NCBI GenBank assembly: GCA_030645535.1
Contig: JAUSNM010000029.1
Coordinates: 1 to 64,000, forward strand
Origin: Gallionella sp.
GTDB taxonomy: Bacteria > Pseudomonadota > Gammaproteobacteria > Burkholderiales > Gallionellaceae
Reading direction: 5' to 3'
Length of the DNA: 64,000 nucleotides
The position numbers and the translations under genes are program-made. The notes under the pieces were generated by a model. That model ran no database searches and was not told the origin of the DNA. It worked only from the letters and a program-made list of their open reading frames with translations. Below are positions 1-64,000 of this stretch, one piece after another; the first letter of the stretch is position 1, and each line of letters opens with the position of its first letter.

Positions 1-38
1 CAGAGGCTGCACACTTGTCATGTCCGTTGGGAATTTAG

Positions 39-189
39 CAGGCTGCTGAAAAACGTTGTGAGCGCAGTCAAGACAAGGAAAAAAGCGGCGAAAAAGCGGC
101 GAAAAAGCGGAGTTTACACAGAGTAAATGAGCATTTTGAGCTACTTTTTGACGACGTATCGGCAAGCGTAATAGTTTTGCAGCTGCCTG
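39..189. mobile_element. MITE-like non-coding element with terminal inverted repeats
   Basis: Ends CAGGCTGCTGAAAAAC (39-54) and GTTTTGCAGCTGCCTG (174-189) are imperfect inverted repeats (13/16). Flanked by TTAG at 35-38 and 190-193. No ORF inside. Confidence 0.7.
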
Positions 190-196
190 TTAGTAC

Positions 197-1249
197 TCAG
201 CGCTCGCTAATCGTTACCTTATTGCGGCCACTTTCCTTTGATCGATATAACGCCGCGTCGGCCATCGACAGGATTTCTTTACTATGCTCTACGGGCTGAT
301 CATCAAGCAGCGCAATGCCGAACGACATGGTGACATGCAAACATTCACCCGTCAGCGGACTGCCGGCAGGCCCGATCTTTATAAATTCATGATCTTCAAT
401 GGTCTGACGCAGACGCTCTACGATATTTAAGACCTGATCTGCTTCAGTGTCTTCATAAATCAGCAAAAACTCCTCACCGCCATATCGGCCGGCGAGATCG
501 AGATGCTTTCGAATCACTGTCTCAAAGATGCGCCCTACTTCCTGCAGCACTGAATCACCTTGAATATGACCATATTGGTCATTGATTTTCTTGAAAAAAT
601 CGATATCGGCCAGCACGACAGCCCCTGAACAGATTTTTTTCCGTTTTTGGCGCTGAAATGTTTTTTCCAGCTCTTCCCGAATTGCGCGGCTGTTCAACAG
701 CCCGGTTAATCCGTCGTAGCTGGCCAGTTTTTCGAATTGCGTTTTCATTAAAATGGAACTCAACATATTGCACATGATTTCGCAAACCCGCACTTCATGC
801 TCCTGGATGTCTGATTCATCCCCGAAAAAATCACCTGCCAACAGGTAGCCGTGGCCTAAATTTTCAGGCAAATAGATCGACCCGACAATATCGCAGCCCC
901 ATCCCGGAATGTTGATGAATGAGACATTGCGATTCTTGAAGGCCATGACTTCGTTGGTAAATTCCAGGCGGGGATTATCGATATCAAGGCATATTTTAGT
1001 GCCTTCCAGCAAATCCGGTCTTATATGGTCAGGATTACAAACTGACATGACTTCCAGAATCAAATCGTTTTCAATCACGTTGGTAATTTTATATAAGACG
1101 CCAATGTGAAAGCCCAGGGCCTTGTTGATTATTTGCAGCGGTTTCTCAAAATAGCTTTGATCCTGATGGGGGACGTTGGTTAAGTGATAACTCAATTCAC
1201 CCAATTTATTTAAAAGATATTCCGCTGAATTTATAACTTTTCCCATCAA
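197..1249 (-). CDS. GGDEF domain diguanylate cyclase
   Basis: DGLTGLLNSRA, ADIDFFKKINDQYGH and RYGGEEF motifs. Confidence 0.92.
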   Translation of the reverse strand: MMGKVINSAEYLLNKLGELSYHLTNVPHQDQSYFEKPLQIINKALGFHIGVLYKITNVIENDLILEVMSVCNPDHIRPDLLEGTKICLDIDNPRLEFTNEVMAFKNRNVSFINIPGWGCDIVGSIYLPENLGHGYLLAGDFFGDESDIQEHEVRVCEIMCNMLSSILMKTQFEKLASYDGLTGLLNSRAIREELEKTFQRQKRKKICSGAVVLADIDFFKKINDQYGHIQGDSVLQEVGRIFETVIRKHLDLAGRYGGEEFLLIYEDTEADQVLNIVERLRQTIEDHEFIKIGPAGSPLTGECLHVTMSFGIALLDDQPVEHSKEILSMADAALYRSKESGRNKVTISER

Positions 1250-1308
1250 AAATGTTCCTTAAAAGTTGGGCGATGCGCCGAAACATCCTCGTTCCTTGTC
1301 TGTAACTT

Positions 1309-2211
1309 TTAAAACGGCGGACTGCCTTCTTCCTTCAAGGCTAAATATTCATCGATCAGCCGAACCAGCACTTCCGTCTCATCACCATCGGGCAGGCCGA
1401 GGATTCTGGCCACCCTCGCGACCTTGCCGGGGTTGATCCTGCCGCGACTGATGGACAGATCGGCTGGCGCTTCTCCACTCAACGGGATAGCGACTGCGTT
1501 CTCCAGGGTAACCGTGGAGGTCGCTGCCTCCGGTGTAATTTCTTCCCGTTTTTTGCGTCTGCCTCCTTCTTCGGAGAGGGCTCTGTCCACTGTTTTGCGG
1601 GTCAGCTTTTCACCTTCGGGTAGTTTCTCCACATGGCCTATCAGGGATTCGGCCCTGGCTTCATTTTTCTGGGACAGTTTTTCCAACTGAATGGCTGTAC
1701 CGGCGCTGGGAATCTTGCCCGAATTCAGCAGAGCTGTGATCTTTGGGGACAGGTTGGCTGTGGCAGCAGCGGTGGCCTGGTTGAGCCAGGCTCTTGTTCC
1801 GCCAAAATGTTCAGCCGCGGCTTCACGGTTGTCAAAGCGTTCGGCGATAGTCTGGATGGCGTTAGCCATGTCTCGCGGCTCCAGGGCTGAGCGAACACCC
1901 AAACCCATATTTTCAGAGACCTGCACATCCAACACCTCGGCGGCCTCACAACAGCGGATCAAGGCCGGTACCGATTGCTCACCTGCCATGACGGCAGCTC
2001 GCCAGCGGCGCTCGCCCACAATGAGCGTGTGCAGTCCGGCAGAGTTGGCAGGTTGGACCAGCAGCGGGTGGATGACACCCATCTTGCGAATGGAATTGGC
2101 CAGGCTTTTGAGGGCTGTTTCGTCGATGTTCTGACGCGGACTGGCCGTGTCTGGTTCAATCAACGTCACGGCTATCATCTGGAATTGAGTGTGTGCTTCT
2201 TTGAAGGCCAT
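1309..2211 (-). CDS. ParB/RepB/Spo0J-like partition protein (orphan)
   Basis: ParB N-terminal box IRKMGVIHPLLVQP and LIVGERRWRAAVMAG. Start MAFKEAHTQF chosen over the longer ORF. Confidence 0.85.
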   Translation of the reverse strand: MAFKEAHTQFQMIAVTLIEPDTASPRQNIDETALKSLANSIRKMGVIHPLLVQPANSAGLHTLIVGERRWRAAVMAGEQSVPALIRCCEAAEVLDVQVSENMGLGVRSALEPRDMANAIQTIAERFDNREAAAEHFGGTRAWLNQATAAATANLSPKITALLNSGKIPSAGTAIQLEKLSQKNEARAESLIGHVEKLPEGEKLTRKTVDRALSEEGGRRKKREEITPEAATSTVTLENAVAIPLSGEAPADLSISRGRINPGKVARVARILGLPDGDETEVLVRLIDEYLALKEEGSPPF

Positions 2212-2607
2212 GACTGCTCCGCGTAAAATAAGTGACAGCGCGATCAGGGGCATGAGCCATGCTTGAATTCCGCACAGACGAGCAAGGAACGCCCGGTAAA
2301 ATTTGAATTAACTAAAAATGATCCGCAGAATCACCTGCTGACTCGCGCTGACGCCAATTCTATCCCAGAACCGCTCCATATTCCCTTTCAGGTTTCACGG
2401 TTCGCAGCATTCGTCTCTTCAATCATAGAGTCAGGTGCGAGACCGGATAACATGAGCGCAGTCGGGGAAAGATTGGCAGAACTCGGCCTGCCCTCTGACG
2501 ATTGTTTGCCACCGGCACTGATACATTTCATCGCGACGCACAGCACTACAGTAACTGATGCGGCGTGTCGGCCTAGCCCTGCATCAAGGATGACCGGGCC
2601 GATATGC

Positions 2608-3606
2608 TCATAAAGCGGTTGAAAAACGCTGGCGATAAACCTTGGGCGTCACGCCGATTCTTTTCTGAAATACACGACGCATTTTTTCTTCGGTTCGAAA
2701 ACCCGTCTTCAAGGCAATCACTTTCAACGGGGATTTGTTTTCCTCCAGCAGACGCCGGGCAACTTCAAAGCGCGCTCTTTCTATAAAATCAGCCGGGCTT
2801 TCGGTTGTTTCCCGATGAAATACCCTGGCGAAATTCCTTTCGCTCATCGCCAGTCTGGCCGCCAGCATGGTCACATTCAGATCGTCGTCCAGGTGCTGCA
2901 TGATCCAGTTTTGCAATTCGCGTATGGTTGGATTAGTCGTCATCTGACTGGAAAGATGGACGCTGAACTGGGATTGACCGCCCGGCCTTTTCAGGTAGAT
3001 CACCAGGTCGCGCGCCACTTCGAGTGCTATTTCACGGCCAAAATCCTCTTCCACGATCGCCAATGCCAAATCCATTGCGGCAGTCACACCGGCAGAGGTC
3101 CAGATATTGCCCTCGCGGATAAAGATGGCATCGGCATCCACTTTTACCCCGGGATATCTTTTGCGCAAGCGTTCCGCAAAATTCCAGTGCGTTGTGGCCC
3201 GCTTGCCATTGAGCGCCCCGCCTTCGGCCAAAAAGAAACTTCCTGTACATAATGCTGCCAGCCGATTTATTCTGGACGCGGCATTTTCAACCCATTCGAC
3301 AATTTCGGGGGAATCTTGCAGCGCCTGCTCAATATCGGGCGAACCGACAATCAGGGCGAGATCCGGCAATGCAAAAATACTGATCGCCTTGGTCGCCTGC
3401 AGTGACATCAGCGTATCAGAGGGAATCATGCCGGTTTTTGTCGAGGCGATAGAAACCAAATATCCGCCAGCCAGGTTGCGTTGATGCAGGCAGCTGTTGG
3501 TATAGTCAAAAACCTTCAATGGCCCGATCGCTTCCAAAGCCTTAAAGCCCGGATAGACAATGATGTCCACGGTGCGTAGTTTATCTTTCGGTATGTTGCT
3601 GCTCAT
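2608..3606 (-). CDS. GlxA-like AraC-family regulator with DJ-1/PfpI N-terminal domain
   Basis: DJ-1/PfpI-like N-terminus ([24 protein letters not shown]) and C-terminal AraC HTH ([34 protein letters not shown]). Confidence 0.9.
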
Positions 3607-3967
3607 ATGGATTGAGTCCGTAAACTGCTGTAAATAATTGGCGAACAGTCACCACTTCGGTTTGGTAAGTTGTGAATCAGCCGATGCGCGCTGTTGCCTT
3701 CGCAAATGAAAAAATCCAACTACCGGGAATAATTCAGACGCAAATGCGGACAACGTTGCGGCATTTACAGCCAGAATCCACCCGGCTCTCCTTTCCCGTC
3801 TTTTTCAGATAGTAGAATGCTTCTTTTAAATAGAATGATGTTGACTGATGAAAACCAAAGCCGCAATTGCATGAAAGGCTGGTGCACCGCTCACGATTGG
3901 ATTTCATCGCGACGCACACGGCAAACGGCGCAGTAACCGGGGCAGCATAAACTACAAGGACGAACTT

Positions 3968-5122
3968 ATGCAAAACTTCACTTTCCACAATCCGACACGC
4001 ATCCTGTTTGGTCAGGGACGCATTGCCGATATTTCGCGCGAGATCCCGGCCGGCGCACGCGTATTGATCACATACGGCGGCGGCAGTGTTGTCAAGACAG
4101 GCACGCTGAATGAAGTAAAAGCCGCGCTGAAAGATTTCACCCTCTTCGAGTTTGCCGGAATCGAACCCAACCCGACTTACGAAACGCTGATGCAGGCGGT
4201 TGAACTCGCCCGCCGCGAGCAGATCGATTTCCTGCTCGCTGTCGGTGGCGGCTCGGTGATCGACGGCACCAAGTTCATCGCCGCCGCGATCCCTTTTGCC
4301 GGCGAACCCTGGGATATCCTCGCCAAACAGGCTGAGATAAAGAGCGCGATCCCGTTCGGCAGCGTACTCACACTCCCCGCGACCGGGTCTGAGATGAACA
4401 GCGGTGCCGTGATTACCCGACGCGCGAGCAACGACAAGCTGGTTTTTCTTAGCGATCTGGTCTACCCGCTGTTTTCGGTGTTAGATCCGACCAAAACGTA
4501 TACCCTGCCGGAACGTCAGGTAGCCAACGGCGTGGTCGATGCTTTCGTGCACATCGCCGAGCAATACCTCACTTATCCGTCTGACGCGAAAGTGCAGGAC
4601 CGCTTTGCCGAAGGCCTGCTGCTGACGCTGATTGAAGAAGGCCCCAGGGCATTACAGGAACCGGATAACTACGCAGTACGCGCCAATCTGATGTGGACGG
4701 CAACGCTGGCTTTGAACGGACTGATCGGCGCCGGCGTGCCTCAGGACTGGGCGACCCATATGCTGGGGCATGAGCTCACTGCACTGCACGGTCTTGACCA
4801 CGCCCAGACACTGGCCGTAGTGTTACCCGCCATGTTGCAAGTCAGGCGTGAAGAAAAACGCGAGAAACTGCTGCAGTACGCAGAGCGTGTCTGGGGCTTG
4901 CGTGAAGGCAACGCAGAAGTGCGCATCGATCAGGCCATCAAGTACACCCGGCAATTTTTCGAAAAAATGCATGTATCGACCCGGCTTTCAGACTATGGAA
5001 TCGGAAGCGACGCGATCCCGGCGCTGGTGGCGCAACTGCAACGGCATGGCATGACTGCGCTCGGTGAGCATCAGAATCTCGACATTAAACGTTCACAGCA
5101 GGTATATGAACTGGCCGTCTGA
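3968..5122 (+). CDS. Iron-containing alcohol dehydrogenase (YqhD-like)
   Basis: [43 protein letters not shown]. Confidence 0.92.
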
Positions 5123-5187
5123 TCCGACTCAATCGAAAAACCCGATGCGCGGTTAATCAAACATTATTACTATCAAGGAATTACAAA

Positions 5188-6297
5188 ATGAAATCAAAAG
5201 CTGCTGTTGCATGGGAAGCAAACAAACCCTTATCGATTGAAATGATCGACGTGGAAGGCCCGAAGCATGGCGAGGTGTTGCTCAAGGTCATCGCGTCCGG
5301 TGTCTGTCATACGGATGCGTTCACGCTGTCCGGCGATGACCCGCAAGGCGTTTTCCCTGCCGTACTGGGCCACGAGGGCGGCTGCGAAGTCGTGGAGTGC
5401 GGCCCCGGCGTCAAGGATCTGAAGCCGGGTGATCATGTGATCCCTCTGTACATTCCTGAATGCGGGGTTTGCAAGTATTGCCTTTCCGGTAAAACCAACC
5501 TGTGCCAGGCCACCGCTTCCACTGAGTGGGATGGTCTCATGCCCGACGGCACGACACGTTTTTCGATGAACGGCAAGCCTATTTTCCACTACATGGGCTG
5601 CTCCACCTTTTCCGAATATACCGTGGTGCCTGAAATCGCATTGGCAAAAATCAACAAAGCGGCTCCGCTGGATAAAGTCTGCCTGCTGGGCTGTGGCGTC
5701 ACGACAGGCATCGGCGCGGTCATCAATACCGCCAAGGTGGAACCCGGTTCAACGGTAGCCGTTTTCGGCCTGGGCGGCATCGGTCTGTCCTGTATTCAGG
5801 GTGCCGTGATGGCCCGCGCTAAGCGTATCATTGCAGTGGACATCAACCCGGGCAAATGGGCGATGGCCCGCGCGCTGGGTGCGACGGATTTCATCAACCC
5901 CAAGGAGCTGAGCTGCAGTGTGACCGAAGCCATCGTTGAAATGACCGATGGCGGCGTCGACTACTCCTTCGAGTGTATCGGCAATGTACACGTGATGCGT
6001 GAAGCGCTGGAGTGCACACACCTAGGCTGGGGTGTTTCCACCGTTATCGGGGTCGCCGGTGCCGGTAAGGAAATCTGCACGCGTCCGTTCCAGTTGGTCA
6101 CGGGCCGTACCTGGAAGGGCAGCGCGTTCGGCGGCGTCAAGGGACGGACGGAACTGCCAGGCTACGTAGACCGTTACATGAGCGGCGAAATTGAGCTGGA
6201 TAAGATGATCACACACACCATGCCGCTCGAAGATATCAACCGTGCATTTGACTTGATGCACAGCGGCGAAAGCATACGCTCCGTTATCATTTTTTAA
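5188..6297 (+). CDS. frmA: S-(hydroxymethyl)glutathione dehydrogenase / class III alcohol dehydrogenase
   Basis: [28 protein letters not shown], zinc-binding cysteines [25 protein letters not shown]. Confidence 0.96.
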
Positions 6298-6308
6298 GGC
6301 ACAAAAAA

Positions 6309-7145
6309 ATGAAGAAAATAGAAAGCATCAAAGAGTTCGGCGGGTGGCTTAACCGTTATGAGCATCAGTCCACAAGCTGCAATTGCACCATGACGTTTTC
6401 CGTTTATCTGCCGCCGCAGGCAGAAACGGAAAAAGTCCCCGCCGTCTATTGGCTGTCGGGCCTGACTTGCACCGATGACAATGTCCGCGTCAAGGCTGGC
6501 GCGCAGCGTTATGCCGCTGAACTTGGGCTGGCGCTGATCATGCCGGACACCAGTCCCCGGGGCGATAACGTGGCCGACATTCCGGATCGCTACGATCTGG
6601 GCAAGGGCGCCGGTTTTTATGTCAACGCCACCCAGGCGCCCTGGTCAGCGCATTACCATATGTATGACTATGTCACAGCAGAGCTGCCTGCATTGATCGA
6701 GGCGCATTTGCCGGTGCTGCCCGGCATCAAATCCATCAGCGGTCATTCCATGGGCGGGCACGGCGCACTGATCTGCGCACTGAAGGAAAAAGGCGCCTAC
6801 CGCTCCGTTTCTGCATTTGCACCCATCTGTCATCCGGTGAAATCTCCATGGGGTGAAGGGTGTTTCAGCGCCTATCTGGGTGATGATAAAGAACAGTGGA
6901 AGGCCTACGATGCAACCGAACTGATCAACGCCGGGCACACTGCTATACCGGTATTAATCGATCAGGGCACCAATGATCAGTTTCTGACTGAGCAACTGTT
7001 TCCGCAGGATCTGCAGGCGGCCTATGCAAAACAGGGCGGGTCTATCACACTGCGCATGCAGGAAGGCTATGATCACAGCTACCATTTCATTGCCACATTC
7101 ATAGGCGAGCACCTGGCCTATCATGCTCGCGCCCTGCGGCGATAA
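6309..7145 (+). CDS. fghA: S-formylglutathione hydrolase
   Basis: GHSMGGHGAL nucleophile elbow, full length, directly after frmA. Confidence 0.95.
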   Translation: MKKIESIKEFGGWLNRYEHQSTSCNCTMTFSVYLPPQAETEKVPAVYWLSGLTCTDDNVRVKAGAQRYAAELGLALIMPDTSPRGDNVADIPDRYDLGKGAGFYVNATQAPWSAHYHMYDYVTAELPALIEAHLPVLPGIKSISGHSMGGHGALICALKEKGAYRSVSAFAPICHPVKSPWGEGCFSAYLGDDKEQWKAYDATELINAGHTAIPVLIDQGTNDQFLTEQLFPQDLQAAYAKQGGSITLRMQEGYDHSYHFIATFIGEHLAYHARALRR

Positions 7146-8067
7146 ATCAGCCCGCGCCCGCATAAGCTCTGACCACGAGAGTATCAGGGGCTGACCACGA
7201 CTTAATCACCAACCATCGGCGGCGGTCTGGCACTGTTGACCCTGACTGGCTGGGCCGCCAGCCGCCGCAGCACAATGAAGTAAATCCAAGCGCAGGGGAT
7301 TGCCGGGTCACTCTCCCGTCCTTAATGGCCTAAGTTGATGATGCCACGAAGATATCAAAGCCGAATGGGAAACGGCCAGAGCGGTTCGTTGCGGTTTTTC
7401 CCCAAGAGCGGTCAGCCATTGAACAGAAAATAGTCCGTTCGGATATGGCGCCAGCTGGTTAAACTCCGAAGGAGTGCCTCAGGAAAATCCAATGGCAGCT
7501 ATGTCTCGGCTGCGACCCGTCACGCCTCATTGAAATCAACCGCCGCTATCCGCTACATACCAGAAATTCGCAGAATGATTAAATTGAGGATTTGACCATC
7601 AACAAGGTCTCTGGAGCCGCTAGTCACCACATTCCGCTTTCCGGCAGTTCGATTTACATCCACAGAATTTTCATAATAAGAAAGACAAAAACGGCAACTA
7701 GCCCATCAAGGCATAGTCGCCGTTTTCAATTTACAGAACACTCAAAAACCACTGATGTTCAATACTGTTCTGACAGTTCCCGCCATTCAAGACGGTTCAG
7801 TTCATGACTGTCACAAAACAATCATCATGTTTCGTGACAATAATGTCTTGAATGCAGCTAATGAAAAATCAATTGGTTACGTGCAATAATTTTACGTCAA
7901 TTCTCATGAAAGTCTTGAACAAAGTCCAATAATCAAAATATTTCATCACACTTGAACAATAAAGTCTTGAATAACGAGCATTAATCTGGTCGCAATTTCG
8001 TTATTTCACCGCCCGATAGCGGACGTCCACTCCTGAATGAGGAGATTACTGCAGGACCGGCGCCACC

Positions 8068-8215
8068 CAGGCGCTGATTCAGGAAGTAGCTTATCTGCGC
8101 AGCATGCGCTACGACGTCAAGAGCGAAGCGCTGAGTTCAGATCAGCGACAGCTGTTCGAGGACGATATTGTGCAGGACATCGCCGCTGTCAAAGCTGAAC
8201 TAAAATTTCCTGTCG
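8068..8215 (+). pseudogene. IS66-family TnpC transposase N-terminal remnant
   Basis: Plus-strand frame reads ALIQEVAYLRSMRYDVKSEALSSDQRQLFEDDIVQDIAAVKAEL, resembling the TnpC N-terminus. No downstream transposase domains. Confidence 0.65.
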
Positions 8216-8369
8216 CTGGGGCGGTTCGGATTGTTTTCAACTACGCCCAAGCCCGCGTCAGTAACTCAACCATCGCACCGTTAAATTAGCCATCACAGTG
8301 CTGCACTCATCGGCAAATGAACCGGAGCGTTCGTTAAAGGCATTCCACACTTCCGCGACAATACGCGTT

Positions 8370-9539
8370 TTAGCATTCTCTGAATGCCTGCGCTATCCGT
8401 TCCAGTGCATCGGCGATAACAGATCGCGGGGATGCGATGTTCAGGCGCATAAAGCCGCTGCCGCCCTGACCGAATGCCGTGCCGGGGTTCATGCCGACAT
8501 GTGCCTGTTTTACAAAGAAATCTCGCAGCTGGGCATCGCTCATTTTCAGCTCACGGCAATCCAGCCAGAGCAGATAGGTGCCTTCGGGCTGAATCAGGCG
8601 GATGGCCGGCAGGTGTCTTTCCAGATAACCGCTTACAAAATCGCGGTTGTCTCGCAAATAGATCAGCAGGCTGTCCAGCCAGACCTCCCCGCCGCGATAG
8701 GCAGCCTCAAATGCGGCAATGCTGAACGGGTTGGTGTTGCCCATGTGCAGACTGTCGAACACTTTTTTAAGCGCGTCACGCTGTGCCGGATCGGGGGCGA
8801 TCAGACACGACAGGCCGAGGCCGGGGATATTGAAGGTCTTGCTTGGCGCCACGGCGGTGATGACTTTATCCGAGTCCTTCGCCAGCGTAGCGAGTGAGGT
8901 GTGCTGCTCACCCGGATAAACCAGATCGGCGTGAATCTCGTCCGACAATATCGTCAAATCATGCCGCCTGGCGATGCGCAACACCTCGAGCAGCTCAGCC
9001 CTGCTCCACACGCGGCCTACCGGGTTGTGCGGCGAACACAGCAACAGCAGACGTGCGCCATCAGACGCACATTGTTCGAGATGATCGAAGTCGATGCTGT
9101 AACGCCCCTGTTCCAGACGTAACGGATTCTGAATCAGTCGGCGCCCGTTGGTCGTCACGGCAGAAAAGAACGGGAAATAAACCGGCGGCTGGACGATGAC
9201 GCCCTCCCCCGGCTCTGCATACGCCATCACGGTCGCGAACAACGATGGCACTACACCGGGGGCCATCACGATCCACTCGCGCTGCACCTCCCAGCCGTGG
9301 CGTTTTTTCAGCCAGGCTATCAGCGCATCGTACATGCTGTCCGGGTAGAGGGTATAGCCGTAAACCGGATGGGCGGCGCGTTCAGTCAAGGCGCGCGTCA
9401 CGGCTTCCGGGGCTGCGAAATCCATATCGGCTACCCATAACGGCAGCACATTTTCAGTGCCGAAATACGCGGCTCGCCCGTCGTGTTTTACCGAGCAAGT
9501 ACCATCGCGCTGAATCACCCGATCGAAATCGATACTCAA
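8370..9539 (-). CDS. ovoB: PLP-dependent C-S lyase of the PatB/MalY fold, probable OvoB
   Basis: PLP lysine motif PSKTFNIPGLGLS, LWVADMDF N-terminus. TTG start overlaps the ovoA stop (TTGA). Confidence 0.82.
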   Translation of the reverse strand: MSIDFDRVIQRDGTCSVKHDGRAAYFGTENVLPLWVADMDFAAPEAVTRALTERAAHPVYGYTLYPDSMYDALIAWLKKRHGWEVQREWIVMAPGVVPSLFATVMAYAEPGEGVIVQPPVYFPFFSAVTTNGRRLIQNPLRLEQGRYSIDFDHLEQCASDGARLLLLCSPHNPVGRVWSRAELLEVLRIARRHDLTILSDEIHADLVYPGEQHTSLATLAKDSDKVITAVAPSKTFNIPGLGLSCLIAPDPAQRDALKKVFDSLHMGNTNPFSIAAFEAAYRGGEVWLDSLLIYLRDNRDFVSGYLERHLPAIRLIQPEGTYLLWLDCRELKMSDAQLRDFFVKQAHVGMNPGTAFGQGGSGFMRLNIASPRSVIADALERIAQAFREC

Positions 9540-11647
9540 GCAATGCGCTCCCAGAGCGTGACTTCAGATACGGAATGCTGAAATTTACGGCGGGTTTCGC
9601 GGATAACGAAGGGCACCTCAATTGGGGCCTGTATCAGGCGAAAGTGTGGCGTCAACCGTTCCTTCAGGCCGTCCAGCGTGGTGAAGTTTTCCGCATTCTT
9701 CTTGAAGCCGCCTATCCATTCCTCACTCTTGGTGTGCTCTTCCAGCCAGGTGTAGGGTGAGGCGATCAGCAGCATGCCGCCGATGTTCAGACGTTCGTGT
9801 ACGCTTTCCAAAAACTTGCCCGGGCTATACAGACGGTCGATCAGATTGGCGGCGAGTATCAGATCATAACCGCTGAATATCGGCTTCAGGTTGCAGGCGT
9901 CACCCTGAAAGAAATCCACCTTAGCGCTTACCTCCTCCAGCCCCAGATCGGCCAGCCTGCGCGCCTGGTAGCTGACCAGACGCCCTTCCTCGGTGAGGGT
10001 GTAACGCAACACACCCAGCTTGGCCATTTGCGCCGCCACGCCGACAAAACGGGCCGAGAAGTCGATGCCGGTGACATGCTCGAAATGGCGCGCCAGCTCG
10101 AAAGTCGCGCGTCCCGTCGCACAGCCCAGATCAAGCGCGTTGCGGGCAGGCTTGTCGCCCATCGCGCGGATCGCAATGCCGGCTAATGCCTGCGGGAAGT
10201 TGGCCACGCCAAAATACTCATCCCCGTAATGGAACTCGGCATATTCGGACAGCAGGCGGTCAGTTTCATAATTCGATGCCGCCACACCGACGCGGGATTC
10301 GGCAACCACGTAGCGGAATCCGGCATGCTGAAAGAAATGCCGTCTGAAGGCGTAGCGCGCGCTGTGCTGCGCTTCGTTGCCGCAGGAAATCCACGAACCC
10401 CCTTTAAACAGATTGTGGCGTCCGTCAAAGGTGGGCGTGGTGAAATCGTCGTACAGCGGATGCACTTCGAAGCCGGTGAAAGGATAGATCGGCGTTTCGG
10501 TCCATTGCCAGACATTACCGGTCACATCATACAGTTCGCCGTGGCGAAATTCGGTGACGGGACAAGGTGACGCATAATGATCCAGATGGATATTGGACGT
10601 GGCAGGCTTGCCTGACTCGATCTCGGTCAGTTTGCTAAAATCATACAGCCGGCACCATTCGTCCTCAGTGGGCAGCCGCACTGCCAGCCCTGTTGCCGCC
10701 TTTTTCCAGTTACAAAAAGCTTTTGCTTCATGATAGTTGACCTCGACCGGCCAATCCCACGGCATCGCAACGATCTCGGTCATCAGGCGCAGCCGCCATG
10801 TATCGCCATGCTTCAACCAAAATGTCGGATGCTCAGCGCGACTAAATGTCTTCCACGCCAGGCCCTCGGCATCCCAGTATGCATCGGTGGCATAACCATG
10901 CTCTTGCACAAAATCCAGAAACTCAGCGTTGCTCACCAGATAACGGCTGGCCTGGAACGCAGGAATGCTCGCCTCGTGCTGCCCGTACTCATTGTCCCAA
11001 CCGTAGACAGGAGAAGACTTCTCCTTGCCCAGTCGCACGTCTGCTGCAGGTATCGTCACCAGCTGGTTTTGCGGAGCAGCACCCGACTTGGCGCAAGGTT
11101 GCCAGGCAGGATGCGGTTTGACGTATTCGAGCGCGTGCTGGCGTATCAATACCGACGAAGTTTCCAGATGGATGCGCTCGTGCTCGATGCACATTAAAAT
11201 CGCCCACCACGGATGATCCCAGTCTATCGGCAGGGCCAGCGGTGCGGTTTGTATCAGCTGTTCGACGATCTGGCGAACCTGGTTCCGGTAGGCCATCACC
11301 TCGGCAACGGCAGGCCAAACGTAGTGCGCATCGTTCAGATCATCCCAGCTCATTTCATCCACGCCTACGGCGAAGGTGGACTCGAAGGTTGCATTGATGC
11401 GCTGTTGCAACAACCCGGCGAGTATCAGCTTGTTGATGAAGAAAGTGGCCGTATGGCCCAGGTAGAAAATCAGCGGGTGACGCAACGCAATCGGTTTTAT
11501 AAAATAAGCCTCATCGACGGCCAGCATCTCGAACAATCGCTCGTAACGATTGAAGGTAGCGAGAAAATAAGCGCGGATTTCCACTCGCTTGGCGTCCGTA
11601 TCAGTGCCTGACAGCAGCGGGGTTCGCTGAAATAAATCACCTTGCAT
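9536..11647 (-). CDS. ovoA: 5-histidylcysteine sulfoxide synthase with C-terminal SAM methyltransferase domain
   Basis: DinB-like HERIHLE iron motif, FGE-sulfatase-like domain (TGNVWQWTETPIYPFTGF, FKGGSWISCG), C-terminal ALDLGCATGRATFELA SAM site; 703 aa. Confidence 0.93.
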   Translation of the reverse strand: MQGDLFQRTPLLSGTDTDAKRVEIRAYFLATFNRYERLFEMLAVDEAYFIKPIALRHPLIFYLGHTATFFINKLILAGLLQQRINATFESTFAVGVDEMSWDDLNDAHYVWPAVAEVMAYRNQVRQIVEQLIQTAPLALPIDWDHPWWAILMCIEHERIHLETSSVLIRQHALEYVKPHPAWQPCAKSGAAPQNQLVTIPAADVRLGKEKSSPVYGWDNEYGQHEASIPAFQASRYLVSNAEFLDFVQEHGYATDAYWDAEGLAWKTFSRAEHPTFWLKHGDTWRLRLMTEIVAMPWDWPVEVNYHEAKAFCNWKKAATGLAVRLPTEDEWCRLYDFSKLTEIESGKPATSNIHLDHYASPCPVTEFRHGELYDVTGNVWQWTETPIYPFTGFEVHPLYDDFTTPTFDGRHNLFKGGSWISCGNEAQHSARYAFRRHFFQHAGFRYVVAESRVGVAASNYETDRLLSEYAEFHYGDEYFGVANFPQALAGIAIRAMGDKPARNALDLGCATGRATFELARHFEHVTGIDFSARFVGVAAQMAKLGVLRYTLTEEGRLVSYQARRLADLGLEEVSAKVDFFQGDACNLKPIFSGYDLILAANLIDRLYSPGKFLESVHERLNIGGMLLIASPYTWLEEHTKSEEWIGGFKKNAENFTTLDGLKERLTPHFRLIQAPIEVPFVIRETRRKFQHSVSEVTLWERIA

Positions 11648-11746
11648 CGCGCATCTCCTGCAAAATTATTGAATCGATTTTAACAGTGAATAACTTTATT
11701 GATAGTCGGTGTGAAATAATCCGCTACAAAATACACAGCCCCTCCT

Positions 11747-12811
11747 ATGCACCCTCATCTTGTCGTATCCATCTCCGGCCACGGTTTCGGCCATGTCGCG
11801 CAGACCGCGCCGATTCTGAACCGGCTTCATGAGCGCATGCCGCAGCTGCGCATCACGGTGCGCTCAAGCGTAGCGGCGGCCCATTTACGCTCGCGCATCC
11901 ACGCGCCGTTCACTCATTTGCAAAGTGCCGGCGACATCGGCATGGTGATGTCGTCCGCCATTGAAGTGGACGTCGAAAAGAGCCGCGCCGCCTATCGGTC
12001 ATTTCACGCTGACTGGGATAATCGCGTTGCCGAAGAAGCTGCAACCTTAAAGACGTTGCAGGCGGACATGGTGTTTTCCAACGTCGGTTATCTGCCGCTG
12101 GCGGGCGCGCAACGCGCAGGCATTCATAATGCAGCGCTGTGTTCGCTGAACTGGGCAGACATCTACCGCCATTACTGCGGCGATGATTCGATCACCTGCC
12201 AAATTCGCACCGCATATGTCGGCGCGGATGCTTTCCTGCGCGCCACGCCCGGCATGAAGATGCAGGATCTGCCCAACCTTATTCCGGTTTCACCTGTTGC
12301 CGCCATCGGCATCAATCGACGTATTGAGCTGAACCATCATCTGAAATTATCAAAACAGGAAAAACTGGTGCTGGTAAGCATGGGCGGCATCAAAAGTCGA
12401 CTGTCTGTAGAGAACTGGCCGAGGATAGACGGCGTGCGTTATCTGGTGCAGGCAAGCTGGCAGGCCCGTCACCCGGATGTGATCGTTCTTGAATCGATAC
12501 CCATGAATTTCAGCGACTTGCTGGCCAGCAGCGATGCGCTGCTTTGCAAACCCGGCTATGGCAGCTTCGTGGAAGCCGCAGGCTCAGGTGTGCCGGTGAT
12601 CTATGTCGGACGACCCGACTGGCCGGAATCCCCCGCCCTGATCGAATGGCTGAACCGAAACGGCGCATGCCGCGAAGTCTCGCTTGATGAATTAAATCAG
12701 GGGAAGTTAGCAGAAATATTGGAAAGAATCTGGGGATCAGTGAAACCTGAAGCCGTCGTTCCGACAGGAGCGGGACAAGTTGCACACTGGATAGCTGAAA
12801 AACTTGCTTAA
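11747..12811 (+). CDS. MurG/UDP-glycosyltransferase-like protein
   Basis: SGHGFGHVAQTAPILNRL N-terminus and C-terminal DALLCKPGYGSFVEAAGSGVPVIYVGRPDWPE. Confidence 0.75.
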   Translation: MHPHLVVSISGHGFGHVAQTAPILNRLHERMPQLRITVRSSVAAAHLRSRIHAPFTHLQSAGDIGMVMSSAIEVDVEKSRAAYRSFHADWDNRVAEEAATLKTLQADMVFSNVGYLPLAGAQRAGIHNAALCSLNWADIYRHYCGDDSITCQIRTAYVGADAFLRATPGMKMQDLPNLIPVSPVAAIGINRRIELNHHLKLSKQEKLVLVSMGGIKSRLSVENWPRIDGVRYLVQASWQARHPDVIVLESIPMNFSDLLASSDALLCKPGYGSFVEAAGSGVPVIYVGRPDWPESPALIEWLNRNGACREVSLDELNQGKLAEILERIWGSVKPEAVVPTGAGQVAHWIAEKLA

Positions 12812-12813
12812 AC

Positions 12814-12849
12814 GATCGGGGGGCGCATGTTGCCATGCGCCCCCCGATC
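12814..12849. terminator. Hairpin between convergent genes
   Basis: GATCGGGGGGCGCATG-TTGC-CATGCGCCCCCCGATC, perfect 16-bp stem. No clear T tract. Confidence 0.7.
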
Positions 12850-12871
12850 AATTCGCTACATGATGCCAAGC

Positions 12872-13366
12872 TTAGTGCAAGTGACCACTTTCTTCGTCAT
12901 GCACATGCCCGTGCTCCAGTTCTTCTTCGGTAGCAGCGCGCACGCCGGTTACCGTGCAGTTAAACGTGACCGTCTTGCCGGCCAGCGGATGATTGCCGTC
13001 CACGGTCACTTCTTCGTCGCCCACTTCCACTACGGTGTACAGAATAAAATCTTCATCGTCTGACTCTTCCGGTGCACCCTCGAATTGCATGCCGACGGCT
13101 ACATCTTCCGGGAAAGCGCTGCGCGCTTCGACTTCAACCAGCTCATGTTCATATTCGCCGAAGGCGTCATCCGGTTGCAACGTGACGCTGATCTTGTCGC
13201 CGACACTCTTGCCATGCAATGCTTCCTCGACCAGAGGAAAAATACCGTCGTAACCGCCATGCAGATAACTGATCGGGTCTGCAACCGTCTCAAGTATTTC
13301 GCCGTCGCCTTTGGCGTTAACCAGTTCATAGCGCAGCGATACTACCGTGTTTTTTGCAATCTTCAT
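12872..13366 (-). CDS. slyD: FKBP-type peptidyl-prolyl isomerase (SlyD-like)
   Basis: MKIAKNTVVSLRYELVNAKGDGEILE, YLHGGYDGIFPLVEEALHGKSVGD, His-rich tail. RBS AAGGAAATGAA before the ATG at 13366. Confidence 0.92.
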   Translation of the reverse strand: MKIAKNTVVSLRYELVNAKGDGEILETVADPISYLHGGYDGIFPLVEEALHGKSVGDKISVTLQPDDAFGEYEHELVEVEARSAFPEDVAVGMQFEGAPEESDDEDFILYTVVEVGDEEVTVDGNHPLAGKTVTFNCTVTGVRAATEEELEHGHVHDEESGHLH

Positions 13367-13546
13367 TTCATTTCCTTTATCAAAAATAATAACTTGCGCC
13401 TGTCCGCCAGCACAAAACTTGCATGTGACCGCTGTCGCGAAGCAATCCATGACTAATCCTCGCGGCATTTTAAACACTTTGTGTGTCGCCACCTAATAAA
13501 TTTTTACTACAACAAGACTAACCTTGACGCGGCTATAATCTCACGC

Positions 13547-14671
13547 ATGAAAAATATATCTACTCTGTTAGGCTCCCTCAGCGTAAATGAATTTTTGCGC
13601 GACTACTGGCAAAAAAAACCACTGCTGATACGCGGCGCCCTGCCGCAGTTCAGCGGCCTGCTGACACCGGAACAGGCAATCAAACTGGCCTGCACTGAAG
13701 ATGTGCAGGCACGCCTGGTGAAGCAGCAGCACGGCCAATTCGAACTAGAACAGTCGCCCTTTACGGCGAAAGATTTCAAGGGCTTGAGCAAGACCCAGTG
13801 GACCGTGCTGGTGCAGGGCTTAAACCACCACCTGCCCGAAGCCACAGAGCTGCTGAAACTGTTTAATTTCATTCCGCATGCGCGCCTGGATGACCTGATG
13901 GTCAGCTACGCCCCTTGTGGTGGCGGCGTAGGACCTCACTTCGACCCCTACGACGTGTTCCTGTTGCAGGGCATGGGGCACCGCCGCTGGCAGATTTCCA
14001 CGCAAGCCGACCGCACGCTGATCGAAGGTGCGCCGCTGCGCATCCTGAAAGACTTCAAGGTTGAACAGGAATGGGTTTTGGCGCCGGGTGACATGCTGTA
14101 TCTGCCGCCGCAATGCGCGCACAACGGCATCGCCGAGGACGATTGCATGACCTATTCCATCGGTTTCCGCACCCCTGCGTATCAGGAGCTGGCCGAACAG
14201 TTTCTGGTGTACCTGCAAGACCGGATCGCAGTGGATGGCCTGTATGCCGACCCGGATCTGAAGACACAGAAACATCCTTCCGAAATCAGCTCAGACATGC
14301 TGAGTCAGGTAGGCAAGGCCATCAAGCAGGTGCGCTGGGATAAGGACGATATCGCGAACTTCCTGGGCTGTTATTTGAGCGAACCGAAGCCGCATATCTT
14401 TTTCGATGCTCCCGAACCTGAATTGAGCTTGAAAAAATTCGTAAAATCCATACAAAATAACGGCCTGACGCTGGATATGAAGACTCAGATGTTGTGCCAT
14501 GACCAGAGCATTTTCATGAATGGCGAAACGACACAGGCAGCAGGCCACGACTATGAATTACTGCGCGATTTGGCCGACAACCGCGAACTGCCCGCCGTGG
14601 ATACCTGTTCAGATGAACTGAGTGAACTGCTCTATCAGTGGTATCTGGACGGGTATATTGCTCCACGCTGA
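13547..14671 (+). CDS. roxA: JmjC/cupin ribosomal oxygenase (YcfD/RoxA-like)
   Basis: FLRDYWQKKPLLIRGALPQF, GVGPHFDPYDVFLLQGMGHRRW, LPPQCAHNGIAEDDCMTYSIGFR. Confidence 0.9.
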   Translation: MKNISTLLGSLSVNEFLRDYWQKKPLLIRGALPQFSGLLTPEQAIKLACTEDVQARLVKQQHGQFELEQSPFTAKDFKGLSKTQWTVLVQGLNHHLPEATELLKLFNFIPHARLDDLMVSYAPCGGGVGPHFDPYDVFLLQGMGHRRWQISTQADRTLIEGAPLRILKDFKVEQEWVLAPGDMLYLPPQCAHNGIAEDDCMTYSIGFRTPAYQELAEQFLVYLQDRIAVDGLYADPDLKTQKHPSEISSDMLSQVGKAIKQVRWDKDDIANFLGCYLSEPKPHIFFDAPEPELSLKKFVKSIQNNGLTLDMKTQMLCHDQSIFMNGETTQAAGHDYELLRDLADNRELPAVDTCSDELSELLYQWYLDGYIAPR

Positions 14672-14718
14672 CGGGCATGGGTAGCAACACATGATTATTG
14701 AATAGAAATGCCCGCCTC

Positions 14719-14757
14719 CCTCTCTCCTAGCTCTCTCCCGTTTTCGGGAGAGAGGGA
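14719..14757. terminator. Hairpin downstream of roxA
   Basis: CTCTCTCCCG-TTTT-CGGGAGAGAG inverted repeat. Confidence 0.5.
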
Positions 14758-14802
14758 CAAGGTTTCACTGCGCGAGATTCACGTAACTTCAGGGGAACAA
14801 GC

Positions 14803-15294
14803 ATGACGGATGACTTGCTGATACACACCCATCTGGACGGCATTGCGGACTACACCGCCGCACTCGATACGGTGTGCAAACTGGCGCGACACAACTTGTA
14901 TCTGTTCGAGAAGGATTACGACGGCCTGGGATTCAACTCAGAATCGCGTTATGAAACGCTGCGGCATTTCCTGCTCGCAAATCCGGCTAATCACCTGTAC
15001 GTCCTGGCACACGACATGCACTATCTGTCCACGCTTTGTCCGCGCATGACGATGTTGCTGCGCCAGTCCGGCAACCGCATGTTCATAAACCAGACAGCAA
15101 AACACCTGCTGCATATTACCGCACCATTTTGCGTGGCGGACAACGCACATTATGTGCGCCGCTTCCACTTCAACGACCCGCGCGGACTCCTGGCACAAAA
15201 TGACCCTGAAAACGCTCGCGCATTGGAGTCACTCTATTTGGAAATGTGGGCAAACTCGCATCCGGCTATATCCACAACCAAGCTAGGCCTATAA
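14803..15294 (+). CDS. Conserved hypothetical protein
   Basis: 163-aa ORF with coding-like composition between annotated genes. Confidence 0.7.
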   Translation: MTDDLLIHTHLDGIADYTAALDTVCKLARHNLYLFEKDYDGLGFNSESRYETLRHFLLANPANHLYVLAHDMHYLSTLCPRMTMLLRQSGNRMFINQTAKHLLHITAPFCVADNAHYVRRFHFNDPRGLLAQNDPENARALESLYLEMWANSHPAISTTKLGL

Positions 15295-15329
15295 AAATCC
15301 CGGTTGTCACTAGATTTTTTTCTGTTTAC

Positions 15330-15338
15330 TGGTAGAAT
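15330..15338 (+). promoter_or_regulatory. Possible extended -10 promoter of the small lipoprotein gene
   Basis: TGGTAGAAT fits an extended -10 pattern about 80 bp upstream of the ORF. No good -35. Confidence 0.35.
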
Positions 15339-15416
15339 GCCCCGACTTTGATTTTGGCTGAACTGCGAAGTCGAAAACAATTTTAATATTTTCAACTTAA
15401 CCTAAGGAAACTGACC

Positions 15417-15623
15417 ATGAAATTATCCGCTCTCGTTGCTGCTCTGTTGGCTCTTGCTTTGACCGCTTGTGGCGAAAAAGCTGCTGAAGTTCCAGCTGCT
15501 CCAGCTGTTGTTGTTGAAGCTCCAGCTGCTTCTGCTGTCGCTGTTGAAGTTGCTCCAGCTGCTCCAGCTGCTGAAGCCGCTCCTGCTGCACCAGCTGCTG
15601 AAGCCGCTCCAGCTGCTAAGTAA
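15417..15623 (+). CDS. Small Ala/Pro/Val-rich lipoprotein
   Basis: Signal peptide and lipobox MKLSALVAALLALALTAC, then a PAAPAAEAAPAAPAAEAAP tail; followed by a strong terminator. Confidence 0.75.
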   Translation: MKLSALVAALLALALTACGEKAAEVPAAPAVVVEAPAASAVAVEVAPAAPAAEAAPAAPAAEAAPAAK

Positions 15624-15632
15624 GCAAAGCTT

Positions 15633-15680
15633 TCAAGCAATAAAAAAAGCCGACGCAAGTCGGCTTTTTTTATTGCTTGA
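15633..15680. terminator. Rho-independent terminator with 22-bp perfect stem
   Basis: TCAAGCAATAAAAAAAGCCGAC-GCAA-GTCGGCTTTTTTTATTGCTTGA. Confidence 0.92.
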
Positions 15681-15752
15681 ATCTTGAATCTTGAATCTTG
15701 AATCTTGAATCTTGAATCTTGAATCTTGAATCCTGAATCCTGCATCCTGCTT
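15676..15752. repeat. Heptanucleotide tandem repeat (CTTGAAT)8 with degenerate CCTGAAT/CCTGCAT copies
   Basis: Eight consecutive perfect CTTGAAT units from 15676, then CCTGAAT, CCTGCAT, CCTGCTT. Confidence 0.98.
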
Positions 15753-16520
15753 TTAAACTATTTCGCGCCAGTCAAAACCATGCTGCTGCGTTGCCACCCC
15801 CACCCAGTCCTCTGCACAACCCAGCACCCCGCACAAAGCTTTGACTGCAAGTTCAGGCGTATTGTTCTTTGAACTGATATGCGCGGCAATCAGATGCTGC
15901 AAACCGCTTGTATCAAGACTCGCCAGAATACCGGACGCCTCCCTGTTGCTCAGATGCCCCAGGCGCCCAGCTACGCGCAGCTTCAGGCTGTAAGGATAAT
16001 CGCCATTCATCAGCATTTCACTGTCGTGGTTACACTCCAAAACCAGGGCATCACAACCGCTCAGCATCGCCTCGATATGCGGCGTACTGCAACCTGCATC
16101 CGTCAGCACACCCAGGCGCCTGGAACCATCGCCAAATACATACTGCACAGGCTCGGTCGCATCGTGCGGCACAGGATAGGGCTGAATCTGAAGATCCCCA
16201 ATGTCGAACATCTGATGCGGGTTGATTTCCTGGAGATTGGCAACATTGATGAATGCCTTGGACTGGCTGCGCAAAGTACCGTGCGTCAACCAGACAGGAA
16301 TGTCATATTTGCGAGCCAGACGCGCCACGCCCGCGATATGATCGCCGTGCTCATGGGTCACCACGATACCGCTTAACTGCTCAGGATCCAAGCCCAGACG
16401 CGCCAGGCGCATGACACTATCCTTCAGACCGAAGCCGCAGTCGAGCAGCACATGCGTTTGCCCTGCACACACCAGCAGCGCATTGCCTTCGCTGCCGCTA
16501 CCTATCGATGCAAATCTCAT
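15753..16520 (-). CDS. MBL-fold metallohydrolase (YycJ-like)
   Basis: SIGSGSEGNALLV, VVTHEHGDHIAGVARLA, ALVLECNHDSEML. Confidence 0.92.
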   Translation of the reverse strand: MRFASIGSGSEGNALLVCAGQTHVLLDCGFGLKDSVMRLARLGLDPEQLSGIVVTHEHGDHIAGVARLARKYDIPVWLTHGTLRSQSKAFINVANLQEINPHQMFDIGDLQIQPYPVPHDATEPVQYVFGDGSRRLGVLTDAGCSTPHIEAMLSGCDALVLECNHDSEMLMNGDYPYSLKLRVAGRLGHLSNREASGILASLDTSGLQHLIAAHISSKNNTPELAVKALCGVLGCAEDWVGVATQQHGFDWREIV

Positions 16521-16536
16521 TTATCCGGCCTGATGA

Positions 16537-16576
16537 CAATCGGCCCGTCTTTCCTGCAGGAAAGACGGGCCGATTG
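16537..16576. terminator. 40-bp perfect loopless palindrome between bamC and the MBL gene
   Basis: CAATCGGCCCGTCTTTCCTG|CAGGAAAGACGGGCCGATTG. Confidence 0.85.
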
Positions 16577-16589
16577 AATATTCAACAAA

Positions 16590-17687
16590 TTATTGATTGA
16601 TGTTCTTGTAAATAGCCTCAAGCCTCTGTTTGCTGGCATCGCTGCTTGTGCCATTCTGATCGGTGACCGACACTTCACACGACGCACCGCCGTCCTTGAC
16701 GTTCACGCGATAACGCAAACCGGTGTCTTCTTCATCTTTCCAGAACTGCAACTTATCCGTCCAGCCTTTTTCAACGTTGACGGTATGCAGGAAGTACACG
16801 CCCTTGGCGCGGTCCTTGTCTTCGACAACATAACCTGCACGTTCGATCGCAAGCCCCACACGGCGCCAGCTCTTGTCAAACGCATCATTGATGACAATCA
16901 CGCTGCTGCCGTCGAAGACTTGCAGCAGATTGGCGGCTCCCGCGGATACAGCAGCGCCCTCCGTCACGGCGGTAGCAGCCTGTACCGGGGTACCACCGAA
17001 ACGCACCATCAGACGTTGCAGCAACTCCGCTTCCAGCTCAGGATCATTCGGGCGCGATTGCCACTTGGAGGAATTCTTGTCTGCATCCAGCACTTCTTCT
17101 TTACCGCGATGGGTCACGTAAATTTCGGTGCCAGCGCCGTCCTTGGAACGTTCCAGACGAATGTGATATTGATCACGTTCACCCAACGAATACATATTGT
17201 CAAATACCTTGCCGATCACGCTTCGGATGGCACCCTGCTCGATCTTGGCACGATTTTCCGCCCAGTCTGTTTCAATGATCCCGGCAGCCTGATCCTCAGA
17301 CTGGACGGTCAAACCTGTTTCATGCAGGAATGCCTTAACCACAGGCCACACGTTTTCCGCTTTATCTTCAACCTTCAACCAGCGCTGAGTGCCATTCTTC
17401 TCCAGACTCACGCCACGAACGATCGGCAATACCGCTGCAGCGCTGCGTGCGGCGGGCGCGACTTCACCCTTGTTATAAGCGGAATAGGTTGCGACGGACT
17501 CGTCACTGCCTGCAACCTTGTAGCGATCATCCGTCTCAGGCAAGGTCAGATCAGGCGGCACTTCCAAAGAGGGCACTTGTACTGCGCCGGCACGATAATC
17601 GATGCGCTTATTGTTCAAACCCATAGCGCCACAACCGACCAACGAGATCAGCGCGACACTGGAAATTCCGGCATGCAAAACTTTCAT
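16590..17687 (-). CDS. bamC: Outer membrane assembly lipoprotein BamC
   Basis: Lipobox SLVGC, VPPDLTLPETDDRYKV, RWLKVEDKAENVWPVVKAFL; precedes by dapA. Confidence 0.92.
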   Translation of the reverse strand: MKVLHAGISSVALISLVGCGAMGLNNKRIDYRAGAVQVPSLEVPPDLTLPETDDRYKVAGSDESVATYSAYNKGEVAPAARSAAAVLPIVRGVSLEKNGTQRWLKVEDKAENVWPVVKAFLHETGLTVQSEDQAAGIIETDWAENRAKIEQGAIRSVIGKVFDNMYSLGERDQYHIRLERSKDGAGTEIYVTHRGKEEVLDADKNSSKWQSRPNDPELEAELLQRLMVRFGGTPVQAATAVTEGAAVSAGAANLLQVFDGSSVIVINDAFDKSWRRVGLAIERAGYVVEDKDRAKGVYFLHTVNVEKGWTDKLQFWKDEEDTGLRYRVNVKDGGASCEVSVTDQNGTSSDASKQRLEAIYKNINQ

Positions 17688-17695
17688 ATTTTTCC

Positions 17696-18595
17696 TCAAC
17701 TTAATGATGTGCCAACAGTTTCAAGTACGCCAGCCTGAAGCATGGCTTGTTCGACGACGCTGTGAGCGCCTGACGATAATGGTGTCAGCGGCAGGCGCAA
17801 GGTGTTTTTCATCCGGCCCATGCGCGCCACTGCCCATTTAACGGGGATCGGATTGGCCTCGACAAACAGATTGCGATGCAATCCCAGCAGACGGAAATTG
17901 ATTTCGCGGGCACGAAGCACCTCACCCTGCAATGCCGCCATGCACATCTCGTGCATAAGCCTGGGCGCCACATTGGCGGTGACAGAAATCGTGCCATGCG
18001 CACCCAGCAACATCAGCGCCAGCGTGCTGGCATCATCACCGCTGTATATCGCAAAATCTTTTGGCGCACGCAGCAACAGATCGCTGCCGCGCTCGATGTC
18101 ACCTGTCGCATCCTTGATGCCGACGATGTTCGGTATCTCGGCCAGGCGCAACACGGTGTCATTACTCATATCCGCCACCGTACGCCCCGGCACGTTGTAC
18201 AGAATATGCGGCATATCCACCGCTTCGGCGATGGCCTTGAAATGCAGATACAGGCCTTCCTGAGTCGGCTTATTGTAATAAGGCACCACGGAAAGCGAGG
18301 CATCGGCACCCGCCCGTTTCGCGTATGAAGCCAGTTCGATGGCCTCACGGGTACAGTTGGCCCCGGTTCCGGCGATGATGGGGATGCGCTTTGCCGCATG
18401 CTTCACCGCCTCGGCAATCAGCAATTCATGCTCTTCCAGATTAACCGTAGGCGATTCGCCGGTGGTGCCGACCACCACGATGGCATCAGTGCCCTGTTCG
18501 ATGTGAAAGTCAATCAATGCGCGAAACGATGGCAAGTCCAGGCTGCCATCTTCATGCATGGGGGTAACGATTGCAACAATACTGCCCTTGATCAT
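17696..18595 (-). CDS. dapA: 4-hydroxy-tetrahydrodipicolinate synthase
   Basis: [40 protein letters not shown]. Confidence 0.97.
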
Positions 18596-18840
18596 TTTGA
18601 ATCTCATTTTCATGACAAGTAAAGGTGGCATTCTAACCTAAACCGGACAAGCCGGAACCAAAAAAGGCTTTCAAAACTGTCCACGAAATACACGAAAAGG
18701 GTTAAGCAGGCAATCCGGCGGATGCTCGCAAAATCATGAAACAAAAATCCATGGCACAGTTACACGCTCATACCAACATGAGCGACAAAAACAGGACGAC
18801 TGTGGAATAATGAGGTTACTGTTGAACTTATCGCCTCTTC

Positions 18841-19074
18841 ATGCCTGCAATCACACTCGCCACACTGAAAACTGGCGACATCGCCACTATTGTTTCGATT
18901 CATGCCGAAGAGGCATTGCATCAACGCCTGTTGGCTCTGGGCTTTCGCACCGAACGGCGAATCGAGCTGATCCGCAAAGCCAGTTTCGGCGGTCCTTTGC
19001 AAGTGCGTATCGGCACCACTGACATCCTGTTGCGGCGCACTGAAGCCGCCAAAATAAGGGTTAGAAAAACATGA
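18841..19074 (+). CDS. feoA: Ferrous iron transport protein A
   Basis: Small SH3-like ORF overlapping feoB by 4 nt; LLALGFRTERRIELI. Confidence 0.9.
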   Translation: MPAITLATLKTGDIATIVSIHAEEALHQRLLALGFRTERRIELIRKASFGGPLQVRIGTTDILLRRTEAAKIRVRKT

Positions 19075-20858
19075 AGCGCGTCGCTTTACTGGGCATGCCC
19101 AATACCGGAAAGTCCACGCTGTTCAACCGCATGACCGGCGGGGCGGCACGGGTAGGTAACTGGCCGGGCATCACGGTGGAACTGCTCAGCGGAAAAATAT
19201 TGTTGGGTTCTGACATGGTGGAAGTCATCGATCTGCCCGGCATCTACGACCTGCACGGCTTCTCCGACGACGAACAAGTGGTGCGCCACTTCCTGCACGA
19301 CAACGTACCGGATCTGTCACTGGTGATCCTCAACGCCACCCAGATAGAGCGCCAGATGAGTCTGCTGCTGCAACTCAAACAGCTCAACATGAATATCGTG
19401 GTTCTGCTCAACATGTCCGATGAGGCAAAAAAATACGGCATCAGCATCGACAGCAAAAAAATGTCTGAACTGCTAGAAATGCCGGTTTTACAGCTCAGCG
19501 GCAAATATGGCACCGGCTACCAGGCGGCCTTGCAGGCTGTGACACGCGCGCTGCGCTATCCGACACCCGGCATGGCGGAAAACCTGCGCAGCCAGCTGGA
19601 ACAAGATGAACACATCGAAACCGAAATGGCGCGGGTGCTGAAACACGCCGTGCAAATTCCTGCCCGCCTGCCGTCCAATCTCACCGAGAAACTGGATGGC
19701 GTGATGCTGCACCCCTGGCTGGGGCTGCCGATCTTCTTCGGCATCATGTATCTTTTGTTTCAGGGCATCTTCTTTTTCGGCCAACCGCTGCAGACCGGCA
19801 TCGCGGATCTGTTGACCTGGCTGCGCGAAACAGCCATCGCTCCGTCGCTCTCCGGCCTGCCGCCAGTGTTGCAAGGCTTGTTGCTGGATGGCATTTACAA
19901 CGGCGTTGCGACCGTCGCCGCATTCGTGCCGATCATCGTGCTGTTCTTCCTGCTGATGGCCATCGTCGAGGACAGCGGCTATTTGTCGCGCGCAGCGTTC
20001 CTGATGGATGCCCTGATGGCCAGAATGGGACTGGACGGGCGAGGCTTCGTGATGCTGTTGATGGGCTTCGGCTGCAACGTGCCGGCGCTGATGGGAACGC
20101 GCGTGATGCGCTCCCGCTCCATGCGGCTGTTGACCATGCTGGTGATCCCGTTCTCGCTGTGCTCGGCGCGCTTGCAGGTATTCGTATTCATCACCGCAGC
20201 GCTGTTTTCAGCGAAGGCAGCCCCGCTGGTGCTGTTCAGCCTGTACATGTTCAGTTTCGCTGCCGCGATTCTGACCGCGCTGCTGTTCAAGGGACAATTT
20301 GCGAACAGCGAACCGTTCGTGCTGGAACTCCCCCCCTACCGCTTCCCCACCGCGCGCCAGATGATGCTGCGTGGCTGGCTGGAAGTCTCTCAATTTCTGC
20401 GCCGCGCCAGCACCTTCATCATCGCCGGCGTGGTGCTGGTCTGGCTGCTCACCCACTTGCCATTTTCAGCCGTACCTGCCGGCCCTGACACGCTGTCGGG
20501 CATGATAGGCAGCCTGCTGCATCCGTTCTTCGCACCGATTGGCATCAACGAACAACTCACCATCGCGCTGATTTTCGGCTTTGTCGCCAAGGAAATTGTC
20601 ATCGGCTCGCTGGCGGTGATCTACGGCCTGACAGGCTCATCGCTCGGCAGCGCACTGGCCCAGCAACTGGACTGGGTGCAGGCCTACAGTTTCATGCTGT
20701 TCACGCTGATCTACACGCCCTGCCTGTCCGCCATTGCCACGTTGAAAAGCGAATCAAAAAGCAACAGCTTCACGCTGTTTGCGATAGGCTGGTCACTGGC
20801 ACTGGCCTGGCTGGTCAGCTTTATTTTTTATCAGTGTGCGCGGGCGCTGGGCTACTAG
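19071..20858 (+). CDS. feoB: Ferrous iron transport protein B
   Basis: G domain GMPNTGKSTLFNRMTGG, DLPGIYDL; transmembrane GFGCNVPALMGTRVM. Confidence 0.97.
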   Translation: MKRVALLGMPNTGKSTLFNRMTGGAARVGNWPGITVELLSGKILLGSDMVEVIDLPGIYDLHGFSDDEQVVRHFLHDNVPDLSLVILNATQIERQMSLLLQLKQLNMNIVVLLNMSDEAKKYGISIDSKKMSELLEMPVLQLSGKYGTGYQAALQAVTRALRYPTPGMAENLRSQLEQDEHIETEMARVLKHAVQIPARLPSNLTEKLDGVMLHPWLGLPIFFGIMYLLFQGIFFFGQPLQTGIADLLTWLRETAIAPSLSGLPPVLQGLLLDGIYNGVATVAAFVPIIVLFFLLMAIVEDSGYLSRAAFLMDALMARMGLDGRGFVMLLMGFGCNVPALMGTRVMRSRSMRLLTMLVIPFSLCSARLQVFVFITAALFSAKAAPLVLFSLYMFSFAAAILTALLFKGQFANSEPFVLELPPYRFPTARQMMLRGWLEVSQFLRRASTFIIAGVVLVWLLTHLPFSAVPAGPDTLSGMIGSLLHPFFAPIGINEQLTIALIFGFVAKEIVIGSLAVIYGLTGSSLGSALAQQLDWVQAYSFMLFTLIYTPCLSAIATLKSESKSNSFTLFAIGWSLALAWLVSFIFYQCARALGY

Positions 20859-20875
20859 CGCCAACCCGGCATGCG

Positions 20876-21208
20876 TTATTTGACGGCGGCGGAAACGGAC
20901 GATGAAACCGCCAGCTTTTCGGTTAGTCTATTTGCTGACTCATCCAGAATCTGAAAAAACACCTCGTCACTTTTAACCATTCCCAGTTCACTGCGCGCAC
21001 GCTCTTCGATCGCTTCGGTGCCTTGCTTCAAATCCCGCACTTCTGCGTCCAGCAAGGCATTGCGTGCCTGCGTTTTTTCATTGACCTGCTGCTGCGCTTC
21101 GACCTGATGATGCAAGTCCCATACCTTCAGCCAGCCGCCGCGACCCAGCCAAAGCGGGTACTGCAGCAGCAACAGCAGAGCGATCAGTACCAGTGTGATG
21201 ATTCTCAT
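20876..21208 (-). CDS. ftsB: Cell division protein FtsB
   Basis: Short TM plus coiled coil, [15 protein letters not shown]; next to eno. Confidence 0.9.
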
Positions 21209-21320
21209 ATATGCAGGATGAGTCTTTAGATTTCGATCAGGGGCACGAAATCTTCCATAATAAAAAACGCCCCGAGCCTTAAGCCCAGGGCGAATGACGA
21301 ATTACTGAACCAAACCTCTC

Positions 21321-22628
<1,308 letters not shown>

Positions 22629-22664
22629 TCAGAATTCTATAAAATCAATAAGTTACGATAGGTA

Positions 22665-23516
22665 TTAACAATTCTTCAAATCAACCGTTTCTTCAATCAA
22701 TCCCTGCTGCTTGACGGTTTGATCCAGCACCATCAGCGTCTTCAACAGCGCCTTGAGATGACCCAGCGGAAAGGCGTTTGGCCCGTCCGACAGCGCCTGT
22801 GACGGATTCGGATGTGTCTCCATGAACAAGCCGGAAATCCCGGCAGCCACTGCCGCACGCGCCAGCACGGGAACGAATTCACGCTGCCCGCCCGACACAG
22901 TCCCCTGCCCTCCCGGCAACTGCACAGAATGCGTGGCATCGAACACCACCGGGCATCCGGTATTGCGCATCACCGCCAGCGAGCGCATGTCCGACACCAG
23001 GTTGTTATAACCGAATGAAGCGCCGCGCTCACAGACCATGATGTTATCCAGTCCGCTGGCCTCGCGCGCCTTCTCGACCACATTCTGCATATCCCATGGC
23101 GACAAAAACTGCCCCTTCTTGATATTCACAGGTTTCCCGCAACGCGCCACGGCATGAATGAAATCGGTCTGCCGGCACAAAAACGCCGGCGTCTGCAACA
23201 CATCCACAACGGAGGCTACCGGTTCGATTTCTTCGATGCTGTGCACGTCGGTCAACACCGACACGCCGAGCTGCGCCTTCACTTCACTCAGGATCTGCAA
23301 TCCGGCATCCAGGCCAAAGCCGCGAAAGGATTTGCCCGAACTGCGATTAGCCTTGTCGTATGAGGACTTGTAGATGAAGGGCAGGTTCAGCTCGCGACAC
23401 ATCTCCTGCAAGGCGCCCGCCGTATCGATCGCCATTTGCCTGGACTCGATCACGCAAGGACCCGCGATCAGAAATAACGGCTGGTTCAGACCTGCTTCAA
23501 AATTGCATAACTTCAT
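22665..23516 (-). CDS. kdsA: 3-deoxy-8-phosphooctulonate synthase
   Basis: [24 protein letters not shown]-type motif ([12 protein letters not shown]), [13 protein letters not shown]. Confidence 0.97.
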
Positions 23517-23526
23517 GCTACCACCT

Positions 23527-25323
<1,797 letters not shown>

Positions 25324-27189
25324 TCACCCGTACGACCCGGCAAAACAGACTTGATTGCGCCCGTTTCTTTTCGCCTGATACATCGCCATATCCGCCGACC
25401 TGATCAGGTCAACCTGGCTGGACTCACTCCCTGCAAACAGCATCACCCCCAGACTCGACGTGCATTGATGTTCGACCGCAGCGACATCGACATGACCGTT
25501 ATTGCTTTTCAGCACATAAATTTCAGCCAGAGCGGCGCCGATCTTTTCGGCGATGCGGCGAGCCTCAGCTGCGGATTTTTCCCGATCTGCATCCAGCTTA
25601 CTGAGTATCGCCACAAACTCATCCCCGCCGAAACGTGCGACCGTATCCACTTCCCGCACACAACCACTGATACGCTTCGCGACCTCAATGAGCAGCGCAT
25701 CGCCCATGGCATGTCCATGTAAATCATTGAGCGGTTTAAAATTATCGAGATCAAGATATATCAAAGCGCCATAATATCCGCCACGTTTGCAGGCAGCCAT
25801 CGCCTGGGTCAAACGGTCATTCAGCAAGCGGCGGTTCGGCAATAGCGTCAGGGAGTCATAAAAAGCCAGGCTGCGCATCTCCTCCTCTGCCAGCTTGCGC
25901 TCAGTAATGTCATGGGACACGACCAACACCAGCAAAGGCTTGCCCTGATCATCCCGGATCAGGCCACCTCGGGATTCCATCGTATGAATGCTGCCGTCCG
26001 GCAAAACGAAACGAAATTCCGCCTGTTTGCCAATACCGGTCGCTATCGTTTCATTGAACAATTCTTTAATGCGCTCACGGTCATCGGGATGTATATCGGC
26101 AAAGCTGTCAGAGTGACGCAGGGCAGCAGGATCGCCAAAAAGCTTGCCATAGGATTGGCTATTGTAAAGACGCCGACCATTCAGATCGAGCACGGCGATG
26201 AAATCATCAATCCCTTCGGCAATCGCGCGAAAGAATTCTTCATGCGCGCTCAGCACCTCCTTGTCGCGTTTTTCGGTGCTGATATAGGTCGCCAGCAATA
26301 TCCCGACCACGGACAGCGTGATGATATAAAACCAGAAATGGAGCAACTGCGTCTGCACCAGGTCGTCTTCGAACAGGCCGATGTGGCTATAGGCGCCCAG
26401 CAGCGACTGCACTGCGACCATGACCAGAACCAGCAATACGCCATGCACTCCCAGACGCACTGCTGCCCAGGTAATGAACAGGAACATCCAGAAGCCTCTT
26501 AAAAAAGGACCGAGCGTGTCGTGGAACCAGCCAAGAAACAGAACTTGCCCTGCCAGGAATACCAGAACAAAAAACATGACAATCTCGGCTTGTCGCTTAA
26601 ACCCCGACCAGTCGGCAGGCAACTGGCGCCAAACCAGAATCAACGGCGCAATGAGAACCACCCCCAGCACATCGCCCATCCACCAGTACAACATTTCAAT
26701 CAAATAATTATCAGGGGTATAAATTCCCGCGATCAGCAACACCGTAGGTCCTGTCGCCGCACCGATGAAACCGGCGACGCAGCCCCCCAATAAAATCAGG
26801 CGGGCGTAATCACGCGATGAACGCAGCTGCACATCAAACTTGCTGGCATGTGTCAACAGCCAGGCCCCGGCCAATGCCTCCAGGGTATTGCCCGCAGCAA
26901 TGGGGACGGGCGTCCAGATTGAACTATCCGCCAGAACATGGGTCAGCAATGCCCCGAGAAATACACCCCATGCATAACGTCTGCCGCCCAACAGCAGCAC
27001 AGCCAGCGCCAGGCCGCTTGACGGCCAGAGCACACTCGCGATGGTGCTGGTGAAATAGCCATGAACGATACTGGCCAGCAACAGATAGACGGCTGCAACA
27101 CCGAGATTCATCAACAGCAATGAATAGCGATGCATGCACGGGCTTATCTGGGGAGGTTCTACTTCATTATCACCGTTTGCCATTGCCAA
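25324..27189 (-). CDS. MASE1-PAS-GGDEF membrane diguanylate cyclase
   Basis: N-terminal multi-TM MASE1-like region, PAS region, GGDEF (RFGGDEFVAIL). Confidence 0.92.
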   Translation of the reverse strand: MAMANGDNEVEPPQISPCMHRYSLLLMNLGVAAVYLLLASIVHGYFTSTIASVLWPSSGLALAVLLLGGRRYAWGVFLGALLTHVLADSSIWTPVPIAAGNTLEALAGAWLLTHASKFDVQLRSSRDYARLILLGGCVAGFIGAATGPTVLLIAGIYTPDNYLIEMLYWWMGDVLGVVLIAPLILVWRQLPADWSGFKRQAEIVMFFVLVFLAGQVLFLGWFHDTLGPFLRGFWMFLFITWAAVRLGVHGVLLVLVMVAVQSLLGAYSHIGLFEDDLVQTQLLHFWFYIITLSVVGILLATYISTEKRDKEVLSAHEEFFRAIAEGIDDFIAVLDLNGRRLYNSQSYGKLFGDPAALRHSDSFADIHPDDRERIKELFNETIATGIGKQAEFRFVLPDGSIHTMESRGGLIRDDQGKPLLVLVVSHDITERKLAEEEMRSLAFYDSLTLLPNRRLLNDRLTQAMAACKRGGYYGALIYLDLDNFKPLNDLHGHAMGDALLIEVAKRISGCVREVDTVARFGGDEFVAILSKLDADREKSAAEARRIAEKIGAALAEIYVLKSNNGHVDVAAVEHQCTSSLGVMLFAGSESSQVDLIRSADMAMYQAKRNGRNQVCFAGSYG

Positions 27190-27370
27190 TCCCCCTCGAG
27201 ATCCTAACTCGTGGCACTCTACACCTTGTCAGAACGATTTAATATAGAACAAAAGACATAGGCAGTTTCAAAAAACCTGTTTTCATCGGGATTGCCGTGT
27301 AATGATTGACAGGTATGGACAACTACATTCACAATATTTTATAAGTCACGCACCAATCCCAGGAGATCAC

Positions 27371-29338
27371 ATGTCCAACATCCAGTCTGTAATGCACGAA
27401 AACCGTGTTTTCAATCCTTCTGACGAATTCGTCAAACAGGCCAATATATCCGGTATGGCGGCATATCAGGCACTTTGCCTTGAAGCTTCGCAGGATTACA
27501 CCGGCTTCTGGGGTCGGCTGGCGCGCGAAACGTTGCAATGGAAAAAACCGTTCACCAAAGTGCTGGACGAGAGCAATGCACCGTTCTACAAGTGGTTTGA
27601 AGACGGCGAACTGAATGTTTCGTACAACTGTCTGGATACGCATCTCGCAACGCAGGCTGATAAGACCGCGATCATTTTCGAGGCGGATGATGGCAAAGTT
27701 ACAAAAATCAATTACCGCGATTTGCACGCACGCGTGTGCCAGTTTGCCAACGGCCTGAAGTCGCGCGGCATCAAAAAAGGCGATCGCGTCGTCATTTACA
27801 TGCCGATGAGTATCGAGGCCGTGATCGCGATGCAAGGCTGCGCGCGTATCGGTGCGATTCATTCGGTGGTGTTTGGCGGCTTTTCATCCAAGAGCCTGCA
27901 TGAGCGCATCACCGATGCAACAGCCTGCGCCGTGATTACGTCTGATGCGCAACTGCGCGGGGGCCGCGTAATGCCGCTCAAACCGGCAGTTGACGAAGCG
28001 CTGACACTGGGCGGATGCGAAGGTGTACACAGCGTCATCGTTTATCAGCGCGCCGCCTGTGACACGGCCTGGAATGCAGCAAACAACATCTGGTGGCATG
28101 ACCTGGTCGCGAATCAGAGCAGCGTCTGTGAACCCGAATGGGTAGGCGCGGAACATCCGCTGTTCATCCTCTACACGTCCGGTTCTACCGGCACACCCAA
28201 AGGCGTACAACACTCCAGCGGCGGCTATTTGCTCGGCGCGATGATCTCCATGCAATGGGTGTTCGACTACAAGGAGTCCGACGTCTTCTGGTGTACGGCC
28301 GATGTAGGCTGGATCACCGGTCACAGCTATGTGGCCTACGGCCCGCTGGCGATGGGCGGCACGCAAGTGATATTCGAGGGGGTGCCAACTTATCCTGACG
28401 CCGGACGCTTCTGGAAAATGATTCAGGATCACAAGGTCACCACCTTCTACACCGCACCCACCGCAATCCGCTCGCTGATCAAGCTGGGCGGCGAGCTGCC
28501 CAAACAGTACGACTTGTCCAGCCTGCGCCTGTTAGGCTCGGTGGGCGAGCCGATCAATCCGGAAGCCTGGATGTGGTATTACAACACCGTCGGTGGCGCA
28601 CGCTGCCCGATCGTGGACACCTGGTGGCAGACTGAAACCGGCTGCCACATGATCGCGCCGCTGCCAGGCGCGATGCCGATCAAGCCCGGCACCTGCACGC
28701 TGCCGCTGCCAGGCATCATGGCTACCATCGTCAATGAAGCGGGCGACGAAGTATTCGATCAGCATGGCGGCTTTCTGGTCATCAAACGTCCCTTCCCGTC
28801 GCAGATTCGCACCATCTGGGGCGATCCTGTGCGTTACCAAAAAGGCTATTTCCCGGAAGAGATGCACGGCGCCTATCTGGCGGGGGACTCTGCACACCGC
28901 GATGAAGATGGCTATTTCTGGATCATGGGGCGCATCGACGATGTACTGAATGTCTCCGGCCACCGTCTGGGTACGATGGAAATCGAATCTGCGCTCGCCG
29001 CCAATCCGCTGGTCGCAGAAGCAGCCGTCGTCGGGCGCCCTCATGAGATCAAGGGAGAATCCGTGGTCGCCTTCGTCGTGCTCAAGGGCGCGCACCCTGA
29101 CACACCTGAAAAAGCCCGTGAAATCGCCGAAATGCTGCGTAACTGGGTGGGCCATGAAATCGGCCCGATTGCCAAGCCCGATGAAATCCGCTTCGGTGAA
29201 AACCTGCCCAAGACACGCTCAGGCAAGATCATGCGCCGCCTGTTACGCGCCATCGCCAAGGGAGAAGAGATCACCCAGGACGTCTCCACGCTGGAAAACC
29301 CCGCCATTCTGGAGCAACTTAAAAACGCGGTTAGATAA
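27371..29338 (+). CDS. acs: Acetyl-CoA synthetase
   Basis: [46 protein letters not shown]. Confidence 0.97.
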
Positions 29339-29361
29339 TGGCGGGGTTTCGGCGCAGTCAA

Positions 29362-29403
29362 AACCCAGCGATCTTGGAGCAGTTGAAGAATGCTGTGAGA
29401 TAG
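29362..29403 (+). pseudogene. Duplicate of the acs C-terminal tail ([13 protein letters not shown])
   Basis: 29297-29338 and 29362-29403 encode the same 13 residues plus stop, differing only at synonymous positions. Confidence 0.9.
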
Positions 29404-29428
29404 GAATATTTGGTTTTTGGCGCAGACT

Positions 29429-29455
29429 AACGCCCGCACCAGCGGGCGTTTTTTC
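29429..29455 (+). terminator. Rho-independent terminator after acs
   Basis: ACGCCCGC-ACCA-GCGGGCGTTTTTTC. Confidence 0.85.
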
Positions 29456-29481
29456 GTAGTCAGGCTCCGCCACCTCGATCC

Positions 29482-31077
29482 TTGATCCTCCACTCCTCGC
29501 TTCGCTCTCCTCAATCCCGAATTAGATTGACCTGCCCCCGAAAAGTCGGCTATCCTTCCAAGGTTTTTCCGTCTTCCCGGGCTGTGCCATTGATCAAACT
29601 GATTTTTCCGATACTGCTCGCAATCGGCACGCTTTTCACAACTGCGTACGCTGAAGATCAGCTCGCCCTGAGCACCTCATTGATAGAGCCCGCCGTCATT
29701 CTGACGAATGCGCACAACATCAAACTGAAGCTCATCTATGACGATGCGCTGGATAACGGCGATCTCTGGCAACGTCTGCGCGAAGGCTTCACGATGCAGG
29801 ACATGAACAGTCCGTTAGTCGCCAAACACGAACAATGGTATGCCAGCCGCCCCGACTACGTTGCCCGTATGATGAGTCGCGCAAATCGTTATCTTTATTA
29901 CATCACCGATGAAGTAGAACGTCGCGGCATGCCCGGCGAAATCGCGCTGTTGCCGATGATAGAAAGCGCCTTCAATCCCGGCGCTTATTCAACCAGCAAT
30001 GCCTCGGGCATTTGGCAATTCATGCCCGCCACCGGAAAAAATTTCGGTATGCGGCAAAACTGGTGGTATGACGGCAGGCGTGACATCATCGGGGCGACCA
30101 ATGGCGCACTGGATTATCTGGAAAAGTTGCACAACCAGTTCGGTGACTGGGAGCTGGCGCTGGCGGCCTACAACTGGGGAGAAGGATCGATTCAACGCGC
30201 TCAGGAACGCAACCGCAGAAAAGGGCTTCCCGTGAACTACGCAAGTCTTACATTGCCGGATGAGACACGCAATTATGTCCCTAAGCTGCTGGCAATAAAA
30301 AATATCGTCGCAAATCCGTCCAAATTTGGCATGGCATTGCCGGACATTGCGAATAAACCTTACTTCACCTCCGTGTCCACGGCAAAGCACATCGATGTGG
30401 AACTGGTCGCCCAGCTGGCCGATATTTCAATGGAAGAATTCACGGCGCTCAATCCGGCACACAACCGCCCGGTAATTTTGCAGGACAACAGCAATTTTAT
30501 TTTGCTGCCGGTAGATAAAGTCAAAACCTTCCAAACTAATCTGGAAAACTATGACAAGCCGCTGGTTAGCTGGCAAGCCTATCACGCCAGGAAGGGTGAA
30601 AGGCTCGATCACCTGGCACCGCGTTTCGGGCTTTCGTTGCAAAGGTTGAAATCGGTAAACAGCCTGTCTGCACGCAGTAATTTTTGCGACGATGAAACAC
30701 TGCTGGTTCCGCTCGCCGGAGAGCCTGGCGAGGGTGAAAACGAATTTGAAGCCTTCAATATGCACCTGCATCCTGTGCATAAGGAAGCCAAAAACAGCGA
30801 CACCGCCTCACTCAAGTACACGGTCCACAACGGTGATACGCTGGACAAACTGGCCGTCCGCTACCACGTCAGCGTTGCCAGCCTGAAAAGCTGGAATGGT
30901 CACACAAAACATATCAGGGCAGGACAGATGCTCACCATCGCCAAGTCAGACGTACGCGGCGAAAAGCACACAGCGAAACATGCCAAATCAACGGCGCATA
31001 AAGTGGCGCAACGCAATGTCGCCAGTAAGCATGCATCGAGAACGGCGCACACTCATCTCGCCCGCCAGGACAGATAA
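29482..31077 (+). CDS. Lytic murein transglycosylase (MltD-like) with LysM domains
   Basis: ALLPMIESAFNPGAYSTSNASGIWQFMPATGKNFG and a C-terminal LysM-like YTVHNGDTLDKLAVRYHVSVASLKSWN. Start uncertain. Confidence 0.9.
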   Translation: MILHSSLRSPQSRIRLTCPRKVGYPSKVFPSSRAVPLIKLIFPILLAIGTLFTTAYAEDQLALSTSLIEPAVILTNAHNIKLKLIYDDALDNGDLWQRLREGFTMQDMNSPLVAKHEQWYASRPDYVARMMSRANRYLYYITDEVERRGMPGEIALLPMIESAFNPGAYSTSNASGIWQFMPATGKNFGMRQNWWYDGRRDIIGATNGALDYLEKLHNQFGDWELALAAYNWGEGSIQRAQERNRRKGLPVNYASLTLPDETRNYVPKLLAIKNIVANPSKFGMALPDIANKPYFTSVSTAKHIDVELVAQLADISMEEFTALNPAHNRPVILQDNSNFILLPVDKVKTFQTNLENYDKPLVSWQAYHARKGERLDHLAPRFGLSLQRLKSVNSLSARSNFCDDETLLVPLAGEPGEGENEFEAFNMHLHPVHKEAKNSDTASLKYTVHNGDTLDKLAVRYHVSVASLKSWNGHTKHIRAGQMLTIAKSDVRGEKHTAKHAKSTAHKVAQRNVASKHASRTAHTHLARQDR

Positions 31078-31141
31078 CACAATAGCTTGATTATTAATGA
31101 ATTTTCAGAAACAACTGAGAGTTCAGAGCTGTACAAGATAA

Positions 31142-31462
31142 CTACCGCGTGATTTTTTTCGAGAATTCATTGACGTAGCACCACGCACGCCAGACCCGAC
31201 CGGCGCCTCGCGCCAGACCAGCCAGACTGCGCCTTCGCACCACCGCCAAACCCGCCAGTCCTGCTACCAGCACAGGATGGCTGCGCATAAAACCCACTGC
31301 GAGCACAGTCAGATCGGCAACCTGAAACGCGGGCTGCCAGCGCGTGCCAATCTCAGCCAGCTGTTCACGCTGAACATTGATTCTCGCCAGCAACATCTGG
31401 CGACGTTGCATGACCTCCTGGCTGCGCTTACCCATTGCTGCCACCCAGTTGCTCGCGATCAC
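31142..31462 (-). CDS. YqjK-like protein
   Basis: Small basic protein next to YqjE-like and DUF883-like genes, overlapping the upstream gene. Confidence 0.65.
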   Translation of the reverse strand: MIASNWVAAMGKRSQEVMQRRQMLLARINVQREQLAEIGTRWQPAFQVADLTVLAVGFMRSHPVLVAGLAGLAVVRRRSLAGLARGAGRVWRAWCYVNEFSKKITR

Positions 31463-31805
31463 GACCCAGTTCAGCCAGACTCACGGAAAACAGTTTCGAT
31501 TTTGTCCGCATGATTTTTTGCAGCCGGCTCACCACCAGCAGACCCAGCACGAGAAACAGCGCGCTCAGCCCCCCCAGCACCGCAAGACGATGCGTATCCC
31601 AGAACAGCACGACGATAAAGACCGTCAACAGCATGATGGTCATAGCGAAACAGATCAGCGCGGAGAAAAAATAAAGGAGCATCTGCTCCAGATGCAGACG
31701 CTCCTCGTACAACTCATTCGCCAGCAGTTCCAGCCGGGTGGACGCGATCGATGTCAGCGTAGACAGCAATCGCTTGATTGAACCCAGCAAACCAGCCTCG
31801 GACAT
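31428..31805 (-). CDS. YqjE/phage holin family membrane protein
   Basis: RLELLANELYEERLHLEQMLLYFFSALICFAMTIMLLT. Confidence 0.82.
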   Translation of the reverse strand: MSEAGLLGSIKRLLSTLTSIASTRLELLANELYEERLHLEQMLLYFFSALICFAMTIMLLTVFIVVLFWDTHRLAVLGGLSALFLVLGLLVVSRLQKIMRTKSKLFSVSLAELGRDREQLGGSNG

Positions 31806-31808
31806 GGC

Positions 31809-32138
31809 TTAACGGCCGCGCGAAATCAGCATGCCTACGATCACACCGACTGCGGCGCTAATGCCAACAGCACGCCATGGATTATCGTGCACGTATTCGT
31901 CGGTCGCACGCGCTGCCAGCCTTGTCTTCTCCAGCATGGCGTCCTGAGCAACAGCCAGACGCGCCTTGGCGGCTTCAAGACTATCCTGAATGCGTTCACG
32001 TGCGGCAGTCACCTTCTCACCGGCCTGCCCTGCAGTCGCTCTCAACAACTCTTCGGCGTCCGACACCACCAGTTGCAAATCCTGCATCAGCTTTTCTTTG
32101 CTGACATCGCCTTGTACGCTCGTTGAATGGGTAGTCAT
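31809..32138 (-). CDS. DUF883 (YqjD/ElaB) family protein
   Basis: C-terminal DNPWRAVGISAAVGVIVGMLISRGR. Confidence 0.9.
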   Translation of the reverse strand: MTTHSTSVQGDVSKEKLMQDLQLVVSDAEELLRATAGQAGEKVTAARERIQDSLEAAKARLAVAQDAMLEKTRLAARATDEYVHDNPWRAVGISAAVGVIVGMLISRGR

Positions 32139-32206
32139 GATGCTCTCCTTGAAAGGTTAAGTTAAAAATCACCGCTGCAAAATGCGTCAAAGCCAACACT
32201 GCCTTT

Positions 32207-34237
32207 TTAATCCAAAGGGGGCATCCCGTCAACTTGAATCGAGGTTTTTTCTGACAAATGACAGTGCACGGCGTGGCTTTCAGAAATTTCTGTCTCAAGC
32301 GGATAGCTGGTTCGGCAAATCACCTCTGCATGCTTGCAGCGCGGTGCGAAATGGCAGCCTTGCGGCGGATTGGCAGGCGACGGCAAATCACCCGCAAGCT
32401 TGATAAATTCGCGGCTCTGCCCGTCGATACGCGGCACGGCAGACAGCAAGGCCTGTGTATAAGGATGGCGAGGGGAACGCAACACTTCATCGCTGGTACC
32501 GCGTTCGACGATGCGCCCCAGATACATCACACACACCTCATGCGCCAGGTACTCCACCACCGCCAGGTTGTGCGTGATGAACAAATAGGAGAGGTTCAAT
32601 TCCTGTTGCAGGTCTTTGAGCAGATTCAGGATTTGCGCCTGCACCGACACGTCCAGCGCACTGGTTGGCTCGTCGCAAATTAACAGTTGAGGCGAGACGG
32701 CGAGTGCGCGTGCAATCGCGATGCGTTGCCGTTGCCCGCCGGAGAACTCGTGCGGATAACGCCACTTGGCGGTGCGCGCAAGACCTACCTTGTCCAGCAA
32801 GGTATCTATGTGCGCCTGACGAGATGCACTGTTACCACCCAAATTCAGCGCGCTCATGCCCTCTTCGAGTATCTCCGCGACGCGCATCTTCGGGTTCAGC
32901 GAAGCATACGGATCCTGGAACACCATCTGCATCGAGGCGCGCTGGCCGCGCGAGGCGCTGCTACCTACCAGTTCGCGCCCGTCGAATTGCACGCTGCCCG
33001 CCGTGGGCTTGATCAATTGCAGCAGCGCCTTGCCCAGCGTGGTCTTGCCGCAGCCGGATTCGCCAACCAGGGCCAGCGTGCGCCCGGCTGGAATATTCAA
33101 CGACACGCCATCCACCGCCTTCACCTGCCCCACCACGCGCTGCAAGATCCCTTTGCGGATCGGAAAGTGGACCTTGAGGTCGGAGACTTCAAGAAGCTTG
33201 TGGCGGGTTGCGGGTAGCGGGTAGATAACGTCATGTTCTGCCGTTTGCTGCTCATTTTCAGCTACAGGCGACAAGCTACCAGCTACCCGCTCCGCATAAA
33301 GATGGCAACACACCCCCTGAGCATCGCCAACGGCGGTCCATTCCGGCGTCTGTTCGCTGCACAATTCCCATGCCTTATCGCAACGCGGCGCGAAACGACA
33401 ACCCTGTTCGATGCTTCCCAGCGGCGGCACGCTACCCGGTATCGCCGCCAGCGGCTGGTCGCGGCGTCCCGCGTGTGGCAGGGCTGCAAACAGTTTTTGA
33501 GTGTAGGGATGCAGCGGCTTTGCGAACAAGGCTTCGCGGCTGGCCTGTTCGACGATCTGACCTGCATACATCACGCCAACGCGATGCGCCGTTTCAGCAA
33601 CCACGCCCAGGTCGTGCGTGATCAGCAGCATCGCCATGCCACTCTTGTCTTGTGTGTCGCGCAGCAATTGCAGCACCTGCGCCTGTATCGTCACATCGAG
33701 CGCGGTGGTCGGCTCGTCGGCGACCAGCAGTTTGGGGCTGCCGGCCAATGCCATCGCGATCATCACGCGCTGCTTCATGCCGCCGGACAACTGGAACGGA
33801 TATTCAGACACACGCCGCGCCGCATCGGGGATGCCGACCTGATCCAGCAGTTCGATGCAGCGCTGATTTATATCACCTGCATTTTTATTATGTAATTCAA
33901 GCACTTCGGCGATCTGCGCACCCACCGTCATCACCGGATTCAGGCTCAGCCCCGGTTCCTGAAAGATCATCGCCATCTGACCGCCACGCACCGCGCGCAT
34001 CTCGCGCTCAGGCAACTCGAACAGCTGCGCCTCCCCCAACACCACCGATCCGGCTTTGTTAGCTACCCCGTCCGGCAACAGTCGCATCAGGGAGAGCGCC
34101 GTCATCGACTTGCCGCAGCCTGATTCGCCGAGCAGCGCGAAAGTCTCTCCGGCCGCAATTTCAAAAGATATGCCATCCACGATCGCCGCGCCATTGCGCA
34201 ACCCCGTGACCAGGCCTTCTACTTTGAGCAGACTCAC
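32207..34237 (-). CDS. yejF: Oligopeptide ABC transporter ATP-binding protein, two fused ATPase domains (YejF-like)
   Basis: Two Walker A sites (GESGCGKSMTA, GESGCGKTTLG) and two signature motifs (LSGGMKQRV, FSGGQRQRI). GTG start at 34237. Confidence 0.93.
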   Translation of the reverse strand: MSLLKVEGLVTGLRNGAAIVDGISFEIAAGETFALLGESGCGKSMTALSLMRLLPDGVANKAGSVVLGEAQLFELPEREMRAVRGGQMAMIFQEPGLSLNPVMTVGAQIAEVLELHNKNAGDINQRCIELLDQVGIPDAARRVSEYPFQLSGGMKQRVMIAMALAGSPKLLVADEPTTALDVTIQAQVLQLLRDTQDKSGMAMLLITHDLGVVAETAHRVGVMYAGQIVEQASREALFAKPLHPYTQKLFAALPHAGRRDQPLAAIPGSVPPLGSIEQGCRFAPRCDKAWELCSEQTPEWTAVGDAQGVCCHLYAERVAGSLSPVAENEQQTAEHDVIYPLPATRHKLLEVSDLKVHFPIRKGILQRVVGQVKAVDGVSLNIPAGRTLALVGESGCGKTTLGKALLQLIKPTAGSVQFDGRELVGSSASRGQRASMQMVFQDPYASLNPKMRVAEILEEGMSALNLGGNSASRQAHIDTLLDKVGLARTAKWRYPHEFSGGQRQRIAIARALAVSPQLLICDEPTSALDVSVQAQILNLLKDLQQELNLSYLFITHNLAVVEYLAHEVCVMYLGRIVERGTSDEVLRSPRHPYTQALLSAVPRIDGQSREFIKLAGDLPSPANPPQGCHFAPRCKHAEVICRTSYPLETEISESHAVHCHLSEKTSIQVDGMPPLD
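33203..33295. repeat. Two opposed heptamer arrays inside the yejF interdomain linker
   Basis: 33203-33223 GCGGGTT GCGGGTA GCGGGTA; 33261-33295 GCTACAG GCGACAA GCTACCA GCTACCC GCTCCGC. Confidence 0.85.
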
Positions 34238-34344
34238 GCGCCCGCCCGGTTCTGCTTCGATTGATGTAGTGCCGTGTTTTTGTCTTTCATGCCTGAAGGT
34301 AAATAATCTTTGTAATTCAATGCGTATGAAAAATATCCCGCGTA

Positions 34345-34473
34345 TTATACGGTGCACGCCTTGCGCTTGCCGTGAAACCGGATAAAGCGCTTAATCCAGT
34401 CCACATAAGATTGTTCGGTACGCAGGCTATAGTGTTTCGCCCGGATGCGTTCACGCACAACTTCCAGCAGCAT
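34345..34473 (-). pseudogene. intI: Truncated integron integrase IntI (N-terminal fragment)
   Basis: Minus strand encodes MLLEVVRERIRAKHYSLRTEQSYVDWIKRFIRFHGKRKACTV*, matching the IntI N-terminal consensus (VRERIR..HYSLRTEQ.YV.W..RFI.FHGKR); catalytic domain absent. Confidence 0.88.
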
Positions 34474-34545
34474 AGGTGCATGCGGAGCTGGCAGTAGAGT
34501 TTGACATGTTAAATCATGATATTCATGTAAAATCAGTTGGTTGCA

Positions 34546-34617
34546 ATATAACAGGACAGCTTATACAGAACGTTCATCTGCATACATTTGAATAGTTCTG
34601 TCCATTTAACGTTATAC
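34546..34617 (+). other. Possible attI/attC-like recombination site
   Basis: ATATAAC...GTTATAC ends with internal AGGACAG/CTGTCC inverted repeat, between the intI remnant and the first cassette ORF. Confidence 0.5.
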
Positions 34618-34627
34618 GAGATAGAAA

Positions 34628-35095
34628 ATGTGGAGCCTAGGCGAAATTTTTTCCGCTAACTCTGATAGGGCCAACCTCGTCACGGCAGTCGTATCCGTCA
34701 TTGCGGCAGTGCTCGTGGTGTTCTGCACTCACCTACTCGCCGCGCGTAGGACAAGGAGTGAGTTGAAGGCGAAGAAATTGGAGGAATGTTATGCAGCTCT
34801 AGCCGATTTCAAGAAGGCTGGCTGGGCGCAATTGCATCAGAGAGCGAGGCCAAACGAACGAGAGGTCGAAGTCAATGGAGCTTACGACCACGCACACGCG
34901 AAACTGGAGATGCTGTCCGCCATTCACGTCGAGGAAATTCAGGACAAGGTCTTGGAGATGCATACGATGGTGCTCACAATGCAGAGCGTTGAAGGCCGGG
35001 ATATGTCCTCGTTCCAAAGCGAACTTGAGAAATTTATTCGGTTGGTTACTGATGCGGAACAGGTAATCGTGGCAAAGGTTAGAAAGATCGTATAA
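34628..35095 (+). CDS. Hypothetical single-TM protein (cassette gene)
   Basis: 155-aa ORF bounded by attC-like sites; stop codon overlaps the attC R'' box. Confidence 0.75.
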   Translation: MWSLGEIFSANSDRANLVTAVVSVIAAVLVVFCTHLLAARRTRSELKAKKLEECYAALADFKKAGWAQLHQRARPNEREVEVNGAYDHAHAKLEMLSAIHVEEIQDKVLEMHTMVLTMQSVEGRDMSSFQSELEKFIRLVTDAEQVIVAKVRKIV

Positions 35096-35156
35096 CAAGC
35101 CGTTCAACCCGATCGCGCGCGAAAACGCGCGCTCCGGGTTAACGGCGGCGTTATGC
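35090..35156 (+). other. attC recombination site (well conserved)
   Basis: GTATAACAAGCCGTTCAACCCGATCGCGCGC-GAAAAC-GCGCGCTCCGGGTTAACGGCGGCGTTATGC, near-complete imperfect inverted repeat with TAAC and GTTA core boxes. Confidence 0.88.
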
Positions 35157-35174
35157 CTTTAAGAAAGTGACAAT

Positions 35175-35597
35175 ATGAAAAATGTAGTTATTGCCCTACG
35201 TGGCGCAGCAAACCAAGGCAAAAGCTCTTCAATTAAGCAAGCTTTCAGCTTACTCAAACAGAAGCTCTCAATTGATTCAATTTCACATGAAATTACAGGC
35301 GCAGACATACGAGCAGTATTAACCATTGGAAATATAAAAATTGGTATTGAAAGCCAAGGTGATCCTAACAGCAGATTAACCGAAAGCCTTAAACTATTCA
35401 CCAGTCTTGGCTGCCAAATTATCATTTGTGCCACAAGAACTAGAGGTGCAACCGTTAAAGCCGTTCAAGACTTAAACCCAAGTTACACCATAACTTTTAT
35501 AAATAAAGTTGGTGAAAAAGAAGTTTCAAAACAAGCCGCAGTAAACCTTGCCACTGCAAATCAAATAGTAACCTTGGTGCAAAATGCTCTGCCGTAG
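35175..35597 (+). CDS. Small putative P-loop protein (cassette gene)
   Basis: 140-aa ORF with GAANQGKSSS P-loop-like motif. Confidence 0.75.
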   Translation: MKNVVIALRGAANQGKSSSIKQAFSLLKQKLSIDSISHEITGADIRAVLTIGNIKIGIESQGDPNSRLTESLKLFTSLGCQIIICATRTRGATVKAVQDLNPSYTITFINKVGEKEVSKQAAVNLATANQIVTLVQNALP

Positions 35598-35655
35598 GCA
35601 TAACCCATCATTCAAGCGGGACGCCTAACGGCGCCCCTTAATTCAGACTACAAGG
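35598..35655 (+). other. Degenerate attC site
   Basis: GCATAACCCATCATTCAAGCGGGACGCC then GGCGCCCCTTAATTCAGAC; right core GTTRRRY box lost. Confidence 0.65.
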
Positions 35656-35754
35656 GCTTCCCCGTCATTGCAACTGACGTATTGGCTTTTTGTTTGGAGT
35701 CTATTTTATTTTAGTTATTTTATACCATTAGCGGGGTCACATTAGCGGGGGCAG

Positions 35755-35836
35755 GTCTAGATTCGTAGCATTGTGCTGCTTATTCGGCCCCCTGCGCTCA
35801 AGCTGATCAGCGCAGCACCTTGCTTTTACGTTAGAC
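35755..35836 (+). other. attC-like site with perfect right core, degenerate left core
   Basis: Right half GCGCAGCACCTTGCTTTTACGTTAGAC; left GTCTAGATTCGTAGCATTGTGCTGC is its imperfect inverse. Confidence 0.7.
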
Positions 35837-35846
35837 CGCATTTCAA

Positions 35847-36341
35847 GTGAGTACCCGAATGAAATTAAAATTTATACAAGCAACACCAGACAAAGCAGAA
35901 ATTATAGGTTCACTGGTCGTCCAGCTTACACAGGAAATCTGTGAGCGTACCAATGCACAACATTTCGATATTGATTTGGAAGGCACGGTTCAGAGATGTG
36001 AAGAGTTGTTATCGGCAGGTCACTACGCAGCTATTATTGGCTGGTCAGATAATATCCCTGTTGCTGTTTCGACATTCACTGAGACTTACGCTTTATATGC
36101 AGGTGGAAAGATAGGCGTAATTCAAGAGTTTTATGTTCTTCCTGCGTTTCGCTCTTCAGGTGTCGGAGCAATGCTGATAGAGCAGGTCAGAAGTTATGGA
36201 CAAAAGCATGACTGGTCGTGCATCGAGTTATGCACACCGCCGCTCCCTGAGTTTGAGCGTGCGTTAAGTTTTTATCAGGATAATGGCCTTGTTCCTGTTG
36301 GCGGTCGTAAAATGAGACAAAATCTAGCTTCAAATGCCTAA
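35847..36341 (+). CDS. GNAT family N-acetyltransferase (cassette gene)
   Basis: IQEFYVLPAFRSSGVGAMLIEQV acetyl-CoA binding motif; start 11 bp after the attC right core. Confidence 0.88.
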   Translation: MSTRMKLKFIQATPDKAEIIGSLVVQLTQEICERTNAQHFDIDLEGTVQRCEELLSAGHYAAIIGWSDNIPVAVSTFTETYALYAGGKIGVIQEFYVLPAFRSSGVGAMLIEQVRSYGQKHDWSCIELCTPPLPEFERALSFYQDNGLVPVGGRKMRQNLASNA

Positions 36342-36765
36342 CCCTGCATTCAGGCTGGAAGGCGCAAAATCAAATCGGGGTCAGACTCGAATTAACATCT
36401 CCCTAATATTAGCCGCAGCCTTTCTCCTCCTGCTGGCGGTATCAGCCTTTTCCGGCAAGTTGCCATATGCCGTCCTCGATCTTTACCTCATTGCCAGCGC
36501 CGTCGCATTTGCCGCCTACGCACTCGACAAATCAGCCGCAAAAAACAATCAGTGGCGAATCAAAGAGAGCACCCTGCACCTTTTCGCGCTGGCCTGCGGC
36601 TGGCCCGGTGCTTTAGCAGCACAAAGGCTGCTTCGCCACAAGTCCAAAAAGCTGTCATTTCAGATCGTGTTTTGGGTCACAGCCTTGCTCAATTGCAGCA
36701 CGCTCGGCTGGTTATTCTTGTCCCCGGATGCCGGGGCACTCCGCTCCTTTCTTGGTATGGCGTGA
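36334..36765 (+). CDS. DUF1294 family membrane protein, likely N-terminally truncated
   Basis: SAVAFAAYALDKSAAKNNQWRIKESTLHLFALACGWPGALAAQRLLRHKSKKLSFQIVFW is DUF1294-like. N-terminal codons derive from the half attC site and a GGGGTCAGAC motif. Confidence 0.75.
   Translation: MPNPAFRLEGAKSNRGQTRINISLILAAAFLLLLAVSAFSGKLPYAVLDLYLIASAVAFAAYALDKSAAKNNQWRIKESTLHLFALACGWPGALAAQRLLRHKSKKLSFQIVFWVTALLNCSTLGWLFLSPDAGALRSFLGMA
36336..36368 (+). other. Half attC site (left half only)
   Basis: GCCTAACCCTGCATTCAGGCTGGAAGGCGC with a perfect RYYYAAC box; right half missing. Confidence 0.6.
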
Positions 36766-36834
36766 AGGCCGTCCCGTCAATAATATCTTGCACCGAAAGG
36801 TGACAATAGGCACACATCAAGTTAAACTGCCGGC

Positions 36835-37128
36835 ATGAAACCATTTCGCTGGAACCATGAGAAAAACGAGACGCTGAAAATTGAGCGCAGCATTTCGTTT
36901 GAGGAAATAGTTCTCGCGATAGAAGCAGATGGTTTGCTGGATGAATTGCGCCACCCGAACCCGGAAAAGTATCCGAACCAGTCCATTTTTGTCGTAACAC
37001 TTGATGAATATGTTTACTTGGTGCCGTATGTTGAAGAACCGGATTACTACTTCATGAAGACAGTGATTCCGAGCAGGAAGGCTACCAGAGACTACTTACT
37101 GAGGAGCAACCAAAATGAAAAAACTTGA
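36835..37128 (+). CDS. BrnT-like toxin
   Basis: FRWNHEKNETLKIERSISFEEIV ... VIPSRKATRDYL; overlaps the downstream ORF by 14 nt. Confidence 0.65.
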   Translation: MKPFRWNHEKNETLKIERSISFEEIVLAIEADGLLDELRHPNPEKYPNQSIFVVTLDEYVYLVPYVEEPDYYFMKTVIPSRKATRDYLLRSNQNEKT

Positions 37129-37438
37129 TGCGTTTGAGCAAGATATCCTGACCGCCTATGAATCTGGCGAGTTCAAATCCACTTCACCATCAAAAGCTGA
37201 TTTAGCCAAATTCAAGGCGGCTGCCAGCGCAACCTTTATCAAAGACAGGCGAATCAATATACGGCTATCCTCGCCCGACCTGATGGACATTCAGGCGCGC
37301 GCTCTGGAGGAAGGGATTCCGTACCAGACTTTTATCGCCAGTATTTTGCACAAGTATGCCTCTGGCCGCTTGTTTGAAAAACCATCTAACCTGCCCCATC
37401 GATCAACCGGGCGCACCGACATGCGGCGCACAGGTTAA
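37115..37438 (+). CDS. BrnA/CopG-like antitoxin
   Basis: RINIRLSSPDLMDIQARALEEGIPYQTFIASILHKYASG ribbon-helix-helix type C-terminus. Confidence 0.75.
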   Translation: MKKLDAFEQDILTAYESGEFKSTSPSKADLAKFKAAASATFIKDRRINIRLSSPDLMDIQARALEEGIPYQTFIASILHKYASGRLFEKPSNLPHRSTGRTDMRRTG

Positions 37439-37488
37439 CTGCACATCAGGCGCCCTTACGCACCCGCCGGACCACCGCCAAGGCTGAA

Positions 37489-37866
37489 ATGACTACGAAA
37501 AAAACAAAGCAACCAATATGGCTTCCCGACGCGGAAGAGCACGACTTTCCTGGCGCAGAGTCATACCTGGCTTTGATCTACTCCGGCAAGCGTGCTGCAA
37601 AGATCGTCGCCAGGCTGAGAACGACCGGCATCGTCCAGTGCAAGGCCAAAGACATCTTCCGCGCTTCTCAACTCTCGCTGCTCGGGATAAGCAATTCGCA
37701 TATCGAGAAGAACAGGCAGCAAATCAAAGCAGGAGCGAGTCTGTCTCCCATCCTCCTGGTGAGGGATAAACAAAACAGAAAAGTCATCGTTGCAGACGGC
37801 TACCACAGACTATGCGCAGTCTACGGATTTGACGAGGATGCCTGGGTCCCTTGCAAGATCGTCTAG
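37489..37866 (+). CDS. ParB-like nuclease-fold hypothetical protein
   Basis: SPILLVRDKQNRKVIVADGYHRLCAVYGFDEDAWVPCKIV resembles a ParB/Srx-type fold. Confidence 0.65.
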   Translation: MTTKKTKQPIWLPDAEEHDFPGAESYLALIYSGKRAAKIVARLRTTGIVQCKAKDIFRASQLSLLGISNSHIEKNRQQIKAGASLSPILLVRDKQNRKVIVADGYHRLCAVYGFDEDAWVPCKIV

Positions 37867-37903
37867 TACTCGAGTCGACCATTAAAAAACGCTACGCGAC
37901 CGC

Positions 37904-39274
37904 CTACGTCCGGTTCAATCTGGGATCGAACGCATCGCGCACCGCGTCGGCAAACAGGTTCGCCGCAAGCACCAGCGCCAGCATGAAGCCGAAGGCTGCC
38001 GCCAGCGCCCACCACACCATCGGTTCACGCGCCATTTCCAGCCGCGCGCCGTTGATCATGGTACCGAAGCTGATCATCGAAGGATCTACGCCGACGCCGA
38101 CGTAGGACAGCACCGCTTCGGCCAGCACCAGCCCGGAAAAATCCATCACCAGTGCGATCAGAATAATGTGCATCACGTTCGGCATGATGTGGCGCGACAG
38201 GATGCGCAAACTGGACACGCCGAACGATTGCGCCGCCTGAATGTACTCCAGCTCACGCAGCTTCAAGGTCTCACCGCGCAACAGACGGCACAGCCCGGTC
38301 CAGCTGGTCATGCCGAGGATCAGGCAGAGGAACACCAGACGCAGATCGGCGCGGGAGGCGGCCGTATCGAACCAGCCGGGATGCGTGTCTATCGTCACCT
38401 GCATCATCAGCACCGCCGCCGCAATCAGCAGCACGCTGGGGATGGAACTTAACACCGTGTAAATGTACTGGATCACGTCGTCCACCCAGCCCCGGAAATA
38501 GCCGGCTGCCACGCCGAGAAACAAGGCCAGCGGCAGCGTCACCAGCGTCGTCACGGTGCCGATGATCAGCCCGGTGCGGATGCTTTTGAGCGCCAGGTAC
38601 AGCACATCCTGCCCCACCTTGTCGGTGCCCAACACGTGATAGACGGCCGCCAGATTGGCTATCATGCCAGTCAGCGCGGCAATGATGAGGGTCGCGATGA
38701 TTACCGCACGCGGCCCCTTTTGTTGAACCGCTTCGCGGTGATTTTTTAAACTGCTGGCTTCCGGCCTGCGCCGGAATGACGTTACTAAAACGAGCAATAA
38801 CGCTCCTGCCAGCAGCCCGGCCAGCGCACCGGCGCCCGCCCGCCGCGCAACATCCGCGTCACGCTCTGATGCATCAGTCAGATGCGCGCCGCCGTATTGC
38901 AACCTCGGATATTCGCGCAGCACGCGTCCCTCTGTGGAAGTGTTGCTCTCCTTGGCATACAGCGTCACGGCCATTGGGGCGGAATAGGTTTTCTCGGTAT
39001 GCAGGCGCAAGGGCTCAACCATATAGTCGAACACGCTCAGCACCTCCGGCGAATACGCACCCTTCAGGGCGACACGGTAGTGCAGCGTATCGAGCCCGCC
39101 CACCAGCAGGAAAAGCGACAACACCAGCAAGGAGACCATCGCCACGCCGCTTTGGCCCACGCGCCGCCAGGGCAGCAGCAGATGTTCATGACGGCGCACA
39201 TACCACGTCACAGCAATAACGGCTGCCAGCAGCAAAAACACCAGCGCATCGCTCCATAAGATGACCGGCATCAT
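37904..39274 (-). CDS. yejE: Oligopeptide ABC transporter permease (YejE-like)
   Basis: BPD permease signature and location next to yejB; overlaps its end by 4 nt. Confidence 0.9.
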   Translation of the reverse strand: MMPVILWSDALVFLLLAAVIAVTWYVRRHEHLLLPWRRVGQSGVAMVSLLVLSLFLLVGGLDTLHYRVALKGAYSPEVLSVFDYMVEPLRLHTEKTYSAPMAVTLYAKESNTSTEGRVLREYPRLQYGGAHLTDASERDADVARRAGAGALAGLLAGALLLVLVTSFRRRPEASSLKNHREAVQQKGPRAVIIATLIIAALTGMIANLAAVYHVLGTDKVGQDVLYLALKSIRTGLIIGTVTTLVTLPLALFLGVAAGYFRGWVDDVIQYIYTVLSSIPSVLLIAAAVLMMQVTIDTHPGWFDTAASRADLRLVFLCLILGMTSWTGLCRLLRGETLKLRELEYIQAAQSFGVSSLRILSRHIMPNVMHIILIALVMDFSGLVLAEAVLSYVGVGVDPSMISFGTMINGARLEMAREPMVWWALAAAFGFMLALVLAANLFADAVRDAFDPRLNRT

Positions 39275-40242
39275 GACAGGCGCACCCGTGGATCAACGAC
39301 CGTGTATGAAATGTCAGTCAAAATCAGCCCTGCGATATACAGCAGGGAACCCAGAAACACCATCGCCCTGACGACAGAAAAATCCTGCGCGTTGATCGCA
39401 TCGATCGTGTAACTGCCAAGACCCGGGATGCCGAAGAACGACTCGGTGAGCAGACTGCCCATGAACAGCAGCGGAATCACCACCACCACGCCGGTCAATA
39501 TAGGGATCATCGCGTTTTTCAGCACATGAGTGAACAGCACGCGCAACTCGGACAAACCCTTGGCGCGCGCGGTTCGCACGTAATCGCGGCCTATCTCCTC
39601 CAAAAAGATCGTGCGATACCAGCGGCTGCTCGAACCGATGCCGCTGACTACGCCGATTATGACGGGCAATACCACGAATTTGAAGCTGCCTTCCCCGTAG
39701 CCGGAGATCGGCACCAGATGCCACAACTTACTGACAAGGAATTGCCCGCCGATGATGTAGAACAGGCCGGAAATCGACATCAGCACCACGCACAGCGCAA
39801 CGCCCGCGATATCCAGCGCGGTGGCGCGGAACAACGTCATCAACAGCGCGAAACTGACGTAAGCGATCAGGCCGATCAAAAATATCGGCAGCGCGATGGC
39901 AAGACTCGGCCCCATGCGCTGCGCGATCTCGCGGGAGATGTTGCGCCCGTCGTCGGAGTAGCCGAAGTCCAGCACGAACATGCTGGCGGATTTGCTCCAG
40001 AAAATCGTATCGGTTAATTTACCGGCGCCGGCAGCCGCACTGTTGACCAGCAACGGCTTATCGTAACCGCGCTGCTGCTTCCATTTTTCGATGGCCTCCG
40101 GCGTCACGCGCTTGATGCCTAACTGCATGCGCGCCATGTCGTCCGGCGTATTCACGACGAAGAACAGCGCGAAGGTGAGCAGATTCACTCCGATTAGAAT
40201 CGGGATGGCGTAGAGAATGCGGCGGATGAGGTAGGCGATCAT
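39271..40242 (-). CDS. yejB: Oligopeptide ABC transporter permease (YejB-like)
   Basis: MIAYLIRRILYAIPILIGVNLLTFALFFVVNTPDDMAR; ARAKGLSELRVLFTHVLKNAMIPI. Confidence 0.93.
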   Translation of the reverse strand: MIAYLIRRILYAIPILIGVNLLTFALFFVVNTPDDMARMQLGIKRVTPEAIEKWKQQRGYDKPLLVNSAAAGAGKLTDTIFWSKSASMFVLDFGYSDDGRNISREIAQRMGPSLAIALPIFLIGLIAYVSFALLMTLFRATALDIAGVALCVVLMSISGLFYIIGGQFLVSKLWHLVPISGYGEGSFKFVVLPVIIGVVSGIGSSSRWYRTIFLEEIGRDYVRTARAKGLSELRVLFTHVLKNAMIPILTGVVVVIPLLFMGSLLTESFFGIPGLGSYTIDAINAQDFSVVRAMVFLGSLLYIAGLILTDISYTVVDPRVRLS

Positions 40243-40382
40243 GAGTGAGCGTATTGTACGGGCTGGATTGCAAAACCGGAACACGTGGCGGAGAATGCGC
40301 TCAGTTAAACGGACGCTTTTCAGTCACTGAGACCAGGCGGGATTGATCAATCAAATTTTCAATCAAACTATCGGGAGATTTC

Positions 40383-40766
40383 ATGTATTACATCGTTGAA
40401 TCGGATAAAACATTTGAACAGGCATCGACCGACCTTGATGCAGCCGTCAAGCATCACGGCTTCGGCGTGCTTCATGTACACGGTCTTGGCAACACGCTGC
40501 GCAGCAAAGGCATCGCCTTTGCAGAAGAGTGCAATGTGTTTGAAGTCTGCAATCCGGCGCAGGCGGCAAAAGTGCTGTCCACCGACATGCGCCTGAACAT
40601 GGCCCTGCCCTGCCGCATATCGGTTTATACCGAAAAAGGCAAAACGAAAATCGGCCTGATCAGCCCGGTGCAAATGCTCTCGGCGCTGTCTCAGGATCCT
40701 GCGTTAACCCGGGTTGCCAAAGAGGTCGAAGAAAAGATCATATTGATGGTGGACGAGGCTAAATAA
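40383..40766 (+). CDS. DUF302 domain protein
   Basis: EECNVFEVCNPAQAAKVLSTDMRLNMALPCRISVYTEKGKTKIGLI. Confidence 0.92.
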   Translation: MYYIVESDKTFEQASTDLDAAVKHHGFGVLHVHGLGNTLRSKGIAFAEECNVFEVCNPAQAAKVLSTDMRLNMALPCRISVYTEKGKTKIGLISPVQMLSALSQDPALTRVAKEVEEKIILMVDEAK

Positions 40767-40773
40767 ACGCCGG

Positions 40774-42918
40774 CTACTGGCTGCTCGCCTCTTCCCGTTT
40801 TTTCAGCACGCGCCACAGCCGAAAACCGGACAGCAGCAGCGCCAATGCACCCAGCCACAACGGCCAGACAGATGGCTGGTTCCACTCAGCCCGCAACCCG
40901 TCGCGCAGCTTCGCATCCACGCGCCAGTATTTGAGCTTGTTGTTCGCCATCACGGAAGGCTTCACGTTGTGCAGCCAGCCGTGTTGCAGCACGTAATTCT
41001 TCGGGTGATACCCCCACAACCACGGGCTATCATTGTGCAAAATCTGCAGCATCTGGTCGATGATAAGCTGGCGCTCGGGGCTGTTTTCCATGTTCTTCAT
41101 CTGTTCAAACAGCCGGTCGTATTCCGGATTGCTGTAATTGGCTGCGTTCTCGCCCCCTTTAGCCACCTTGGCCTGCGCGCCGTTCAGCAAAAATAAAAAG
41201 TTTTCCGGGTCGGGATAATCGGCATTCCAGCCGAAATAGAACATCTGCGTATCGCCCCGGCGTATCTTGTCCTGGAAGCGGTTGTAGTCGGTGCTGCGCA
41301 CTACCAACTGCACGTTGATCTTGTCGAACTGCTTGCGCAGCCAGTCGAGGCGCGACTTGTTGCCCACGCCACTGGCGGTGGTGTCCAGATTGATCACCAG
41401 CGGCTGACGTGTTTTTTCATCCACACCGTCCGGATAACCCGCCTCGGCAAGCAGCCGTTTTGCTTCGCTGATGGATTTACGCCTGGGCTGCCCGTCGACC
41501 CAGTCGTACACGACCTTGTTGATGCCGGCCTCGCCCTCTGTATAGCCGAAGATGCCCGGCGGAATCGGCGACTGCGCCGCGATGCCGCGCCCGTTGGCAA
41601 AAATGGAGACGAATTCCTCGAAGTCCACTGCAATCGCGATCGCCTGCCGCAGCTTGCGTGCTTTTTCGGAACTGCCGCCCACCACAGGATCGAGCCAGTT
41701 GAAGCCGGTGTACATCGTCGAAGTCGCAACCGAAGTGGACAGCGTGATGCCCTGTTCGCGCATTGCGTCGGACACGCTGGTCTCCCCGCCCACGCTCACC
41801 TGTACGGCCTGATCGAAGCTGTCCGAACTGATACCGGACGCATCGTAATAGCCCTGCAAAAACTTGTTCCAGTAGGGAATGGTTTCCTTTTCCAGCGTGA
41901 ATACGATGCTGTCGATCAGCGGCAACGCACGATTCGCATCCGCCAGCAAACCTGCCTGCAAATCGCCCGCCTCGCCCTGTTCCGGATAGCGTTCGCTGTC
42001 ATAATACGGATTGCGGGTCAGCACCATGCGCCGGTTCGGATCGTTTTCGGACAGGTAATAAGGACCGCTGCCCACCGGCCACCAGTCCAGCGTCAGGTTG
42101 CGTTCGCGCATCCCGGCCTGCGCGTAGAAGCGCTCGGCTTCCTGCGGCACGGGTGCGAAGAACGGCATCGCCAGCCAATAGGCGAACTGCGGATACTTGC
42201 CGTGAACGGTGATGCGGTAAGTCGTGTCGTCCACCACTTCGACGCCCGGCAACGGGTAGGCATTCAGATCGAGGAATCCATCCGGATTTTTCTGCAACGC
42301 CTGTTGCAAGGTCTGTGCATAGTCTTTCAGGCCGACGATGTATTCGCTCATCACGCCGTAAATCGGCAGATGCAACTGAGGATGCGCCAGCCGCTTGATT
42401 TGATTGACATAGTCGGCAGCCTTCACAATGCGCGTGCCGCTGTGCGCAAAGTCGCCCGGCGCGTGGATGTCGCGCAAATCAGCAGGCGTCAGGTGATCGT
42501 ATTTCGCATGACCCTGTGCATCGAGCGCAAAAGCCGGATGTGGCTGGTAGCGAAGCCCGGGCTTGATGTGAATTTCATATACGCTGAAAGCAATTTTTTC
42601 AGCCGGTGCGCTGTCCGGCAACGGCTGTTGATGGCTATCCAGATAGGTGACCTGCGGCATCGCGCCCGCAGCCTGCGGCACCAGCTGGTAGGGGCGCTTA
42701 AGATAGTGGTATTGCAGCGGCGGTGCGTAGATATTGGCGAGGAACTCATATTCGTTCTCGCTGTAGGCTTGCGCCGGGTCGAGATGCTTGGGCCGTTCGG
42801 TGAACGCTGTATAGAGTATCGAGCGACCCGCATCCTCCGCAGGATAGGGATTATTCCACAGGCAGCCAGTACAGGCAGCCAGCAAGGTACACAACAGGTA
42901 AGCGGCAAGGCGTTTCAT
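40774..42918 (-). CDS. yejA: Extracellular oligopeptide-binding protein (YejA-like)
   Basis: Lipobox LAACTGC, SBP family 5 motifs; same strand as yejBE. Confidence 0.9.
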   Translation of the reverse strand: MKRLAAYLLCTLLAACTGCLWNNPYPAEDAGRSILYTAFTERPKHLDPAQAYSENEYEFLANIYAPPLQYHYLKRPYQLVPQAAGAMPQVTYLDSHQQPLPDSAPAEKIAFSVYEIHIKPGLRYQPHPAFALDAQGHAKYDHLTPADLRDIHAPGDFAHSGTRIVKAADYVNQIKRLAHPQLHLPIYGVMSEYIVGLKDYAQTLQQALQKNPDGFLDLNAYPLPGVEVVDDTTYRITVHGKYPQFAYWLAMPFFAPVPQEAERFYAQAGMRERNLTLDWWPVGSGPYYLSENDPNRRMVLTRNPYYDSERYPEQGEAGDLQAGLLADANRALPLIDSIVFTLEKETIPYWNKFLQGYYDASGISSDSFDQAVQVSVGGETSVSDAMREQGITLSTSVATSTMYTGFNWLDPVVGGSSEKARKLRQAIAIAVDFEEFVSIFANGRGIAAQSPIPPGIFGYTEGEAGINKVVYDWVDGQPRRKSISEAKRLLAEAGYPDGVDEKTRQPLVINLDTTASGVGNKSRLDWLRKQFDKINVQLVVRSTDYNRFQDKIRRGDTQMFYFGWNADYPDPENFLFLLNGAQAKVAKGGENAANYSNPEYDRLFEQMKNMENSPERQLIIDQMLQILHNDSPWLWGYHPKNYVLQHGWLHNVKPSVMANNKLKYWRVDAKLRDGLRAEWNQPSVWPLWLGALALLLSGFRLWRVLKKREEASSQ

Positions 42919-43016
42919 GGCGCGAGAGTGTAGCCGAACGCAGCATCCAAGTCATTGCCATAAAACCAAAATAACAGTAGAGTCTGTCATTCGTATAATT
43001 ATTACAGGAGAAAGCA

Positions 43017-43340
43017 ATGGCAATCTCAAGTGTAAACACCAATCCAACGGCCAGCAGTCCGTTAAACAGCCCCCTCAGCCAGATTGCCAGCAATGCTGTC
43101 GCGCCCGTTGTTGACAAAGCCCGTTCCAGCATTGACACAATACCTTCTACGATCGTGACGCTGTCCGCGCAAGCCCAGAAAATGAGCCAGACCAGCACAA
43201 GCAGCACTCAGACTGCCAATCAGGTTGATACCGTTGCGAAGGAGAACGTGGAATCCGTTCCCAAAGAAGCCAACGAAGCTTCCGGCATCCAGTTCATGGA
43301 AGGCGAAACCCGTGGCGGACGCATCAGCACCTACGCCTGA
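43017..43340 (+). CDS. Hypothetical Ser/Thr/Ala-rich protein
   Basis: 107-aa ORF with RBS-like GGAGAAAGCA upstream. Confidence 0.6.
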   Translation: MAISSVNTNPTASSPLNSPLSQIASNAVAPVVDKARSSIDTIPSTIVTLSAQAQKMSQTSTSSTQTANQVDTVAKENVESVPKEANEASGIQFMEGETRGGRISTYA

Positions 43341-43434
43341 TTCACCGGGTGAGCAGTTTCAATACAACACAAATCCGACGAATAACGGCAGATCATAGTA
43401 GTCGTTTTACGCTGTAGCAGACATGGAATAGCTT

Positions 43435-44814
43435 ATGAGTTCTAGTTTCGATATCCTGTGGGATACGCCTGATGATGCACTGCCTGAATTGACCGCCGAA
43501 CGCGAAGCGCATGCAGGAACGCGCGCGCGTTTGAAACTGTTGGAACGCACCTTGCTGCACTTTGTGCCGCGGGACCTGATTTCCTTCCTCGGAAAAGTCA
43601 GCCTGCTCGATGTCGAACTGGGCGATCAAGTCGAAAAGAACATGTCCGTCATGTTTACCGATATCCGCGACTTCACCTCGCTGTCGGAAAGCATGACACC
43701 GCAACAAACTTTCAACATGATCAACTCCTACCTGTCGGTGATGAACCCGGTTGTCAGCGCACAACACGGCATCATAGACAAGTACATGGGCGATGCGATC
43801 ATGGCGTTGTTTCCCACTTCGGCCGACGATGCATTGACTGCCGCCCTGTCGATGCTGTCTCGTCTGGACGAGTACAACTCAGGACGTGAACGCGCCGCCT
43901 ACGCGCCGATACGCATCGGCATCGGCGTCAATACCGGACTGCTGATGCTCGGCGTGATCGGCGGTGGAAACCGCATGGAAGGCACTGTGCTGGGCCACAC
44001 AGTCAATCTGGCATCGCGCCTGCAGACCTTGACCAAAACCTATGGCACGCCGTTGCTGATCAGCGAACACACGTTGTACAGCCTGGCAGAACCTGACAAA
44101 TTTTTGGTCCGCCATTTAGGCCGCATCAAGGTCGCGTACAAGACCCATCCTGAATCGATCTATGAAGTGTTCAATCACGATGCTCCGCATATAAGGGAGC
44201 TGAAAGTTCGATCACTGAAAAAATTCGAAGAGGCGCTGGCGTATTTCCACACCCGCGCCGTTGCGCGCGCTCAGCCCATGTTCGAAGCGATCGTACGTGA
44301 TAACCCCGAAGACATCCCTGCCAAAGTCTATCTGCAGCGCTGCGCCGATTACCTTTTGACCGGTTTATACGTCGACGCTGAGGAATTCACCGGCGAACTT
44401 ACGTGGGACGATAAATATAAGTTAGGCATCGATGAAATCGACAGCCAGCATGAGGCAATATTTTCCGTCATAGCCCAGTTGCATGAAGTAGTGACAAACG
44501 GCAATGATCCCGTTGCCAGTTCCGCACTGCTGCTCACGCTGGACAATCAAATTCAGGCGCATTTTGACTTTGAAGAAAAATTGATGCGCGATCATCACTA
44601 CCCTTTTGCGGCAGACCATGTCGCCCAGCACAATTCTTACAGGAAATTTTGCACAAGGCTCAGCAGCGAGATCGAAGCCAATGTCGACGATCCCCTGTAC
44701 CTTGGTTTCCGGATTAATCTTTTCCTGGCTGACTGGCTGCTGAACCATTCCAACCGCGATGACCGGCACTTAGGCAGATTCCTGAACGAACGGGGTGCAT
44801 TCAAACCCCGCTAG
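43435..44814 (+). CDS. Class III nucleotidyl cyclase fused to C-terminal bacteriohemerythrin
   Basis: Cyclase motifs MFTDIRDFTSLSE, IIDKYMGDAIMALF, GHTVNLASRLQ; hemerythrin motifs DSQHEAIF, HFDFEE, HVAQH, HSNRDD. Confidence 0.93.
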   Translation: MSSSFDILWDTPDDALPELTAEREAHAGTRARLKLLERTLLHFVPRDLISFLGKVSLLDVELGDQVEKNMSVMFTDIRDFTSLSESMTPQQTFNMINSYLSVMNPVVSAQHGIIDKYMGDAIMALFPTSADDALTAALSMLSRLDEYNSGRERAAYAPIRIGIGVNTGLLMLGVIGGGNRMEGTVLGHTVNLASRLQTLTKTYGTPLLISEHTLYSLAEPDKFLVRHLGRIKVAYKTHPESIYEVFNHDAPHIRELKVRSLKKFEEALAYFHTRAVARAQPMFEAIVRDNPEDIPAKVYLQRCADYLLTGLYVDAEEFTGELTWDDKYKLGIDEIDSQHEAIFSVIAQLHEVVTNGNDPVASSALLLTLDNQIQAHFDFEEKLMRDHHYPFAADHVAQHNSYRKFCTRLSSEIEANVDDPLYLGFRINLFLADWLLNHSNRDDRHLGRFLNERGAFKPR

Positions 44815-44844
44815 TTTTTTATCACTACACTTTCCATACCCACC

Positions 44845-45846
44845 ATGCAATCAGACTGGCAAACCACCGAGCAAGGCGCAATTATCGAGGGCGGCACCGG
44901 CGACTTGGCCGCTGAACTGACTTGGACCGCACAGGGCACGGTGCTCTGCCGCCTCGACCAATTCGCCACACTGCGCGTCTCAGGCCCGGATGCGCAGTCG
45001 TTCTTGCAAAACCTGCTCAGCAACGACATCCGCAATGTCAGTGCAACCCAGGCGCAGCTGTCCAGTTTCAATACCGCAAAAGGACGCATGCTGGCGACAT
45101 TTCTGATCTGGCGCGATGCTGACGATTATCTGCTGCAACTGCCAGCCACGCTGTCCGAGGCATTGCGCAAGAAGCTGTCCATGTACGTGTTGCGCGCCAA
45201 AGTAAAAATTACCGACGCCAGCAATGAAATCATTTCGCTGGGTTTGTCAGGTTCGCAACAAATTTTGCCAGAAGGCTGTCTTGAGTTGCCGCCGCTGGGC
45301 GTTAGCCACTCGACTGAACTGGGATGCAGCATAATCAGACTCGGTGATGCGCGCTTCCAACTCAACACCACGCCCGAACAGGCAAAGACGCTCTTGCAGA
45401 CACTGGCCGGCGAGGCAAAACCTGTCGGCAGCCGATGCTGGGACTGGCTCAACATCCGCGCAGGCACACCCGTCATTCAACCCGAAACGCAGGAACAATT
45501 CGTGCCGCAAATGGCAAATCTCGACCTGATCGGCGGAATAAACTTCAAGAAGGGCTGTTATCCCGGGCAGGAAATCGTCGCGCGCATGCACTACCTGGGC
45601 AAGCTCAAACGCCGGATGTATCTGGCGCATGTGGAAAGCGTGGCGCTGCCAGGCGATGAATTGTTCAGCGCGGAGATGGAAGGTCAGGCCTGCGGCATGA
45701 TCGCCAATGCGGCGCCAGCACCCGGCGGCGGATACGATGTGCTGGCCGTGGTGCAGATTGCAAGCCGTGACACACATGCAGTTCACTTAGGCTCATTGCA
45801 GGGTCCGGCGCTAATATTCGAGAGCCTGCCCTACCCGCTGCCATGA
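44845..45846 (+). CDS. ygfZ: YgfZ/GcvT-like folate-binding protein
   Basis: KGCYPGQEIVARMHYLGKLKRRMY. Confidence 0.93.
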   Translation: MQSDWQTTEQGAIIEGGTGDLAAELTWTAQGTVLCRLDQFATLRVSGPDAQSFLQNLLSNDIRNVSATQAQLSSFNTAKGRMLATFLIWRDADDYLLQLPATLSEALRKKLSMYVLRAKVKITDASNEIISLGLSGSQQILPEGCLELPPLGVSHSTELGCSIIRLGDARFQLNTTPEQAKTLLQTLAGEAKPVGSRCWDWLNIRAGTPVIQPETQEQFVPQMANLDLIGGINFKKGCYPGQEIVARMHYLGKLKRRMYLAHVESVALPGDELFSAEMEGQACGMIANAAPAPGGGYDVLAVVQIASRDTHAVHLGSLQGPALIFESLPYPLP

Positions 45847-46511
45847 ACCTGCCCGCGCAGCTATTTACCAACGATAGTCTGCTGCTGGCCAACGCTGCCT
45901 TTGTCTGGTTGCTGTACCGTGCCCTGCTTCAGGCGCCGTGGCGCAAATTGCTCGATAACACTGACATGATGAACGCACTGATCGGGCTGATGTTCTGCAC
46001 TCCCGTTTTCTGGCAACTGAGCGCGGGCATCCGTCCCGGATTCAACTTCCACCTGATCGGCGCCACCCTGTTCCTGCTGATGTTCGGCTGGCACATCGCG
46101 CTGATCAGCCTGTCAGTGATTATGCTCGGCACCTGGATCTACTCAGGTTTAGATTTGATGACACTGGGCCTCAACGGCTTACTGATGCTGGCAGTGCCGA
46201 TGCTGTTCAGCGAGGGTCTGCTGCGCTTTTGCCAGCGATACTTGCCGAAAAACTTTTTCATGTTCGTGTTATTGAATGGTTTTGCCTGCGCTGCCATCGC
46301 CACTATCATGATGATCGTCGCGACCTCACTGGTGTTGCTGGCGCTGAGCCACTATACCTGGCCTGAAATACAATACCACTACCTCATCCCGGCACCTATC
46401 CTCATCTTCGCCGAAGCGTTCGCGACAGGCGCGGTGATCACCGCCTTCATCGTATCCCATCCGGAAGCGGTGATGAATTTCAGCGAAAAAGAATATTTAA
46501 CGGGGAAGTAA
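45843..46511 (+). CDS. CbiM-like energy-coupling factor ABC transporter permease
   Basis: Multi-TM 222-aa protein, overlaps ygfZ by 4 nt. Confidence 0.7.
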   Translation: MNLPAQLFTNDSLLLANAAFVWLLYRALLQAPWRKLLDNTDMMNALIGLMFCTPVFWQLSAGIRPGFNFHLIGATLFLLMFGWHIALISLSVIMLGTWIYSGLDLMTLGLNGLLMLAVPMLFSEGLLRFCQRYLPKNFFMFVLLNGFACAAIATIMMIVATSLVLLALSHYTWPEIQYHYLIPAPILIFAEAFATGAVITAFIVSHPEAVMNFSEKEYLTGK

Positions 46512-46934
46512 CTTCAGGCTCATCTTGACGTGCGGCAAACCCGCATCACGAAAAACCTCGCCCTCCTCATTGAATTCAAAGCTGCGATAGAACGGCACGG
46601 CATAGGTCTGAGCATCGACGTCAACCTGAGGATAATCATGTGCTCTGGCATAGTCCAGCAACGCTTCCATGATGGCGGTACCGACTTTCTGCTTGCGCCA
46701 TTTCGGCAGCACGGCGATGCGCCCGATGTGTCCGTCAGCCTGCATCCGGCCACAGCCTATCGCCTCACCGTGCGTGCTTAACACCAGAGCATGACGGCAA
46801 TCTTCATCCAGCCCGTCCCACTCCAACTCGGCGGGGATACCCTGTTCGCGGATGAACACCGCCTCACGAACGGACTTGAGCAACGGTTCGCCGTCGTGCC
46901 AGCTAACCAGACTTACGCTAAAAGGGTAGGTCAT
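46497..46934 (-). CDS. GNAT family N-acetyltransferase
   Basis: VFIREQGIPAELEWDGLDEDCRHAL, GRIAVLPKWRKQKVGTAIMEALL. Confidence 0.9.
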   Translation of the reverse strand: MTYPFSVSLVSWHDGEPLLKSVREAVFIREQGIPAELEWDGLDEDCRHALVLSTHGEAIGCGRMQADGHIGRIAVLPKWRKQKVGTAIMEALLDYARAHDYPQVDVDAQTYAVPFYRSFEFNEEGEVFRDAGLPHVKMSLKLLPR

Positions 46935-47121
46935 GCGGCTCCCCCTAAAATAAACCTAAAAAAGCAGTCTCGCGCCAAGACGCCAAGATCGCCAAGTAAA
47001 ATCAACACATTACTCGAAAATATACGACCCCCAAATTGGTGATAAACAAACCAGCCATAACTCTTTGTATTTCTTAGCGTCGTTGCGTCTTTGCGCGGTC
47101 AAGTGCGGTTTTAAAGATGGA

Positions 47122-48125
<1,004 letters not shown>

Positions 48126-48435
48126 TCAAGATACGCCACCGTAGCACAGTCAGGTTGACGAAACAACGATAGCACGTGAAACACGGGGTCTAAATTTGTA
48201 CTGAAAAACGCGGAATAAATTCAATATGCCAAATTGCCTATGCATTTCGGCATATTGTTTTGCAAGTTAATAGCGAATAGTGTTGCCGCACTTTCCAATT
48301 ATCGGCCAAGTCGAAGAAATGGGGCTGCGCGTCTGACCCCGACCTTTCCGTGTAAAAGGTTTAGTTGTTTATTGGTGGGTACTTTGACGTTACGCGGCTG
48401 AAGTCATCTGAATCTGACAAACAAAAGGAATAGTC

Positions 48436-49062
48436 ATGCGAAATGTATATGCTGCCATCCGTCTTGCCATGTTGGGCGTTTGCTTAATCATGGCAGCATG
48501 CGCGACACCGACAAAGCCTTCAGCCGATATCGCTACCCAAGAACCGCATCCATCCCCAATTAATAACTTCCAGATCGTGATTACAGATGGCGTCTATCGA
48601 AGCGGACAGCCAAAGGGAGAAGCAGAATGGGACTATCTGAAGAATATAGGCATCACGACCGTGGTCAAGCTGAACAAATTCTCGTCCGATGCAGACGAAG
48701 CTGAAGAGTTTCGTATGGCCAAGGAACGTAATATCAAAGTCATCCCTATTTACATGCAGCCGGAAGACTTTCCACATAACTTGAACCCATGGGCTAGTCC
48801 GGATGAAAAGGATCTCATGCAAGCGATAGAGGTACTAGAGAACAGGGGTAATGGGAAAATCTTGGTGCATTGCAGTCATGGAAAGGACCGCACGGGATTG
48901 GTGGTCGCGGTTTATAGTGTGCGCAACAAGAATTTTTGCAAGGATGCCGCCCACGAGCAGATGAAGCACTACGGGGCCAACCCAATTTTATTTGGGATCA
49001 AGCCCGTGCTGGACAGCCCCAATATCAGAGAAAATCCTAGCTGTACTCACGAATACAAATAG
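48436..49062 (+). CDS. Lipoprotein with dual-specificity/tyrosine phosphatase domain
   Basis: Lipobox IMAAC and CX5R motif HCSHGKDRTG. Confidence 0.85.
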   Translation: MRNVYAAIRLAMLGVCLIMAACATPTKPSADIATQEPHPSPINNFQIVITDGVYRSGQPKGEAEWDYLKNIGITTVVKLNKFSSDADEAEEFRMAKERNIKVIPIYMQPEDFPHNLNPWASPDEKDLMQAIEVLENRGNGKILVHCSHGKDRTGLVVAVYSVRNKNFCKDAAHEQMKHYGANPILFGIKPVLDSPNIRENPSCTHEYK

Positions 49063-49107
49063 GGATCACACCACAATAAACATAGCCAAGGTGTATCGAG
49101 CGATGAA

Positions 49108-49227
49108 GCCTAACACGGCAGTCAAGCGGTACTGCGCAAAGACCGCAAGGGTCTTCACCGACATCATTGGTGCTAAAGCACCTAATGCTGGCGTGAAAGC
49201 GCGCCGCCCCTTGCTTTTACGTCAGGC
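49108..49227 (+). other. attC-like site (long form)
   Basis: GCCTAACACGGCAGTCAAGCGG ... CCGCCCCTTGCTTTTACGTCAGGC; right half closely resembles the site ending at 35836. Confidence 0.68.
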
Positions 49228-49281
49228 CGCACCGCAGCAAACAGTAAGCTATGTTTTCACTAACTCTTTGGAGGCACACCC

Positions 49282-49647
49282 ATGATCCTCGGCCTGCGCA
49301 CCGCCATATACCCCGCACCAGACCTGGCTGCTGCAAAACTTTGGTACTCTCAGGTACTTGGTCAGGAGCCGTACTTCGATGAACCGTTCTACGTCGGCTT
49401 TTCCGTTGGTGGCTTTGAGCTTGGCCTGCTGCCGGGCGCGCAACCCGGCACAGTTGGCCCGCAACCGCTTTGGGGTGTATCAGGCATCGAATCGGCATAC
49501 GCCCGCCTGCTTGAACTGGGGGCTTCTGCGCTGGAACCCGTTACCGAAGTCGGCGAGGGAATCAAGGTGGCTGCGGTACAAGACCCCTTTGGCAATCGCT
49601 TCGGCATCATCGAAAACCCACACTTCAACATAAAGGCCGTGCGTTGA
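49282..49647 (+). CDS. VOC family (glyoxalase-like) protein
   Basis: AAKLWYSQVLGQEPYFDEPFYVGFSVGGFELGLLPG; AVQDPFGNRFGIIENPHF. Confidence 0.9.
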   Translation: MILGLRTAIYPAPDLAAAKLWYSQVLGQEPYFDEPFYVGFSVGGFELGLLPGAQPGTVGPQPLWGVSGIESAYARLLELGASALEPVTEVGEGIKVAAVQDPFGNRFGIIENPHFNIKAVR

Positions 49648-49691
49648 ATGACAAAATCGGGATTTTAAAAATCACCCTTAAGGCGAGAGGA

Positions 49692-50918
49692 TCAGATCCC
49701 TGTCGCCAGCGCATAGCAGGCATCCAGCTCACGTCCTAGCAGCTCAACGACTTCGCCGTCCACACGCCCGGCTCGCGCAAGCTCAGTCAATTGCGCAAAC
49801 ACTTCATCACGGGACTGCTGCGCACGATACGGGCGAGTCTGTGCAAGTGCCTGAAAGATATCGGCAACGCCAATAATGCGCGCCTCCAGATCCAGTTTTT
49901 GTCCCATCCTGTGAAACGGGTAACCGGTTCCCAACAAATTCTCATGGTGAGCGCCAGCCCAATAGGCAATCGGCGTCCCGCCAAACACATTTTTCAGAAT
50001 GCGGAAGCTGTCATAAGCATGGCGCGTAATCCTCGCACGCTCTTCACGGTTGAGCGGTGCTGGTTTGTCGATGATAAAATCCGGCACGCGCAGCTTGCCC
50101 AGGTCGTGCAACAATCCCGCCGCTTCGATCAAATCCAGCGCTTCTCCGCTACGCCCCGACCGCTCGGCAAGGTGGCGGGCTATCCTGGCCACCCTGCGGG
50201 AATGCTCGTGGGTATAGGCACTCTTCGCATCCACCACCCGCGCAAAAAGATTCGCGATATCCAGCATGTCCCGCATTGAAAGCAGGCGATCGGCAGCCAT
50301 GGTGAAATCCGCAATATCCTCATCCAGATAGTCAGGGTCCATCGCCAGCCAGAAAGCCTCGTTCGCCGCCGCATTGACAAACGCATCCACCAGCGCGGGG
50401 GAAAAGAGTGTGCCGGCCAAACCTTGTATCCGTTCGATAATGGCCGGATATTCCCAAAGGATGGCACTCTGCAGCCCCGCTTCAGCACTGATATAGGGGA
50501 TTTGCAATGCATCCACCCGATCCGCCAGGAAGATCAGATTGGCCGCCACGCGCGTTTTTTCGGGCAGCGAAGCCGGCAGATGTTCCCAGCGCGTATGATG
50601 CCAACGCACAATCGGCGCGAATTCTGCCAACGGGGGGCACTCAAGCAAATAGCGTTCCCCGCGCTCACAGTGCGCGATCACCCCATCCCACTCCAATCCG
50701 TCGGTAATATCGTGATGCTCCCGGGTTTGCGACACACCGCAATCGTGCAACATGCCGGCCTGCAAGATGAAATCCCGCGCAGGCTTGCTCCAGCCCAGTT
50801 CACGCGCAATCGCCTCGGCAATCACGGCAACCCGCTTGCCATGCTGGACTTCGTCAACCCCGACAAGATCGAGGGCATGAGCCAGCCCGATGATTACCTG
50901 GTGCAGGTGTAAATGCAT
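49692..50918 (-). CDS. HD-domain phosphohydrolase with tandem HD regions (HD-GYP-like)
   Basis: EHSRRVARIARHLAE, GLLHDLGKLRVPDFIIDKP, HHENLLGTGYPF. Confidence 0.9.
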   Translation of the reverse strand: MHLHLHQVIIGLAHALDLVGVDEVQHGKRVAVIAEAIARELGWSKPARDFILQAGMLHDCGVSQTREHHDITDGLEWDGVIAHCERGERYLLECPPLAEFAPIVRWHHTRWEHLPASLPEKTRVAANLIFLADRVDALQIPYISAEAGLQSAILWEYPAIIERIQGLAGTLFSPALVDAFVNAAANEAFWLAMDPDYLDEDIADFTMAADRLLSMRDMLDIANLFARVVDAKSAYTHEHSRRVARIARHLAERSGRSGEALDLIEAAGLLHDLGKLRVPDFIIDKPAPLNREERARITRHAYDSFRILKNVFGGTPIAYWAGAHHENLLGTGYPFHRMGQKLDLEARIIGVADIFQALAQTRPYRAQQSRDEVFAQLTELARAGRVDGEVVELLGRELDACYALATGI

Positions 50919-51153
50919 GAAAATCTCCCCGTTGATAGTGGTGGCAACGCTGCGTTCCAAAGACGGGAGAAGTATAACCACTGCGACACGCGCTGACCAA
51001 AAAATCAGACCTCATTTCACGTCATTTCGCGATAGCCTGCGCACACCGCTTGCCTTTGTCGCGTTTTTTGTCAAGAATGGCAACACCTGACGGGCATGAA
51101 AAGTAGCCACCCCGGAAAATGAAATCGATTCTCGCATTAACGAAAGTGAAGCC

Positions 51154-51612
51154 ATGACAGAAAACCAGATTAGCGACTTCTCCCTGCCCGCGACCGGCGG
51201 TCACACCTTCACCCGCTCATCCGCACGGGGCAAACATCTGGTGATGTTCTTTTACCCCAAGGACAACACGCCCGGTTGCACCACAGAGGCGCAACAGTTC
51301 CGCGATCTGTATGCGCAATTTGTGCAGGCGGATTGTGAGGTTGTCGGCCTGTCCCGTGACAGCATGAAGTCGCATGAAAACTTCAAGGAAAAATTCCAGT
51401 TGCCCTTCGACCTGCTGTCCGACACCGATGAAACGGTGTGCGAGCTGTTCGGCGTGATGAAGCAAAAGAACATGTATGGCAAACAGGTGCGCGGCATCGA
51501 ACGCAGCACCTTCGTCTTTGACCGCGACGGCGTGCAGCGTCGGGAATGGCGCGGCCTCAAGGCCGATGGTCATGCACAGGAAGTTATTGATTTCGTTACA
51601 ACACTCAACTAA
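51154..51612 (+). CDS. bcp: Thioredoxin-dependent peroxiredoxin (Bcp)
   Basis: FFYPKDNTPGCTTEAQQFRDLY. Confidence 0.96.
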   Translation: MTENQISDFSLPATGGHTFTRSSARGKHLVMFFYPKDNTPGCTTEAQQFRDLYAQFVQADCEVVGLSRDSMKSHENFKEKFQLPFDLLSDTDETVCELFGVMKQKNMYGKQVRGIERSTFVFDRDGVQRREWRGLKADGHAQEVIDFVTTLN

Positions 51613-51621
51613 AGGAACATC

Positions 51622-53022
51622 ATGCCCCAACGCAAAGTATCTGATACCAAGTTGTTTGTTTTGGACACTAACGTGTTACTGCATGATCCGACCAGCCTGT
51701 ATCGCTTCGAGGAACACGACATCTGCCTGCCGATGTTCGTACTTGAGGAGCTGGACAACAAGAAAAAGGGCATGACGGAAGTGGCGCGCAATGCACGCCA
51801 GGTCAGCCGTTTCCTCGACGAAATCGTCAATGACGCGCCGCGCAACATCGAAGAAGGTATCTCACTCAAATCAGATTTGCACAAAAACAGCACCGGACGC
51901 CTGTTTTTGCAAACCAGCTTCATCAAACAAGAACTGCCGAACAATCTTGAACTGGGCAAAGCCGACAACGCAATTCTGGGCGTGGTGATCGGCCTGCAAC
52001 ATCAATACCCCAAACGCGCGGTGATTCTGGTCAGCAAAGACATCAACATGCGCATCAAGGCGCGCGCCCTGGGTCTGGAAGCGCAGGACTATTTCAACGA
52101 CAAGGTCCTGGAAGACACCGACTTGCTGTATAGCGGCGTGCTGGAACTGCCTGTGGATTTCTGGGAAACTCATGGCCGTGAGATGAAGTCCTGGCAAAAG
52201 GACAGCCACACTTATTACCAGATCAGCGGCCCGCTGTGCGCCGCGTTTTTCATCAATCAATTTGTCTACAAAGAAGACGACACCCCGTTTTATGCCATCG
52301 TCGTGGAACAGAATGACACGAGCGCCCTGCTGCGCACGCTGACCGACTACACGCACAGCAAACACAACGTATGGGGCATCGTCGCACGCAATCGCGAACA
52401 AAACTTTGTGCTCAACTTGCTGCTGGATCCCGAGATTGATTTCGTCACGCTGCTGGGCCAGGCTGGCACCGGCAAGACCCTGCTGACACTGGCAGCGGGA
52501 CTGATGCAGACGCTGGAAACCAAGCTCTACTCGGAAATCATCATCACCCGCGTGACCGTGCCTATCGGCGAGGATATCGGATTTCTGCCCGGCACCGAAG
52601 AAGAAAAGATGACGCCGTGGATGGGCGCGCTGGAAGACAATCTGGATGTGCTGAACAAGACCGACGAAGAAGCCGGCGACTGGGGCCGGGCTGCTACGCG
52701 TGACCTGATCCGTTCACGCATCAAGGTAAAATCCTTGAACTTCATGCGCGGCCGAACTTTCCTGAATAAATACATCATCATAGATGAGTCACAGAACCTG
52801 ACCCCGAAGCAGATGAAAACGTTGATCACGCGCGCCGGCCCCGGCACCAAAGTGGTATGCATGGGCAATATCGCCCAGATCGACACGCCCTATCTCTCGG
52901 AGGGCAGTTCGGGCCTGACTTATGTGGTGGACAGATTCAAAGGTTGGGAGCATGGCGGTCACATCACCTTGTTGCGCGGTGAACGCTCACGCCTGGCGGA
53001 TCATGCCGGCGAGGTCTTGTGA
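51622..53022 (+). CDS. PhoH family protein with N-terminal PIN domain
   Basis: [12 protein letters not shown] (PIN); [15 protein letters not shown] and [29 protein letters not shown] (PhoH). Confidence 0.95.
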
Positions 53023-53414
53023 GCGCACCTGTCGAAAAATCCGATACCGAATGGCGCGCTGAACTCACACCTGAGCAATACAAGGTGTGTCGCCAGTGCG
53101 GCACCGAGCCGCCTTTCACAGGTGAATATTGGGATTGCCATGATGCAGGCATTTATCGCTGCGTGTGCTGTGGCAATCCGCTGTTCGACTCATCCACCAA
53201 GTTCGATTCCGGCAGCGGTTGGCCGAGCTTCTGGCAACCGATCCAGCCTGAAAATGTGGCAATACGCCGCGACACCAGCCACGGCATGCAGCGCGATGAA
53301 GTAAACTGCAGCCATTGCGGCGCACATCTTGGCCATGTATTTCCCGATGGCCCGAAACCCACCGGATTGCGCTATTGCATTAACTCTGCCTCTTTGATCC
53401 TGGACCATAAATAA
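53019..53414 (+). CDS. msrB: Peptide methionine-R-sulfoxide reductase
   Basis: [48 protein letters not shown]. Confidence 0.97.
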
Positions 53415-53417
53415 ACC

Positions 53418-53960
53418 ATGAAACTGCTGTTCGATCTCTTTCCCGTCATCCTGTTTTTTATCGCATTCAAATTCCAGGGCATCTTTGTCGCTACCGCGAT
53501 CGCCATTGTCGCCACCATCGCCCAGATTATCTGGACCAAATACAAACACGGCAAAGTGGATGCCATGCTCTGGGTGAGCTTTGCCATCGTCGGCGTGTTC
53601 GGCGGCGCGACGCTGCTGCTGCACGACGAAACTTTCATCAAATACAAACCCAGCGTGCTGTACTGGCTGTTCTCCGTCATCCTGTTAGGATCGAACTTAC
53701 TGTTCAAGAAGAACCTGATGCGCTCCCTGCTGAGTGAAAAAATGGCACTCCCGGTGCGCGTGTGGAATCGCCTGAATTTAAGCTGGAGCCTGTTTTTTGC
53801 AGTGCTGGGCTTTATCAACCTGTATGTGGCGTTCAATTACTCCACCGATACCTGGGTCAACTTCAAACTGTTCGGCTTCACCGGCATGATGCTGGTGTTC
53901 ATCGTGGCGCAAAGCGCGTGGCTGGCGAAGTATGTGGATGAGAAAAAGGAGAAAAACTGA
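53418..53960 (+). CDS. yciB: Inner membrane septation protein A (YciB)
   Basis: [27 protein letters not shown]. Confidence 0.95.
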
Positions 53961-54262
53961 TGTGGTACGCGATCGTAGGGAAAGATGTGCCTGACAGCCT
54001 GGAAAAACGCACAGTTTCACGTCCCGCTCATGTAGCACGCCTGCAAACGCTGCAAGCTCAGGGACAGTTGCTGCTGGCGGGCCCCTTCCCTGCCGTGGAC
54101 TCGGAAGATCCGGGGACTGCGGGCTTTACCGGCAGCCTGATCGTGGCCGAATTTGCATCGCTGTCTGAGGCACAGGCCTGGGCGGATGCCGACCCTTACG
54201 TGACCGGCGACGTCTACAGCCAAGTTACGGTGCAGCCATTCAGGAAGACATTTCCAGCATGA
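53960..54262 (+). CDS. YciI family protein
   Basis: [24 protein letters not shown] ... [13 protein letters not shown]. Confidence 0.92.
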
Positions 54263-54522
54263 GCCGCATCGCAAGCATGCGCACGCGTCTGGCCACACTC
54301 AATCCGGTATCCCTGGAAATCATCGACGAAAGCCATAAACACGCAGGGCACGCGGGTAGCCGTGCCGGTGGAGGACATTACCTGTTACAAATTGTCACAT
54401 CTGAGTTCACCGGGAAGAGTACGTTAGCGCGCCACCGTATGATATATTCTGCGCTGGGCGAGATGATGGAACGTGAAATTCACGCACTCAACATACAGGC
54501 AAAAACGCCAGACGAAGTTTGA
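54259..54522 (+). CDS. BolA family protein
   Basis: [27 protein letters not shown] ... [24 protein letters not shown]. Confidence 0.94.
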
Positions 54523-54565
54523 CTACTTATTTGAAATTTTTTTATAATTTTGCAAAGGGACTAAC

Positions 54566-55348
54566 ATGTTGAAATCAAAGAAATTTGCAACACTGGCAAT
54601 TTTGGCAGCTCTGGCGATCAACCCGGCTTTCGCCGAAGAGAAGTCCGCCGCCGTGGTAAATGGTCATGCCATTTCTCAGGAACGCGTTGAAATGGCTGTA
54701 AAAGGTGCTGTAGCACAAGGTCAGACAGATACCCCGGAACTGCGCAAAGCCATTCGTGAAAAAATGATCAGTCTGGAGTTGGTCGCCCAAGAGGCCACAA
54801 AACTCGGCATGGACAAGAATGACGACCTTGTGAAACAGCTCGAACAAATCAAAAAAGAATTGCTGGCTAACGCGTTTGTGCAAGATTACGTGAAAAAACA
54901 TCCGATCAGCGAAGATCAACTGAAAGCAGAATATGAGAAGGTAAAACCCAAGCTTGCTGACAAGGAATACAACGCACGCCACATCCTCGTCGGAACTGAA
55001 GATGAGGCAAAGGCCATCATCGCTCAACTTGGCAAGAAGGTAAAATTCGAAAAACTCGCCGAAAAATCCAAGGATACCGGGTCCGCAAAAAATGGCGGCT
55101 CACTGGGCTGGGCTCCTAACAACTACGTGCCGCCTTTTGCCAATGCCTTGCTTAATCTGAAAAAGGGTGAATACACCAAGGAGCCGGTACAAACCCAATT
55201 TGGCTGGCACGTCATCCGCCTTGACGACGTACGCCCGATGAAAGTACCAACATTTGACGAACTCAAACCGCAAATGCAACAAGCATTGCAACAGCAATCT
55301 ATCCAGAAAGCCATCGCCGACCTGCGCGCAGCCGCAAAGATCGACTAA
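54566..55348 (+). CDS. Parvulin-type peptidyl-prolyl isomerase
   Basis: YNARHILVGTEDEAKAII, GSAKNGGSLGWAPNNYVPPFANALL, FGWHVIRLDD. Confidence 0.95.
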   Translation: MLKSKKFATLAILAALAINPAFAEEKSAAVVNGHAISQERVEMAVKGAVAQGQTDTPELRKAIREKMISLELVAQEATKLGMDKNDDLVKQLEQIKKELLANAFVQDYVKKHPISEDQLKAEYEKVKPKLADKEYNARHILVGTEDEAKAIIAQLGKKVKFEKLAEKSKDTGSAKNGGSLGWAPNNYVPPFANALLNLKKGEYTKEPVQTQFGWHVIRLDDVRPMKVPTFDELKPQMQQALQQQSIQKAIADLRAAAKID

Positions 55349-55365
55349 CGTTTTCCTGCTTGCAG

Positions 55366-55402
55366 CAATAAAAAAGGACGCCTTACGGCGTCCTTTTTTA
55401 TT
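55366..55402 (+). terminator. Rho-independent terminator
   Basis: AATAAAAAAGGACGCC-TTAC-GGCGTCCTTTTTTATT. Confidence 0.92.
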
Positions 55403-55508
55403 GCTCTATATGAAATGCAGTAGGTAAATGAAAGCATCAAATAAATAGTGCGATGAAACTATACACATTGCATCCCACCCATAACCCCTGTGCGCCGCCG
55501 AAGATAGT

Positions 55509-55735
55509 CAGCAAACAGCGGTGTAGTTGGGCGAGGACTGTTTGAGTACGTGGCCGCGTAGCGGATCGTGCGAGTTCCGCAGCCCCGCTGTTTGCTGGCT
55601 TATCAAGGGTACGCGGCCTGTCTTGCAAAAGACAGGCCGGCGCGGCAAGCCGGGGTCGCCTTTACTTGGGTCACCTTCTTTCGGCGACGCAAAAGAAGGT
55701 GACCAGCAGCCGGGCTGCCCCGGCAGAAGTGAATT
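55509..55735. repeat. Multi-hairpin intergenic element
   Basis: CAGCAAACAGCGG (55509-55521)/CCGCTGTTTGCTG (55585-55597); GGCCTGTCTT-GCAA-AAGACAGGCC (55615-55638); GGTCACCTTCTT (55669)/AAGAAGGTGACC (55693-55704). Confidence 0.75.
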
Positions 55736-55816
55736 TGTAAATTAGCGCACCCACTGTAAATCACATAAAGCCTTTTTATTAGCGGGATTTCCCGCATCAG
55801 GCACGTGCTCAACAGC

Positions 55817-56590
55817 TCAGATATTCCGGTGCTTCTTGATCAGATCGTGGGCTAACTGAATCTCTTTGGCCTGCTCGGTTGCCATCGCGATCATGTCTGC
55901 CGGCACGCCCTGCCCGATCAGCTTGTCCGGGTGGTATTGGCTCATCAACCGGCGATAGGCGCGCTTGATTTCGGCATCGGTGCTGTCTTTAGTGACGCCC
56001 AGCGCCTTATAGGCGTCTTCCAGTGCTTCTGCCGGGTTGACCTGTCCCGCAGCGAAGTGCGACTGGTTCAGCACCATCTCCAGAATCTGCCTGAACGCGG
56101 TCTGGTCATAGCCCAGCAGGGCCGCAATTTCGGCTAACAACGCTTGTTCCGCCGGATGGAAATGCCCGTCGGCCAGCGCCATCACAATCAGATACACCAG
56201 CAACACTTGCTTCAGATTCTTCGTGTGCCCGCAAATAGCCATAAATCGCTGGCAGGCAGGTTTGATGTCAAACGCAGGATCAGCTCCCTGTTTGAACCAG
56301 GCAATCGCCTGGCTGCGATGCTCATGCGTCATGCCCAGTTTTTGCATGAACTGCTCGACATGCGCGATCTCGTCCTGAGTAACCACCCCGTCGGCCTTGG
56401 CCAGCTTACCCATCGCAACAAACACCGTTTCAAGGAAAACGCTCTGACGCAGCGCATTCTGCAACGGGTTGATCGCACCCAAACCATACGCCCTGATGCG
56501 ATCGAAAAAGGAGCCTGCGAACAGACCTAACAGCGCGCCGAAGAATCCATAAAAGTAAAAACCCGCGATAAAACCAATGAACTTGAACAA
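55817..56590 (-). CDS. djlA: DjlA-like TerB plus J-domain co-chaperone
   Basis: ALGVTKDSTDAEIKRAYRRLMSQYHPDKL J domain and TerB-like central domain. Confidence 0.92.
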   Translation of the reverse strand: MFKFIGFIAGFYFYGFFGALLGLFAGSFFDRIRAYGLGAINPLQNALRQSVFLETVFVAMGKLAKADGVVTQDEIAHVEQFMQKLGMTHEHRSQAIAWFKQGADPAFDIKPACQRFMAICGHTKNLKQVLLVYLIVMALADGHFHPAEQALLAEIAALLGYDQTAFRQILEMVLNQSHFAAGQVNPAEALEDAYKALGVTKDSTDAEIKRAYRRLMSQYHPDKLIGQGVPADMIAMATEQAKEIQLAHDLIKKHRNI

Positions 56591-56733
56591 GGCAACTCCG
56601 TAAGATAAGGTCAGGCTGCATTATACCGCCACAGGCCGCCTGCAAAATTCGTGCTGCACCAAACCTGCCGGCAGTCTGATTTGCGGCACCTCATGTTAAA
56701 ATCAGCGACAAATCATAATCCTACAGAACCCGC

Positions 56734-57465
56734 ATGAAAAACCCCATTCCAGCCCAGTTCGAACGCACCCAGATCCTGATCGGCGACGAGGGCATCTCCC
56801 GGCTCGCCAGTTGTCACGTGTTTATCGCCGGCATGGGCGGCGTGGGCTCTTACTGCACCGAAGCGCTGGCCCGCGCCGGGGTCGGCCATCTGACCCTGCT
56901 CGATCACGACGTGGTGGTGGCAAGCAACATCAATCGCCAATTGCCTGCACTGCTCTCGACGGTCGGTCAGTCCAAGGCGGAACTGATGAAGGCGCGCATC
57001 GCGGACATCAATCCGGATTGCCAGGTGACGCTGCTCAAGGTGTTTCTGAGCATCGACAATGTCAAAGAACTGGTGCCGACAGAGTGCGACTATGTGATCG
57101 ACTGCATCGATTCCTTGTCCTGCAAGGTCGCGCTGGTGGCGGAGAGTTGCAGTCGCGGATTGAATGTCGCCTCCAGCATGGGTGCCGGCAACCGGATGGA
57201 TCCCGCTTACATCAAACTGGCGGATATCAGCAAAACCCAGATGTGCCCGCTGGCCCGCGAGATGCGCAAACTTCTGCTCAAGCACCACAACATCCGTAAA
57301 GGCATCCTCACCGTCTATTCCGATGAGAAACCAAGCGCGCCGCTGCCGCCGCAGCCCACCTTTCGGGGCCGTCCGCGCGCGGTGAACGGCACCATCAGCC
57401 ACATGCCGCCGCTGTTCGGTTACATGCTGGCGGGTTCAGTGATCAAAAGGTTACTGGAAGCTTAG
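56734..57465 (+). CDS. tcdA: tRNA threonylcarbamoyladenosine dehydratase
   Basis: FIAGMGGVGSYCTEALARAGVG, LLDHDVVVASNINRQLPAL. Confidence 0.95.
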   Translation: MKNPIPAQFERTQILIGDEGISRLASCHVFIAGMGGVGSYCTEALARAGVGHLTLLDHDVVVASNINRQLPALLSTVGQSKAELMKARIADINPDCQVTLLKVFLSIDNVKELVPTECDYVIDCIDSLSCKVALVAESCSRGLNVASSMGAGNRMDPAYIKLADISKTQMCPLAREMRKLLLKHHNIRKGILTVYSDEKPSAPLPPQPTFRGRPRAVNGTISHMPPLFGYMLAGSVIKRLLEA

Positions 57466-57498
57466 CAATGAGACGAGCCGCTGCAGGGCGGCTTGCGA

Positions 57499-58164
57499 TT
57501 ACTTCTGCAGCGTCGCGTCTTCGATGAGCACCTTGTAGGAATAGCCGGCGCCAAAATCCTTGTCATTGCGAACGGTGCCTTTCACCGTCACGACATCACC
57601 AACTTTGGCCTGAGCCTGCGTCGTGACAAGAATATCATTGCTATTAGCCGCATCCATCCCCGAGCCATCGCGCAGATGGACCCAGTTTCGCCCCATGATC
57701 CCCGGGTTATACTTCACGATCTTGCCGCGAACCAGAACAGGCTTATCCTTCAGCTCGGCAGCACGGGTCACGATTTCTTCAACCGTGTGCGCATTCGCAC
57801 CGACCGCCCTGGCAACGTTAACGTCACCGATATCGACAGGTCTGGCAGCCGCAGCGGCACCCGCCCCGCCCAGCGTGCCGAAAACAATCGTCTTGAAAGT
57901 CTTCTTCAGCGATTTGCTCTCGAAGTTATTCATCACCATCGCGTTTTCAATCGTGACTTCGCTGCCCTTCACAACCGGTGCACGGCCGACCGCTGCCCAG
58001 GTTTCGCCGTCTTTTGTTTTCAGACGCAGGTAGGTATAACTTTCGACATCACGGACCTCGAGAACCTCACCCTTGACGACGGACAGGGCATGCGGTGCCG
58101 CATTTTCACCGGCAAAAACAAATATGGAAGACACGATCATGCAGATTGCCAACAGCGCTTTCAT
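57499..58164 (-). CDS. Exported OB-fold nucleotide-binding-like protein
   Basis: Signal peptide MKALLAICMIVSSIFVFAGENA; two OB-like segments (VLVRGKIVKYNPGIMGRNWVHLRDGSG, VVTVKGTVRNDKDFGAGYSYKVLIEDA). Confidence 0.85.
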   Translation of the reverse strand: MKALLAICMIVSSIFVFAGENAAPHALSVVKGEVLEVRDVESYTYLRLKTKDGETWAAVGRAPVVKGSEVTIENAMVMNNFESKSLKKTFKTIVFGTLGGAGAAAAARPVDIGDVNVARAVGANAHTVEEIVTRAAELKDKPVLVRGKIVKYNPGIMGRNWVHLRDGSGMDAANSNDILVTTQAQAKVGDVVTVKGTVRNDKDFGAGYSYKVLIEDATLQK

Positions 58165-58241
58165 CATACAGAGACTCCTTTTGAATGGGGCGTGGAGCAT
58201 ATCAGCTACCCCTATCAGCGGCAACGCCACGACCAGTTGCG

Positions 58242-58297
58242 AATTGATAATTGACAATTGAAAACTGACAATTGAAAACTGAAAACCGTAAACTGTT
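58242..58297. repeat. Degenerate heptamer repeat (AATTGAA/AACTGAA-type) downstream of the pseudouridine synthase gene
   Basis: AATTGAT AATTGAC AATTGAA AACTGAC AATTGAA AACTGAA AACCGTA AACTGTT. Confidence 0.92.
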
Positions 58298-58833
58298 TAT
58301 TCCCGCCGCCACTTTCCAGGCTCAAGTCCGTCCAGCGTCCATTCACCGATACGGTAGCGGATCAGACGCAAGGTGGGGAAGCCGACCGCTGCGGTCATGC
58401 GTCTGACCTGGCGGTTTTTCCCCTCCTTTATGGTCAATTCCAGCCAGCTGGTGGGTATGGCTTTTCGCTCACGAACCGGCGGGCAGCGGGGCCAGAGACA
58501 CGCAGGTTCATCCATCAGGCCCGCCCCGGCAGGCCGGGTGGTAAAATCAGGCAGGTTGACCCCGCTGCGCAACTTTTCAAGTGCAGCCTGATCCGGCACA
58601 CCTTCCACCTGCACCCAGTATGTCTTGGGCAGTTTATGTTTCGGATCGGTGATGCGATGTTGCAACTGCCCGTCGTCTGTCAGCACCAGCAGGCCTTCGC
58701 TGTCGGTATCCAGTCGTCCGGCGGGATAAAATTCGGGAAGAGGAATATAATCCGCCAGCGTCGGATGCAGGCCATCGCGACTGAATTGGCAGATTACGCC
58801 AAAAGGTTTGTTGAACAGCAGAATGCGACCCAT
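58297..58833 (-). CDS. rluE: rRNA large-subunit pseudouridine synthase (RluE-like)
   Basis: [57 protein letters not shown]. Confidence 0.93.
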
Positions 58834-58956
58834 TTGAATTCCAGATTATTTTAAGCGGCCATTTTACCGCGTCTGCCAGCTTACTGAGAGTTAAACCATG
58901 CGTGCTTATCTCTCCCGGAGCCACTGGTCAAAGCCGATGCAATGGATGAGAACTAA

Positions 58957-61197
<2,241 letters not shown>

Positions 61198-61258
61198 AGC
61201 GTGCCATACCTGCGCGCGCCGGTATGGTGCGCCCTGACTGAGTTCGAACAGATGTAAA

Positions 61259-61292
61259 AAAGGCCCGGTACTTTCGTACCGGGCCTTTAAAC
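61259..61292. terminator. Rho-independent terminator between icd and csp
   Basis: AAGGCCCGGTAC-TTTC-GTACCGGGCCTTT. Confidence 0.9.
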
Positions 61293-61305
61293 AAACAGGC
61301 GCCGA

Positions 61306-61509
61306 CTAAGGAGCCTGGATGTTGGATGCTTGATTGCCCTTAGGGCCTTTCACGACTTCAAAGGTAACCTTTTGGCCTTCTTTGAGTGACTTGAAACCGC
61401 TCATATTGATCGCGGAGAAGTGCGCAAACAAGTCTTCGCTGCCATCATCAGGCGTGATGAAACCGAAACCTTTTGCATCGTTAAACCATTTAACTGTACC
61501 AGTTGCCAT
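61306..61509 (-). CDS. Cold shock protein (CspA family)
   Basis: [34 protein letters not shown]. Confidence 0.98.
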
Positions 61510-61728
61510 GTGATAACTTCCTTACAATAAAAAACGGGACCCCCCGCGAACTGTTTGAATCTAAGCCCGCACACGGCAAAACCAGTACTGCAGATACTTT
61601 GAATCAAACGCCGGAATGTATTTAACTCTCGTTTGACCGCATTTGTCAAACAGAAAATTCTAATTTACAGAACAGGCTTGAAAAAGCATCGCTAATCGTT
61701 GAGCTTGTCAGCCACATTGAGTGTCAGA

Positions 61729-62049
61729 ATGCCCATAAATATGTCAAAAGAACACGACAACAGCACGGTACTCGCCCCGGAACGCGCCAAAACAAAACCG
61801 CCCGGCATGTACAAGGTGATTTTGTTTAACGACGATTACACCACGATGGAATTTGTCATTGAGGTCTTGCAGCGTTTTTTTGCTATCAATAGCGAACGTG
61901 CGCAGCAACTCATGCTCCAAATACACAACGAAGGATCGGCGGTTTGCGGAATTTACACGCGCGACGTGGCCGAAACCCGCGTCGCTCAGGTGACAGACTT
62001 TGCGCAACAACACGAGCATCCACTACGATGCGGCATGGAGGAAATTTGA
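61729..62049 (+). CDS. clpS: ATP-dependent Clp protease adaptor ClpS
   Basis: [27 protein letters not shown]. Confidence 0.96.
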
Positions 62050-62050
62050 A

Positions 62051-64000
62051 ATGATTGCTCAAGACCTGGAAGTTAGTTTGCACCTGGCCTTTGTCGAAGC
62101 GCGCCAGAAACGTCACGAGTTCATCACCGTGGAGCATTTGCTGCTCGCCATGCTTGACAATGCCTCCGCAGCGCAAGTGTTGCGCGCCTGTCACGCCGAT
62201 GTGGAAGAGCTGCGCCAGACGATCACGGAATTTATTGACTCCAACACGCCTGTTGTCCCGGGCAGTGGCGATATGGACACGCAACCCACACTCGGATTTC
62301 AACGCGTCATCCAGCGCGCCATCCTGCACGCGCAATCCGCCAATAAAAAAGAAATATCTGGCGCGAACATTCTCGCCGCACTGTTTGGCGAAAAAGATTC
62401 TCATGCGGTACATTTCCTGACCCAGCGCAACGTCAATCGTCTCGACGTGGTGAACTACATCGTGCACGGCACCAACAGGGAGCCGCAAACCAGCGCCCCA
62501 CAGGCAGACACTGCGACCGAGCAACCTGCAAATGATACTGTGCTGAAACAGTACACGGTGGATCTGAACGCACAGGCACTGGCGGGCCAGATTGACCCGC
62601 TGATCGGCCGCGAGCCGGAACTGGAACGTGTCATCCAGACGCTATGCCGCCGCCGCAAGAACAATCCGCTGCTGGTAGGCGAAGCAGGGGTAGGCAAGAC
62701 CGCAATCGCAGAAGGCCTGGCGCGCCGCATTGTCGAAGACAACGTGCCGGACATCCTGAAAGACGCGCATGTCTATTCGCTGGACATGGGTGCGTTGCTG
62801 GCCGGCACAAAATACCGTGGCGACTTCGAACAGCGACTCAAAGCGGTGCTGAAAGAATTGAAAGAAGCCCCGCATGCTGTCTTGTTCATCGACGAGATCC
62901 ACACGCTGATCGGTGCAGGTTCTGCATCGGGTGGCACCATGGATGCCTCCAACCTGCTCAAGCCGGCATTATCGTCCGGCGCATTGAAATGTATCGGGGC
63001 GACCACCTATCAGGAATATCGCAGCATCTTCGAGAAAGATTCCGCATTATCGCGCCGTTTCCAGAAAGTCGATGTGCCTGAACCCTCCGTGGAGCAGACC
63101 ATCGAGATCCTGAAAGGCCTGAAGTCGCGCTTTGAGCAACACCACTGCATCAAGTTCAGTGCTGCCGCAATCACCAGCGCCGCCGAATTATCCGCACGCT
63201 TCATCAATGACCGTCACTTGCCGGACAAGGCGATCGATGTGCTGGATGAAGCCGGTGCTGCGCAGCGTATTTTGCCAAAATCCAAACAGAAAAAGGTAGT
63301 CGGCAAGCATGAGATCGAGGAGATTATCGCCAAGATTGCGCGCATTCCGACTCGAACCGTCTCGCACGATGACCGCAACGCGCTGAAAAATCTGGATCGG
63401 GACCTGAAAGCCACGGTATTCGGTCAGAACAAGGCGATCGACGCACTGGCGCGCGCAATCAAGATGTCGCGCAGCGGCCTGGGCAACCCGCACAAACCGA
63501 TCGGCAGTTTCCTGTTCTCCGGCCCCACCGGTGTGGGCAAGACCGAAGTGGCACGCCAGCTGGCATTCGCGATGGGCATGCCCTTGCATCGCTTCGACAT
63601 GTCTGAATACATGGAGAGACACGCAGTATCTCGCCTGATCGGCGCACCGCCAGGCTACGTCGGTTTCGACCAGGGTGGATTGCTGACCGAGGCAATCAAC
63701 AAACAGCCGCATTGCGTGCTGCTGCTGGACGAGATCGAAAAGGCGCATCCGGACATCTTTAATATCCTGTTGCAAGTAATGGATCACGGCACACTCACTG
63801 ACAATAACGGGCGAAAAGCCGATTTTCGCAACGTGGTCGTCATCATGACCACCAACGCGGGCGCAGAAGCCCTGAACAAAGTTCAGATCGGCTTTACCAA
63901 GACCTCGTCCACAGGGGATGAAATGGCCGACATCAAACGGATGTTCACCCCTGAATTCCGCAACCGTCTGGATGCCATCGTCTCATTCGATCCGCTGGAC
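62051..64000 (+). CDS. clpA: ATP-dependent Clp protease ATP-binding subunit ClpA (runs off the window)
   Basis: ATG at 62051, MIAQDLEVSLHLAFVEARQKRHEFITVEHLLLAML; Walker A GEAGVGKTAIAEG and FSGPTGVGKTEVA. Not in the ORF track because it is open at the window end. Confidence 0.96.
   Translation, partial: MIAQDLEVSLHLAFVEARQKRHEFITVEHLLLAMLDNASAAQVLRACHADVEELRQTITEFIDSNTPVVPGSGDMDTQPTLGFQRVIQRAILHAQSANKKEISGANILAALFGEKDSHAVHFLTQRNVNRLDVVNYIVHGTNREPQTSAPQADTATEQPANDTVLKQYTVDLNAQALAGQIDPLIGREPELERVIQTLCRRRKNNPLLVGEAGVGKTAIAEGLARRIVEDNVPDILKDAHVYSLDMGALLAGTKYRGDFEQRLKAVLKELKEAPHAVLFIDEIHTLIGAGSASGGTMDASNLLKPALSSGALKCIGATTYQEYRSIFEKDSALSRRFQKVDVPEPSVEQTIEILKGLKSRFEQHHCIKFSAAAITSAAELSARFINDRHLPDKAIDVLDEAGAAQRILPKSKQKKVVGKHEIEEIIAKIARIPTRTVSHDDRNALKNLDRDLKATVFGQNKAIDALARAIKMSRSGLGNPHKPIGSFLFSGPTGVGKTEVARQLAFAMGMPLHRFDMSEYMERHAVSRLIGAPPGYVGFDQGGLLTEAINKQPHCVLLLDEIEKAHPDIFNILLQVMDHGTLTDNNGRKADFRNVVVIMTTNAGAEALNKVQIGFTKTSSTGDEMADIKRMFTPEFRNRLDAIVSFDPLD

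Follow-up and report, generated by a model that had tools for sequence, protein, structure and literature searches.

A decayed sedentary chromosomal integron very probably lies between yejE and yejF in the 64-kb stretch of Gallionella sp. DNA that we analyzed (hereafter the window). We take the host to be a relative of freshwater iron-oxidizing bacteria. A preliminary description of this DNA had proposed an integron layout, with intI divergent from a series of attC-bounded cassettes, and that layout is now backed by an attI region, by intI genes at the same place in relatives and by a truncation junction shared with other species. In the window, the insert parts yejE (37904-39274, minus strand, PF00528), its distal flank, from yejF (32207-34237, minus strand), its proximal flank, which lies downstream of intI. 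On the history that we favor, an integron would once have stood active between these two genes, with intI beside yejF and reading toward it, and with the cassette array extending from attI to yejE.

The 42-codon reading frame that the preliminary description placed on the minus strand at 34473-34345 is there exactly, reading MLLEVVRERIRAKHYSLRTEQSYVDWIKRFIRFHGKRKACTV followed by a stop. Codons 1 to ~37 are those of an integron integrase; similarity to IntI ends at HGKR, and the terminal KACTV* is foreign to it. The sole NCBIfam matches to this stub were two integron integrase models (NF011946 at 2.1e-13 and TIGR02249 at 1.3e-10), Pfam yielded Phage_int_SAM_4 at 1e-10, and the top chain among solved structures was the integron integrase VchIntI4 (PDB 2a3v). 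There was no Xer match in the recombinase family models. The comparison with non-integron tyrosine recombinases, which had been suggested as a check, showed that among the named recombinase families only integron integrases match. A complete integron has a full intI with catalytic residues and the IntI-specific domain; only codons 1-37 are left here. We found no second copy of the stub in its own genome and no IntI motif elsewhere in the 64-kb window.

The junction between the stub and yejF is common to three sister species (G074, G076 and G077), in which HGKRHLCTV* or a close form is followed by the same TATAAT and yejF leader. Since the junction recurs in four separately assembled genomes, the truncation is no assembly error, and the deletion must predate the split of these species. 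The truncation is therefore old. The loss of intI from about codon 37 to its end would have happened in a common ancestor of the window's species and no fewer than three sisters, leaving the stub fused to the sequence ahead of yejF. A gene that we read by eye as acpS now stands before the shared stub stretch in G074 and G077. All three sisters conserve the TATAAT at the stub end (34344-34349, minus strand) ahead of yejF; similar elements occur in G023, G026 and G084. It may be that yejF gained its own promoter after parting from yejE. A sigma-70 scan of 34200-34700 scored neither a Pc promoter nor one for yejF above the chance level, and the stub-end TATAAT was not picked up either.

Upstream of the first cassette, as in an integron, lies an attI region (34481-34617, plus strand), whose core GTTATAC at 34611-34617 marks the start of cassette 1. 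The preliminary list of features did not contain it. Insertion of cassettes at attI leaves a conserved upstream side and a variable downstream side, with the break at the core. The alignment covers ~130 bp in seven loci of five genomes; one of these loci is a second place, contig C108, in the window's own genome. The loci were conserved up to AACGTT and divergent after it, the break falling exactly at the core. We regard this alignment as the strongest single proof of an integron.

To score the attC sites, we used a covariance model (R1) built from 17 sites of relatives, none from the window, and ran it unfiltered on the 64-kb window. Of the four attC-like sites described earlier, those at 35090-35156 and 35598-35651 scored well, but the other two were not significant. 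The first (attC 1, plus strand) is complete, with 35.7 bits and an E value of 8.5e-7 in 64 kb. Its bottom strand forms a hairpin (z -5.6) in which just one base of the L arms bulges out. The remaining sites fold less well. The second site (attC 2, plus strand) consists of the left part as far as L' (35598-35646) and lacks its right core, as had been claimed; the model gives 29.4 bits and E 3.7e-5 for 35598-35651. These two sites end same-orientation cassettes as expected of an integron, and the later ones are decayed. Rfam models at their gathering scores had no match in the 64-kb window.

The third site had been drawn at 35755-35836. Its right half with the GTTAGAC core (35830-35836) is real, but the span as drawn was too long and found no support. 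The model recovered only 35787-35836 (9 bits, E 6.4), and there was no excess fold stability. Since the right half resembles the right halves of relatives' attC sites, and CCTGCGCTCAAGC at 35791-35803 resembles a left arm, 35783-35836 (plus strand) is the better span for this decayed attC 3. We rejected GTCTAGA at 35755 as its left core. The fourth site (attC 4, 36336-36368, plus strand) is a left half only, with 13.6 bits and E 0.41 in a match that the model stretched to 36414 across foreign sequence; it is not significant alone, and its letters agree with the left arms of relatives. A decayed attC 5 (37384-37451, plus strand), which was absent from the preliminary list, reads ATCTAAC (37384) ... 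GGTTAAC TGCAC ATCAGGC (37445). It scored 12.7 bits for 37393-37451, not significant alone, and occupies the position that attC takes in relatives after the BrnT/CopG gene pair described below.

Similarity over only 37 informative codons of the stub counts against our main reading. Together with the three sites that score near background, it would suit the view that the stub belongs to some other tyrosine recombinase, or is an ORF by chance, and that the attC-like sites are chance palindromes. That view is refuted by the attI and the chromosomal place held in common with full integrons. The stub, moreover, matches integron models only, and two attC hits (E 8.5e-7 and 3.7e-5) stand against chance, which leaves this view with a negligible probability.

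The earlier notion of progressive decay along the attC series is right insofar as several sites are decayed, but part of it is an insertion-sequence hit on attC 2, not simple erosion. From 35647 the sequence reads ACTACAAGGGCTTCCCC and onward, and this stretch (35647-35695, plus strand) shares 88% identity, across ~50 bp, with the end of an element of the IS110 family in G011, the full copy of which carries PF01548 and PF02371. Using the exact 17-bp end, we counted 25 copies with enough flanking sequence; 17 of them, the window copy included, follow the left part of an attC that stops at the same point. We attribute the loss of the right core of attC 2 to an attC-targeting IS1111-type element with an end that starts at 35647; such an element most likely broke the site, with its end alone surviving. 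Relatives of IS1111 that target attC ends are known, namely ISKpn4 and ISPst6 (PMC11187229). The element here resembles that group in being of IS110/IS1111 type, with ends that abut attC, copies that stop at one attC end and an IS110-type transposase in full copies. It differs from the elements described there in that the window remnant is ~49 bp of one end, without the transposase and guide-RNA region. With the integrase gone, capture and excision of cassettes would have stopped and the attC sites would have been free to decay, one struck by this element and others losing half sites or core bases.

The three small plus-strand ORFs of the preliminary description (34628-35095, 35175-35597 and 35847-36341) are all present. 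Cassette 1 encodes 155 aa with an N-terminal membrane segment and no confident family; a search through 348 further genomes of the order gave no homologue. The 140-aa product of cassette 2 has a GxxxxGKS (Walker A-like) motif and one homologue in the order, at 36%. Cassette 3, for which ATG 35859 is also a possible start, encodes a GNAT acetyltransferase (PF00583, 5.7e-7); G154 has a copy with 87% identity, which likewise lies just past a core, GTTAGCC. Beyond attC 4, 36377-36765 (plus strand) holds GGGGTCAGACTCGAATTA and then a DUF1294 ORF (PF06961, 8.9e-25); the reading frame opens at 36334, and its 5' end is probably truncated. A genome search that allowed two mismatches located GGGGTCAGACTCGAATTA (36377-36394 in the window) five times, and the copy at C4:97176 also lies just after an attC. 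It is possibly a REP-like end.

Next comes a putative toxin-antitoxin cassette with its own leader (36794-37438, plus strand), comprising a BrnT-like gene (36835-37128; PF04365 at 3.3e-4, below the cut-off) and a CopG-like gene (37115-37438; PF12441 at 8e-6, just below the cut-off). Many relatives have copies of the pair at 77-88% identity; an attC follows directly in several, and an attC core also precedes it in G105, G050, G004 and G058. From these flanks we judge the pair to be a further cassette. With dN/dS at 0.04-0.12 (gene pair) and 0.13 (acetyltransferase), these genes have been kept, although some of the purifying selection may date from other hosts, before the genes were captured. 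In the history proposed here, some cargo, above all these genes, remains open and under apparent selection, and may still be expressed. A ParB-nuclease-like ORF recognized by eye (37489-37866, plus strand, 125 aa) is a putative cassette with a 64% homologue in G114; it had no Pfam match and no attC beside it. Searches of the cassette proteins against defense systems gave weak matches only. The array goes on beyond 36368, where the preliminary description had ended it. It reaches 37451 at the least, and yejE is its probable limit.

The flanks were compared in 76 genomes of the genus; about 27 of them have yejE and yejF contiguous, with 0 to 155 bp between the two genes. Eight congeners (G020, G032, G041, G052, G056, G062, G066 and G080) have an intI upstream of yejF, mostly intact, as do two species of another Gallionellaceae genus (G148 and G150); across the family, an integrase exceeds the family cut-off in 84 of 158 genomes. 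The gap between intI and yejF is 14-17 bp in G041, G066, G080, G032 and G020 (interrupted intI in the last), 192 bp in G052 and 12 bp in G150, and in G062 and G056 intI lies further away with another gene between. On single contigs, G052 has yejF, intI, four attC hits and yejE, and G148 has yejE, the array, intI and yejF. The array in relatives runs toward yejE, and in G148 and G071 only a few bases separate the last attC from the end of that gene; IntI C-terminal remnants precede yejF in G064, G068 and G048. A related platform thus occupies the same place in relatives, as is expected of a sedentary chromosomal integron. A RhuM-like gene, recognized by eye (start MS-E-VLIYE-ESGQT-V-VRL), repeatedly follows intI directly (L131 in G056, L132 in G062, L170 in G148, L005 and L020), and in three species it lies between intI and yejF.

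How often platforms came to this place is a separate matter. A sedentary chromosomal integron is also expected to descend vertically from one insertion, which many losses may here have followed. Alternatively, platforms may have reached the place several times, or an intI-yejF block may have spread by homologous transfer through yejF, so that the window relic is not orthologous to all the intact integrons; we put this alternative at slightly less than an even chance. The yejE tree scatters the integron states, which fits repeated arrival, but that tree is poorly resolved, with 15 of 46 inner branches well supported. There are at least three types of intI-yejF junction, and other platforms adjoin nagZ, glmU, tadA and hemH, as identified by eye; against this, the window's own junction is common to three sisters. 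The attI most similar to that of the window (79%) accompanies a full IntI in G077 (contig C9, L078, 5187-6239) beside hemH, as read by eye, and G077 also keeps a window-type intI remnant before yejF. The platform with this closest attI thus lies beside hemH and not beside yejF, which counts against our main reading, since a single insertion is then too simple a history. A bolder conjecture is that, across the genera of Gallionellaceae, chromosomal integron platforms land by preference in the yejE-yejF gap and have done so repeatedly, that the intI-attI platform can move among yejF, tadA, nagZ, glmU and hemH by an undescribed route, and that loss recurs through truncation of intI. We offer this tentatively, thinking it rather less probable than otherwise.

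Some 12 kb from the array, a lone attC (49108-49227, plus strand; 37.3 bits, E 3.4e-7), also absent from the preliminary list, may mark another integron relic within the window. With a tyrosine-phosphatase ORF on one side and a glyoxalase-family ORF on the other (48436-49647), it sits directly upstream of tadA; in G048, with the same synteny, an intI is immediately upstream of tadA. Elsewhere in the window's own genome (G000), further attC clusters were found at C27:149-4323, C37:277-339, C108:4212-5503, C3:16197-16870 and C4:97040-97105. Contig C108 has a window-type attI and two attC hits, and no intI was found there.

An intact integrase outside the assembled part might still serve the locus in trans, recombining cassettes at attI and attC 1. 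The assembly is 86.6% complete, strong attC arrays reach the contig ends in C27 and C37, and C108 has a second attI with two attC hits, all of which would fit such service. We nevertheless consider such service unlikely: the assembled genome yielded no full IntI, only five matches below the cut-off, and several attC sites are broken here, which frequent exchange would tend to remove. In our preferred account of a decayed sedentary integron, loss of intI would have allowed the later decay.

One chromosomal place can be followed across congeners from intact to truncated to empty. Why integrons die, and in what order their parts are lost (the integrase, then attC sites through IS hits and erosion, and cargo last), can therefore be tested directly by comparison. 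In the open literature, we found no published account of the Gallionellaceae yejE-yejF locus, no integron study of the family and no dedicated paper on integrons in Gallionella or Sideroxydans; the genome announcement of Ferriphaselus OYT1 mentions integrons in passing. The kind of event is already known, and this locus is a further case. The closest described one is the chromosomal integron at ilvD in Xanthomonas, which is ancestral and progressively inactivated (PMC12444791). Both have a preferred place in the genus, an intI truncated or lost in many lineages, and cassettes that remain. The locus described here differs in belonging to another family, in lying between yejE and yejF with an intI upstream of and co-directional with yejF, and in that further places are used. 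It also resembles a CALIN, a cluster of attC sites lacking an integrase (PMC12444791), in having at least two recognizable, closely spaced attC sites (35090-35156 and 35598-35651) and no functional integrase. Unlike a CALIN, it retains an intI stub and a well-conserved attI, and its origin is still visible.
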